Shown: in pieces, positions 1-64,000 of the stretch
How positions within the stretch are numbered: position 1 is the first letter of the stretch
Layout of the letters: each line of letters starts with the position of its first letter
Origin: Tulasnella sp. 424
Lineage: Eukaryota > Basidiomycota > Agaricomycetes > Cantharellales > Tulasnellaceae
Assembly: GCA_019633425.1 (NCBI GenBank)
Contig: WSUB01000018.1
Coordinates: 315,699-379,698 of the forward strand
Length of the DNA: 64,000 nucleotides
Reading direction: 5' to 3'
Notes under the pieces: model-generated
Database searches by the model: none
The model's input: the letters and a program-made list of their open reading frames with translations, nothing else
Told to the model about the DNA's origin: nothing
Translations under genes and position numbers: made by a program

Positions 1-643
1 AACAACGATGCCAAGAACGCTCTGTCTTCTGCTGAAAGCACGTTGCGCAACGAAGAGAGCGAGTTATCCAAGTTATTTGATCCCACGTGGTACGGCAGCG
101 ACGGTGCATGGAAGAAACTCGACAACACTTGCTTGAGCAAGGATACTGGAGATTACACCTACTCCGTTTGCCTCTTCAAGGGTGCTACACAAAAGTCGAA
201 CAAGGATGGATCTTCAAACAACCTTGGGTGGGCAAGTTGGTCTCGTATTGTGAGGAACTGTACTGACGCGCAGAATCTCAACCAGCAACTTCGCTACTTG
301 GAACAAATCACCTTCGGTCCAGCCTGGCGACTACGATTACTATACTGTGATGCACTATGAACGTGGTGCTCAATGCTGGAACGGCCCTCAGCGCAGTGTC
401 ACGGTAAGGAGTCGTAGTCCGGGCAACTAAGCGGTGCATGCTCATGACCTCAACCTCGTCATTTCACAGCTCAAGCTCTCCTGCGGCACCGAAAATGAGC
501 TACTAAGTGTGGCTGAACCCGAGAAGTGCGAGTATCATTTCGTCGGCAAAACTCCTGCGTTGTGCTGGCCAACAGAGTCTGACGGTGGCAAGACGATCAA
601 GGCCAAGGCCAAGGAGACCGCAGGTCAGAGGGAGGAGCTATAA
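1..643 (+). CDS. GTB1: glucosidase II beta subunit, 3' part (partial at window edge)
   Basis: This is the C-terminal part of the non-catalytic beta subunit of ER glucosidase II, which binds mannose on N-glycans through an MRH domain and keeps the catalytic alpha subunit in the ER. The coding sequence enters from the left edge. I read three exons: up to 227, 286-403 and 470-643, separated by introns of 58 and 66 nt with GT..AG ends. Motifs seen are the W(Y)GSDGAW and YEYCxFK-like (YTYSVCLFKG) blocks, then GDYDYYTVMHYERGAQCWNG and the paired cysteines of CGTENEL and EKCEYHF, which are typical of the MRH fold. The chain ends in REEL, a weak variant of the HDEL/KDEL retention signal. Identification is by recognised motif order, and only the N-terminal part is missing. 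Confidence in the family is high; the exact intron ends are inferred. Confidence 0.9.
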
Positions 644-992
644 CTGAGTCATTGATGATCAGGATTTCCTATGAACGCGCTTCGTGTCGCGATTGGGACC
701 TTCAATGCAGCGTCGCTCCTGCTCTTGGCAGTGCTGGTAATTGGTTCTTGTGCAAGAACGGTCAACGAGAATAGACAAAGTAAATACCAGAAATCAATTA
801 TACAGACCATCGCCTCGCGCTGTCGCATAGCAATTTCACACCCTGATCCGGAGGCTCCTAAGGGTCCTTGCGGCATAACGAAAAGGCTGTGCGCGCTACA
901 TTGGCGGAAGATTTATAAGTCAACACGAATGCAGACTATAGCTCCTATCAGATACTCTACTTTCCCGCCTCGTTGCTCTGAACTGCCTAGAC
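644..992. other. intergenic, glucosidase II 3' flank
   Basis: I see no supportable gene here. A short hydrophobic reading frame starts near 671, but it has no recognisable domain and no exon-like continuation. The stretch probably holds the 3' UTR of the upstream gene and the 5' side of the PARP-like pseudogene. Confidence 0.5.
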
Positions 993-1893
993 ATGTCCGC
1001 AGAAGAAACAGCTTCTTCCGTCCAACCCCCGAGGACTCCAGAGCCAGTGCAGGATGATATCATTTCGCCGACATTATCGCCGAACGCGTCGAGGAATGGG
1101 AAAGCCTTATCTCAACATACAGCTCGCCTTCACCTGAATACGTCTTTCAAGTAACAGAGCCAGGACATGGATTCAAGTTCTATTGCGGGCCACTGCAGTT
1201 GGCCGTCACGACTGCCTTGATGTATCCAGCATTCGCTCCTTCCTATCAGTTAACCTTGGTCAACGAGAAAGCTCAAGGCGTAAGCGAAGCCAACTTGGCC
1301 GAGGCTGAAAGCAGCTTGAAAAGCATTGCCAGGGAAAAGCGCGGAGAGGTCTTCTTGAAATACCTATTAACCACCTTCTCTACAGCTACTCAGACACGAC
1401 CAAGAAAGCACATCGCCTTCTACCCGGGCAGAAGGTTCTCGTGTGTGCTGCGCTGCTTGGCAAGCAATACCAGATCAAAGAAGACGAGCCATACAGCCTC
1501 TGTGAATGTTGTGGGCTACCAGAAGCAGCCTTCTCCTGCGAGTCTGCAGTTACCCCGGACAAGACGGAGTACGTCATATTCAACCCGGCCCACTTGTTAC
1601 CACTTTACGTCCTGCACCTTGAGGATTCCAGCGCAGCAAATGACGGAAGCTGGGAGAACGAAGCTTCCTCGGATAAGAGTATATCTGATAAAGATCGGAA
1701 GAAGCTGCTAACCGCTCAGGCTCGGAAGCATTTCCCCTACGGATTTGGAGCTGCGGGGTCACAATTTGTTGTGGAGGAGATCGCTTCACCGCAGGATGAT
1801 GAAGAGGAATGGGGAGAACATCAGATGGATCGTTTGGACCTGGAGCTGGCCAGAGTGGACGCGGTTGGCGAGTTCCAAAGGATGAGACTGTGA
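993..1893 (+). pseudogene. PARP-like ADP-ribosyltransferase, catalytic core deleted
   Basis: This is a broken paralogue of the intact minus-strand gene at 2466-4116. From about 1067 one frame gives the N-terminal domain (FADIIAERVEEW, VTEPGHGFKF, MYPAFAPSYQ, REKRGEVFLK), matching the intact copy block for block. At about 1355 this jumps into an intron remnant (branch-like TATTAAC, pyrimidines, CTACAG) that ends exactly where the last intron of the intact gene ends, and the last exon follows (YSDTTKK, PGQKVLVCAALLGK, EYVIFNPAHLLPLYVLHLED, HFPYGFGAAG). About 170 residues are missing, including the His of FHGT and the Tyr of GVGTY, so the NAD+-binding triad cannot form. The only upstream ATG (993) is in another frame, separated from the body by a TGA. 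I infer a deletion from inside exon 1 to inside the last intron. Confidence 0.8.
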
Positions 1894-2465
1894 TTGGGAT
1901 GCCTCGAAATAGAGCTTCAGCGATGCTGGGATCGACTAATGTATTTTGTATAAGCACATTTCAGAATAGAACACTACGGTACAGGAACTTTAGGATAGGT
2001 GCAAGGCAGTAGAAATATGGATACCGCAGCGATGTGGCAATCGACTGAGCATCCTGTGCGGCAAGGGCCGACATTATAAGAGGGAAGTAGGAGATCGAAC
2101 GGACGGGCGTTCTAACCAACAGGACGGGTAGGTCACAAGCTATACCTAGGAGAAAGAACGAGGAGAGAGATAATCATAGAAGAAAGAACGAGCGGGGAAA
2201 ATACGACAGGGATTGGCGTACGGTGTTCGGTGCCCGCCCTCGTGTCATCTCCGGTTTGACTCGCACTCCGGCACAACATCGTCCAGCATCCAACAGTCAC
2301 ACTGTATCTAAGTTTTTATGCCTAACGCCGTCTGAGAGCTCGTCTTCATAACGTAGCTGTGTAGCTTAGAGTAGACTGGATGGATTAATATTGTGATTGG
2401 ATTTATCTCTTACATTAACTTAGTGAGATACATATTTCCGATGGACATCGGTAGTAATAACTATT
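1894..2465. other. intergenic between convergent PARP-like copies
   Basis: This is a spacer of about 570 bp between the two tail-to-tail copies. It holds purine-rich stretches with a repeated AGAAAGAACGAG word near 2150-2195. I see no gene; it should contain both 3' UTRs. Confidence 0.5.
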
Positions 2466-4116
2466 CTATTTTAGTCGCATTCTTTGGAACTCTCCAACCC
2501 CATCAATCTCCTCCAAGAATTCCCCAAATCTGTCTTCCTGGTACTCTCCCCACTCCTCCTCATCGTCGTCAACAGGCGCTATCTCCTCTACAACAAACTT
2601 GGATCCACTTGCAGCTCCAAATCCGTAGGGAAAGTGCTTTCGCGCTTGGGCTGTTAACAACTTGCGTCTCTCTACTAACGAGATATCCGCACTCGCGCCG
2701 GAAAGGTTGGATGAGGGGTCCAACGGACGACTCGTGGATGAACTAATCGTTGGAGCCGGTGCATTCCATGCAGGTCTGTTGGAAGTCGAATCTTCGAGAT
2801 GAAGGACGTATAGAGGAAGGAGGTGCTCTGGATTGAATATAACCCACTCCAGCTGGGAAGGAGAAACATGAGAATCGTATCCTTGAGCGACCTCTGGATT
2901 TCTCCGAAATTGGGACTCGCTACGCCTCATTTCGTATCGACGTCCCATGAGGGCTGCGCAGACAATGACCTTTTGGCCTGGGAGAAGTTTGGGAGATTTG
3001 GCAGTTGTGTCGGCATAACTATCAGAGTCGAAAGGGAGTTTAAATATCCCAAAGGCAGGCTATCAGGGTAATTTACAGTACTTACCTGAGACAGTATGTC
3101 AACCGGGGTGAAGTGTACGTGCCGACACCAAATGTTGAGCCGCATCGAACCTTTACCTCTTCTCCGGTATTTGTCTTCTTGCCTGGGATGACGAATCCGG
3201 ATTGAACGATACTCCCGACGTGACGACGGAGAGTACCGTGAAAGACAACATCGACCTGGGTCAGCTTGTCGACAGCCGCGTCCCTTGAGTCGCACACCAG
3301 ATGATAAGCCATATAAGATCTGACACAAACGAGGAAGGACTCACTGTGCTCGACGAGAACCACCACGCCTCTCTACTTCCTTAGCGTATTTCTTTATCAA
3401 CTTCTCCCGGGCCTCGTTGAAACGCCGAACAAGGGGCGCCCTGAGTACCACTTCGGCATGAAGCAGGCGAAGCGAGGGGGGAAGACCGTCGATAATAGAT
3501 TGAAGAGTCGTCTTGCCCATGTAACTCTGAGCGGTGGTGGAATCTAACCGTTCTGTATGGGACGTAAATAATACGATAAATGTACAATCTATACTGGTTT
3601 AAAATACTGACCAATGTTGTTCACCAGCTGTCTATCCAACCAGTGCTGAATATTACTGATTACGGGCTGGTCGATGTAATCTTCATCGTCATCCGGAACA
3701 ACGGCTGGTTCTTCACAAAGATCCTCCGAGAAAAGGCGGACCTCCTCTATGAGATCTCTCAGAAACACCTCGCCCCTTTTCTCGTTCGCAATGGTATTCA
3801 GTCGAGCCTCTATCTCTGCCATTTTTAGCTTGCTCACTCCCATGGAAGTGGTTTCCCCATTGTCGCATGTCCCGTCTGCTTCTCCGGCAACTTTTACGGT
3901 GTAGGAAGGGGGGAAAGCGGGATATGTAGGAGCAGTCGAAACGTGAAGGTGAAGTGGTCCACAGATGTAATCAAAGGCGTGTCCAGGCTCGGTCACGTGA
4001 AACGTATAGGGTCGTTGATCGTTCGGAGGCGCGGCGTAAGATCCATACTCCAGAGTGATGGCTTGAAATTCGCGAAGTCGTTCGGCTGTGAGGTCGGCGA
4101 AGGGATCGAGGTCCAT
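2466..4116 (-). CDS. PARP-type ADP-ribosyltransferase with N-terminal RWD/UBC-like region
   Basis: This gene is predicted to transfer ADP-ribose from NAD+ to targets. Four exons join into an open frame of 487 codons: 4116-3612, 3552-3345, 3283-3086 and 3018-2466, with introns of 59, 61 and 67 nt, all GT..AG. The N-terminal part (about residues 1-150) has the VTEPGHAF...AFPPSY pattern resembling an RWD/UBC-like fold. The C-terminal PARP core shows the three triad positions: His in VVFHGT, Tyr in GVGTYTSP and Glu in LEWVIFNPEH, so an H-Y-E arrangement is retained. A tail after the core is acidic (DDDEEEWGE). It lies tail to tail with a truncated copy at 993-1893. The family is recognised from motifs; whether it makes mono- or poly-ADP-ribose cannot be told. 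Confidence 0.82.
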
Positions 4117-4812
4117 ATTGGGATGCGGAAAGGTGATGGAGACTGCTTGAACGAATTGAGAAGAAGAGATCGTGAATTATTCTGTGGTGAATGGGATATA
4201 GGGTTAAGCAGCCATGATAGGCCTTGGGGCTATGGAGCAATAGCAGGGCGAACGCTGGACCTTTTAACGCGATGGGTCGTCGGACCCGGTGGAACTTTTA
4301 GCATAGCCTCCGAGGTCCGGCGCGGCGATTTCAGTGACTCCCTATGAGCAGGGTTCTTTGATGAGGTCCCCACGGATCCGGAGTCGAGTCTTAGGCCATT
4401 GACTCATGTCTGGAAGAGTTGCAGAAAGCGAGTGAGGTGGCTCGTTATGGCGAGGTTTTGGGGGAGGTTTTCTTTGATTGAATTACTTTGGGAGAGCGAT
4501 CCTCTCAGAGTAGAACAAAGATATTCATAGTAGATGTTATGGTTCGTCCCATATCGTCCAAAAGCCCATCGTTGAGCAGCGTCGAGGGCGAAAGCGTTGA
4601 CGTTAAGTAATTCGGTGAGAGAGCGTGCAAGTCGACGACCTTCGTGTCCCCGCCGCTCCGGATCACGAAACCCTCCTGGAACAAATGCGCATCAACAAGT
4701 TCCTGGGGTTACAAATCTCTTGAACAACGTCATGTGCTGGTATACTTACATCGTCCACATGTATATATTGCTGATAAAGGTGGCAAAGGGAAACTCTAAT
4801 CCAAGGAGAGAT
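4117..4812. other. intergenic between PARP-like start and SEC17 stop
   Basis: This holds the promoter side of the PARP-like gene and the 3' flank of SEC17. I see no coding exon with a recognisable motif and no repeat. Confidence 0.45.
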
Positions 4813-6061
4813 TTACAGCAGGATGGGTTCGTCCTGGATACCCTTCTTAATCTTCAACAACAGTTGGGTCTTCCAATTATCCAGTTTCGTTACCTGAATA
4901 TTGTAGTAAGTAGTTAGCCAGCCGCTCATGCAAGAGACAACGTCTGACGAAGCGACACCGACCTGGTCGTACTCGTAAACAGCGCCGGTGAAGGCCTCCT
5001 GATCGCCTCTCTCGACAGCTTCTATTAATGCGAGAAGGAATCTGGCTTCTCGAGTTGAGGAGAAAGTGAGGTCCGCTTTGGAATAGTCGTCAAACTTCCT
5101 CCGGGCGGTTACAGCGTCCTGGGCGCGGGACAAACATCAGTGCCCACAGGCCAAATGGGGAGAATCAGCCGGTAGGATGCGCACCTGAGCGGCGAGAGCG
5201 CAAAGACCAGCACGCAACCAGTATTCCTTCACATTGTACTTTGTCAACTGTGAACCGAGAGAGTACTGGGCGACTTCATCGTAAAGTTTGATAGCTTCAT
5301 GCCAGCGATCGAGCTCGACCAAAAGATCCGCTGCATCTTTCTTACATGAGCTCGCGGTGCTGGACGAGGGATTAAGTTTGATGATAAGCATTCAAGGTCC
5401 CTACTAAGATGACATGGCAAACGTACGCTTTAGCGTCCTCCTGACTGTACCAGTCGGCTGCTCGGAGGTACGCTTCGACAGCTTTGCCCACGTCGTGGTT
5501 CTCCTGCAGGTAGATTTGCCCTATCTCCTTCTCTCTATCTGCGGCTTGGCGGAATCTGCCTAGCTTCTGGAGCAGATCAACTGTTTGGCCTAGGGCCGCA
5601 GCTGCTACTGTTGGTGGTGAAGACAGCCGACAACGAAAAGGGTGCGCGAGTGAGCACCCATAGCTGCATAGGACCATGAAGTAAACGGCAACCCACGATC
5701 AGGATACCCTTGCTTGTACGCTTTGGCCGCGTTCCAATACGCATTCGCAGCGTCGTCCCTCTCCCCACCGCTAACGCGACACTCTGCCTCGCGCGTGTAA
5801 GCATCTCCGCTTTCCTTGAATAGACGCTCGACCTTGAAGTTATTCGCCGCTTCCTTGAAGAGGTCACCTACACGGTTAGATTCGAGGAGAAGGGCAATAA
5901 GCGTCGGCTCGGCGTCGTTAGGATCTCATGTTGTAATGAGGGCACCACTCACCAGCTTCCTCATATTTGGATGATGATGACCCGAACCACCCAACACTTG
6001 AGTTGACCCTTTTCTCTGCCTTTGCGAGGAATTCTTGCGCTGGTGACATTTTCGGTGCCAT
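4813..6061 (-). CDS. SEC17: alpha-SNAP / Sec17 vesicle fusion adaptor
   Basis: Alpha-SNAP links SNARE complexes to the NSF/Sec18 ATPase for disassembly after membrane fusion. The start MAPKMSPAQEFLAKAEKR is at 6061 and the first exon ends at 5953; further exons begin at 5867 and 5607. TPR-like helical repeats follow in the expected order: KESGDAYTREAECR, AANAYWNAAKAYKQG, KLGRFRQAADREKEIGQIY, YLRAADWYSQEDA, LDRWHEAIKLYDEVAQYSL, KYNVKEYWLRAGLC, REARFLLALIEAVE. The C-terminus KLDNWKTQLLLKIKKGIQ matches the family's conserved LDxWxxxxLLRIKKxIQ end that stimulates Sec18. Short introns interrupt the chain, including one between EYDQ and VTKLDNW. It is divergently transcribed from KAE1 across a 195-bp gap. 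Confidence 0.92.
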
Positions 6062-6256
6062 GATGGTGGATGTTGATGTGGTTTAAGGAAGAGGCTGAGT
6101 GCGTTTAGATCGGGGGCTGCGGGTGGGGTGCAGTTCAAGTCTCAATGGGACCTAATTTACCTGAGACAGTCCCCGTCACGTGCGGCTTTCATCTTGAAGA
6201 TCACGACACTCTTCCACCAACTCATCCACCAACCTTCGTCGTCCTTCATTCACCAA
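6062..6256. promoter_or_regulatory. shared divergent promoter SEC17 / KAE1
   Basis: Only 195 bp separates the start codons of SEC17 (minus) and KAE1 (plus), so both core promoters must lie here or overlap. The strip is pyrimidine-rich on the KAE1 side (around 6200-6250). I could not assign a TATA box. Confidence 0.6.
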
Positions 6257-7716
6257 ATGCCGCGTCGTCGTTTAGTATCACCACTCACTCCACCGCCCAA
6301 GCCCATTCTTGCTCTGGGACTCGAGGGCTCTGCCAATAAGCTCGGAATAGGGATTATCGAACACACCCCCAATGGCGAAACCATAATCCGATCCAATGTC
6401 CGACACACATACATCACCCCGCCCGGAGAAGGGTTCTTGCCCCGCGATACTGCGCAACATCATCGAGATTGGATAATGAAGGTGCTAAAGGATGCATGCA
6501 AGGTCGCCGGAGTTGGCGTTGGAGACGTGGATTGTATCTGTTATACGAAAGGTACTGTGGCGGGTGCCTGCCATAGGTTGGGTCTAATGCTGACTGCGTC
6601 GCTGCATGCAGGACCTGGTATGGGCGCCCCGCTCCAATCAGTGGCTCTCGTCGCGCGGACATTGTCACTGCTGTACAACAAGCCGATCATTGGCGTTAAC
6701 CATTGCGTTGGTCGTACGTCTATCCTTCTTTTCCTAGCTCTTCTCCCTGATCAATATTCCCGTTTCAGACATCGAGATTGCCCGTGTTATCACGCACGCT
6801 CATAACCCTGTGGTACTCTACGTCTCTGGCGGCAACACCCAGGTCATTGCCTATTCCAAACAATGTTATCGAATCTTTGGCGAGACCCTTGACATCGCTG
6901 TCGGAAATTGCCTCGATCGCTTCGCTAGAGTCGTGGGGCTACCCAATGATCCGAGTCCAGGATATAACATCGAGCAGTTGGCTAAGAAGAAGTGTGTCAT
7001 TCTTATTAGAGTCCGTTTGATACTGACTCAGTCCTTGTATTCATTGCAGGGGAAGAAAGCTCGTCTCTCTTCCGTATGCTACAAAAGGCATGGACGTCTC
7101 CCTGGCTGGGATCCTCTCCTCCATCGAAGGATATACCCTAGACAAGCGATTCCGCCCCGACCTAGAGCTCGACTCCTCAACGACCGAGGAAGATATCATC
7201 TCTCCTGCAGATCTGTGCTTCTCATTGCAAGAAACCGTCTTCGCTATGCTCGTGGAAATCACCGAGAGAGCAATGGCTCACGTCAGGAGCAAAGAAGTGT
7301 TAATTGTTGGGGGAGTAGGATGTAAGTTGCGTTTGTCGAGGGTTGAAGCTTAGACCCTAACCGAGCCAAAGGTAATGAGAGGTTGCAAGAAATGATGGGC
7401 GTCATGGCGCAAGAACGAGGGGGCAAGGTGTTTGCCACGGATGAAAGGTCCGTCTCGGCTTATGTCGTCGATGGCCGAACTACAGCCGAGGCTGATAAGA
7501 GACACGCTTGCTTAGGTATTGCATTGATAATGGAATAATGATTGCTCAGGCGGGAATCTTGGCCTATCGCATGGGCCAAGAGACAAAGCTGGAGGATACG
7601 ACTTGCACTCAGAGGTAAGGAAGCAGACTAGAATGGTCAGCCGAAGCAGCACACATGAACGTATCGCATCCTTCAGGTTTAGGACGGATGAAGTCCACGT
7701 TACTTGGCGGGCATGA
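6257..7716 (+). CDS. KAE1: KEOPS subunit Kae1, tRNA threonylcarbamoyladenosine transferase
   Basis: Kae1 is the catalytic subunit of the cytosolic KEOPS complex, which makes t6A at position 37 of ANN-decoding tRNAs. The start is MPRRRLVSP at 6257 and the stop is TGA at 7714-7716. Exons read in order: [15 protein letters not shown], the GPGMGAPL loop, the metal-binding HCVGHIEMAR motif split by an intron near 6710-6770, [75 protein letters not shown] and [13 protein letters not shown]. These are all conserved ASKHA-fold blocks of the family. No lesion is seen. It is separate from mitochondrial Qri7 because it lacks a targeting leader. Confidence 0.95.
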
Positions 7717-7817
7717 AGCCGCAACGACCCCCGCGACTACGCGACGGGCCCCTGAGGCTAAAGAACATTCTATTACCGCTCTCTATATGCCACCGACTGA
7801 CTGAAAAAACGCGCCAT
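7717..7817. other. short convergent spacer KAE1 / DUF985 gene
   Basis: About 100 bp separates the KAE1 stop from the stop of the minus-strand cupin gene, so the two 3' UTRs probably overlap. Confidence 0.4.
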
Positions 7818-8660
7818 CTACACCGGCCGAATATAATTTACAAACTCCTTCATCTTCTCTCTTCCACCTTCCACTCCTTCAAACAACTCTTCCAGATCTT
7901 TCATCGTCATCCACTCGTGATCCTCCCAAACGAACCCCGGAGACACAACTTCAGTAATCAAACACCCTACACTTTCCTCCACTCCGTTCTTCGTGGCGAA
8001 AGCCAAGTCTTCTTCGGGGATGCGGCTCATCTTCCATACATTGCTGTGAAGAAGGCGGCCCCCGGATTAGCGGCAGGCCCTCGCCGAGATTCCAAGCTTA
8101 GCACAACTCACCTTCCAACGAAAAGCTGTCTCCTCTCCCCGACTGACACGTCCGCCCCCATTGTTGTGTATGAGACTGAAGGGCCTCCTGAATGGTTGGG
8201 TGCGATGAGGGTGTAACGCGATCGGCCCTGGTGCAGGACATGCATCGTCTAGGGAATGGTACGGTCAGACCATGCCGGGAGGGTTTTGAGGACCAGATTA
8301 AGATGATGGACGACGTACGTGGGATTTGTTACGATGGAAGTACCCTCGCGGCTCCTCGGTCGTCAGCAGGTAATATATTGTTGTTGAAATCGGTCGTGGT
8401 GCTCCGCCTTGCAAACGTCGGACTTGTCAGTGGGAAGCTGAGCGGTCACGATAAACTCGACGGCACCTGCTAGCGGACTAGAAACCACTTCTTCGTCTCG
8501 CTGCGTTTCCGCGAAGTAACCTGCCGCGCTTGTCAGCACCAACCTCCACAACAAGTAGCTTTCCGACCGTCTCACCCCCTTCGATATGTTTCTCCAACTT
8601 CAAATCTTTGACCAGCTGCGAATTGGGAGTCGTATAATCGTACAGAGTGGACCCGGTCAT
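7818..8660 (-). CDS. DUF985 (cupin_5, YML079W-like) protein
   Basis: This is a small cupin-fold protein of unknown biochemical role. The start is MTGSTLYDYTTPNSQ at 8660. Splicing joins KHIEG to GYFAETQRDEE, giving the family's hallmark HxEGGYFxET segment. Next come RPISTTIYYLLTTEEP, the MHVLHQGRSRYTLIAP block, and after another intron MSRIPEEDL and CLITEVVSPGFVWEDHEWMT, matching the conserved VxPGFxxED end. Introns of about 50-75 nt separate the exons. The usual acidic metal-binding positions of classical cupins are not obvious. The order and spacing of motifs fit DUF985 well; the substrate is unknown. Confidence 0.85.
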
Positions 8661-8883
8661 GGTTGGTGATGGAAGGTGTTCGTGGAGGCGTATCCAGCCA
8701 TGTCTCTCTCGAGCTCTTTATACTATTAGGTCTGTGCCAACGGGCATGCGCGGCGGCACCGTACACACCGAGCTTGCTAATCGTTTCTGATGACAAAGCC
8801 CCAGATATGAACATTAAAGAAGAGAGGAGATAGTAATACGAACACGAAAGACAATGGAAGACTTGTACTGAACCCCGGGCAAC
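8661..8883. other. spacer upstream of DUF985 gene, TIM50 3' flank
   Basis: This holds the promoter of the DUF985 gene and the TIM50 3' UTR. No gene is seen. Confidence 0.4.
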
Positions 8884-10762
8884 TACTGCTTCGCCGCAGA
8901 TGCCGAAGCTTGCGTCTCCTTCTCCCCTGGCTTCTGTTCTTCCGGTGGTTTGATGCCGACGCCAGCAAGAGCACCCAATAATGTTCCACCCATTTCAGCC
9001 ATCTGAGCCTCCTTGTCAGCCTCGATCATCTTCTTCAGCTCCTCCTCGTTCTCCTTGAGCCACTGTTGCTCCCGGCGGTAGTATTCTTGAGCTTCCTTGC
9101 GTTTTAATTCAAGGAATGTTGGAGGCGGCTGATTGGGGTCGGTGGACTATATCCAAAACGAGTTAGCGTGGAACGCCGACGGTTGGCTGAGCTCATGACG
9201 TACTGAAGCAGACGGTCCCCCAAATAGTGAGCCAAAGCTGACACGTCCAACGCTGGCGGCGGCCGGGGCACGTTTGCCTTCATTCTTCTTCTCCCAGGCT
9301 TCGATGAATCGCTTCTTGTGATCGGCTTCAACTTTTGCATAGGCATCTGGGATATCCTTGCCCTCGTACGCTTTCAAGACTTGCCGAATGTCCCCTGGTT
9401 GCATGATACCAACAGCTGGATAATATGAGATATGTCAGTGCAGCCCTCTTCAACCGAATTGAAATGTTGCACGCACATTCGAGGAAGGGTATGAGCCGAA
9501 TTAGCCCTCTGTCTCTCGCATCTCCCGTCCATTTAGGCAAGAGGATTGAATTTTCGGGTTGAGCAGAGATATGTTCCGCGTGAGTATCAATCAAGATGAC
9601 TTTTGAGAGATCACGGTTGAGATAAGCGAGATCCTAGCGACATGGCAAGGGTTAGTTGAAATGGTGTTACTGACAACCGAACGAGCCATGTTCACCTTTA
9701 CAATCTTGCCTCGAATGTTGCGCGTGTACTCGCGGGATAATCTATAGACAATGAATTGGCCATAGGGATCGAGCTGCTCGATGACGGGCATAGCGGTCTG
9801 TGGGTCAAATGAAATCAAGGCATCAAAGTTAGTCCAAGGCTCCAAAGCGCGGTGAGGTCGCAAAATCCGGTAAATTGGAGATGACGTACATAGGATTGCT
9901 GAGAGGTGAAGATGACGATTTCGAAGAATTGCGACAGGTAGGCGATGAAATAATCGACGCCGGGTCGTTTGGCTGTTCTCCAACCATTTTGGCGCTATGA
10001 AGGAGGAGCATGTGAGCACCCTACCGCGCCAGTTCAGTGATTGCAAGTCTCACATCCCACGTTGAGGTTATTAGCAAGTCATCGAGCGACAAGCAGAGGG
10101 TATATGGCTTATGTTGAGGCTGTGGTAATATCTCTTTCGAGATAGGCTTGTTAAAGTACTAGAGGGAAGAACGCCGGTGAGCAGGTGGGCCTGCGCATTC
10201 TGGACCTTCCTTCACTCACATCTAATAGATCTCCTATACGGGCATTAGCTCGCCCCACACGAGTATCACCCATTTCAGCGAGTTCGGCCTGGAAGTGCGA
10301 GATACATTAGTGTCCGTGCTGCCGAACAATCCCCGTCAAGGCTCTCGCACTTACATCCCGCTTCAGCTCCTCCTCTCCATCTTCCCACTCGCGTCCCATA
10401 TACACCCAGCTAGCAGCAAGTCCAAAGACTCCCATACCAAACATCACCCTGGTCATAAACTTCCTCCTTCTTTCGATCGAGGACAGCGAGTCCTTAGCGG
10501 ACCTAGCGCCCGTCCTCCCACCCTTGAGCGGATCCGATGCGGGATCAAAGTCAAGAGAGATTGCTTTCGTAGGCTGTGCGGATGACGATGGTTCAGCAGC
10601 TGGAGTTGGTTCCGGCGCGGGAGCTGATTGGGTGGTCTTCTTCGATGAGGACGATCCTGCTGCAGGAGGTGGCGGCGGGGCCTGAGTCGCGAGGCATCGG
10701 ATAGCGGGTGACGCTCGAGTCGCTGCGAAGCGTAAAGATCTTGAAGCCAGGATTGAGGCCAT
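8884..10762 (-). CDS. TIM50: TIM50, receptor subunit of mitochondrial TIM23 translocase
   Basis: Tim50 sits in the inner membrane with its C-terminal domain in the intermembrane space, where it passes presequences from TOM to TIM23. The N-terminus ([18 protein letters not shown]) is an amphipathic Arg/Ser leader. A proline/alanine-rich matrix segment follows, then the single membrane span [17 protein letters not shown]. The FCP1-like domain shows [79 protein letters not shown] and [22 protein letters not shown]. The catalytic first Asp of the phosphatase motif is replaced by Ser (SLDDLL), in line with Tim50 being a pseudophosphatase. The C-terminal tail is coiled and charged ([16 protein letters not shown]) and stops at 8884-8886. 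At least five introns are evident. Confidence 0.95.
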
Positions 10763-11499
10763 TTTTTGAAGCGAAACGAAGGGGAATGGGGAATGAGAGA
10801 AACGCCTAAGTGCGGACTTTGAGCCTAGGCAGGATTGGAATTTTCGAGACGCCGGGGGAGTAGAACGCGCGACTGACGCAATTCAAACATCTGTCAGCAG
10901 ACCAAACACGCGCAACCCGTTCCTTGGTCAGAATTGCGATCGCTCCCCAGCGCCTCGTTTCCTCCCCAACCCTGAGGTGTAAAAAGTCAAAGTCTGATGA
11001 TCCCAAGAACCATTCGCTACCAGAGAGTTGGTAAATTAATCCTAGAGGGGCATGTATTTACATTTATTTACGCGTTAAATACATGCAATTCGTTTTGCAG
11101 ATCGAAAAAGGTAAATGGGAGGTTGCAGACTCTAAGGCGTTTTGCTGGGAGAGAGGAAAGTGGTGGATCAGAAAAAAACTGCGAGAAGTAAATTACATGA
11201 GAGAAATACGCGTGCGTGGATCGACGCGATAGACGTGGAAATGCTGGAGGAACTAATGGTGTAGCTTTGGAAGATACGAAGAGAGTCCAAGGAAGAGAAG
11301 AGAAGACTCGGTGGAGCAGGGGATGCAGCGAGGCAGGGAGAAAAGATGGGAGAGATGGATACAGCTTGTCGAACGCGAAAACCAGGCAAGGCCGAAGCCA
11401 CGAAGGGAGGAAAGACGAAAGACGAAGAAGGAAGAGAATCAAGCAGGAGATCACATGGATCCAAGGCGGAGGGACACGAACAGCCTATTAGACGCTGGT
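10763..11499. other. intergenic TIM50 5' side / F-box gene 3' side
   Basis: This 737-bp gap is very purine-rich on the plus strand from about 11,200 to 11,450. Long spurious frames exist on both strands here, but none carries a recognisable domain. It should contain the TIM50 promoter near 10,763-10,850. Confidence 0.4.
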
Positions 11500-13741
11500 T
11501 CACGCAAACTCTGCACCCCGAATCGCAGTTGGAGCCACCGCGTAGTCGAGAAGCCACAGCTCGCTCCTCGTTGTAGCCAACGCGATAACCCCATTTGCGT
11601 CGTCCAACGCCAGTGCCGAGATCTCGTGTGGGTGAATGGACATGGGCAACTTGAGTGTCCGGATAGCTTTTGGTGGCATGGGTCCCATCCACGGCGACTC
11701 TTGTCCCGACGTTCCAACCACTTGGGTTCCATCCTCCATGATAGCCACAACACCCGAAGAGCGCGGTGGGCCGTGAGTGGGGCAAGGGGCGCGGAGGGGT
11801 AAGGGGAAAGGAGGCTCTTCGAAGCTGGCGAGTTTGAGCTCGGCTGGATCCGTTGGCCTCTCTCCCGCAGCTAGCCATATAGCGTGACTGGCGCCCAATC
11901 CAACGGAGATGAGGTCGTTGCGCGAGGGACCTTGCCAGATTTCGCGCTTCTCGTCAAGGCAAGAGTGGAACGTCCTCCGAATGACGGGAGAACCGTCGAA
12001 ATCTCCTTTCTCACTACCTCCGAATTCCGACTGAGCGATGAGAGATGGGGAAGGCGTTTGCGAGGCTAGTGCAGCAGAGGTTGGGAAGTCGACTTCGCTG
12101 CCCCCGTGTGTGCTTCGAGGACTTGAATCACCAGGCGACGGGGCGTACGTGCCGGACGACACGGAACCAGCATCCGACGACTCGCTTCCACCATCCTCAG
12201 ATTGGTCCACTTGCTTGAAAGGGTCGAGGTACATGTGCGAGATACACCTGTGGTCCTGTCTGCCAGAGGGATCGGCGCCCAGCACGAATGCCATCGACAG
12301 AACCGAGATTTCGGAGTGACCTGGCTTGGTGACCGGGATCTTGGCCGCATCGATATCCTTCCACTTGGTCCGGAGGATAGTGTACGCGTTGTTGCACCCT
12401 TCGCAGAGTTCGGCTGTGTGGAATCGGTAATTTTGAACGGTTGAGGGGGGGACGTAGACGAGGCGCTGAGCAGCGGTGGGAGGTGAATGGGAGAAGAGGG
12501 GGAAGAGGTCGTCTTCGAAGCTGTAGGCGTACGATGAGGCGCCTGTGTTGTCTTCTGAGTAAAGAATGAGGTCGGCTTGATTTGCGATCGTATTGAGGTT
12601 GGGCTTCAGAGTCTGAAAACGGGAAAAACGGGGTCAGCAAGTGAACGCCTTGGCGCGTAGGAAGCTCACATACCACGGAAACGCCCGAATCCACATGCGC
12701 AGTGGTGTTGTCGGTGAAACGGGTCATGAGGAGCCCCGAGGTCTGTGTTGAGCGAATCACTGATATGAGACCAGCAACCTCCGCTGTCGGAGTCGCAAAA
12801 AAAAAAGAGTAGATGGAAAAAGGAAGTCAGGCGGACCGCGCATTAAGACAAAAGGGGGTAGGGGAACTGAGGTGCGGTTACACCACACGTACTTGTTAAG
12901 AACATGCCGGTAATCGGCGAGGTGATCAAGTGAGACGAGATCCCTTTGAATGAAGCGGCAGTGTATGTTGCCGAGTTTGGGAGAGTGAGGCGGAGGACGT
13001 TGTAGTGGGCTGGGATTTCGGGGCTAGTGCAGATCAGAGTCAGGTTCACGTCACTTCACTTGTGCGCAGGGAATGAATGAAAAAGTACCTGATGGTGGCC
13101 CGGTCTTCCGGACCGATTAATAGGGCGATTATGATAGCGCCCTCCGACACGGTCTCGGCGCGCCAGGAGCTCACTAGCCCTTGCGACCTATAGCTCGCGA
13201 CCTTCTTTCCCTTCACCGTATCCACGCACGTAATCAGACTCGTCGCCCGCATCCCGCCGCCGACGCTCAGAGTCAAGACGTATGGTGTGTGTGGGATCAG
13301 CAGGATGCTGACGATGACCTCGCTGGGGTTGAAGGCAATCATTTTGAAGGCAGGACGAGCCTCTGGCGCAGGTGACGTCCAGTTTTGCAGTAAAAGATTG
13401 GTTTTAATCGCCACCTCCATGAGTTCGGGTAATGAGAGAGTCGAGAGTTTGCGGAATTGAGAGATAGGGAGGGGACGCAGTTGCGCGAGACGCTTTAGAA
13501 CGACGATCCATGGTGCTTTGTGGTTGGTGAAACCGTAAAGAGCGCGGCAAGTCTATTCCCAAACAAACAAAGCCAGCCAAGGTGAGCACTTTCCCTTCCC
13601 ATCACCACCACCACTTGAGGAAAAAAGAAACGCGCGTACAGTTCGGAGAGATAGCAAGTCATGGGGCGTAAGTTGATGCTGCACGATTTCGAGCAAAATG
13701 TCGACGCCGATTGTGGCCAAACTGAGAGGACCGTCGGCCAT
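11500..13741 (-). CDS. F-box protein, uncharacterised
   Basis: The likely start at 13,741 gives MADGPLSLATIGVDILLEI, then QHQLTPHDLLSLRT and, after a short intron, CRALYGFTNHKAPW, which is a typical F-box. Such proteins recruit substrates to SCF ubiquitin ligases through Skp1. The remainder is a long chain of beta-like segments (VSILLIPHTPYVLTLSVGGG, VVAIMEDGTQVVG, ISALALDDANGVIALATTRSELWLLDY) that suggests a WD-like propeller, although no clear WD40 repeat can be called. A Ser/Asp-rich low-complexity insert (SEDGGSESSDAGSVSSG) lies before the last third. The last exon is long, 11,500-12,294 and beyond. The substrate is unknown. Confidence 0.78.
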
Positions 13742-16704
13742 GGCCCACCAGAAGGTCGGAACGCTTATGCTTTTAAACGACGACGTGGCGTATAAAAGCA
13801 CGGGTTGGGAGGGGTTTGCTGAGAGGACGATGGGCAGTCGAGGGGAAGGTCTGTGGTGTAATGGGGGCGAGTGGGTGTTATATAGGATGGCGGGAGAACA
13901 GAGGTGCGGTCTCATCGTTACACCAGAGATTCGGACCGTTGACGTCTCACTGCCCCTCCCCCGCTACTGTAAACAGGCCTTTCTTTCTCTTCACTCAAGT
14001 AACATCGCGTACTTGCGTGTTCATCCTACCAGGACCCCAATTGCATGCCCACACCCGTGGTTCCGCCACAGAGAGCCGGTCGGTCGCTCGAGGCCCCGCG
14101 ACTTGCGAGTCCACATCTCCCTCGTGGCCCAGGCCTTGTCGCTCTCTCTCTCTCCCTCTCTCCTCCAATCGCGGCCTTCACGGAACCACCCGCTTTCATT
14201 CACACAAGAACGCAGGAATCCTCACTCTCCCTATATTTCAAAATGAACACAGAGTCATGGGGGTGTGTTAACCTCGCTTGTCCAACCGGTCTTTCTTCGT
14301 CTCCTCCTTTTTTCCTTTTCCGTGTACGCGATCTCGAGTCGGTACCGTCAGTGGCCAATACTCAGCGTCGAGGCCTGATTTCACCTCAATACGTGCCTTG
14401 TTCCAGCGAGCTCGAGAACGTCCGCTCAGACCTGCCACGCACCCATCCCCACAGCGTCGGACGCGCTAGGTCGCCGCATGTCGGTGTCTGGCCTCCAATA
14501 TTAAACAGAGGCCATGCCTACTTTCTCGTTTCTGGGGGTGGTTCCTCAGTTTGTTCGGCTTATCGAATTTCCTTCCTTTTCCCTTTCCAAAGCAGGGTGA
14601 TTAGCAACGTCATCTCACTTGAGGTCCAGAAGAATCCACCGTTGTTCCCCGAATTTCGCGTACCCACACAAAAGAGTCTGATTCCTCAACTTCGGATCGT
14701 GCTGCCGATCCTTATTCAGGCGCGACATTGTGTCTTTTTTACTGCGTTTTGGTCATCAGTGGCGATGTAGAGCGGCAATTCGGTGGCAAGGGTACGACTG
14801 GGAATTGGGGTTCACACTCTGAGCCAAGTCTATCACCCACTCCAAAGGACGACAAGGCCTCACACCAAGGATGAGCTCGGATGGTGTATAAAGAGAAAAG
14901 ATCAGTAAAGATGTAATTACCAATCGTACCATGAATTTTTGCGCATGACTTTGCCCAAAAGGAATCTCCGTTCTCACCGCTCCACGGCAAATTACGCCCC
15001 TCCTCTTCTCGCGTCAGCTTATTAGTCCCGCTCCGGTCCACGCCGTCCGTGCCGAAGCAGGGAAAATCGCCGTTTTTCAGGCGGCGACTTTGTATTTCAG
15101 ACTGCGCCAATTCGCATGATGGTCTCGGTTAGACATGCAGGGGCGTCGGCGGCGCATCTCTCGCTTTGCGCGGGGGTGCGCAGCCCGTCTTTGGCGGATC
15201 TAAAGCGTTTGTGAAAATTTTCATATGCGCTCAACGACCACTCGTTACGCCCCCCTCTGACAATAAAAAATTGTAAAAAGGAAAGAACGTGTCAATCGGC
15301 TTCGGGGATAGGAACTTCGACTTCGACGACGGTTCGACCTCAGATAAAAAAACGTTTATCAAGGCCCCCTCGTTCAGTGCCGATGCCTCCACAGCAACAC
15401 ATGGGGGCTCGGACTTGGAAGAGATAACAGGAGGGGTTCTTCTCCACCTCTTCTTCTATTTTCTCGAACAGTCAACAACGCACAAGCGTCCGGATCTTCT
15501 ACCCGAGTGGTATCCATTGCCTTGCACCCGAGTTGCCTCAAATGTGGAAAGGTCGAAGGATCGACTTGTCGAAACGCGCGTACATACACACACACCAACA
15601 CCACATAGAAACCGAAACCCACCTCCGAAAAGGCTCTAAATTAGCTCCTAAGCAGAGGGGCAAGTTCGCTATCCGAATCCCGATCGTCGCCAAAACAAAC
15701 TACAGCAAGGAGGATATCGGATCCCAAGACCGGGACTCGGACGCTCGATAGGAGATCTTTCCATCAGTCGACTGGTGTTACCCAGCATAGCGATGACGTC
15801 CCAGACAACGATACAAGCTATCCTCTGTTTACACTGTTTCGATTGAAACGGATGCTAGGGACGCAAGAGGGCCTAGAACCATTCCGCCGAAGATAAGCCA
15901 GATTTCCCAGTTATCGCACCGCACTTGAGGGTGCATCGCACTTTCACGCACCTGCAAGTGAGCGGAATGACTAGATGTGATGCATGCCCCCCGGGTAATA
16001 TTTCCTTTTATTTATTCTTTATTTTACCTATCAGACTTTCGCAACAGGGACATCTAACGATTCTAACTTGGACCATCGTCGAAAGCGCCCATTAGTTCCG
16101 CGTTCAGCGACATCGTTGGGCAGGCGGTTCGCAGTTGAGATTCTTTTATCCCATGTAAAAGTGTGTCGTTCGAACTAGTTCTTCCGAGAGGGACGTTTTT
16201 GCCGTGCGTATTTTTCTGGTCTGATCGTGTTGACGACAGAGCCCAGGCCATCCGCATGTTATACATCGATTACTTCGAAGATCAAGAACAGTTCGTCTTT
16301 TCCAAATTCCACAAGTGATCTTGCCTCTCTCCTTTTAGATTGAGCCGGATTTTGTTTTATTTTTTTTCGATCTCAGAAATGAAACCGCGGCGCCTCAACG
16401 TCACCATCCTTCCGCTACAGGCTCGAACCAGCCGAGGTTCAGGATATGGGACTGATTATACCGCCGGCCATTGCCGTGCCTTGGGACTGACTCCCAAGCG
16501 AATCTCTTATCAGACCATTCCCATTGATCACTGAGTCGCGTTCCCTTGGTTGGTCTTTCCCCGGTGGAGCGCCTATGAGACCTGAGAGCAGATTGGAAGT
16601 ATCGGTGCCTCCCGAGAACGAGTCCTTCCGTCCCAACCCCAGGTTTTTCTCTTTCCCCTTCTCGTTCGTAACACGAGTCGGAGAAGCATGCCGCAGGAAC
16701 TGCG
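13742..16704. other. gene-poor stretch of about 3 kb
   Basis: No coding exon with a recognisable motif is seen on either strand. The largest plus-strand frame (14,045-14,770) is rich in Ser, Pro and Arg and looks like a composition artefact. CT-rich tracts occur at 14,140-14,170 and poly-T/A-rich strips at 16,000-16,030 and 16,350-16,380. The left edge holds the F-box gene promoter. Confidence 0.4.
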
Positions 16705-17414
16705 TGGCAGCAGATCGAAAACCGCAAGCTGCGAATCTCGCCTTGTCGTACCATGCCTTGGGCAGCAACCCGTTCCCCATTAACTCGTCGCATCGGAACA
16801 AGGCTACGACGGGCCCTCTATCCGAAGGTGTTCTGGCCTGGCCTATCCACACACAAGGCGAGCTAGCGGCTAACGCGGAGAAAACGTTTCTGCATTTAAC
16901 CCGCTTAGATACGAACAAAACCCAACTTGATTAATTAACCAAAAACTAAGAGACACTCTAAAGTGAAAAGTCAAAATCTTGATCCCCTTCAGTCAGCAAT
17001 CGAGTCTTGGCCTTGCAGGAAGATAAACACGCGACGATCTATTCACCTGCCTCGATGGGTCGAGAACGCCAGATCGGTCTAGTAGACAGGAACGCCGCGT
17101 GTAAGGCATTTGAGGGACAAGGTTTTTCTACTGAGGTCTAAACGAACGTCTTACCCCTTCAGGCAGTTTGGCAAGGGGGGGCGTCTGTTTTAGTCTTTAG
17201 GTGTGACTCGCTTGTTTCTATTTGCCAAAGAGGTACTCTGCCAGCAAGGTCAAAACATCTCTTTCAGGGAATTCAAAGGTCCTCCTTCTGTTTCTCCCAC
17301 AAGTCATTTTGGGTTCCTTTCACGTTCAACCCTCCTGCACGTTCGACCAACTTTTCGACATCCCTACTAGCCACTACACCATTTACGTAGATCCTGCTAG
17401 AGTGTTTTGAAACG

Positions 17415-19376
17415 ATGCCCAAACGCCCAGATACACCTCCAATTCACACTGGAACTCATCTTGTGACTATTTGGAACCCTTGGCCGGCTGATATACGTGT
17501 TGATCCTAAAAAGTAAGCCCTCTACCAGTCCTAGAACAGAATTCATCACATTTACCTCTATTTCATTAGGGGTATCCATCCTGATGACTGCAGAGATCTC
17601 GTTCGCTGGGTTAGCTGCATCGTCGGTGTCGACAACGTGCTGTCCATATACTGGAAGCCGAAGGCGAGTCCATCCATGAACCGTCTCCCGCGGATTGAAT
17701 GCCGGCTCAAGATAAACTTACCTTATAGTCAAAAGATACAATTATCGTAGAAATCGACGATTTCAATAACCACAAGGGGAGAATATTAGGTGAACATCTC
17801 TGGATAAACGTGTTCAAGACAATGGTAAGGATATAGCTTTCCGTATTGTTAAGACTTTATGTTTTGACGGGAACGATTTACTGTTCCAGCAAGTCGAAGA
17901 TAAACAAAAGTCGTCTAAACTTTTCCTCTGTCCTCTGGGCAACTACCTTGCGCTCGAGAAACAGAGTAAGAAGGATGACTCTCTTCCCGCGGGGACCTCC
18001 AGCCAACTGAGGCATCCGAATTTACAACAGGGTGGAGGGAGACGACTGTGAAGCCTGAGTGGTTCAAAAGTTGGGACCCGAACAGGAACGGAATGGTGCA
18101 CATGCCTTACCCCAAGGTGCGCTCCCAAAGCCATCTAATACACTAAATTCTGCACGAAAGTTTGACTCGGTTACGCAATCTAGAGTACATGGTGTGATCT
18201 CCCTGACCATCATGGCATCGACGAATTCTGCGGCAAGATTCCTGTGAGTCTCTTCCCAGAGGAAGAGGCTAAACGAAACAAGCCCAAAGAGCCAGTATTG
18301 CCTGAGAACGAGCTATCCGCTCTAACTACACGTGAGGCTTCTTTCTGACAATTTATTCATGTGTCTGGTCTAACCTACAACATACTCCACATTTCTAGCG
18401 GGCGCATCTGGATGGAACAACGCTCGAGAAGAAGGGAAACGAATTCCGAATGCGCGAGTTCGTCCAACGCTTGACCCCGCCTCAGTTCCGCAGCCTAAGC
18501 AGCCTGTGGCCCGAAGTGCGTACCTTGAGTCAGAAAAACCAAATGCGAGGGATGCTAATGATTCTGGCCATTCAGATTATCGCAAAGTCGATGCAGTCAC
18601 AACAGAGCAGAGTATGCGCGCGGTGCTCGGCCCTCCTCCGGCACCCAAACCCATCGCACTGGACGAGAATGGTCTCCCAAACTTGAAACCCGAACAATTC
18701 GACTGGTTCGAGGATGTAGAAGACCAAGACGACGGAGCCGAGTGGAGACTACAAGAACCCCCGAACTGGGAATTCAGTCAGGTCTCCATCGCGGAGAAGC
18801 CATCACCGAGCGTGAATTCCAGCGACATTCCGTGGCATGTAGGTCCTTCATGGGATGATGACGAGTCAGAAGCTCCAGCACCGGTGGCTTCGACATCTAA
18901 AACACCTGAACGAAGCAAGTACCGATTCCATTTTCGTTGTCAACTGGATCCTGAGCAGACTCTGACGCTTGTCTCACAGAGCCATCCCCCGCGTCTCCCC
19001 CGCCCGCCAGCAAGCCTGGAGCATGGCAGAAGAAGCCACAACCTGGTGAGCTCGAGGACCTCCCATAATCATAAAAACAAAGGAGCCTGATACGAGCTTA
19101 AACCAGCACGGAACGCATGGTCCAGCGTCGCGGCAGGTCCGAAATCACCAGCGAGTGCTAAGCCGTCTCCAACTGCGCCAAGCAAGGGATCGGATGCGGA
19201 ATGGCAGGCGGCGGGAAAAGGGAAAGGTGAATATTTGCGGGTTGCTCTATGTCGACTCTATGTATGCTTGGAGCTGACCGCGTTGATAATTAGGGAAAGC
19301 AACGCCCAAGGCCGCTTGGGGAGGGGCAAACAAGGGAAGAGGCGCGGGGAGAGGACAGCAGAAAGCCAGGCCTTGA
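17415..19376 (+). CDS. uncharacterised basidiomycete protein, copy A (intact-looking)
   Basis: I do not recognise this family. The start MPKRPDTPPIHTG is at 17,415. Phase-consistent introns join: HLVTIWNPWPADIRV to GIHPDDCRDLVRWV, then IIVEIDDFNNHKGRIL, then SSKLFLCPLGNYLALEKQ, then WRETTVKPEWFKSWDPNR, then WCDLPDHHGIDEFCGK. A long exon follows with NWEFSQVSIAEK and acidic Trp-rich blocks (FDWFEDVEDQDD, PSWDDDESE). The C-terminus is Gly/Arg-rich (GGANKGRGAGRGQQ) and ends TGA at 19,374-19,376. The early VDNVLSIYW...IIVEIDDF stretch could be an RRM-like fold, and with the RG tail this hints at RNA binding, but that is inference. One splice junction near 18,915-18,980 was not resolved. The duplicate downstream keeps the same intron positions. 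Confidence 0.65.
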
Positions 19377-19407
19377 TGTGCCCACGCGTGAATGGATAAT
19401 CGCCGCA

Positions 19408-19644
19408 AGGCATGAATCGATGATGCCGTCGACACGAAGATCGGTCACGGCTGCTTCAGTCCCTAATCGTAGTGCCCAGGACTTGGCTGAGAGCGAGTTA
19501 TAGATTTGGTTGGTCGATGTGTTGAGTGTGCCATGGGTTTCGTTCTGCAAAAACGACGTGAGTCAATGAAACATTTACCAAGACCTTGCGAGGCATACGT
19601 CGATATCGACGCCCCAAGTCCTACCTGCAGCATTTTCGTGTTTG
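19408..19644 (-). pseudogene. CCT8 3'-end fragment created by duplication
   Basis: This minus-strand segment repeats the C-terminal coding part of the intact CCT8 gene at 22,190-22,408 (STNQIY, SAKSWALRLGTEAAVT, TWGVDI) including the intervening intron. It stops abruptly inside the exon at HENAA. The last 14 or so residues and the stop seen in CCT8 are lost, through a deletion of about 170 bp near 19,408. It cannot be expressed as a chaperonin subunit. Confidence 0.85.
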
Positions 19645-20249
19645 TGGCAGCAGATCGAACTGCAAGCTGCGAATCTTACCTTGCCGTACCATGCCTTGGG
19701 CAGCAATCCATTCCCTAGTAACTCGTCGTATCGGAACAAGGCTACGACGGGCCCCGGGCCCTCTTCCGAACGTGTTCTGGCCTGGCCTATCCACACAAGG
19801 CGAGCTAGCGGCCAACGCGGAGAAAACGTTTCTGCATTGACCCGCTTAGATAAGAACAAAACCCAACTTGATTAACTATGTAACCAAAACTAAAAGACAC
19901 TCTAAAGTGAAAAGTCAAAGTCTTGAGCTTTGTCCCGTTCAGCTAGCAATCGAGTCTTGGCCTTGCAGGAAGATAAACACGCGTGCGACAATCTATTCAG
20001 CTGCCTCATGGGTCGAAAACGCCAGATAGGCCTTAAGACAGGAACGCCGCGTGTAAGGTGTTTGAGGGACAAGATTTTTTCTACTGAGGCCTAAACGAAT
20101 GTCCCACCCCTTTAGGTAGTTTGGCAAGGGGGCGCGCGTCGTTTGAGTCTTTAGGTGTGACGCGCTTGTTTCTATTTGCCAAAGCGGTACTCTGCACTCC
20201 AGGTCAAACATCTCTTTAAGGGAATTCAAAGATCCTCCTTCTGTTTCTC

Positions 20250-20259
20250 CTATATATAA
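20250..20259 (+). promoter_or_regulatory. TATA-like tract upstream of gene X copy B
   Basis: A TATATATAAG tract lies about 120 bp upstream of the former start codon of copy B. The same place in copy A reads CCACAAG and has no TATA. So the two promoters have diverged: copy A lost the tract or copy B gained a TA expansion. Confidence 0.4.
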
Positions 20260-20374
20260 GTCATTATGGGTTCTTTCACGTTGGGTCCTCCTTTAAGTTC
20301 GACCCACTTTTCGACCTCCCTACGTACCAGCTACCACACCATTGACGTCTATCCGACCATATTCTTTTGAAACG

Positions 20375-21991
20375 GTGCCTAAACGCCCAGATACACCTCC
20401 GATGCACACTGAACCTCATCTTGTGACTATTTGGAACCCATGGCCGGTTATGCGTGTTGATCCCCAAAAGTACGCGGTCTACCAATTGCAGAACAGCTTG
20501 ATTCGTCATGTTTACGTCTATTTCACCAGCGGTATCCATCCTGATGACTGCAGAGATCTCGTTCGCTGGGTTAGCTGCATCGTCGGTGTCGACAACGTGC
20601 TATCCCTATACTGGAAGCCGAAGGCGAGTCCCTCTGAACTATCTCCAGCACATTGAATGCCGGCTCAAGATGAACTTGCCTTATAGTCAAAAGATACAAT
20701 TATCGTAGAAATCGACGATTTCAATAATCACAAGGGGCGAATATTAGGTGAACACCTCTGGATAAACGTGTTCAAGAACGTGGTAAAGATCCCGCTTTCC
20801 GTTTTCTTAAGACTTTCTTTTTTGACGGGAACGATTTACTGTTCCAGCATGTCGAAGACAAACAAAAGTCGTCTAAACTTTTCCTCTGTCCACTGGGCAA
20901 CTACCTCAAGCTCGAGCAACAGAGTAAGAAAGATGACACTCTTCCCGTGGGCATCCCCAGCCAACTGAGGTACCCGAATTTACAATAGGGTGGAGGGAGA
21001 TCAAAATAAAGGCCGATTGGTTCAAAAGTTGGGACCCGAACAGAAACACGATGGTGCACATGCCTTACCCCAAGGTGCGCTCCCAAAGCCATCTAATAAA
21101 CTGAATTCTGCACGAAAGTTCGACTCGGTTCCGCATTCTAGAGCAACTGGTGTGATCTCCCTGACATCCACGGCATCGACGAATTCTGCGGCAAGATTCC
21201 TGTGAGCCTATTCCCCGAAGAAGAGGCTAGACGAGCCAAGCCAAAAGAGTCAGAAACGTCTGAGAAGAAGCTATCCGCTCAAACTACACGTAAGGCTTCT
21301 TTCTGACGATAACTTATTACATGTCTGATCTAACCTACCATATACCCCACATTTCTAGCGGGCGCACTTACATGGAACAAACGAATTCCGAATACGCGAG
21401 TTCGTCCAACGCTTGACCCCGCCTCAGTTCCACAGCTTAAGCAGCCTGTGATCCGAAGTGCGTATCTTGTGTTAAAAGTGAGGGACGCTAATGATCTTGG
21501 TCATTAGATTATCGCAAAGTCGAGGTAGCCACAACAGAGCAGAGCATGCGCGCGGTGCTCGGCCCTCCGGCACCCAAACCCATCGCATTGGACAAGAATG
21601 GCCTCCTAAATTTGAAACCCGAATATTTCGACTGGTTCCAGGACGTAGAAGACCAAGACGATGCAGCCGGGTGGAGATTACAAGAACCCCCGAACTGGGA
21701 ACTTAGTCAGGTCTCCATGGCAGAGCAGCCATCAACGAGCGTGAATGCCTGCGATAATGCATGGTATGAAGGTCCTTCGTGGGACGATGACGAGCCAGAA
21801 ACTCCCAGCACTGGCGGCTTCGTCATGTAAAGCACCTGAAAGGTGAATATTACGGGTCACTTTATGTTGACTCTAAGGATTCTTGGCGCTGACCGCGTTG
21901 GTGATTAGGGAGAGCAACGCCTCAGGCCGCTAGGGGAGAGGCAAACAAGGGAAGAGGTGTCGGGAGATGACAGCAGAAAGCTAGGCCTTGA
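20375..21991 (+). pseudogene. gene X copy B, decaying duplicate
   Basis: This copy matches copy A across all exons with conserved intron positions (for example HVEDKQKSSKLFLCPLG, WREIKIKADWFKSWDP, NWCDLPDIHGIDEFCG). The start codon has changed to GTG (20,375); the next in-frame ATG is 27 bp further on. A one-base insertion near 21,801 shifts the frame and leads to TAA at 21,828. About 310 bp covering the proline-rich exons is deleted, and the Gly/Arg-rich end now contains stops. Many differences in the first half are silent, so decay probably started at the 3' end. It is probably a pseudogene, or at best a truncated protein. Confidence 0.75.
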
Positions 21992-22119
21992 TATGCCCAC
22001 ATGTACCATAATCGCCGCAAGGCATGGATCGATCACTTCCACTCGCGGATACATAAGGATTTCCAAACAAAACTTCCATATACATTGCAAACTGCGTCGT
22101 TCATCTGGTGTGGATTCAT

Positions 22120-24180
22120 CTAATCTTCATCCCAATTACCTGATTGTTGTGGTACTTTTGGACCTCCCGCTGGTTTGGCCATGATGATGCTGTCGACACG
22201 AAGAACGGTCACGGCTGCTTCGGTCCCTAATCGTAGTGCCCAGGACTTGGCTGAGAGCGAGTCGTAGATTTGGTTGGTCGATGTGTCGAGTGTGCCCTCA
22301 GTTTCGTTCTACAAAACCGACGTGAGTTCGTGAAACATTTACCAAGACCTTGCCAGGCATACCTCGATATCGACGCCCCAAGTCTTGCCTGCAGCATTTT
22401 CGTGTTTGGCGTAGAGCCGACTGACGGTTTCCGTAGCGTCGAGACCAGCGTTTTCGGCAAGCGTCGAGGGAACCACCTCCAATGCGGTAGCAAACTTCCT
22501 CACGGCGTGTTGGTTCAGGCCCTTCAAGCCAGCACCGTACTGCTCCACCCGCTTTGCAAGTTCGAGCTCCGTAGCACCAGCACCGGCGACCAACCTCGGG
22601 TCTTTCACAAGCGCCTTGATGACGTTGACACCATCGTCGACAGCACGTTCCATATCGTCCAGTAGGTTGCTGGTAGCGCCTCGGAGGACGATAGTGGCAG
22701 TCCTGGACTTCTCGCCTGATCCGCCGGTCTCCTCCTGTCGGAACACCGTGACACGATCTCCGCCAATCTCAACACACTCCATAACATCAACGATTCCGGC
22801 CTCCTCGGGAGTAGGGGGACCTAGGCGTGCTAATGGCGTCGCGCCCACCACACGACATAATCGGCGGAGGTCAAACTTGGAGAGGACCTTGATGACAGCG
22901 ATGCCTAGGCGGTCGAGGTAATGAAGTGCAAGCTCTCCGACGCCAGCACCAGCCACGATAACCTTCACTCCGGAATCGGCGATCTCAGTCAGAATCTACA
23001 GGGCGGAAGGGACTTTCAGTCGTATGGCGATTATCGAACCGTTCAACACACCAACCTTGGACACGTGCTTCTCCTCGCCGGTTGTAAAGTTGAGCATCTC
23101 CTCAGCGTTCTTCAGCAACACTGTTCCCTTAGTCTCCGTCTGGGCAATGTCCAGTCCGCTAGTATAGACAGCCACTTTGGCATTTAGAACCTTCTTCACC
23201 ACACCTAGAGGGGGGCCCTCAAATCAGTCGGGGTCTATCTAGCCCCTGAGATTGGTACTGACCTTCAGGTTCACGTCCAAAGACCATACCCCGGACAACT
23301 TTGCTACCCTGCAAGCTTCCACCCATGATCTTCACCACGCGAACATTGTCAACGTTGAAGTTAGCAATGTTGGTTGGCATTACTGCTAGTGCAGCCTCAG
23401 CCACTAGCGGCGCCAGGATGTCTTCTGAGCCGTACTGCTTGGATGCAATCGCGGGTTTGAGCGCAGCTGTCAGTCCAGCTTGAGTCAGTGGTTTGGCGAC
23501 TTTTGTTACGGATAGGCCTACACGGGGTGTATGACTATTAGCTAGGCACTTCACCGCGTTCCCGGATACACTTTACCTTCAAGGTCATCGAGTGCCTTCT
23601 GACATGCAAGCTCATAGCCTTGAACGACCTCACTAGGATGCAGACCGAGTACGAGCAGTGTCTCCGCTTGCTTCAGCAAAGCACCTGCAAATATGAGGAC
23701 CAAATTCGACGCGTCGCCCATCTGCGGAGTTCCCCTAGTCAGCATACGAGTCCGCCGTGAGATGACTCTCAAGGAGATACCTCTGCTTCCTGTGCCTGCG
23801 ACGCTAGCACTATTAACTTTGCTGCTGGATGAACGACGTCTTCTTCTCGAATGATAGTAGCCGCGTCCGAAGTCACGAATAGCTTTCCAAGGTGGTTGAT
23901 GACCAACTTATTACGGCCTGTAGAGCAGGATAAGGAAACAGGATTGCAGACGATACAGAAGCCGAAATCGTACCATTTGGACCAAAGCTCGTCCGTATCG
24001 ACTCTGTTAGCTCGTTTACGGCTGTGATGTTTCGTAGGGTTGCATCTTCCAAGCCTTCGCGGTGCTAAGCATGGTCGGGATGAGGCTTAACACAGTGAAC
24101 GGGTTTAATAGATTCGAGCGTACAGAATAGCCATCTTTGAACAGCTGTAGTTGTCCTGATTTCGGTACTTTGAGAGACAT
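22120..24180 (-). CDS. CCT8: T-complex protein 1 subunit theta (CCT8)
   Basis: One of eight subunits of the cytosolic TRiC/CCT chaperonin, which folds actin, tubulin and WD proteins using ATP. The start MSLKVPKSGQLQLFKDG is at 24,180. Conserved blocks follow: SFGPNGRNKLVINHLGKLFVTSDAATI, MGDASNLVLIFAGALLKQAE, VKIMGGSLQGSKVVRGMVF, VAGAGVGELALHYLDR, ATIVLRGATSNLLDDMERAVDDGVN, GAGATELELAKRVEQYG, LAENAGLDATETV and KTWGVDIE. It ends GGPKVPQQSGNWDED with a stop at 22,120-22,122. The ATP-site GDASN replaces the usual GDGTN, a known feature of the theta subunit. About seven short introns interrupt it. A piece of its 3' end has been copied upstream into 19,408-19,644. Confidence 0.95.
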
Positions 24181-24959
24181 TAGAAGTTGCCGAGTCCTGG
24201 GTAGGGTATTGCAATGAGAGCTTTAGTTCAAATTAGAACGCGGAGTCAAGCGTAATCTCCGTCGCGGGACTTGCTCTGGAGACGCCCAACACTCGCGAGT
24301 CGGCTCGAACACACCAATAATTCGAGAGTAAAGCCAAAATTCACATTAAAATCTATACAGGCAATTACAGGAATGTATGCGGCCGACTCCACCTCGAGTC
24401 AAGAGCTCGCAAGCTCCGCCATACCGACAGCGTCGTGTATCCTGACTTGGACGCCAGAAGCATCCAAACGCACGACACTGTCCTCCGACTTAGGCATTGC
24501 CGCAACGATGCGAGGGCGACACGGGCGCAGCATGTTACTACCCGGCCGGAATTCCAAGCCTTGGTCTGCTGGCCTCGTCGTGTTCGCCCTCCTTGATGTC
24601 CGCCCGATGATACGCCATTCCTAGGAGGAGAAACAGTCCTGGAAGGCACCTTATACGGGCGGGTTTGCGCGCGAGTCGCGGCACAGGGCTCGGGATCGAG
24701 CAATGGAACCATGAAGAGAGCTGAAGCAAAAAAAAAATTGGATGAGATGCCACCCGCTCGGCCAATCATTCTGCGAGATCCTCTCGTGTCTTGTTGACGA
24801 CTTCCAGGGTTAAACCTGTGCACCATTCACGCGTCTTGGGACGAAATTTTTGCAGCAATGCTCCACGCAAATCGAAAACGCTCCTAAAAGCCTCGGAAAG
24901 CGACCATAATATTGACGTCGGGGAAAGCAAGGAATCCACGAATAGATGGGGGAGATAAG
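24181..24959. other. intergenic CCT8 5' side / bL12m 3' side
   Basis: I see no supportable gene. It should contain the CCT8 promoter near 24,181-24,300. A poly-A run is at 24,728-24,736. Confidence 0.4.
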
Positions 24960-25782
24960 TTAGTCTAGAACAACCGTCGCACCGAGTTCCTCGAGCGCTT
25001 TCTTGAGCTTCTCGGCATCCTCCTTTGGCACATTCTCCTTCAATGCCTTCGGTAGGGATTCGACGAACTTCTTGGCCTGTAAACGTCCGACCGCCCGTCC
25101 GTGTCAACTTCTTAGTCCATCGCGGGCGAGACATCGAAACGTACGTCTATTAAGCTCATGGTGGGGTTCAGAGCCTTAACCTCCTTGATCACCTTGGCCT
25201 TGTTGGCCGCGTCGATCTTTTCCAGTTTCACGGTGAAGATGGTCTTCTCTTTTGGTTTCTCCTGATATCCCCAGTCAGTCAAGATTACAATCAGAAGTAT
25301 TGCACGTTATTACCTCGACTGCTGGTGCATCATCAACCGGAGCGGCAGCCGCTGGTACAGCTGCTGAAGCCATTGGCATCGCAATCTCCTGGATGTTGAG
25401 GCGTGTCTGGAGCGAGGGGATGTGAAAGAGTAAGCTGCTGTAGGTTCTTTGTAAAGCCACTCGTCTCACCTTCAACAATGATACAAGGTCTGCAGCTTGT
25501 AAGAGCGTAAGGCCAGAAATGTCGTCGACAATCTTTTGGATTTTGGGGTCAGCTGGCAGCGGGGGCGCAGCGGAGGTTGAGCCCGATGCAGCATCAACAG
25601 CAGTAGCGAGGCATCGTATCCTGGAAGGAGTCGCTCTTGAGGAACGTCTGTTCGAAAGTGCCAAAAGAATTGACGCGTGAGCCAAAATTTGGGGTCGCGT
25701 CCGGAATCCAACCAGCAACTCACAAAACGGTTCGGGAAGAACGTGAAATGAGGCGAGCGGAGTACGATGAGAAGGACTGCAT
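24960..25782 (-). CDS. MNP1: mitochondrial ribosomal protein bL12m
   Basis: Mitochondrial counterpart of bacterial L7/L12, forming the flexible stalk that recruits translation factors. The best start is ATG at 25,782: a first exon [16 protein letters not shown], a mitochondrial leader, is spliced to [16 protein letters not shown]. The helical N-domain ([25 protein letters not shown]) is followed by an Ala/Pro hinge, then the conserved C-domain [40 protein letters not shown] and [14 protein letters not shown] with stop TAA at 24,960-24,962. A start inside the first intron would be non-ATG and is not needed. The gene is divergent from the PEX14-like gene. Confidence 0.93.
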
Positions 25783-25984
25783 TAAAGTCAGCGACAGATT
25801 TGCGATGAGGAGGGAAGCGAGCTCACCATGGCGAGGGCGACAACTGGAGGAAGTTATTGGACGAGAACGAAATGCAGTGTTATGTAAGGAGGAGCAAACG
25901 TTGCCAAATGTTCGACTTTGACGCCAGCACGGCACGCGGCTATCACCGCCGCCGAGTTCGTTCAACAGCTTTCTTCCCTCCACA
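25783..25984. promoter_or_regulatory. divergent promoter bL12m / PEX14-like
   Basis: 202 bp separates the two start codons, so both promoters share this strip. No TATA box was identified. Confidence 0.55.
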
Positions 25985-27479
25985 ATGGCCGACGACGGCG
26001 TCAAGAAAGAACAACATCTACCTCCAAAGGATTTTGCTGATGAAGCTTATGGCGAAGGATCCGAACCGCTTGTGACTCCGACCAGGTCAGTCGACGTCCA
26101 CGGGTTTCAACAGCTGGGAAGAAATGCTGACCTTGCAACGTCACCGTCAACAAACTCGTAGGTCGTCTGGAACAGCGTCCACGTCCTCGAATACGCAAGT
26201 CGAGGGCGGAACGGCGCCCTCGCCGTCACCTGATGCAACCTCAGCCGCTCCGAAGCGCAGAGCACAGTCTCAGGATATCCCTTTCAAGCACATACCTTTG
26301 TCCGAAACCCAATCTAAAGAGGTCTTGTCTCAGCCTGCTGAAGACATTCTGAGTGAGGATATAGCACCAAGGTCTGCGCCGTTAGCACGTGCTCGGGCTT
26401 CGGCATCGAACGACATCACCCCCGAACAACTGAAGGCCTACCTCCTCGAGAAGGCCAGACAGTTCCTTCATTCTCCCGAAATACGGTGGCAAGATACGGA
26501 GAAGAAGCGAGAATTCCTACTCGAAAAGGGGCTGGATCGTAGGGAGATAAAGATGCTTTTAGAAGAAGTGGTCGGTTGAGATATTTTTACGACCATGGAA
26601 CTCTCGCTGACCAGCTCTATAGGCTCCGCCGCCGCCTCCCTTACCTCCTCGAAACTATCCAGGTGCAAAGGAATCGCGAACGATGTACTTGCTCAAGTGG
26701 TTTGCCAAGTTCACCAAAGTCTGTGCCTATGTCGCTGGGACGAGTGCAGCCGCGATTTTCGTCTACTGGGTAGGGAGTCCGTGTATCCTACTTCGCAGCA
26801 CGCTGAGTCGGTTCACTTCTACCTAGTGGCTCCTGTTACCACGAATCTCCAGCTCCCTAGCCGCGAGGGGAGAGCTTCAGGCCCAGCGCCTTGCGCAAGC
26901 CGAAAAGCTGAAGGAACGGGTGGACGACGTTGCTCGCAGTCGCGAGGTTGGCGCTGGAACTGCCGCTGAAGACGAAATAACTGTGGTCGATGATTCAGCT
27001 GAATCGACCGGTGAACCTCGTACAAGCCATCCCACGGATGAAGTAGGTTACCGTCTCCGCAATCGAACGTATCCAAGCTGAGCTCACTCCTATTAGTCGT
27101 TCAAGGACCTCACACGAGCATTGACTGATCTCCGCACCTCTCTCACGACACTCCGCTTCGCACGTCAAGTCGACAATTCACGCCAGGAAACTCTGGACAC
27201 CGTCAACAATCTCACAGGATACGTCTCCGCACGCGTGTATTCGGTACCTGGGTATACTGCGAATGGAGGGATCGTCAAAAAGCCGCCAGTGTTGGGCCCT
27301 ATCGAAGACGAAGTCAAAAGCGAGATCAGAGCGTTGAAGGGACTTGCATTGAATAGGTGGGTGGATATGTGTTTTCCTGGCCGCCGTTTAGGTGTACTGA
27401 CCAACACGATTTGTGTAGGAGGTCATTTGTGGCTACCGCTTTGCGTTCGAACTCTCAGCAATCGGTCCCGGCAGCTTAG
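25985..27479 (+). CDS. PEX14: Pex14-like peroxisomal import protein
   Basis: Pex14 docks cargo-loaded Pex5 at the peroxisome membrane. The start MADDGVKKEQHLPP is at 25,985. Exon 2 contains a helical domain ITPEQLKAYLLEKARQFL...FLLEKGLDRREIKMLLEEV that matches the Pex14 N-terminal fold, but it sits about 110 residues in, after a Ser/Pro-rich leader. Splicing out a 60-nt intron then gives a proline run (APPPPPLPPRNYP), a KFTKVCAYVAGTSAAAIFVYW hydrophobic segment and a coiled coil (ELQAQRLAQAEKLKERVDDVA, then ALTDLRTSLTTLRFARQVD). It ends SNSQQSVPAA with TAG at 27,477-27,479. The order domain, polyproline, membrane segment, coiled coil is that of Pex14. The long N-terminal leader makes it somewhat atypical. 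Confidence 0.75.
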
Positions 27480-28077
27480 AGTAGCTAGTGCACTTGACGG
27501 ATATTCAGCCACGAGGGGAAGCAGCCGGCTTGGTTGCTGCAATTGCCGCCCCACCCCGGGTTCGGTTTACACGGGATGATAAGATAATTTTTCCGCTGTT
27601 TCCTTTGGTGGTCTAATGTCCCCGCGGAGGTCGGGTTAATGCGCCTGTTACGGATCTTGGTATCCCAGTGCACATGGAGTGACTGTGAGAGTACCCCGGC
27701 TGGTTGAGGCAGGATGTCGGCAGGTTAATGGACTACCCATTTCCGGGTGATGGGTCAAATGATTGCAGCGTACTTGGCGGTAAGTAGTAGGCGAGCGACG
27801 GGCCTTGCAGTGCCACTGCCGCAAAGCGAAACCGTCATAATGAGATTGAGCCCCAAAGACTCGACGCACTCATCTCAACCCTCGCCCCCCCCTTCTACAC
27901 TCGCTGCTCTCCTTTCTCTCTACGTCGACGGACTGCAGCACCCCGCGATTGCTGTTCGATCTCCACGGGAATTTTCTCCGCGGTCTTCGAGTTTTGTACC
28001 CACACACGCCTAAATTGAACCTTGGACCGACTGCCCCGAATCCCGCATCCTGAGTCCCCCCCCGATTACATTGGCAA
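27480..28077. other. intergenic / hexokinase promoter
   Basis: This is the 598-bp promoter region of the hexokinase gene. It holds CCCCGC-type GC boxes near 27,618 and 27,942 that resemble carbon-repressor (Mig1/CreA-like) sites, and a CT-rich tract at about 27,880-27,925 just upstream of the probable transcription start. These are suggestions from composition only. Confidence 0.4.
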
Positions 28078-30466
28078 ATGCCCGCACTCTCAAATCCAGC
28101 ATCTGGAACCGCAACTCCTCTTCGTCCATCTCGTCTTCACTCCTCCGTCTCAGCAGAAGATCTCGCCTTGAGCACCAAGGACCTCGCCATGAGCAGCACC
28201 AAGGACAACGCCCAACCAGTCCCCACCGCCAAGGCGGATCAGTCGCCGGCACAAGCAGCCCAACTGCACGCACCATCGATGGTGAAGAGCCCCACGGCCG
28301 ACCCGGAACTGCATGGCTTGCCTGAGGCGACGCTAAAGGAGTTGGAGAGGATCGAGAAGATGTTCGAGCTGGATGCCGCTTACTTGCGACGCATCGTCGA
28401 CCAGTTCGTTGCTGATTTCCGCAAGGGATTGAGCAAGTATGGCGAGCCGATGGCCATGATTCCAACCTACGTTACTGGCGTACCCGATGGTAGCGAAACC
28501 GGGTGAGTACCATTGCTAGACGATGTTACATTCGGTGCTGAGAATGAGTTCGCTATTTCGCAGGACATTCCTTGCACTCGATCTCGGTGGGACCAACCTC
28601 CGAGTCTGTGAGGTCACACTGCATGGGAACCATAAGTTCACGCTGCGCCAACAAAAATACAAGGTCTCTACGGAACTGAAGACTGGCGAGGCCAAAGCGT
28701 TGTTCGGTAAGTCGCTTTCTCGCCCTACCATGCCCCGACCGCTGTTGTCGACTCATACGACCGAACCTACCCCTTTCGAACAGACTACATGGCCGATAGT
28801 GTCGACCATTTCTTGACTGATCGGGCCTTCGACGCCGAAAATGAAGAAACCCTTCATCTCGGATTTACCTTCAGGTGGGGATAACAACTCAATCTTACAT
28901 ACGTGAATTTTTACCCTTAACGCTCCTAACTTGCCATTTTGCCAACAGTTTCCCGGTCGAGCAATCTGCACTCGACAAAGGTCTTCTCCTGACATGGACA
29001 AAAGGTTTCTCTGCCAAGAACGCCATCGGAAACGATGTCGTCGGACTGCTCCAGGACGCTTTTGACAGGAAGCACTTGCACGTCAAGTGCACTGCTTTGG
29101 TTAACGATGTACGAAAGAGAAATATGCATCTACACGAGTTGTTACTGACGGTCGAATATTTTTTGTAGACCGTCGGCACGTTGATGTCCCGAGCGTACCT
29201 TTCTGGTAGCTGCTTGTTGGGCGCAATCTTTGGAACCGGAACGAATGGCGCTTATGTCGAAGATGTCAATGAAATCAAGAAGCTTTCACCGGAGATCCGA
29301 CAAGAGCTTGGAGATCATGTTAAGAAAATGATCATCAACGGAGAGTGGGGTGCCTTTGATAATGCGGTATGGTGTAAACTAGCGCGTCGAATGCCCTTGA
29401 AAGCTGACCAGACTCGTGGAATAGCGCAACGTCTTGCCTGTTACCATGTTCGATAACAAACTGGATCGAGAGAGTATCAATCCGTGAGCTATCTTAGAAA
29501 AGCTGCAGTACGTTTGCAGCTAACGACCTGTATTAGGCGGTTCCAACTTTTCGAGAAGTTCATCTCTGGAATGTGTACGTCGCACTGCAGGATTTTCATT
29601 TATGCAGCACACTGACCGCTTTTGCCGTCGTTAGACCAAGGCGAAATTTGCCGCAACTTGCTTCTGTACTTGGTCGACAACGGTTACCTCTTCAACGGAC
29701 ACTCCACCGCACAGCTCAACTCCCACTACGGCCTCGACACCTCCGTGATGTCGGACATCGAGATTCCTGCACCTGATTCAATTGGGGATTCCATCGACCC
29801 AGCGAAACTCGTCCCGGCCGTTCCACTCGCAACCAGCCTCACGTCCACTTCGGTTAAACCCGATCCTCAGCCTGACCACGAATGGAACCGCAAGGTCGAT
29901 GAATGCAGGGAGGCGATCCACGCCGCAAACTTGAATTCGAGTTCTCAAAGCATCCAAACCAGGAAGATCCTGATCGAGCAGATGGGCTTCCAGCCCCATC
30001 AGGTGACTGATGAGGACACCGAGATCGTGCTTTGGGCGTGCAGGACTGTCGCGACGAGAGCTGCGAGGTTGAGTGCTTGCGCCGTTGCAGCGGTCTTGGA
30101 GCAGACCAAGAACGTTGGTAACGTGGTGGACGTTGGTGTGGACGGAAGGTAAGGTGGTGAATGCTTGTAACGGGCAAGGTCACTGACCTTTCGGCTTGTC
30201 ACCCCCTCAGCATGGTGCAATTCTATCCTGGCTTTGAAGACCGACTTCGTGCTGCTTTGAGTGATCTCGTTGGTGCCGAAGCTGAGAAGAACGTCACCAT
30301 TGGCATGGCTAAGGATGGCAGTGGCGTTGGTGGTAAGCCATAATTCCCTTTCCGAAGACGGGGGCTTTGTGTTTTACTAACCTTTCCTTCTGCCTTAGCT
30401 GCTCTCGGTGCACTCATGGCCAAGAAACAGGCTGATGGCAAAGCCCTAGCCGGGACTCAGCCGTGA
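28078..30466 (+). CDS. hexokinase
   Basis: Phosphorylates glucose and other hexoses with ATP, the first step of glycolysis. The ATG at 28,078 gives an unusually long N-terminal leader of about 80 residues rich in Ser, Ala and Pro before the normal start of the fold (ELERIEKMFELDAAYLRR). Conserved blocks follow: AMIPTYVTGVPDGSETG, the phosphate loop FLALDLGGTNLRVCEV, LGFTFSFPVEQ, LLTWTKGFSA, ALVND-TVGTLMS, GAIFGTGTNGAYVE, NGEWGAFDN, SGMYQGEICRNLLL and FYPGFEDRLRAAL. Stop is TGA at 30,464-30,466. About nine introns. Between SHYGLDTSVMSDIE and KILIEQMGF there is an insert of about 65 residues rich in Pro, Ser and Asp that is longer than the usual loop. Confidence 0.93.
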
Positions 30467-31108
30467 CTAGCTAGCCCCACGTCTTCAGGTTTCAGAAACA
30501 TTGGATCTAGGATTTACAACCGAATTGGGACGGTGTTCACTGGGATAGGAGCTGGTGCCGCAGACAATGGTCCTACATCTCCAAAGTAAAGAAATGAATG
30601 ACGGTGGTAATTATAATGATTCGAATGCGTTGCTTTTGTTGTTTTTTCTTCCTCCTTACTCAGTTGCGAAATTGGTATTAGTAGCTGTGTCGTTGTAACT
30701 AGTCATGTCAAAAACTCGTTGTTTTTATCCGAGAGTGGTTGCCGGCGTCTTCGGCGAGCGTAAAGAAAAAGGGGGTGTCTGCCTTGTTCGCTGACGTGCT
30801 TTTGGAAGGTCACGCGGTGCTGCCATGCTCGGGGCACATCTCTAAGCTGGCAGCTACGTATTTGGGCCACATCATCGACGCGTAAGGGAGAGAATCGTGA
30901 TCGCACAGAACCCAGGCAGAACAGAATTCAAGAATCCTGGCAGATTTTTACGTGTTTAGCGGAGCCTTCTGAAGTCGGTGGTTGGTGCGACGGCCGCGGG
31001 AGCGAGGGCGGGGTTTGTCATCACAGCACACCTCCCAGGGACAGACACAGCTGTTCTCTCTCGTTCGACAACTCCCGACACCCCCACCCCCCCAACCACT
31101 GAAGCACC
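30467..31108. other. intergenic hexokinase / NOT3
   Basis: This holds the hexokinase 3' UTR and the NOT3 promoter. There is a C-rich run at about 31,080-31,093 just upstream of the NOT3 start. No gene is seen. Confidence 0.4.
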
Positions 31109-34100
31109 ATGGCAGCAAGAAAGGTACGTAGCAACCTCCAAGCCGCCTCCCCCTCCTTGATAGCGCTAATAACGCGCTATGCTCCATCTTGACAGCTACA
31201 AAGTAAGTCGTGAACTGGGACATTCCAATGTGGACCGAGCTCACCTCAGCTTCCCCGCTTCGCCTCCCGCCGCACCCGTCCAGCCGAAATCGACCGAACT
31301 CTGAAGAAAGTCTCTGAAGGCGTAGAGCTCTTCGAGTCAATATACGATAAGATGCAGTCTACCACCAATCAGGCTCAGAAGGAGAAGCTTGAAACCGACT
31401 TGAAGACCCAGATAAAGAAGCTACAACGGCTAAGAGACCAGATAAAAGCATGGGTCGCAGGCAACGATATCAAGGACAAGTCGGTGCTGATGGATAATAG
31501 GAGGCTCATTGAGACTGTGAGTCTTGTTTTACGCGACGACGGGCCTTGGTGGCGAATTGCGCACGCGCGGCTTTGTCTATAATGCGCTATTGGTAAGCCT
31601 CTGTCCCTTCTTATCTACTTTGATGCAAGCAGGAGATCTGAGCTTGTTCGTTATAGGCCCTGTTTACGTTGCTGGATACCTTTTCGGTGCCGGTGCTAAT
31701 GCCGACTCGCTTCCGTTTCCTCCCAGCAAATGGAGAAGTTCAAAGCCTGCGAGAAGGAGATGAAGACCAAAGCATTCTCGAAAGAGGGTTTAATAGCGGC
31801 CCAGAAGATGGACCCGAAAGAGCGGGAGAAGGCGGAAGTCTCGGAGTGGATATCCAATATGTTGTCCGAACTGCAACGTCAAATCGAGCAGACCGAAGCC
31901 GAAATTGCCAGCGCACAAGTAACAACGCGAAAGAAGAAGGGTGCATCAGCTAACGGCAAAGCAGAGGAACTGACGTCACTCAACAACCGGCGGTCATGGC
32001 ACGTTGGCAGACTGGAAATCATTTTGCGGTTAGTCAACAACGGTTCAATAACGCCAGACAATGTGAATGCAATCAAGGACGATGTACAGTACTTTGTGGA
32101 GAGCAATATGGTGCGTTGGTTGTCGCGCGAAATGACGCCAGTACTTTGATTGACTTCGACTCGCCCGTTGCACAGGAGGAGGACTTTGAAGAGAACGAGT
32201 ACATCTACGATGAGCTCAACCTTGATGACGAAGATTTATGGGCCGTCGGAGACGAGCAGAATCACTCTGAAGATGAACAATCATTGATTTCGGGTTTGTG
32301 GTCGTCCTCCCGCTGCAAGGAAGTCTGTAGCTGACACCGGACCACTGCAGCTGATGTACCATCAGCACGGTCAACGAAAGAGAGAACTCGGTCAACGCAT
32401 GATGATCCTCCATTAGTTAGTCGATCTATCCTCTTTCCACTTTGCGACACGTGGCTTACCCATTTCCCATGACCCAGAGTCCCGTTGCGAAGAAGCAGCC
32501 GAGTTCGGTGCCACGAAGTACGTGAAATTGCTCCACTTCTCCTCTAGCTAGTCTTAAGTTTCTCGGCAGGACAAGTAGAGAAAGTGGAGCCACCGAAACC
32601 GCCAGTACCCACACCAAATTTCGCCGCACAACCCATGTCGTCCGCACTGAAAGCAGGTTTACCACAATCGAATGCACCGGTGAAGCCAGTATTACCTCCA
32701 ATGAGATACGCCGCCGCTGCAGGTGGCGCGGCCAACCCATCACCAGCAACGACAACGCCAGCAGCAAGACCGTCGGTACCAACACCGACAATATCCACTT
32801 CAACCGAAACGACTAGCGCGTCTCCAATACCCGCGCAACCGCCATCGTCAATACCACCGGCTACACCCGCATCGACTGCGCCCTCATTGCCGCAGCAAAC
32901 TGGCTCGTCAACTCCACCGCCCCAGTCGCCGTCTGCTGCGTCTATGTCAATATCTGCAAGCTCCCCAATCGCAAGCTCGATCGCGCCAGCAACGAATCAA
33001 GTGGACAACAGCTCCGTCGCAGGGAGCTACTTGCAGGATAACAGTCGTGTGCAAAGCCCGGTAATAAGCCCTCAAGGTGCGAATATTGTCCCGCGGCGTT
33101 TTGAGGAGATAACTGACCTAGATGCGTCGCGTGAAAGCCTCGATTGTATCACCCATTGTTCAGTCGATGGCGGCCACCACATTGACATCGACTGAATCGA
33201 AGGTAGGTTGCTGCTCGCTATGCGAGTCCTAATACCCCAACCGATCCTGATCGTGCATCCGTCATCTTCCTCTAGTCTGAGTCAGCCCCCGTCACCAACG
33301 GTGTTCCCAAAGCTCCGACACCCTCGCAGAATCAGCCGCCAACGACTGCAGTACCTCCTCCGCCAGGGATGCCGGCACCGACCGCTCGAGCCGCTAACGG
33401 TCCATCGCAGGCGCTCGCCGTTCAGTCTCAAGTACCACCGCCGAACCTCAGTGCGAACCCGTCACCACTCCCTCAGCAAGTGCAGCAATTCCAGACCTCG
33501 CAGAGCGCCGTTCCTTCCGAAGGACAGTCACAGCAACGACCTGTTGGTACCCAGCCCGGACAGGCCTCCGTGCAACCGCCGCAGAGAACGAACTTGCCCG
33601 GCTCCTTGGGCGATTTGGTGTCATCCTTTGAGGCTGTTAAGCAGAAAGGTACGCGCGTCGAGGACATAGGGTCTTTGAAGGAAAGCTGACCGTTCGTTAC
33701 GACCTTGCGCAGCTGCCCAACGGATGGCAAATCCCGATCAGATGCACAAGCTTCTCGAGGTGGCGATGAACGGCACCCCCCAGCCAACCGACACGGAAAA
33801 GTTAGTGACTCCTTAGTGGATCGGGGCGTTTCGCGGTTACTAAAACTGTTCCCAACGCAGGCCGAAATATTACGTTCCTCGCAATCAATACAATACCCCT
33901 CCTTACTACCCCCAGACCCCACTCCCTATCCTTAGCTCACCGGCGCTTTTTTCTCAGTTGGATGTCGAGACCCTCTTCTATGTCTTCTATTTCCTTCCTG
34001 GAACATATCAGCAGTAAGTCGCTCTCCGTCAACTTTAGGATGCAATGTTTACCCAAACCTCCCAAGATACCTTGCCGCACAACAGTTGAAGAACCAGTCA

Positions 34101-34271
34101 TGGCGCTTCCATGTGAAATATTTAACATGGTTCCAGCGTCATTCCGAGCCTCAAGCCATCACGGAGGAGTATGAACAAGGTGTCTATGTATACTTTGATT
34201 GGGAAGGGAGCTGGTGCCAGCGGAAGAAGAGCGACTTCCGGTTTGAGTATCGCTATTTGTCTGAAGACTGA
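31109..34271 (+). CDS. NOT3: CCR4-NOT complex subunit 3 (Not3/Not5)
   Basis: Scaffold subunit of the CCR4-NOT deadenylase, which controls mRNA decay and translation in the cytoplasm. Exons join MAARK, LQ and [23 protein letters not shown], the family's opening. The coiled N-domain continues with [26 protein letters not shown]-like [36 protein letters not shown] and [25 protein letters not shown] long Pro/Ser/Thr/Gln-rich linker (about 32,580-33,600) follows, and the C-terminal NOT box reads [46 protein letters not shown] and [30 protein letters not shown], with TGA at 34,269-34,271. About ten introns are needed. The gene marks the right border of the gene-dense compartment. Confidence 0.94.
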
Positions 34272-34639
34272 GTGGTCTACATAGTTGTATCTCTCTCCTC
34301 TCATTATCTGTAGTCCTAGTTCATCACTTTCTCTTGGACTTCAAAGTCTTTTGATGTAAAAACTCAACTGTCGGTGCAAGGAATGAGCTCCTTTGTAGTC
34401 AAATTATGAGCCATCACTTGGATCAATGTGCGTGCCAGATGGCAACCTATGATCAAGGCCGCATGTCTTCTGAATAGATGAGCAGGCATCTCTGGATAAT
34501 GGAACACATTGTTTAGATCCACACTCAATAAAAAGGAATGCTGCCACAGAAACAAACATGATGCAACCACTATATAATATTCTTCACTTTCAGTTATACC
34601 CTTGCTCCCTCCCCCCCCCCCTCTACAAACCTTTCTCTA
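34272..34639. other. intergenic, start of AT-richer compartment
   Basis: Base composition falls noticeably here. A C-run of about 10 lies at 34,612-34,622 after a pyrimidine-rich strip, which may be the core promoter of the next gene. Confidence 0.4.
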
Positions 34640-35489
34640 ATGAGAAGATCAAAGCAGGCACCAACACCAATGCCTCTAGCCACTAGAATACTGAATGCAA
34701 CAGCTGATCACATCCAGTCACCCACAATGATAAAGAACAGAGATATCAGTAACCTCCTCCAGTTATTGGAAGAAGATGAAGCACGAAGAGCAAGTTCAGT
34801 CTTAACACCTTCAAAGACGACTCCAACCCCTCAGCCCCGAAAATCAAGTATTCTGGCACGGCTTCAGCATTCCACAGACGACACAGTCAACAAGTCCTTT
34901 ATGCTCTTCCTGTGAATTAATCTAACTTGGTGAACCTAACTTGCAGGATCATGAAGCTGTCTCAGAGCCATCAGTAGAGAGCAACTCTCCCCTGGTTCAA
35001 GATGCCTCCACCCCTTCAGCATCATCATTCTTGGAGAAGCCACACGAACATCATGAAGTAGTGCATCAAGGTTCCACTAGACTCCACGTACCATTCCCCT
35101 ATGAGCAAGGAGAAAGCCTTGCTGCTCAGTTACGAATTTTGATGAAGGGCAAGAAGAGACTGTCAGTGCAGGTATGATATACTACACCTATCCACTGTCA
35201 AGAATGTCATGATGTACCTACTTCAAGGCATTACAACAAGTGTCTAATGAACTTGGCAAATTAGAAAAGGAAGCGTCAACACTGGAACAGAAGTACCTGG
35301 AGGTTAGTCATACCCTCTTCATTGTCTATTACTGAACAGTATGCCTGATGATATCCCTAGGATACTGGCCTTGCTCAAGCTATCCTCTCACTCAGTACCC
35401 TAGCAGGATTCAACCTCCCTAGCAGGGACAAGTATAAGTGGGTTGAGCGTGCACAAGTTTTGAGTAGCCAATGGATAGACAAACTATAA
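34640..35489 (+). CDS. hypothetical coiled-coil protein
   Basis: I do not recognise this gene. The start MRRSKQAPTPMPLATRI is at 34,640. Exons linked by short introns continue with DHEAVSEPSVESNSPL, ESLAAQLRILMKGKKRLSVQ, a heptad-like QQVSNELGKLEKEASTLEQK and a final exon TGLAQAILSLSTLAGFNL to SSQWIDKL with TAA at 35,487-35,489. About 230 residues, highly charged with one coiled-coil stretch. Splice sites are plausible (for example GTATGATATA, GTTAGTCATA). It lies at the edge of the repeat-rich compartment, so it could be a transposon cargo gene or a fast-evolving orphan. Confidence 0.5.
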
Positions 35490-36360
35490 TGCCCTATATT
35501 CAAGTTCTTTGTTACCAGGCTTGGGAAAATAAGACAAACTTCCATGACTCCCCTGACCTCCTCCATTTATTACACAGTCAGACAGAACTCATTTGAGCAA
35601 TCCAAATGGCAGTACTCTCGATGAAAAAAGTGCTCAGGGAAGAGGGCCTATATATTAGTCATAGTTAGAACTGAGGTTGATGTTGGTTTTGGGCACTAAA
35701 TCTTCAAGGCAGACACCATCCCATCTCATTCCCTGCATCTAGTACAAAAATGCTAATTGCAATAACAGTATGTGACAAGACATGTGACTTATGGAAGCTA
35801 GGAGTCTCTACATGAGCCAACACCCTCCATCCCTGTGTTTCTCCAGGTCCTTGCTGTGGCAGCACAGAGGCCTCCTCATCTCTCAGTCTACTGTGCCTCT
35901 GCCTCCCCAAAAGAAAAACCCACCCTATGACCACATTTCTTGTAGAGCTCCTAGCAGATTGGTTCGGACTGGATTGGATGGAAATCCGCTGGTTTAGTGA
36001 CTTTGTGAGGGGTGATCCGGATCCGAGGCTCAGATATCCGACCATCCATTTCAATCTGTCGGATCCTTGCTTTGCTAGGTGGCAAGGTCTAGATACTACC
36101 GATAACAATTATTATTTAATAGATTTTGACCTACTACTTAGCTCAATATATTACTACCAGTGTTTCAGCTCTTGTTGTCATCGGTAAGCACACTAGTTCA
36201 CTTGGGATGAGACCTACCCCCTGAGAGGTGACATCTTTATGGGAGGTCAGGGAAAGTCTCACGGTAGTGAAGGCACAAGGAACTAACGGTAGGCAGCTTA
36301 TATGGGTGATTGGGTGCTGGAAATGCGCAGAAGTATGATGTTAGAGTGAGATGGTACAGT
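35490..36360. other. intergenic without recognisable gene
   Basis: AT-richer sequence with short frames on both strands. None has a known motif or a consistent exon chain. Confidence 0.4.
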
Positions 36361-36365
36361 TTCCT

Positions 36366-36742
36366 TGTCACGACCATGGCCTCAGTGATAAGATAAGATA
36401 CGGATATAAGACTCGGGCATGGCCGAATACTCGTTGTTACCCAGGAGGAAACCTCAAGGCTCTTACTCATGCGCTCAGTCAGCGCCTCATGTCTACAGCA
36501 CAGTCATTACTCAGGCGACGCGTCAGCGCGATCAGGACGCGTAAGCGATTCCATGACATTCCTTGACATTCTACTACGGTCTTTATATACTAGTCCAAGT
36601 GAGGAGGACTGTTCCTCACTTTGCCTCTTGTGTTCTATCTACAGCAAAGCCTCTCACGAATACAACAACTTACATCTCTACTCCGTTACCTCTTGACTCT
36701 GAGAGCAGCCTCGCGATAAGGATACGCTATCGGAGTCTGACA
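36366..36742 (+). mobile_element. solo LTR (Ty3/Gypsy-like) with 5-bp target duplication
   Basis: The segment begins TGTCACGACC and ends GTCTGACA, with TG and CA ends, and is flanked on both sides by the identical 5-mer TTCCT (36,361-36,365 and 36,743-36,747). It shares words with the LTRs at 40,315 and 52,400 (CAGTCAGCGCCTCATG, a GAGGAG...TTCCTCA motif, the TGTNACGACC start), so it belongs to a related family. No internal region remains, which fits LTR-LTR recombination. Confidence 0.82.
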
Positions 36743-36747
36743 TTCCT

Positions 36748-38355
36748 GGCCTTTATTTGTCACCAGAACTAGCTGCTCGACCCATCTGTTCCATCCACCA
36801 TCTGACAGATTCTGTCCACCGGATTAAGACCTCACCATACCTGGAACCACATCTGAAATCCGAATCCAAAATCTGACGGATGCTGCAGATCATCCGATCC
36901 GCTAGGAGCCCTAATTTCTTGGTAAAAAGTATTCCCATGTTTCAAACCCATGCCCCTTGCCCCTGACCCAATTCCATTCTCACAGTCAAAAAAACCAAAA
37001 GCCAAAGTCAAACACCAACAACTCAAGGCTCAAGATCATTACCCTCAGTATTTGTCTTTGCACAGCATACTTGGACCAACCATTCAACAAGTCGCTTCAG
37101 ATAAAAGGCATAGAGCCTGATTGGTCTGGGGCCTGTATGACACCATATTAGGTGATGCCTGTCAGGATCACCCTCAAGACACCCTGAAGCCATGTCAGAA
37201 TCCAACATTGCACATCAAACAACACTTCCGGTCAATGTCACCATGTTCTCACCCCTGATCCTCACCCCTCCCTCCAGTCCTTGGCTAACCAACCTTCCAT
37301 CCGGCTTCAGCATAATTATGCTGATGATGTCTCATCACCCCCACCGGCTTCATCATCTCCAGTCATATTGTCCACATTACCATGTGATCATGTCTCATGT
37401 TGTCCCTGTTTTCCATGCTTCTGTGCTTCTGTCTTAGCCTTAACTCCATGATTGCAGCCTTTGTAGTTATACTTGATGCCAAAGGCTGCGCCCTTCATAG
37501 TATATAAGTTGTTGGAGGGAATGTCTCCCCAACACAGCAACCTTGTCATCCCCTGTCCCCTACCTAGCCAACAATCTAAAACCTTCTGGCCCCTTGTCTC
37601 TGCCCATCATGTTTGCCCATAAGCTCTCCAGGACACAGGGAGCAAATCAACATTCTCTGTGGCTGAAAGCTTTGAAGAAAATGCTGGGAGGGGAATCACT
37701 TTTCCTGATAATTTTTCATTTTTAGAAAATGATGGTGAAACATGTGATGGTTTTCATTATGGCACTGAAAAACATAGACCCTTTTCATGTCTCAATAATC
37801 CTTAGCATTTTCAGTAGAGATGGTCCACATCTTTTTCAAGCTGAAGAAAATGCTGAGGAAAATTGTGGACAATTTTCAGCATGTCCCATATATCCCTGAG
37901 ACTAATCTGAAACTGTGGAATATCACTTACATTTTCACAAGACTTTTCATAACCCAATGTTGGCAAGGAGATCTGGAGCCAGCCCACTGATACTAGATGT
38001 TGCTGCAGGCTTCAAAAACTACATTAAACCCATCTAGAATGTCCAGCACATCTCCGGAAGGTAATCCGAACCCAGGTGCAGCTCAATACCATCCTAAAAA
38101 CGGTATTTCACCCATAGCTTGCCCATTTCTTCAAATTTCATTACACTAAGACCACACTCAGAAAGCTATTCATTAGCTCTATCTAGTGGCGCTACTAACT
38201 AGTCTGAATTCCCATTCTAGTACTTCCCAAACTGAGGAAGTAGAATCTGAACATTCAGATCCCACGCTTCTGCGCTTCCAGTTGGAAGCCATCCCAGTAG
38301 ATTTTAATAGATTCAAATCTATCTACAAATAGCTCTACAGTTCTGCCTCAGTCCT
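36748..38355. other. repeat-rich non-coding stretch
   Basis: No coding exon can be supported. GAAAAT-rich sequence of the type seen at 39,000-40,096 begins near 37,670. A TATA-like TATATAAGTT is at 37,500, without a convincing gene behind it. Confidence 0.4.
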
Positions 38356-38530
38356 ATCTCAGTCCCCTCTCAATCACTCCTCAACTAGCTAGTTCCCTCT
38401 CAGTTCCCTCTCAGTCCCCTCTCAGTTCCCTCTCAGTCCCCTCTCAGTCCTGTCTCAGTCCCCTCTCAATCACTCCTCAGCCAGCCAGTTCCCTCCCAGT
38501 TTTGTCTCAGTTCAGTCTCAGTCCCTTCTC
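38356..38530 (+). repeat. minisatellite, 11-bp pyrimidine-rich unit
   Basis: Imperfect tandem array of an 11-bp unit close to CAGTCCCCTCT / CAGTTCCCTCT, at least ten units, interrupted by CAATCACTCCTC variants. Pure strand bias (pyrimidines on plus) could favour triplex formation. Confidence 0.8.
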
Positions 38531-38787
38531 AATCAGATTTGCCCTCTGTACACATGTGCCTAGGCCTTGAGCCCACTTTCATGGCCAGCATGATACTAGT
38601 ACTTGGTTAATCTTCTGTTTGACTTGCTTCTTCTAATTTTTGTATACTGCACGCTGATTCCTGTTCCCACAGTTTGTTCGCGCTACCCAGCACCCATGGC
38701 CAGCTACCGGCACTTAACACCCATCCCTCCCTCATGATCACCATTTCATTCATGGTCACTTTCCTTTCTACAGCACCTAGTATGGAG

Positions 38788-38866
38788 ATCCATCCATCCA
38801 TCCGTCCATCTGTCTGTCCATCCATCCATCCATCCATCCATACATCTATCCATCCATCCCTGTACA
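38788..38866 (+). repeat. CCAT tetranucleotide microsatellite
   Basis: Imperfect run of CATC/CCAT units (about 18) with interruptions such as GTCC and TGTC. In translation it yields artificial HPSI repeats, and the frames there should be ignored. Confidence 0.88.
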
Positions 38867-39394
38867 TGTTTATGGTCATGTACATCTATATACATGGGTG
38901 GAAGGATGGCCATGGATGGATCCAAATGGCCAGATCTAGATATGGCTGTGGCTAGCCTTCTGGGACAGAAGATATGTGGAGGAGAAAATGTTGTCCGATT
39001 TTTTTTTGTCAAAGAAAACTTGCTTGAGAAAATCCTAAATGTTCTCTAAGTAAGCAAGTGATTGTTAAAATTGTTCAAGCTTTAATGCTGACAGAAATTC
39101 AAAGGGAAAAGGGCTGAGTAAATGTTGGCTGAAGAGAAAATAGTGGATAATTTTTTGGGACTCGAGAGTATAGTCCAGAGTTTTGAGTGCAATGCAAAAA
39201 TCCAAGTGGAAATATTTCATAAAATTGTAATGGAAAGGGTTCAGAAAATTATCAAAGGATAGATGGAAGAAATGGCAGCTCATTTATCCTAACTAAAATA
39301 TTTCAGAAAACATCAACATATATTTTTGTGGAAATTATGAAGAAAACACGGATTTAGAACATTGTTGGAGGTTTTATATGCTATAGAAAGGAAA

Positions 39395-40096
39395 GTTGAA
39401 ATGAGGTCTGAGGTGTTCTGTGGAGAATAAAAGACTCTTAGATTATCAACCACATGAGAAAGCGATGCTGAAAATTGTGCCAGATTTTGTGTCCAGCAGG
39501 AAAGCAGGTTAAAACTAGGCTTAAGATGTTACAGATACAAGAAAATACTCTGCAGCCTTTTAAAGTTGAGGAAATCGCAGTGAGAAAATGATAGAAGTTT
39601 CAGAAACAAAGAAAAGTGGATTCAGAAAGCTGTGAAATTTTTAATCATGAGAAAATTGCTCAAGCTGGGGGTTTAAGGATAATGGTGGAAACCTTTCTGA
39701 AATATTTTAGCCTACAGAAAATATGTTGGTAAGCAGTGGGTACTTTGAGAAGATGCTTTTCTGCACTGAAGAAAATTATAAGAAATTTTCAGCCTAGCAG
39801 AAAATCAAGTTGAAACAAGGCTGGAGATGTTCTGTGGAGAAGAAAAGGTTCTTTGATTGTCAACCATATGAGGAAATGATGCAGAAAATTGTGCCAGATT
39901 TTCTGGTCAGCAGAAAAGCAGGTTAAAATAAGACTTGAGAGGTTCCAGATTGAAGAAAAGACACCTCTGTTATCAGCAGCCTTTTAAAAGTTGAGAAAAT
40001 CCAACTGAGGAAATGGTAGAGGTTTCAGCAACAAAGAAAAGTGTTTTCAGAAAATTGTGAAAATTTCGATCATAAGAAAAATGCTCAAGATGGAGG
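39395..40096 (+). repeat. AT-rich GAAAAT-type tandem repeat, period about 416 bp
   Basis: The segment at 39,395-39,810 is repeated from 39,811 (GTTCTGTGGAGAA, ATTGTGCCAGATTTT, GCAGCCTTTTAAA and many AGAAAA words recur in order). The second unit is cut at 40,096 by the MULE insertion and resumes at 57,707. Related, less regular sequence extends back to about 37,670. There is no coding potential. Confidence 0.78.
40086..40096. repeat. MULE target-site duplication, left copy
   Basis: CAAGATGGAGG here is identical to 57,696-57,706 beyond the right end of the MULE. 11 bp is within the 8-11 bp range known for Mutator-like elements. Confidence 0.8.
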
Positions 40097-40253
40097 GATC
40101 ATTCTATTGCGAAACCCCTGCTTGGCGAAACTGTCATGAAACCACTTCCGATCGGCATTCCGATGAAACCTAATTGTTGCCCCAAAGTATATATTGCATA
40201 TCCTAAGTAAAAATAACCTAAGGACATTGAAGCAAATCCAACCACTTCCCCTG

Positions 40254-40314
40254 CTACTTCTGGCTGCAGGTGGCCTGATTATGCCCAACCTCACGACATT
40301 TGCCACATCACCTG
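40254..40314 (-). pseudogene. MULE transposase, C-terminal zinc knuckle (cut off by Gypsy insertion)
   Basis: This short minus-strand piece reads CGKCREVGHNQATC, a perfect C-x2-C-x4-H-x4-C zinc knuckle, then SQK and a TAG stop at 40,254-40,256. It joins in frame to the transposase exon that ends at 52,727 if the retrotransposon and one copy of the 5-bp duplication are removed. In the left duplicate the junction codon has changed from CGA to TGA. Confidence 0.8.
40310..40314. repeat. Gypsy target-site duplication, left copy
   Basis: ACCTG here pairs with GCCTG at 52,727-52,731. The single difference is a C-to-T change, on the minus strand, in a CpG. Confidence 0.75.
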
Positions 40315-40675
40315 TGTGATGACCTCGTCACATCTTGGATACTTCTGGATTCTGATACTGAGTCGACGCGTCAGCGCCTCAAGGGCTTGTCTTGTATTGG
40401 TAATGTCCTCATGTTTCTCAGTCAGCGCCTCAACATATCCTGTCGTTTCCTGCATGTTTCTCAGTCAGCGCCTCATGTTGTACCTCCACTCACTTACGCG
40501 TCCACACTCATTAGTCATTCCTTATTAGTCTCTCAAAGAGAACAGAATGAGGAGGGTTTGTTCCTCATTCCACCTTCTGTTCACCAATCTCATAGTTCCT
40601 CCTCCTTGACACCTCTAGCGCCTCTTGACTACAGCGAGCACCTTACTTCCCTTGTTCATTGTCAAGATCGTTACA
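40315..40675 (+). mobile_element. 5' LTR of chromodomain Gypsy element
   Basis: It starts TGTGATGACC and ends GATCGTTACA. It is 361 bp, against 327 bp for the 3' LTR at 52,400-52,726. The extra length is mostly an internal duplication of the motif CTCAGTCAGCGCCTCA with CATATCCTGTCG between; the 3' LTR instead has CATTGTCTATTTAA where this one is short. The two LTRs have many base differences, so the insertion is not recent. Confidence 0.88.
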
Positions 40676-41550
40676 CCAGGCAGAATCCACCCATCAGTAA
40701 CCCGCTCACCATTGTAGTCAGGTAAACCAGACTCCGGTCATTACTCACAACGGGGTAAACACCTAGTAATGATGGGAGTCTGGGATCTCCCACAGAGTGT
40801 GGATCGAGGTGCCCTCTAGGGTCCAATTTAAAGGGTTAGGTGAAGGGATTTAAAGGGTCACGGGCTTCTGTTGCCATGCCCGCCCATATCACGACCTGCT
40901 GTGCCACCCTCCTTTCCATGGCCACTCAGAGACTCGCTTTTTTTCTTAGAGCTGTAATTCTATTGGACATTTAACTATATACAATACTTTCTGCCATGAA
41001 AGAACTGCCTGGAGTGCCGGTCAACTCGCGTTCGGACAAGCGCTGCGGAAAAGGATGCGCCAACAGGCAAGGCAACGCGACCCTTTATTGCGAAAAACCT
41101 GACCCAACCCTTTACTGACAGCCAATCACGTCGGCAGAAAATGAGTCCGTGCCTGGCTGGGGGGGCTCGTCGATCCACTCTAACGAGCTGATCCCAGACT
41201 ACACCATTGCATGCCCCCAGCCAACAGAGCCCATTGATACTACAAACGAGAGGCCAGAAAACTCGCCAAGGATAATCAAGACAACTTCGACAGCGTCCTA
41301 GTAGAATCCCTGCTTACACCACAGCCACCTCGTCTATCCAAGCTCCCTTGACACTTCCGACAATCAGTATACGCACGCCTCAACAAGAAAGGGGAATTCA
41401 AAGTAACAAACTTCGCCGAACCAATCAACAAAGAGCCAGTACACATCATCAAAGTTCAAGGACTCACCAAGAAATGAAAAGACCACATCATCAACATATT
41501 TCCCCACGCTGAACCCTCATTTCTCGAGACACACGTAATCATTCCCTATC
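40676..41550 (+). mobile_element. Gypsy 5' leader, proximal part
   Basis: This 875-bp stretch lies between the 5' LTR and the nested TIR element. No TGG-type initiator-tRNA primer site follows the LTR; chromoviruses of this group often self-prime, which may apply. Stop-ridden plus-strand frames (for example ARKLAKDNQDNFDSVLVES near 41,250) hint at an old coding piece that I cannot identify. Confidence 0.5.
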
Positions 41551-41725
41551 GTACGGTAGGCCGGGAGTCCAAGGACAAAACGTGCGCCACAACAATCTCC
41601 CTTCTCACCTATACCCTTCCCACCTCCCCTCACTTCATTATTTTGAAATAGGACCTCGGAGTCACCTAATGCTATACAGGGGCCTGAAGGGCATCCTTAT
41701 CAGTTGATGATGCATGTGCTGGCAG
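41551..41725 (+). repeat. left terminal inverted repeat of the 5.9-kb element
   Basis: Reverse complement of 47,293-47,475, beginning GTACGGTAGGCCGGGAGTCC and including AATAATGAAGTGAGGGG (as reverse complement) and GATGCCCTTCAGGCCCCTGT (as reverse complement). Small indels separate the two arms. Confidence 0.85.
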
Positions 41726-42051
41726 ATCTCGCAACCTGCTGCGGATGGGCTGTCTTCAATATCTCTCTTTGCTAGAGCTATACCGATCCAAAAGGCTCGC
41801 TAATAAAGCCAGATACATGAGTAGCTGCTGTACTGTGGAACGATTGGCCGTTGAGGGCTCATAATTTCTGGTCACTGTTAGGCAATTTTCATTCAGACTG
41901 CCCCCATCACATCCAAGCATACTGCGCCCTCCGCTATAGCCCTTAATTTTTACCAGACTGTCCGGTCAGGTATCTCACATGCTGCTCCTCACGACGGACA
42001 TTACTGACCAGAGTGGCCTTAGGGGTGTATCCCTTTTTGGTCTTGGGGAGC

Positions 42052-42136
42052 GCCATTGTAGCTCAGCTGGAAGAGCGTGGGACTGTAATGGATTACGTAA
42101 ATCCCAAGGCCATCGGTTCGACCCCGATTGAAGGGA
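42052..42136 (+). tRNA. tRNA-Tyr (GTA)-like gene with short intron
   Basis: D arm GCTCAGCTGGAAGAGC, anticodon stem TGGGA/TCCCA, loop CTGTAA with anticodon GTA at 42,085-42,087, an insert of about 12 nt after position 37 (nuclear tRNA-Tyr genes normally have an intron there), and a T arm ATCGG-TTCGACC-CCGAT with a good B box GGTTCGACC. The acceptor stem GCCATTG/TGAAGGG has two mismatches and two G-U type pairs, so it may be a decaying or mobile copy. It lies inside the TIR element, upstream of the alpha-kinase gene. Confidence 0.72.
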
Positions 42137-42527
42137 CATTCTTTTGTTTTCCATCTTTACCTTCGGATCCACAGGGGGACTGAACCCGGATCAGGAGACA
42201 GTAAAAAAAAAGGGCAGGGTTCCAATGAAGTCAAGACCATGCTGACGATTGTTAGGCTCTCTAATCACCCCAAATATCAATTCATGAGTGTAGTACCATT
42301 TTCTCTTGCTTGGGGTGGTGCAACATACTGAAATTCGCTTAGGTCCCCATCCGTGTTTTCATTTACATCGACTGGCATCATCACATGTTTCACTGTATAT
42401 GGATCTTCTATCAAGCCCAGAAGACCAAAGATGGGCCAAACTCTTCACATCTGTTACCAAGGGCTCTTTCCTCTACCTTGTGGGAATTCATTGATACCGA
42501 CGCTTTCGCTGGGGCTGCAACTGGAGC

Positions 42528-42534
42528 TATATAA
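42528..42534 (+). promoter_or_regulatory. TATA box of the alpha-kinase gene
   Basis: TATATAA lies about 290 bp upstream of the ATG and is followed by a long CT-rich tract (42,560-42,790), the usual layout of a basidiomycete core promoter and 5' UTR. Confidence 0.55.
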
Positions 42535-42822
42535 GGCTGACCACTTTTGTTCAAGTCAAGGACATCCTCACTCTTTCACTTGCACCTTCGATTCCAACAC
42601 CCACCCACTCCTTCTCGCTCAACTCTCTCTTTATCCTCCCTCAGCCTCTGTTCGGAACTCGATCATTTTTTGATACCTCGTGTCTTTCCATATCATCGCA
42701 TTACCCAACCTCCTGTTAAAATCTTCGACTCTTAGATCATAGACTTCCCTTCCTCTCTTTCTCTCTCCACCCCTCTCCTCTCAATATCCTCAGCATCCAA
42801 AGCCTTGACAAGGCAGAACCAG

Positions 42823-45338
42823 ATGGCCACCCCTCTGAATCCCCCGGACGAAGACTTGCTCCCTTGCGGGGGGCATAATAATGAGCTCAATGGCTGCAGC
42901 TGTGTCTTTGAGTTTAGTCCGTGCTTACGCGATCCCGGTTTATGTGCACAGTGCAGGAAGTTCAACAATGCACCTATGGAGAAGGAATGGGGCTGAATTC
43001 TAGTAAGTAGACATTATGTTCCTACTTGGCATGATATTTCCGTCACCTGACACCCCTCTTTCCTTCCCCGAAGCGGCTGCCTTTCTGTACTAGCTGCGGT
43101 GTTTGCCGCACATTTGTAGAAGATCCGTGTGGAGCCTGCCAACAGAGTGAGTTCTTTACTTGGTGTTAACCGTGCTCCATCTGTCTAACGAACTGTACCC
43201 CAAATTCAGAGATCTTAGGGGTCAATCCTACGAGATCTGCGACAGCTGCCAATCGCGCTGAAATCCTCGATCGCCAAGTTCACGCTAATCAAGTGTCCAG
43301 CGTCTGCCCTCAAGATACCACTAACCGTATTCTGTCTGGCTCTTCAACAACCTCAAGTATCGGCCCCTCAACTCCTGCTGAGGATATTCTGGCATTACGA
43401 GTGGCTGCTCAGTCCAGCGGAGCAGCTGAGTCAAAAATAGCGATCCAGTGGGCCATTCGGCTTGCCAACACTTATAGCAGCATTATCAGCAAGGAAAATG
43501 GGGCCATGGGCAAGACCATGCAAGCCCTTGCTGAGGGTACCTCCACGCAACGTGAGTTTGCAAAGAGCTTGCCATTTATTTTCTCCCGCTAATAGGTTTT
43601 TGTGTGAAGATGTTCTTGAATACATGGTCCAAGAAAGCCAAATCGCTTGGAAAGAAGCAAATAATATGTGGCCTCTGCACCCGTGAAGTAAACTGTCTCA
43701 TCTTGGCTTTTAGTGGCTTACCATTTCGCTGTGGCCCAGTGACTACTGTACTGTTCGGGGTCACAAAAATACGACATTCCCTGAAAATGGGGTCGATACC
43801 TTACTCAAGATGTACACATGGCAGAAGACCAACAACCCATCTGCAATTGTGTCAAACTCCTCAACCCGTTCAAAGGGTTTGAAGATGCCTGGTCACTCCA
43901 CCATGCTTCTTGAGCTGCTGGTTTTCCTGGATAAGGTATGCGTCTTTTTGCATGCGCTGACATGCAATGAAATACTTAATCCGATTGATGTAGTACAATA
44001 TCCACACTGGCGGAAGTGGAAACTCGGACTCCGATGAGGATGGAGGGGCTGACCGAAAGTGCCGGAAGTGGACTGCTGGTGGTAGAGTTAGCAAGCGAAG
44101 TTGTGGTGAAGAAGGTCAGTCTGCATACTTATTGGTCATCTTGCAGCTCTTAATGGCTGCTTGTAATTGATAGGCAGCGACTTCCTCCCACTAACAAGCA
44201 AGTTTGTTAGTGAAGGTCGGGGAAATGGGTTGCGTCAGGCAAGCCGGGGTCATGAGCCGGACTATACCAAGATCCGATTCCGGAGAACCGAGTTCTGGAT
44301 GGAGGAGGATGAAACCTTGATACCGTTGAAGGAGATGCTGACGAGATGGGTTGGCTTTGTGATGTGCCTATGGTATTAGAGGCTAGGGATGAAGGAAGGA
44401 GCAAAGTGGCATACACGGTTCATACACGGTTTGTTTTTTGCTTTCATTCCTCAGATATGATGCTAACAGGTGGATTGATACCTAGCTCAAGATCGGCAAT
44501 GCTTCCTTTGTCGCGAAGGAAGTTGTCAATCTCGGTACGAAAGGCAAGGTTACACCAAACCGGGCAAAAGCGGCTTGAAATCGCAAAACAGGTGATGCAG
44601 AGTTTCAAGGTACTTGCACGAGCGAATGATGTACACTTGGGTGAGTACCGTTTGATTCACTTGCAATTCTTTAACTGACTTGTTTCTGAATTCCAGAACC
44701 GATTGACGTCACTTCAGCCTTCCTCGCCACCCTGGTCCCTCCCTCAACCCTTGAACCGACCTCACCGCTTGATGACATGGACGGGGAAAGTATCCAATCC
44801 ACCAATACTTGTTACTTTCTGGTTGAACCCCTCCATTCAACCACGACTGTGAGGAAATTCAGCCGCACGTTGGGAGCCCATGCCACCTCCAACATTCTTT
44901 CCAGGACTATCGCCGCATTTGCTCACTATGCTGCCCAATTTCTTGCTGCTAAGATGGTATTTTGTGATCTCCGAGGTTCGTTCACACTCCATTCCTGACA
45001 GATTGTTTGCTAACCTGTTTTGGCTACTGTGACAGGATCATATCACAAGTCAGAAACCGAAACAATCTTTACCTTATTCGATCCTATGACGCATTCGATT
45101 AAAGGGTGCGAATAAGCGTGATTTATGGTTTGCTTTTTTATTTTCTAATCCGTCCATTGCAACTAGGGATTCGGGTCCTGGCGATCATGGTGTGGAAGGT
45201 ATCAAGGCCTTTATTAAGTCTCACAAGTGCTCACAACACTGCAAGCAACTAAAGTTAGCAGGAAAACCTCGTCTCAACAATGCCGCCAAGGAGGCTGCAG
45301 AAGCTGAAGGCGTTGACTGGGAAGAAGAAGATGATTAG
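42823..45338 (+). pseudogene. alpha-kinase (MHCK/eEF2K type) gene, probably decayed
   Basis: The C-terminal exons carry the alpha-kinase signature: IAAFAHYAAQFLAAKMVFCDLRG, then LFDPMTHSIKGDSGPGDHGVEGIKAFIKSH and CSQHCKQLKL, i.e. the conserved GxGxxGxxGI-type loop and zinc-module Cys. The N-terminal exons (from ATG 42,823) have paired Cys clusters (CGGHNNELNGCSC, LCAQC, FCTSCGVC, CGACQ) suggesting zinc binding. Several lesions appear: an in-frame TGA at the end of exon 1 (just before the donor near 43,001), a TAG in the lobe near 44,484, and a frame change between VAKEVVNLGTKGK and RLEIAKQVMQSFK near 44,560. Stop of the last exon is 45,336-45,338. It is either a pseudogene or a gene with unusual splicing. 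Confidence 0.7.
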
Positions 45339-45789
45339 ATCGGCAACTGACAGTCCTACAACTCAAGCTGCTGTAATTTATCCCTTTTCTTGGTGATACC
45401 CCCACTTCTCATAATTCTACCCTTCCTTTTATCTGGTTTCCTGCCACACACTTGCAATCCCTGCTTCCCCATTTACTCTATATACACCTTGTAATACTCT
45501 ATCGAATCACTAATAGCCTGGTGGCATCGCCCTCAAACATAATCCATTACCTGATACGTTCCCATGCCCCAAAGATCTTCGGGTTTCCATCGATTGCTTA
45601 TCTGTCTGACCTGGTTAAGATAGAAGCATGGGCAGATCCTACTGTGATCAGTTTTCTCATGGTGATCGTTCCGGATTGCAACCACCACACCTATTTTCAC
45701 CCAAGCGCAGCATGCCTGAAAACAATGCTGAAGGGATGAACCAACATGGAGGGCGTATACAGTGTTAAGAGATTCACTCCGGTATGGCA

Positions 45790-46967
45790 GTAGACGAGAA
45801 TGACTCAGGACTTGTTTCATCAGGGCCAGCCGACAATATCCTCAAGGATACATTGCAAGGATACGCAACAGAGAACAATGGAAATGGCATACCGATTGAT
45901 CAACAGCTTCTAAGAATACAAAGGGAATTTGGCATCAAGCCATCGTAAGGATTTTCGAACCACGTTCAAATCTTGTGACCAAATGATCTCCTGGTATAGT
46001 TGATCCGCATTCATGGCCAAGCGCTCACGGCTCAAGATCAAAAACCGTTCGCATGAACAACACGGTCCGAGATTCTCCGGCTGATATGGCACAAGCTATC
46101 ATTGACCTAAAGGCCAACGATCCTGAAGGTTGATAGGGTGTTGGGAGTGCGAAACAGTGGTTAGCAAGCTCGGGCACATTCTTGGCTCGGTGTGATATTC
46201 CCCCACTCAATATTAGCTGTATCTCTCGCTGGCCAACTAATAGCGTCTTCTCTCAGGACCGATATCAGAGAAATTATGCACGATTATTTTGACAATGAAT
46301 TTGATGATTGAATGCCCGGTGGTCGAAGCAAGGTCAAGACTTTCCAGCCATTGTCCAAATCCCTAGCACTAGAAATACTCCGATCGAGAGTGTGTGGAGA
46401 TGGCAGTGAGAGGGCGAAGGACACAATCTCCATGGCATAATCGAGGAAGGAGTCACTGCAGGTTTACTTGTGCCAGGCATTGCGCTTCATGCATTCGGTT
46501 TCATTCCTTTTCCTTGGCCACTACCTCAGTGTCTAACATGTTGGGATAATGTTTAGGGGTGTGTTCAACTGGCTGTTCCTACCACTGGTCCAGGATCAGC
46601 TCAACGCGTTCCAGGATTACTGGAACTCGCACAAGGTAACAAAGCAAAGAAAGAAAATGCTCCCATCTGGAACCTCACCTTGGAACCTTATGAGTGTGCC
46701 AGAAACAGGGAGCTCTACAGCACGTAATTGTTGGATCAAGGTCAATCCAGAGAGCGTGAGGCGATGGCGAGAGCAGCTGGGGGGGTTACAGCGGCGAGAT
46801 GAAATTATGGTGTTCACATCGGAGGAATTTCACGTGGAAGCAGACGCTGCCTGGATTGCCATTGGGAGCCCTCTTTTCACCTTGTCAAATGTGTGGAGTG
46901 TCTTTTCCCAAGTTGTAGAGCAGATTCAGACTCGATGTGTTGTAGTACTTAATCCCAATGTGAACTA
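45790..46967 (+). pseudogene. integrase-core-domain protein, DDE core deleted
   Basis: Pieces of a fungal integrase-core gene remain: GPADNILKDTLQGYATE, ADMAQAIIDLKANDPEG, DIREIMHDYFDNEFDD with a stop then MPGGRSKVKTF, and the well kept C-terminal exon FNWLFLPLVQDQLNAFQDYWNSHK and LPSGTSPWNL (46,549-46,967). The middle, where the DDE catalytic residues should be, is missing, and stops interrupt the rest. The EFDD[stop]MPGG site would be EFDDRMPGG if TGA was CGA. It could be the relic of the transposase of the surrounding TIR element, or another cargo gene. Confidence 0.65.
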
Positions 46968-47292
46968 AAATCCATCGCAATTTCTGCTTTCGGGTTTAGA
47001 TGTAACGCCAAAGCGCCAGCATGCAGCAGATATCCTCAACTCAAGCCGGATGGCGAACCTTCCAGGGGTCAGCTAAAGGGCGTTTAGCAGGAGGGAGGCC
47101 CATGACTGTCAGTCCAGATTGTAATCTGGGGAGGGAGCGACATGCTTTGAACCCACATATGGAATACCAGCGCAGCCGCCCAGAGCACTATGTTACCTCA
47201 TGAAGAGTACATACATATACCTGACCTTACTTATGGAGGTCACATTGGGCAGAGGTAAGAGTGACTTCAGGGATCCGCGATGCACGAAGACC

Positions 47293-47475
47293 TGCAGGCA
47301 CATGCATTATCAACTGATAAGGATGCCCTTCAGGCCCCTGTATCGCATAAGGTGACTCAAAGGTCCTATTTTGAAATAATGAAGTGAGGGGAGGTGGGAA
47401 GGGTATATGGGTGAGAAGGGAGATTCTTGTGGCGCACAGCGCGCATTTTGTCCTTGGACTCCTGGCCTACCGTAC
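47293..47475 (+). repeat. right terminal inverted repeat of the 5.9-kb element
   Basis: Reverse complement of 41,551-41,725, ending CTACCGTAC. Sequence inside it (before 47,293) no longer matches the left arm, which fixes the repeat length at about 180 bp. Confidence 0.85.
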
Positions 47476-47548
47476 TATCAACCAATCCAAGCCCAAGAAA
47501 TCAAAGCCTACCGACTACTCCCCACTGAAACATTCATCGAACCACAAA

Positions 47549-48703
47549 ATGAGCCAGAACCAAGGATTAGGAGGGACCTGGATGACGGATCTACTAGGAG
47601 CACTCCCGAACCCAGGGGCCCCAATGGCGACCTCTGCCCCTGGTCCCCAGCCCCCGAACCACACCCCCAACCCAGGACCACAACCACGAGCACTGAGCAC
47701 TCAGCAAATCGATGTGACAACACTCCTAGGGCTCATAGCTGCGCTCAATGCGGGGAATGCGATGACTGGGGCTGCTGCAAGGACTGCAAAAACTGGGAGA
47801 GTCAAAATTAGAGAACCAGAAGTCTATGACGGGAAGAAGCGAGGAAGAGCGGTGGTTAGGTTCATCCTCAACTGCGAACTCTACTTCACTGCAAGACGCA
47901 ACAACTTTAACCAAGAAGCAGACCAGATCCGGTTCACCATCAGCTACCTAACAGACACGGCCCGAGCCTGGGTAGAACCCATCCTAATCGACAACCTAGA
48001 CAACCAAAACGACCCGGAATCATACAACTGGGACACCTTTAAAACAGCCCTCGAAGGAGCATTTGGAGATACAGACCGAGAAGGAACCGCAATACACGAG
48101 TTAGAAGCCTTGAAGCAAGGAAAGAGACCAGTGTCGACCTATGCGTTGGACTTCCAAAAGATCAAAGCCAACATCTCCAATTGGGACGAAAGTACCTTCG
48201 TTCATTACTACCACAAAGGCCTTAGCGAAGATATCAAAGACTACCTAGTCACGCAACCGGTCCAAACCCGACTTGATACTTTAATCAAACTCTCTATTAG
48301 AATTGATAACAGGATCTGGGAGCGAAAGAAGGAAAAAGAAGAGTCCGGTACCCATCGTCCCCCACCCCCACGCCAGCAATCTCCTCACTCTCAACCCAAT
48401 CCCGCTCCTAAGTCCAAGGCTCCTAATGCCTTCGCACACACCTCCCCAGTCCCCATCCACGTCGACGCAGCCAGAAGAGGACCGTTGAGCGCAGCAGAAA
48501 AACAAAGAAGGCAAGAACACAATCTGTGTTACTATTGCGGACAGGTGGGGCACAAGGCCGAAGTTCACGACCTCAAACGAAGAACCCAAGCTGTTGTCAA
48601 AACCCCTACCATTGCCGCCACCACTCACACCACTCCCCCATCACTCATTGAGTTTGATCCTGTCGCCGCCCCTTCTGCTTCGGGTTTTTGCCACAGCATG
48701 TGA
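47549..48703 (+). CDS. Gypsy Gag polyprotein
   Basis: Structural protein of the retrotransposon. The start MSQNQGLGGTWMTDLL is at 47,549; upstream codons in the same frame belong to the leader. The capsid-like core shows YDGKKRGRAVVRFILNCELYF, RIRFTISYLTDTARAWVEP and FGDTDREGTAIHELEALKQ, typical of fungal Gag. Near the end is a zinc knuckle CYYCGQVGHKAEVH in which the fourth Cys is replaced by His. The frame is open for 384 codons, so Gag is better preserved than Pol. Pol begins in another frame, overlapping by 16 bp. Confidence 0.88.
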   Translation: MSQNQGLGGTWMTDLLGALPNPGAPMATSAPGPQPPNHTPNPGPQPRALSTQQIDVTTLLGLIAALNAGNAMTGAAARTAKTGRVKIREPEVYDGKKRGRAVVRFILNCELYFTARRNNFNQEADQIRFTISYLTDTARAWVEPILIDNLDNQNDPESYNWDTFKTALEGAFGDTDREGTAIHELEALKQGKRPVSTYALDFQKIKANISNWDESTFVHYYHKGLSEDIKDYLVTQPVQTRLDTLIKLSIRIDNRIWERKKEKEESGTHRPPPPRQQSPHSQPNPAPKSKAPNAFAHTSPVPIHVDAARRGPLSAAEKQRRQEHNLCYYCGQVGHKAEVHDLKRRTQAVVKTPTIAATTHTTPPSLIEFDPVAAPSASGFCHSM

Positions 48704-51700
48704 TGACTGTGCCATCGCGTGCTAATACCCCACGTCATGTTTTAGGTACCCATGTATTCTCGTCAGATATGGTCAATAGGAATCGTATGCCGCTTGAACC
48801 ATCAACCCATCTGATAGTACCAACCAACTTAACGACTAGGCAAGTCACAGCCTACCCTACCGCCATGATTGACTCAGGAGCCACATCCGAGTTTATCAAT
48901 CAAACGTTCATCAATGAAAATCATATCCCCACCCGACAAAAGCAATTCCCATGCCATCCTGTGGCGATCGACGGACATTCCCTTGGGGTAATAGATCGAG
49001 AAGTCAAAGGACGATTGCGGATGGGAAACCACGAGGAAGAGGTCACGTTAGACGTCGCAAACATCGGCCGACACCCTACAATCCTCGGTGCCCCCTGGTT
49101 ACATCGGCACAGCCCTTCCATCGACTGGAGGACACGACGAATAGTCTTCCAAGACCCTACTGCTTGAACCAATGCCTGGATCTCCCCATTGATGTTCTGG
49201 GAAAAAGGAATGGACAGCCAGATAAGCCCCCCCCTGCCCCTTCCTTCTTGGACCTCCCCGAGGAAGACGATATCGCAGGAACCAGCATCTCTGCCAAGAT
49301 CGCAGCCGAGTACAAAAAGGAAGAAGTCAAACCTCTGGTGGAGACTGTTCCCTGGGAGCTACATGAGTTCCTAGATGTGTTCCAAGAACCAACGGGAGAC
49401 GCTATACTGCCCCCACATCGCCTGTACAATTGCAAAATCGACTTTGTTCCAGGAAGCGAATTACCTAAAGCAGGAGGCATGTACGCGGGCTCGGCGCAAG
49501 ATCTTGCGGACCTGAAAGCATGGATTGATGAAAACCTTCAAAAGGGATACATTCGTGAATCAAAGTCACAAGTAGCCTCCCCATGTTTCTTCGTTGGGAA
49601 AAAAGACGACTCGTAATTGACTACCAGCGAATCAACAACATCACCGTAAAAGACCAATACCCAATTCATCTCATGTCGGACCTGATTGACCAAATATGAG
49701 GAAAGAAGGTGTTCGGCAAACTTGATTTGCGGTGGGGCTACCATCTTGTGTGGATAGTGAAGGGAGACAAATGGAAGACTGCGTTCAAGACAAGATTTGG
49801 GTTATTTGAGTGGGTGTTCATGCCATTTGGACTCTGCAACACACCTGCCATCTTTCAACGGTTCATGAACCATATTCTGCACGACCTATTAAACGACGAT
49901 GTCACCAACTACCTGGATGATACCATGGCGGCCACCGTCACACACCAACAGAATATCGAGGTCATGAAAGAGATTCTGCAAAGACTCAGGGATAACCAAC
50001 TGCACTGTCGACCGGAGAAAAGCGAATTCTTCGTGACAGCAACCGAATTCCTGGGCCTCGGAATCATAGAACATGGCGTCACCATGGATAAGCATAAGGT
50101 GGAAGCAATACAACAATGGCCGGCACCCCAAAAGGTCAAAGACGTTCAAACCTTCCTGGGATTCGCAAATTTCTACTGACGATTCATCAAAGACTTTGCT
50201 AAACTATCCCAACCTATCACAAATCTCCTCCGGAAAGACGTCATGTGGGATTGGACTACAGTTTGCCAGCAAGCATTCGATGCACTAAAGGAGCATTTCA
50301 CCACGGCCCCAGTACTAGTACACTTCGACCCCGATCTCCCAGTCCTACTCAAGACGGACGCCTCAGGCTACGCATACGGTGCCGTTTTATCGCAGAAAGG
50401 CTCAGACAGCAAAGTGGACCCGGTAGCTTTCATGTCGAAATCAATGATGGATGTCAAACGGCGATGGCATATTTACGACAAAGAAATGCTGGCTATTGTT
50501 CGGGCACTCCTGTATTGGCGTCATTACCTTGAGGGGGCAAAATTCCCCATCCAAATCCTCACTGACCATGAAAACCTGGAATACTTCAAGAAGGCTCAAG
50601 TATTGAACGACCGACAACACTGCTGGCTCCAAGTCCTCCAACAATTCGATTTCCTTATCTCGTATCGTCTTGGATCCAAATCAGGGAAACCTGATGCACT
50701 CTCCCGCCGACCGGATCACCGCCCTGAGGAGGGGGCAGAAGAACCGTCCCTAACGCTTTTACCACTGTCACAAGTCGAAGAAGTAAACGCAGTGGTGCTC
50801 TTACCATCATCACGAATCCTAGAAATCAACGCAGATGACAACAATGAAGAAGAATTGCGGGACACGGATCTTGAAATAGTGCAGCAAATCGCAGCAGCAA
50901 TCCGGACAGACGACACAGTGAAAGCAGTACTGGCGTTCTTCGAAAGAACCAACACGAGCACTGGCAAAAACATGTCAGAATGGACCTTCAAAAATGAAAT
51001 CCTTCGGTTCAGGAACAGGATCTACGTTCCGAACAATGACAACATCAAGTGAAAGATTCTGGAACTCTATCACGATGCGATCAGCGCAGGACACGGAGGG
51101 CAAGCCAAGACTCTGGAATTGGTATCAAGGGGATATCACTGGCCATCAATGAAAAGTTTCGTCAACAGATACATGGAAGCATGTGATACCTGTAGAAGGA
51201 ACAAGCCAAACCACGTGCCGCCTGTTGGGCTCCTTAAACCACTCCCTGTACCAACCAGTCCATGGCAAGACGTATCGTACGACTTCATCACCAAACTCCT
51301 GACCACGCAGCAGGGACACGATACCATTCTAGTAGTCGTCGACCGGCTCCTAAAAGAAGCCCACTTCATTGCCACAAAGGAAGCAGGCCTGGACGCAGAG
51401 AAAACCGCAGAGCTTTTCATCACCAATGTATGGAAACTACATGGATTACCCTCTCGAACGGTATCGGATCAGGGACCCCAATTCAATGCCCCATTCATCT
51501 GTGCACTCTTCAAAGGACTAGGGATCAAGCCAAATTTCTTGACAGCGTATCACCCACAGACTGACGGGCAAACGGAGCGTACCAATCAAAACGTAGAAGG
51601 ATTCATTCGTCTCTACTGTAATCATCGACAAGACAATTGGGACGACTTACTGCCCTTTGCGGAATTTGCCTACAACAACTCGATCCACTCTTCCATTGGC

Positions 51701-52389
51701 ACTTCGCTGTTCATGGCCAGTCGCGGATACAACCCAACGTTCTCCAACATGCCCTCAGAAGCGCAGTCCAACCCGTCTGCAGAAGAATGCCTCAAACGAA
51801 TCAAAGTGGTACAGAAAGAAATACAATCCGCCATGACCATCACTCAAGAACAACAGAAACGATACTATGACGAAAACCGACAACACGAACCAGAGTATCA
51901 AGTAGGAGACAAGGTCTGGTTAGAAGCTGACAACATTATCACAGATCGGCCTTCGACTAAGCTGTCGGCAAAGAGACTCGGACGATATAAGATTGAAGCT
52001 AAGATATCTTCCCACATGTACCGACTTTCTCTCCTGTGAACCATGAAGATCCACCCAGTGTTCCACATCTCACTACTCAGTGCTCACATTCCCGACACCA
52101 TCCCTGGACGAGTACAGCCCAAACCCAAAAACTGATCATAGTCGAAGGACAAGAGGAGTACGAGGTTGAGAAAATCCTAAATTCACGATACTGGTATCGC
52201 AAACTCCAATACCTTATCAAGTGGAAAGGATTTATGGATGAACATAACACCTGGGAGAAGGCCGAAAATCTGGAGCATGCCGTCGATTTAGTTCAAGACT
52301 ACCATCAGCGATTTCCACTAGCATTAGGACCAGAACCATACAACCCGCAACTTCACTCCTGCAGCAATGGAGGCCGGACGTGTCGTTAG
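48688..52389 (+). pseudogene. Gypsy Pol (protease, RT, RNase H, integrase, chromodomain) with stops and frameshifts
   Basis: Domains in order: retropepsin with DSGA (48,870-48,881 region); reverse transcriptase with RLVIDY-like VIDYQRINN, FMPFGLCNTPA and YLDD; RNase H with LLKTDASGYAYGAVL and HIYDKEMLAIV; integrase with HHCC-type CDTCRRNK, ILVVVDRLLKEAHF, VSDQGPQF and HPQTDGQTERTNQ; a C-terminal chromodomain YEVEKILNSRYWYRKLQYLIKW. This defines a chromovirus. Disruptions: stop near 49,167 between protease and RT, a frameshift near 49,613, TGA stops at 49,697, 50,177, 51,050 and 52,037, and a frameshift near 52,130. Several TGAs sit where Arg (CGA) is expected. A purine tract AGGAGGGG precedes the 3' LTR. 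Not functional as read. Confidence 0.9.
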
Positions 52390-52399
52390 GAGGGGCAAC

Positions 52400-52726
52400 T
52401 GTGACGACCTTGTCACATCTCGGATACTTCTGGATTCTGATACTGAGTTGACACGTCAGCGCCTCAAGGCTTGTCTTGTATTGGTGATGTCCTCATGTTT
52501 CTCAGTCAGCGCCTCATGTTGTACCTCCACTCACTTACGTGTCCACACTCATTAGCCATTCCTTATTAGTCTCTCATTGTCTATTTAAGAGAGCAGAATG
52601 AGGAGGGTTTGTTCATCATTCCGCCTTCTGTTCACCAATCTCATAGTTCCTCCTCCTTGACACTTCTAGCACCTCTTGACTACAGCGAGCGCCTTACTTC
52701 CCTTGTTCATTGTCAAGATCGTTACA
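52400..52726 (+). mobile_element. 3' LTR of chromodomain Gypsy element
   Basis: It begins TGTGACGACC and ends GATCGTTACA, 327 bp, with TATTTAAGAG as a probable TATA element. It is preceded by a polypurine tract and followed by the right copy of the 5-bp target duplication (52,727-52,731), after which the MULE coding sequence resumes. Confidence 0.9.
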
Positions 52727-55202
52727 GCCTGCGCTTCCTGGGAGGTTCAACATCTTCCTCTCCTGTCCTAAGGTTGGTGGGGAGTTCAGGAGCTGGAGAC
52801 TCGGCATTGCTCTGCTGGCGACGTTTGGGATTCCGGCGAAGGGGAAGACTTGGTAATGGGTTGGATGCACCACCCCCTTTCTTGCCCACTCCTTCATGGC
52901 TTGCAGCGAGGCATGCTGTCCGCGGGCGGCCTTTTGGGTTCATGACCGGGGGTCAAGGGTATGGACTGGTTGCCGAGCCTCTAACTCTTGACGCTCCTGA
53001 GTTCTCAGTGAATGACTGGAGTTAGGATACAGAAGAAGTTGGCTTCAGTGAGAGAGGAAAGTGACATACTCAAGTTCTTCCATCCGCTTCATGAAACTCT
53101 CCAGTTGCTCCTGAGTTTGGATCCCCTTGATTGCGGGCTTCAGCGCAGCCTGAGTCTGCCGATAGACTTCTTGGGAAGCTAAAGTTCAAGTTGCAGGAGG
53201 GGTGGCCTGAACGGCAAGAGAAGGCTCGAGTGGGTTGCTAACTTGATGGCTTGGAAGCTGGATGTGTTGCTCATGGGCAATGTGCTCTAGTGTGACCGGT
53301 GGGATCTTTGAAGTGTCGAGATTGGGATTTTGATGCCAACTAGATAACAAGAATAACAAGAATATTAGAATCGGATAGCAACCAATACCACAAGATCGGC
53401 TCACCGAGACTGAACCAAAGTAAGGGGGGAGTGTATGCTAAGGCCAACCATAACGTGGAGAACAGCAAAGTAGTGACAGCATGGGAGGCCCAAATTAGTC
53501 CCCATGCAACAATCGCAAAGGTAACGGTCATGGTCGAGGAGAACGAGATGGCGTGAAGATGATTGGCCTCCGTGAAAGAGGAATTGGATCACTTGCTTGA
53601 CATGCAGTCAGCAGGATGAAACATGATGAACCAGCCAGGGAATTGATATCGAAGCTGAATCATTGGAGTGGTGATTGATCATCCGCTACTCAAGAGTAAT
53701 AATCAATACCTCCGCAAAGAACGGTGCGTAACAGACACTAGACTTACACATTCTTCTCCTCCAATCCAATCAAACCCTGAATTGTCTTTCTCGAAAGCCT
53801 TTGCCTGACAACAGCAATTAGTAATGACATGAAGGTACCAAGGCATAGCATGATACGATTTACCCAGTCTTGCAAGCTTCCTCCTGGAATCTCCACCAGC
53901 TCCGCTGTATAGTTCAGACACCTCTCCATCTCCTCCCAAGCAGTGTGAAGCGCAAATGGTCCAGCATATTCTTCAAGAAGTTTAATCACTGGGGCAAATG
54001 TTGCTTCCCACATGGCTGGATGCGTCCTCCGATTTGCCTGCAAAACCCAGGTTTCATTAATTTGGTCGTCTCCAAAGACATGCGAACAACTTACATTTTG
54101 GGTTGAGATGAGGTGCTTTGACAATGATACCGATGTTCAATGGGTAGCCATACTGGTTCTGGTTCTCAGCGATGTCGTTAATGAGGATGTCGGGAAATCG
54201 CAAAATGTGGTCAGCTTGTGCTGGAGATTGCCATCACTCGCCCATCCTCTGCCACCCAAGTCCAAATCTCCCATCGGTTGTCCTGTTGCCTCAATGACTT
54301 GAGGCAGGCCACCAAAGCTGCAGCATCTCCCCCTAGGGCACTAACAGCCTCACGTGCTTCCTCTTGACTTTGATTAATAAGATTTGTAATCTGGCGATCC
54401 TCGAGAGGCCGATCGGAGGACTGGTGGCTAAGAAGGTGCTTGATCTGACGTCGAGAAAAAAAGGAGTCAGTGGCATATGTTGTAACAATCTCTTGCTGCT
54501 TTGCTGTTGGGGGTTGTTGGGCCTTCCCACTGACAGGAATGACAGGTGGATGGCTGTGATGAGTATCAACCAGGGAGAGGTAATACCGACTTGAACCCTG
54601 GACTCAATTGATGTTGATGTGGGCCTTGCACTCTGTCTGAATGGTCTTTCCCTGTCTCTGGTTGCCTGGGTGGATGTACAAGCGATGGCACTCCGAGCCA
54701 CCATGGTAACTGCTGCAGCGCATTGTCACCTTCTTCCAACCACTGTCATGCTGGAAGGACTGGCCCACTGCATTTTGAAACCACTAGCCTCTCCATCCTG
54801 CTGTACAGCTTCAATGGTTTCATCCAAGGTGTCATATGAGTCCTCCTCAGTTAAGCGATCCACATGTGCCTGAGCCTGCACCGTTGGTTGGGGAAACAAG
54901 TCTGGTAGTGACTCCGTATCAGATCAGCTTGGACTCTGATCCTTGTCCTCCCTCTGCTGTTCCTCCAAGGCATCTTCCTCCAAGTCGGAAAGCACGATGA
55001 AGAAAGGTTTCTATGGTTGAGCCACCCTTGGAAAGGAGATACAGTGTTTTTGGTCCAAGTCAGAGCCGGAATCTGAATCCGAATCTGAGAGGACAATGAG
55101 AGGTGTAGTGTTGGGAGGCTTGGATTTTGTGGGTGCATATGGAGAAGAAGGGATATTGGTGAGGTCAACCACTCTGACCGGACAGTGAGGTGCTGGTGAC
55201 AT
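52727..55202 (-). pseudogene. MULE transposase, N-terminal to near C-terminal part
   Basis: The start MSPAPHCPVRVVDLTN is at 55,202. An acidic SDSDSDSGSD leader is followed by TLDETIEAVQ and a FAR1-like zinc region (CSYHGGSECHRLY, ECKAHI, YYLSLVDTHHSHPPV). Then come ATDSFFSRRQIKHLL, EDRQITNLINQSQEEAREAV, FPDILINDIAENQNQYGYPL, EYAGPFALHTAWEEMERCLN and the SWIM finger YLCDCCMGTNLGLPCCHYF (53,401-53,592). The C-terminal part is EVYRQTQAALKPAIKGIQT and NPKGRPRTA. Between PLNIGIIV and HPAMWEATF the family's DDE core is missing, and TGA/TAG stops and frame changes occur. The reading frame is cut at 52,727 by the Gypsy 3' LTR and continues at 40,314. Confidence 0.78.
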
Positions 55203-55249
55203 AGAGTCCGACTTGATAGAGATTAGAGAAGAGCAAGGGGACATTGGAA

Positions 55250-57600
55250 AGATAGCATGGTGCCAGGGCAGAGAGAAGGTGGAAGGTGTATGACGACGTA
55301 AACATGCTTACATAATTCGTTTGTCCAATTTCGGACAAACTACTTTGTTTTGTTCTTAAACGTTTGTTTTTGTTCGACTTTAGAAACTCACTCTTTACTC
55401 TTTTACTACACAAACTTGTACTACTTTACACAAAGAATCGACAAAGTCCTTGACTGTGGATTGTAGTACTAACCACCGATAGTACGAGCATAACGTGAGA
55501 CGGTACGTCTTACAGAAGGCTGGCTTGGCCTTGATGGGAGATGGAGTGGGGCCGCACTGAGAGTCAGCAGAGGTAAAGAATGGATGGTAAAGCTGGAAGA
55601 AACCGGAGTTATTATCAAGGTAAATGGAGCAGTGAACGCATAAACACCTTCAGCTCCTTTACATTCCAACAATTCCACGTGTAACTGTTGTGCCATGCCT
55701 TGTCTGGAGGCGTCGAGTTGAATCGGTGGCAAATGGCCGGCAACAGTATTGAGGAATACCGTGGCGTGCTTTCCTGGAGCCTCATGGTTAGCATCATGTC
55801 TGTACCAACAAACCAATGCTACAGCTCACCACATACTGCAAAGACCGGGTTACATGATCCATCACATCATCCAGCCAATGGACCTGATGTACAACAGCAG
55901 TCTTGGGTGTCCATTTTGGTACAGGAAGCCCCAAGTGTTGTTCGATGCCGCTAACTGCAGCCAGGGCACAACTTTGGCTATTGGTACCCTGTAACTCTAC
56001 ACCAAGAGGCTTGAGCTTCGAGACTTGAGGCAGTCCATTGAGGCCACCGATGAACCAGTTGAAAGCCCTTGTGATTGGCTGGTGGTGCCAAGTGTTGAAG
56101 TCAGCAAGAGAATCACTGTATCAAAGGGTACTGGCGGCGTCATAGAAGTAAGACGTGTAATGACCGTCGGAACAGTTGAGAAAGCTGATGCTGTTGAACG
56201 CATTTGTTTTGATGAGGTGATGGATATAATGACAAAGGTTCAATAGTTCCATATTAAAATGAAGCAAAGGTTGTTGGTGGGGTTGCAATAGAGAAGCAAG
56301 GAAAGGAATGGGACAGATGATGGGAGAAGCAAAGGTGGAAATGGATCAGGATGACAGGTATGTAAGTTTGAGGTCGAGATCCATGACCAAATCAAAAACG
56401 GATGTTTCTCCAATGAGACACCCAAGAAGATAGGAGGGGACCTGGGTTGACAGTCCTGGGATGGGGCAGCGGATTGGATAGTTGTGGGAAAGGTTCGATG
56501 GCACGATGATGGTCTGACCCGCATAACCAGCCCCAGAACTTCTCCCCAAGAGTGACAGCCTCAACCTGGTTCTGGATCTCTACAGCAAGGCGAAGCTACA
56601 CAAAGCCAATGTATAAGCTTATTGTTTTAACGTTCTATATCCAGAACAACGTGGGGATGCCTACCTGACTCTCTGTATACACATATCTTGTCAACTTCCC
56701 ATCGTAAATGCCAAAGACGTGTGCTTCAGCAGAGCCAGCAGGACCAGAAGGCGAAGCTTGAAATTCTTTCAAGATCTCGAGGGCTTTGGCAAGGCGAGGA
56801 ATTGGCTGAGATGGGTCGAGAGGGACGCTGTTGAGGCTGGCAGTGTTGGAATTGACAATCACAAAGGAGCGGATTGCAGAAGGCAAAATAACAGAAGGGA
56901 AGGTGGTGGACGATAGGTTTCTGAAGGTAAGAGTGGCATAGAACTGAGATAAAAAGGAGTGTGCTGGCAGGAGGTGGAAAGAGTCGCCATGAATGAGAAT
57001 ATGAAGATTATTGTCAGCTCAACAAGCAAGGGATCTCTTATACCCACCACAGAAACTGAAACGTACCTGAAATGGAAAATTAGGCTTGAACGGATGACGA
57101 GGGTTTGCCAAGTCACCCGATGTTGAACATCTTTGCTGTGACTGCCATCTGATCCGTTCTGCCTGTGTCTCCCAACCCCATGCAAGCAAATCGGACATGG
57201 CTGACTGGCACCAGCGATATCGTGACCACTATTGATGGTGGCCAGTGGTCGACACCAAACAGGCACAAAGGACAGTCATGCGGCAGCCGCATGCTGATAG
57301 CCATGCAGCAAGCCTCTGATCTCGAGCTTGGACAGCGAACAGGAGGTGTCGCGGATGACAGAATTATTGACCGGAAGGAAGTGGGTGTGCTTGGCAAGTG
57401 ATGGCAACCCGTGAGTCATTGGCTTGTCCCAGGGACCGGTCCGTGCTACAAATTTCAAAGGGCACCACATTACCATCAGACAAAAACCTCCGGCCTATAG
57501 ATGCTACATACCATTCGCACATATTGCTCGGTGAGAAGGTTGCTGAACATTTGGTTACTGGAGTTGATGGCATGCGGCAGTAGGGGTTGCACAAAGAGAG
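55250..57600. other. MULE 5' half, possible second gene
   Basis: Minus-strand pieces without stops look gene-like (for example FGIYDGKLTRYVYTE near 56,700 and EIQNQVEAVTLGEKFWGWL near 56,560; MCEWYVASIGRRFLSDG near 57,530). I cannot join them into one convincing chain or name a family. They may be a second, decayed MULE gene transcribed like the transposase. The AT-rich strip at 55,300-55,450 could hold the transposase promoter. Confidence 0.35.
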
Positions 57601-57695
57601 ATGAGTTATGATAAACACGGCCAAATATACAAAATCGTCGACACCTCTATTGGAAGGGGGGTTTCCCTGAGCAGGGGTTTTGCAATAGACTCATC

Positions 57696-57706
57696 CAAGA
57701 TGGAGG
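57696..57706. repeat. MULE target-site duplication, right copy
   Basis: Identical to 40,086-40,096 (CAAGATGGAGG). The AT-rich repeat continues directly after it. Confidence 0.8.
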
Positions 57707-58480
57707 GCTAGAGAAAACGATGCAACCTTTTCTGAAATGTTTTGGGAAAGTAGAAAATATGTTGGCAAGTAATTGATACTTTGAGAATGTGATTTTCTGC
57801 ACTGAAGAAAATTTTCCAAGAAATTATTTCACAAGAAAACTGGAGCTGAAATAGTGAGGAAGTAGAGAATAAAATGAAATTTCATCCCACTTTTTGCAGT
57901 ACAGAAAGTCAAGTTAAGAAAAGCTCACAAAAGTTTATTGAACTGAAAATGTCTGGCATTGGCTTCCACATTTTTTGCATAGTGAGAAAATGATGATGCA
58001 AAATCACAATACCTTTCCACTGGAGAAAAGGACATACAAAATGTGATAGACTAGGCTTTGCATTTTTGGATTGGCTAAAATTCTGACTAAAGGGATCCAT
58101 CCTAGAATGAGAAGAGAAAAAATGTTTTGAAATAGTCTAAGTCTTTTCTTTACAAGCCTGAAATGAAGAAGAAAATCTTCAGAATTACATTTGCTGAGAA
58201 AATGGTGGTGAAAGGGCCACCACCTCTGAGGATTTTCTTGCACTAAGTCGCATGAGAAAATTGTGATTTGCTAGGGGTGTCAGTCAGGAATGGAAATTGC
58301 ATTCAAGAGATGATTTTTGTTCAACCAAAATCTGCACACCTCAAAAGATACAAGAGGATATGAAAAATATTTAGACAAATTTTTACATCAATTTCTCAGA
58401 AAAACCAAATGAAGGCTGATGGCCATTTTGTCTTTATTTTGGGTCAACAAACCCGAAAAAAACCCTCAGAGAAAGAGGAA
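57707..58480 (+). repeat. AT-rich GAAAAT-type repeat, continuation after MULE
   Basis: 57,708-57,850 matches 39,674-39,830 (CCTTTTCTGAAAT, AGAAAATATGTTGG, TTTTCTGCACTGAAGAAAA in the same order), so the interrupted second unit resumes here. A segment at about 58,186-58,292 recurs inverted at 63,145-63,250. Confidence 0.72.
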
Positions 58481-59330
58481 ACAACTCAAGTTTTTGTTTC
58501 TTTGCTTAACGGTAAAGTGGCAGACTCGATGTGGATCAGCGGACTAAAATTCATGGACGATTGGAAGTAAATAATTAGTGGACTACAATTTGCAGACGAT
58601 TCAATACTGATTAGTGTACCATGATTCACAGACGGTTCAATGTTGGTTGGCTCTGTTTAGCTCAATGTAATCTCCAGGCGATTCAGTGGTAGTAGCTGAT
58701 TCTCAATCTTCTAAAAAGCTAGCCGGCGGTTCTGGAAGCCGAAAGTGGTGTTTGTTTTGACCACCATGGCCAGTTATCATCCCAAATCACTTTTTACTAC
58801 TGTCTGATGTAATTAGCTTCCAGTTGACTGTCCCAGAGAAGTCACAAATCCCAGAAATGTATGTGTCTGCTTTGCAATATGTATTCATGGTAGAAGCGTG
58901 TCGAAAATCCCATTCACGGCCTATTCAGCACAGAATCTAATGCAAATCGCAATTGACCTGCGACCACGGTGCCAACTCCAGCACTGTTTCAGTACTGATT
59001 TGCATTATATTCACTGCAACATGAAGTTTCCCCGGTGCATAGCTGTCATACCCAGAGGGGTTAAAAGTTTTGAATGTTGGGGAGAGGCCCTTTGTTGTTG
59101 TAGTGACTGACACCTGGAATGAGCTTTACTTTATATATTCATGATCTTGTTCAAACACAAGTGGTACTTATGCCCATCAGTTCATGATTTTGTTAGATTG
59201 CAAATGCCCCCAGACTATTGCCGCATCTGTCGATGTTGAAGCCACCTCTGGATGATCTGGATGATCCCATCCCAGTGGAAATACATCGTTGTTCAAGTTG
59301 ACAACTCTTTCTTCATTGACAAGTGATTGC
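58481..59330. other. non-coding stretch with old retroelement sequence
   Basis: No gene can be supported. A weak repeat of GACGATTC/GACGGTTCAAT words occurs at 58,550-58,690. The minus strand may contain the continuation of the reverse transcriptase relic at 59,340-59,570. Confidence 0.35.
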
Positions 59331-59339
59331 CATTTGGAT

Positions 59340-59570
59340 GACTTTGTTCAAGTATTTGAGTTGTTTCTACTTGGGGAGGGAAACGGTTTTGTCGGCGATA
59401 TCCCAATCAAAGCCCACATGAGTAATGAGTGTGCTGAATTGTTGAACTTTGTCAGGGTGGAGGGGAATGGCAAGGTAACCAGCAAGATTGAAGACAGGTT
59501 CAAGGTCATGATAGTGAAAATGGTACCATCCACTCCAACCGACAAGGACATTGGGACTTGCCAAATGGTC
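59340..59570 (-). pseudogene. reverse transcriptase relic
   Basis: The minus strand reads AIPLHPDKVQQFSTLITHVGFDWD followed by KTVSLPK, which matches the conserved segment after the YxDD motif of fungal retroelement reverse transcriptases (xxPWHPDK...TYLGFxWD...TVSLP). Stops follow at both sides. An RNase H piece of the same kind of element lies just to the right on the opposite strand. Confidence 0.6.
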
Positions 59571-59749
59571 GTATGATCAGGTGACTCAGCACTTCGTGCA
59601 CATGTTCAAAGGATCACACTGAAGCACTTACTACTTAGTGGCATTGGTCGTAACTGAGCTGAAGTGGTGGGAGGTGGAGCTCTGAAGGCTGAAGTGGGCG
59701 TGATCACTTCAACCTATGCGGCTGGACGATTTCCTCAAAACCTATGTGG

Positions 59750-60165
59750 ACACATCATCGAGTTGGGGAATAGGCTTAGTTTTCGCCGTGTGTGATGGGA
59801 CGTCCACTGGGACAGTTGGCATGGTCAAGAAGGTTGGCTGAATGACTCTGATCAAACTATCAACTGGGCGGAGGAAGTAGGACTTCAGTTGGCACCTCTT
59901 GTGGCAGTCAAGTTGGGTTTATCCAGGTGCTGTGTGGTTATTTGGGGAGATAACAACGCAACGATTGGGGTGCTATGAAACAGAGCAATGTCAAATATCC
60001 CAGTGAACCTCTTGATTTGGTGTACCTTGAAAGTTCAAGCGACCACAACATTGTAGCTGAACTGCTCTATGAGGCAACAGAGAAGAATTTGGCAGATTGT
60101 GCTTCTTGGGGCATGCTGGCAACTAGTTACTGTCGCTGTCCTCCACCTTCTACGAGCGTCTCCTA
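59750..60165 (+). pseudogene. RNase H-like retroelement relic
   Basis: Across two frames the plus strand gives SSSWGIGLVFAV, INWAEEVGLQLAPLVAVKLG, VVIWGDNNATIGV and KNLADCASWG. This is the pattern DAS-WGIG / WAE-ALAVEL / DN-GVIG / NxADPxSRG of the RNase H domain in fungal retroelements. A frame change and stops show it is dead. Its strand is opposite to the neighbouring RT piece. Confidence 0.6.
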
Positions 60166-60627
60166 GGCATGATGGGTTTGGTGTTGCGTCTCCAGGTCAA
60201 AGTTGAATTGACTGTTCTACCAGGTCTTGAAGAATCGACCCTGGTGCAGTATAGCATCAGACTGAAATGATTCTGTGATCAGGAACAGATAGCAGAGGAC
60301 GAATGAGTCCCAGTCAGCAAATTCCTGCTTTGCCCATTTGTGTCAGTCATGGGACTAGAAGTAGTGCAGTGTTTGACTCTGAACCCTGGCTCGTGGGGTT
60401 GCGTGCCTGGTGCCTTTCACAAGGTGCTCTGTGGAATCTCCCCCCCAGCGATCGAATGGACATGACTAAGAACTGTCTCTAAGCGCGCACTGATTTTGTC
60501 AAGGAAAGCCCCACACCGGCCAGTCACAGTTCTTCACCTCTGGGCCCTCACAAGACACCTGGACCTGTTGAATTCCTTTGATATCGTCAGCTTCGCTGCT
60601 CTCTGTACAACCCTTGCATGCGATTAG

Positions 60628-61775
60628 TGTTATGAACCGTGGGATCCACATCTACATGGATGCCCCACCACCGAATGTACTAGTAGTTAGGCTCCCCACC
60701 CAGTCTTTTAGGGAATATATGCCTTTCTCCCTTTTCTTTTGTTTCTATGAATAGTATTGCAAAGAGTCTGAAGACTGCCAACGCGCAGCCCAAGCCTTCA
60801 CTCAGAGCCGAAGGCTTGAGCGATGGATAGAATAATGTAGAATATTGTAGAATAGCCTCGAATGTTCTTACTCTACCAATAAATACGCGCTCTGTCCCAG
60901 AACAGACAGAGTAACCCTTTTACCCCCCTTTTAACTCATTCACTCTGCGAAACCCAATTTCGCTAGATTCCGCGTGATAAACGAATCGCTTATCGTTTAA
61001 CCTTTCGGGATAAAGGGTTCTCGTGTTATCAGCGCGAGCATAATCTTGATATCTGTGTCAGTGCCGTCCCAGATGTCCCCGACACGGTTTGGCCTCTCGT
61101 GAGCCCAAAACCTCGCCGAATCACGCGGTAAGTGCACCGTTGTGTTCGTATAACTAGTAGCTACGTTTCGTGCTATTAGTATATAGGCAAATATACGATT
61201 CCCCTTTGGGCAATTGCTATTTCCGCCCTCCATTCGCTTTATCCCCGGATTAGCAAGTTCCCTCATGGGAAACCCCTCACGTTTTTGGCACCAATCGAAA
61301 GCTCTCATTAGCGCGAATCCAACAGTGGTCTTAGCGCGACAAAATTCGTACTTCTAAGTAGCGAACGAACGCCTCCGAGAAGTCCGAAGCCAGTGCTTAA
61401 ACTAACCGGGCTCCGCTCCGCTTCTCCCGGCTTGTTTAAACCTTTCCCCTTTGGTTGACAGACCCGGAAACCCTTCCAGCCTTCGTGAACGATATTTCCT
61501 TTTTCGCTCTCAACTGCCGTTTTTGGCACCTAAGCTTCACCCAACCGTTTCCGCTCGACACCGGACATCACCGGACGTCCCCGTCCGTCCTCTACTCTCA
61601 ATTAACATCCCCGAACCTCTTCTATTCACCCTACGACTAACTATACAAGCTCTACCTACAGTTTAGCTAAGTAATTAGTTATTCTTGGCTTTACCTTTAT
61701 TCTAATACGCATCCCATGTGGCAACTTCCCGTTTCCCACAGTTCGCGTGCACACCCCAGCTACCAGCTCTTAACA
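60628..61775 (+). mobile_element. candidate solo LTR (Copia-like)
   Basis: The segment starts TGTTATGAACCGTGGGATCC and ends GCTCTTAACA, giving a TGTTA...TAACA inverted pair. It is flanked by ATTAG on the left and GTTAG on the right, 4 of 5 matching. Inside are TATA-like AATAAATA and an ACAGACAGAGTAACCC block. At 1,148 bp it is long for an LTR, so it might contain a further insertion. There is no internal coding region. Confidence 0.45.
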
Positions 61776-61795
61776 GTTAGAATAGTAATTTTGAT

Positions 61796-62560
61796 TTGTT
61801 CAGCACATGTCTACCTCGCCAGTATGGAAATCATCCCATGCTTGGAAGCCTGACAAACCCAGCCAGCATGTCAAATCCGAGAATGAATAAGTCAGTCAAC
61901 CTCCTCAAGCTCCACTTGCTGCTCCTTGATGATCTTCTAGTCCGATGCCACCTCCACCTGTTGAGCCTGTCTCACATCTGGCCTCTGCTAGCCCCTTTCC
62001 ACCTCCACCTGTCAATCCTGTCTCCCGTCCAGCCTCTTCTGGCCCATACCACCACTTCCACCTGTCAACAAGGCTGTCTTCAAGCAGCCCAACTCCCACA
62101 CCCCATCAGACATCCTGAACATGTCAGCATCTAAGCTGGACAACTCAACATCAAATCCCCTGCACCTGGATTGGGATGTTGTCATGTGACAAGTCTGCTT
62201 CAGCCTTGCTTGTCTGTGGCAACCCAATGGACGAGTCTCGTGTAAACTATGTATGTTGGTTTGTTGCACATGTTGATGATGACCTGACACTAACATACTC
62301 TCTTGCAGTTCCCGCTTACCATCCCCCTGGCCAGCTCAAAATGAGGCATGGCACTCTGAGCAGCTGAAGATTTCAATACGCTCCATTCCCTCCTTCAACC
62401 AAGGGTCTCCCCGATATCTCAGGTTGTTCTCCACCAATATGCAAGTTAACTCACAACTTTACGGCATTTGGGAACTCCACAACATGCTTTGGTCCATACA
62501 GCCTTCACCCCATTGTCAAGTCTATTATCAGGGTTCCCTTAGAGTAGAAACCAAGCAAGG
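61796..62560. other. stretch with proline-rich frames, no recognised gene
   Basis: Plus-strand frames contain repeated PPPPVEPVSHLAS / PPPPVNPVSRPAS-like segments (61,940-62,040), encoded by a 54-bp or so imperfect repeat, then a stop. I cannot define a gene. Confidence 0.35.
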
Positions 62561-62582
62561 CGTAACTGACTATGGACTATGG

Positions 62583-62931
62583 TTTGGCAGAGTGAGATCA
62601 CTAGGCAAGAACGTTGCACTAGCACAATGGTCGAGGAGTAGACTATGATTGAGTAGACAAGAGGCAGAATGAGGAACAAACCTCCTCATTCCACTGTACT
62701 TAAATACTAACAAGTGGCTGTGACTGGAATGTCCCGGTATAGTAAAGAAGGTGCTGGAATAAAGCGGAAAGGCTGACATGTTGCATGAGTAAGAACAATG
62801 AGGGATGCGTGAGGAGATGAGTAAGAGACGTATGGTAGTGGTGAGGCACTTGAGAATGAATGTGGGGATAGTCAATCGATCATAAGGATCACATGATGGA
62901 GAAAGGTGAAGCATGTGATGAGGTTGTCACA
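62583..62931 (-). mobile_element. candidate solo LTR in reverse orientation
   Basis: Read on the minus strand it starts TGTGACAACCTCATCACATG, close to the Gypsy LTR start TGTGACGACCTTGTCACATC, and later contains GAATGAGGAGGTTTGTTCCTC, also shared with those LTRs. The far boundary is uncertain and I found no target duplication. Confidence 0.5.
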
Positions 62932-63129
62932 TCTATCAGCAAGCTCCTATGGGCCTTTCAAACTGCCATCCCATATGAATCAGGCACCGTCCTGCAACTG
63001 AGTGGCATCATAGTACTGTGACGGACCTCCACTCTGCCTTTCCTTGTTGGACTTGGGATCCCCTTCTGTTCCGCATGCTTCAAGTCCAGCTCATGGACCA
63101 TCGCTTGATATGCTACATTTAATTTCATT

Positions 63130-63720
63130 CAGCCAACGATCAGAAGGCACACCCCTAGCAAACCATGATTTTCTCATGTGACTTAGTGTGATAAAATCCT
63201 TGGAGGTGGTGGAACTTTCTCATCAACTTTCTTCCTAGTTTTTCCCCAAATACTTTCTCACATTCAAAAAAATTCAAGTGAAAAGAAGCTCTACTTTCTA
63301 TGTCATTTTAGTTGATCCATAATTTGATGAAAATCACCCACCATTTACTCATGGTAAAAGAAACAAGCATTTTCTGATTACCTTTTCCTCCCATATTCTG
63401 TTGGAGGAAAGGAATCAGTGTGTGCTCTGAGACTTTCTCACATTTTCTCAATTAGAAAATGTTCCGAATTTTCTGCAAGAGTCTTTTTGATACTAGAGAA
63501 AAGTATGCACATTTTTCTGAGAAATTGTCTCCCATGAAATCAGAAAATTTTGACCCATTTTCCCTAAGCATAGAGAACTGAGGCAGGTTGAAAATGATAG
63601 TCATCTTCTGCTGCACAAAAACCAATTGAAAATGGTTGACAAAGGCCACAACATTTTCATCTCCATAACATTATGAAGTGAAACCTGCAAAATTGCATTT
63701 AGCTAAAGTTTGCATGAAAG
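63130..63720 (-). repeat. AT-rich GAAAAT-type repeat, inverted copy
   Basis: Here the plus strand is rich in ATTTTC, the complement of the GAAAAT motif at 37,670-40,096 and 57,707-58,480. The block with ACACCCCTAGCAAA, ATTTTCTCATG and GACTTAGTG at 63,149-63,225 is the reverse complement of 58,230-58,292. The sequence after 63,720 to the window end shows no recognisable gene. Confidence 0.6.
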
Positions 63721-64000
63721 CTCTGAGGTTGACAAGAAGATCCCCTCACAAGTGGGAAAACAACTCGAGAAATTTTCTTAGCTACTGGTCAAAATTTCCG
63801 CAAGATGTTTTCAACATGAATGACGGTGATGAAGCGGAACAGAATGGGCCCACTTCACATTGGCTGACAGGGCTGATGAAGACAAGGAGATGATGAATGC
63901 ACACCTCAAGCAATGTCATGAAACGACACTATATCTGTGGAAATATATCTTGGTTGGCAACCCCTACGACATACAGGAACATCAGCTATGGACAGAGAAA

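Follow-up and report, generated by a model that had tools for sequence, protein, structure and literature searches.

A probable IS3EU-superfamily transposon with an alpha-kinase gene in Tulasnella sp. 424

In Tulasnella sp. 424, an agaricomycete of the order Cantharellales, a Gypsy leader is interrupted by a 5.9 kb segment that is bounded by inverted arms and carries three genes, one of them an alpha-kinase. What kind of unit is this, and does the kinase belong to it? The window (the whole 64,000-nucleotide stretch that was analysed) corresponds to C90:315699-379698 of the 46.8 Mb genome, and the genome-wide searches took in this assembly. The segment is best explained as an old and inactive cut-and-paste transposon of the IS3EU superfamily, inserted in the Gypsy leader, the second gene of which would be a resident and helpful alpha-kinase (probability roughly 0.9).

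Anatomy of the element and its insertion site

The sequence-only reading of the window had described arms of about 180 bp bounding the segment, and the alignment bears this out. The arms are about 184 bp long and agree at 165 of 184 ungapped positions (first 195 alignment columns), which suggests an old insertion. They are made up of three pairs of inverted repeats (41548-41587 with 47439-47478, 41582-41613 with 47406-47437 and 41603-41729 with 47288-47414) that are 90-94% complementary. With slashes marking the junctions, the termini and flanks read ..CTATCG/TACGGTAGGCC...GGCCTACCGTA/CTATCA.., which allows two readings: TATC on both sides of an element with G..C ends, or a 6 bp target-site duplication (TSD), CTATC(G/A), matching at 5/6 positions around TACGG..CCGTA ends. 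The flanking TATC noted earlier is present on both sides, but by analogy with the sister elements the 6 bp reading is the probable one. In 100 base shuffles of the 9 kb region no pair reached at least 15/24 matches in the terminal inverted repeat (TIR) together with a 5/6 duplication, while looser pairs arose at 0.19 per shuffle.

When used alone as a genome query, the left Gypsy flank found itself and one other copy (C196:20194-20407). The Gypsy on C196 matches the leader to the left of the segment and then directly the leader and gag to its right (Table 1), with nothing between. Uninterrupted across the junction, it represents the pre-insertion (empty) site, and its target sequence, TTATCA, is equally compatible with a 4 bp TATC and a 6 bp duplication in the window. 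The leader does close up without the segment, as had been predicted, and the combination of TIRs, duplication and empty site confirms the proposed mobile unit. Further matches to the C196 leader region at window positions 52400-52726 and 62641-62706 point to more Gypsy fragments downstream.

Table 1. Features of the window (window positions) and elements elsewhere in the genome (contig and positions)
Feature	Position	Strand	Remarks
IS3EU-type DNA transposon, inactive copy	41552..47474		5,923 bp; TIRs, flanking duplication, empty site
Left TSD, CTATCG	41546..41551	+	Last base differs from right copy
Right TSD, CTATCA	47475..47480	+	
Left TIR, starting TACGGTAGGCCGGGAGTCCAAGGACA	41552..41735	+	Inner boundary approximate
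Right TIR	47288..47474	-	Inner boundary approximate
Host Gypsy leader, left of insertion	41202..41550	+	82% to C196 copy
Host Gypsy leader and gag, right of insertion	47476..48980	+	80% to C196 copy; Retrotrans_gag
tRNA-Tyr-like copy	42052..42136	+	Intron; two broken acceptor-stem pairs; Rfam tRNA 42.6 bits
Alpha-kinase gene, multi-exon, decayed	42823..45338	+	PF02816 in exons 44690-44998 and 45090-45338, above Pfam cut-off
Transposase remnant (rva_4-like)	45800..46968	+	Catalytic E region and C-terminal part recognizable; boundaries approximate
C367 element	C367:4391-10476		TIR 65 bp at 95%, TACGG ends; TSD GCCGTT 6/6
C218 element	C218:16606-23433		TIR 75 bp at 93%, TATGG ends; TSD CACCAG 6/6
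C336 element	C336:2083-7833		Arms 50 bp at 94%, ends TGCGG..CCGCA; TSD CCGGAC 6/6
C50 element, transposase-bearing	C50:7907-15103		TIR 226 bp at 89%, TATGG ends; TSD AACGTC 6/6
C387 element	C387:2687-4421		1,735 bp; 18/24 TIR matches; TSD CTTTTA 6/6; transposase match with internal stop

All three cargo genes are read in the plus direction, in agreement with the first description. The tRNA-Tyr-like gene is recognized by Rfam, but ARAGORN reports no tRNA at this position and the copy is probably a pseudogene. The two other genome matches are tRNA-Tyr(GTA) genes (C405 and C11, with introns of 18 and 12 bases and scores of 54.6 and 55.1 bits). The idea that such elements regularly contain a tRNA, or use one as a promoter, was rejected: ARAGORN found none in the C218, C50, C367 and C387 elements or in two pieces of the C336 element, and blastn gave no tRNA-Tyr-like match there. 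The copy is probably a one-off passenger.

The naming of the alpha-kinase is upheld by two exons above the Pfam cut-off. Near 44.57 kb the homology is spread over two frames with too little space for an intron, an apparent frameshift. Pieces of the gene between 42844 and 45332 can be aligned with the 620-residue protein FRC00_005055 of Tulasnella sp. 408 (50% identity across the query; tblastn pieces 34-62%), the only homologue returned by a protein search that gives one protein per query after scoring the 7,995 candidates sharing most words. FRC00_005055 covers positions 21-185 of the 185 in the alpha-kinase profile (E 1.7e-19) and weakly matches alpha-kinases of solved structure, namely eEF2 kinase, myosin heavy-chain kinase A and a TRP-channel kinase that we take to be TRPM7 (E 0.011-0.18).

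The integrase core named in the sequence-only reading is weak when taken alone (E 0.0065, below the Pfam cut-off, and absent from a later frame scan), but its C-terminal part is related to transposase copies on C182 (33%), C336 (36%) and C367 (25%). Judged by this homology to relatives in the same genome, the gene is the wreck of the element's transposase, as had been supposed. The motif NTPIESVW corresponds to the catalytic E region (weak alone) and is followed by a stop codon (by eye); the two catalytic D regions have no match in the remnant. Because the transposase is truncated, the window copy is unable to move itself.

Sister elements pairing a transposase with an alpha-kinase

Integrase-core transposases and alpha-kinases are paired at four other loci of this genome (C367, C218, C336 and C182), so that the recurrence of kinases with such transposases, anticipated from the window, is seen at five loci. 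The three of these four that were read (C367, C218 and C336) all have TIRs and perfect 6 bp duplications (Table 1). In 100 base shuffles per locus, strong pairs of TIR and TSD arose at 0-0.02 and looser ones at 0-0.44 per shuffle. The kinase is above the PF02816 cut-off in the window exons, the spliced C367 model and the spliced C218 and C336 pieces.

In C367 the spliced models of the transposase (plus strand, PF24764 E 1.3e-9) and the kinase (minus strand, PF02816 E 1.7e-10) lie tail to tail, and the kinase model shares 93% identity, over the query part, with FRC04_008036 of Tulasnella sp. 424. The arrangement is also tail to tail in C218, with the transposase on the plus strand (PF24764 E 2.4e-69, spliced piece) and a kinase-like gene on the minus strand (PF02816 E 6.7e-6 spliced; the single exon, at 0.0017, is below the cut-off). 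D-D-E motifs were seen, by eye, only in these two. Both genes of C336, which was read outside bases 3200-6000, are on the plus strand; its transposase was identified by homology rather than Pfam, and its kinase has PF02816 E 1.2e-6 spliced (the single exon, at 0.047, is below the cut-off). Both genes of C182 are on the minus strand, about 2.6-3.1 kb apart, and are recognized by homology only. Gene order therefore varies, with three arrangements among the five paired loci: the two genes have the same direction in the window, C336 and C182 and opposite directions in C367 and C218.

The kinases are strongly diverged, being 15-26% identical to the C367 piece (one row translated by eye). As a genome query the C367 piece matched only itself, the other kinases being too diverged. 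The window kinase gave marginal matches to C336 (E 0.0068) and C182 (E 0.012), and the C336 piece gave a clear match to C182 (E 6.4e-13).

The genome-wide Pfam searches give lower bounds, as the kinase of C218 and the transposases of C367, C336 and C182 escaped them. Seven kinase loci are clear (the window, C367, C218, C336, C182, C53 and C444), five of which have a transposase partner; an eighth, on C396, is weak (E 0.037). No transposase was found near the C53 and C444 kinases, and at C53, the one of the two loci that was read, no TAYGG pair occurs across 8.4 kb. These two loci (C53:94751-94939 and C444:135168-135732) are candidates for host-kept kinases or element relics. The genome-wide search matched PF24764 on nine contigs, on three of which (C218, C50 and C387) a TIR and TSD were found; at C311, C77, C440 and C335 stretches of only 3.2-3.6 kb each were inspected, and no TAYGG pair was found at C11 (11.4 kb) or C193 (8.5 kb).

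The alpha-kinase as resident gene or captured cargo

A published counterpart of this pairing exists. The TET-carrying (TET+) IS3EU elements of seven rust species have 6 bp duplications, TIRs of more than 30 bp and TAYGG..CCRTA ends, and one further TET+ family is reported from Tuber indicum; in all TET+ families the TET gene lies between the transposase and alpha-kinase genes, which are oppositely oriented (Kojima, 2025; PMC12730594). The Tulasnella elements resemble them in their 6 bp duplications, TIRs and TAYGG..CCRTA-type ends, in the alpha-kinase that they contain and, for C367 and C218, in the opposite orientation of the genes. The combination of transposase and alpha-kinase is thus already in print for TET-carrying families, mostly of rusts, and the earlier statement that no description of it was known has to be withdrawn. 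Within the passages available from the open-licence literature on alpha-kinases or IS3EU with transposons in basidiomycetes or rusts, the combination was seen only in that paper.

The Tulasnella elements differ from the TET+ families, and are new, in their Agaricomycete host, in the same-direction gene order of three loci and in having no TET between the two genes; the tRNA-Tyr-like copy, seen in the window element only, is also new. The spacing between transposase and kinase leaves no room for TET (about 50 bp from stop to stop in the C367 models, about 0.4 kb in C218 and about 0.5 kb in the window). No TET was found by a frame scan of the plus frames of the window, of C367 5616-8786 (all frames) and 8600-10478 (minus frames) and of C218 20300-23433, a scan weakened by having also missed the transposase exons of the window and C367. 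The known range of alpha-kinase-bearing IS3EU elements thereby grows by an Agaricomycete host and by elements in which no TET separates the two genes.

That related elements in the same fungus carry the same gene pair suggests that the kinase belongs to the transposon and not to the fungus. It is unlikely that the kinase instead came from the host in one or a few captures and is carried as cargo without a role, an explanation that overlaps with the IS3EU reading and differs from it on the kinase only. Gene capture by fungal DNA transposons has been published (TET/JBP; PMC12730594), and no transposase was found close to the kinases of C53 and C444. However, at the five loci both the kinases and the transposases paired with them are diverged, and three gene arrangements occur, whereas one late capture would yield near-identical kinases, and the published TET+ families show the same pairing (PMC12730594).

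In working relatives of the IS3EU-type window element, to judge from the superfamily, the TIRs would be bound by a DDD/E integrase-like transposase, which would excise the element and insert it at a staggered cut; filling-in of this cut would give the 6 bp duplication. The alpha-kinase would be a resident gene whose product helps the element, its most likely substrate being a factor of host silencing or chromatin, or else the transposase itself. An action against silencing is perhaps conceivable by analogy with the proposal made for TET (Kojima, 2025; PMC12730594).

We give about even odds to a broader view, for which the evidence was gathered within the Tulasnella sp. 424 genome: that basidiomycete IS3EU elements, in rusts as well as Agaricomycetes and whether or not TET is present, have had the alpha-kinase as a resident gene since ancient times, and that the 'family expansions' reported for rusts and mushrooms are largely transposon kinase copies, kept since they counter host silencing or regulate transposition. 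A Microbotryum paper describes alpha-kinases as highly expanded in rusts; of the ten genomes in its table, two have 79 and 39, a third has five and seven have none, and the passages concerned make no link to transposons (PMC4469406); a table in a wheat-rust comparison lists the alpha-kinase family with 2.34 (P 3.5E-02), a figure taken here as enrichment (PMC5295586). In its passages on IS3EU, a Ganoderma paper only counts these elements (PMC8955403). A link between the alpha-kinase expansions and IS3EU is our inference. If the resident-kinase view is true, the expansions in rusts and mushrooms would in part be transposon counts. Where alpha-kinase counts serve as a trait of these fungi, the findings suggest that transposon annotation should be consulted. 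If a DNA transposon retained its kinase through this much divergence, that kinase would stand out as an unusual candidate for a host-silencing regulator encoded by a transposon, a question that can be tested with the C367, C218 and C336 elements.

Superfamily assignment and related termini

The assignment was made by comparing termini, TSD length and gene content with published descriptions, in which IS3EU elements have TA..TA ends and a TSD that is usually 6 bp (PMC10045372). TA..TA ends of the TAYGG..CCRTA form are present in the window and C367 (TACGG) and in C218 and C50 (TATGG), while C336 departs from them (TGCGG..CCGCA). The 6 bp TSD is perfect in C367, C218, C336, C50 and the short C387 element and matches at 5/6 in the window, with the 4 bp TATC as alternative. 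An integrase-like transposase lies between the TIRs, with PF24764 in C218 and C367 and a homologous remnant below the cut-off in the window. As counter-evidence, the C410 derivative described below shows a 7 bp match, the C95 derivative none and the window 5/6, and the alpha-kinase is not universal among the elements, none being found by Pfam in six ORF pieces of C50.

GingerRoot, which is not separated from IS3EU, has a 6 bp TSD and ends that are mostly TA..TA and at times TG..CA (Kojima & Bao, 2023; PMC10045372). The Tulasnella elements share the TSD length, and the TGCGG end of C336 matches the TG..CA type, but GingerRoot is described from a clubmoss and the passages concerned mention no kinase. 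Styx of Zymoseptoria, searched for with a 36 bp TIR and a TSD length of 6, is likewise fungal, related to IS3EU and equipped with extra ORFs; one of these is a DUF3577 gene, two others have GATA and CCHC motifs, and the passages concerned mention no alpha-kinase (PMC10853768).

The sequence-only reading had brought up Ginger-type elements, and a Ginger1 or Ginger2 transposon with a 4 bp TATC duplication is a very improbable alternative. It has in its favour that TATC immediately flanks the window element if its ends are G...C, that the transposase is of the integrase-core kind and that published Ginger duplications are 4 or 4-5 bp (PMC10045372). The perfect 6 bp duplications of C367, C218, C336, C50 and C387 speak against it. 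Ginger ends are TGT, and those seen here are TAYGG or TGCGG; the Pfam model that fits the transposase best is rva_4, rve reaching no better than E 0.19 (in C218). The Ginger assignment was rejected on TSD length and ends; taken alone, the window is compatible with 4 bp. A chance neighbourhood, in which an unrelated TIR pair brackets a kinase pseudogene and an integrase relic, is barely credible: short derivatives with related TIRs do exist (C410 and C135), but the empty site demonstrates insertion of the full 5.9 kb in one piece, unless the C196 Gypsy lost the segment through precise excision, and three more elements hold the same gene pair between TIRs with perfect TSDs.

The IS3EU-type arms were also sought directly. 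As findings that would count against the idea of a kinase-spreading unit, the sequence-only reading had named an arm unique in the genome and kinases never flanked by such arms, and taken literally the results come close to both; the wider superfamily evidence saves the idea. Both genome matches of the 184 bp arm are the element's own two ends, and no other kinase was found in this genome between copies of that arm sequence; three other kinases are enclosed by arms that differ from it but are of the same superfamily type. When up to two mismatches are allowed, the 26-base terminus has 20 genome matches and the reversed control none, whereas for the 20-base terminus with up to three mismatches the counts are 21 and 12, so that weak matches are uninformative.

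A related arm as query gave 33 matches, including six inverted pairs about 1 kb apart, three of which had their ends inspected. These three appear to be non-autonomous derivatives belonging to the same TIR family: C410 (1,048 bp) has the 7 bp flanks GCCGCAC/GCCGCAC, C135 (1,100 bp) has the 6 bp flanks GTAACC/GTAACC and C95 has no flanking duplication at the inspected ends.

Several further arrangements were noted. At C50:7396-15811 IS3EU-like elements are nested, the 7,197 bp element (TSD AACGTC) lying within an 8,416 bp element with TATGG ends (TSD TATGAG), the 24-base ends of which are those of the 1,735 bp C387 element. At C193:21.5-27.5 kb the PF24764 match is flanked by inverted similar stretches (71-75% over lengths of 75 and 287 bp) that lie about 5 kb from each other and lack TAYGG ends. 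Related TIR termini (GTACGGTATGCC type) with a common outer flank (CCCGAATGCGG type) occur at C394:624133, C403:9475, C206:6886, C51:103523 and C443:142807, where the arm has apparently been copied within another repeat. Two TIR ends in the same orientation, 5.5 kb apart at C146:312190 and 317698 and with the similar flanks TAAGTGC and TGAGTGC, perhaps reflect a duplication that included an element end.
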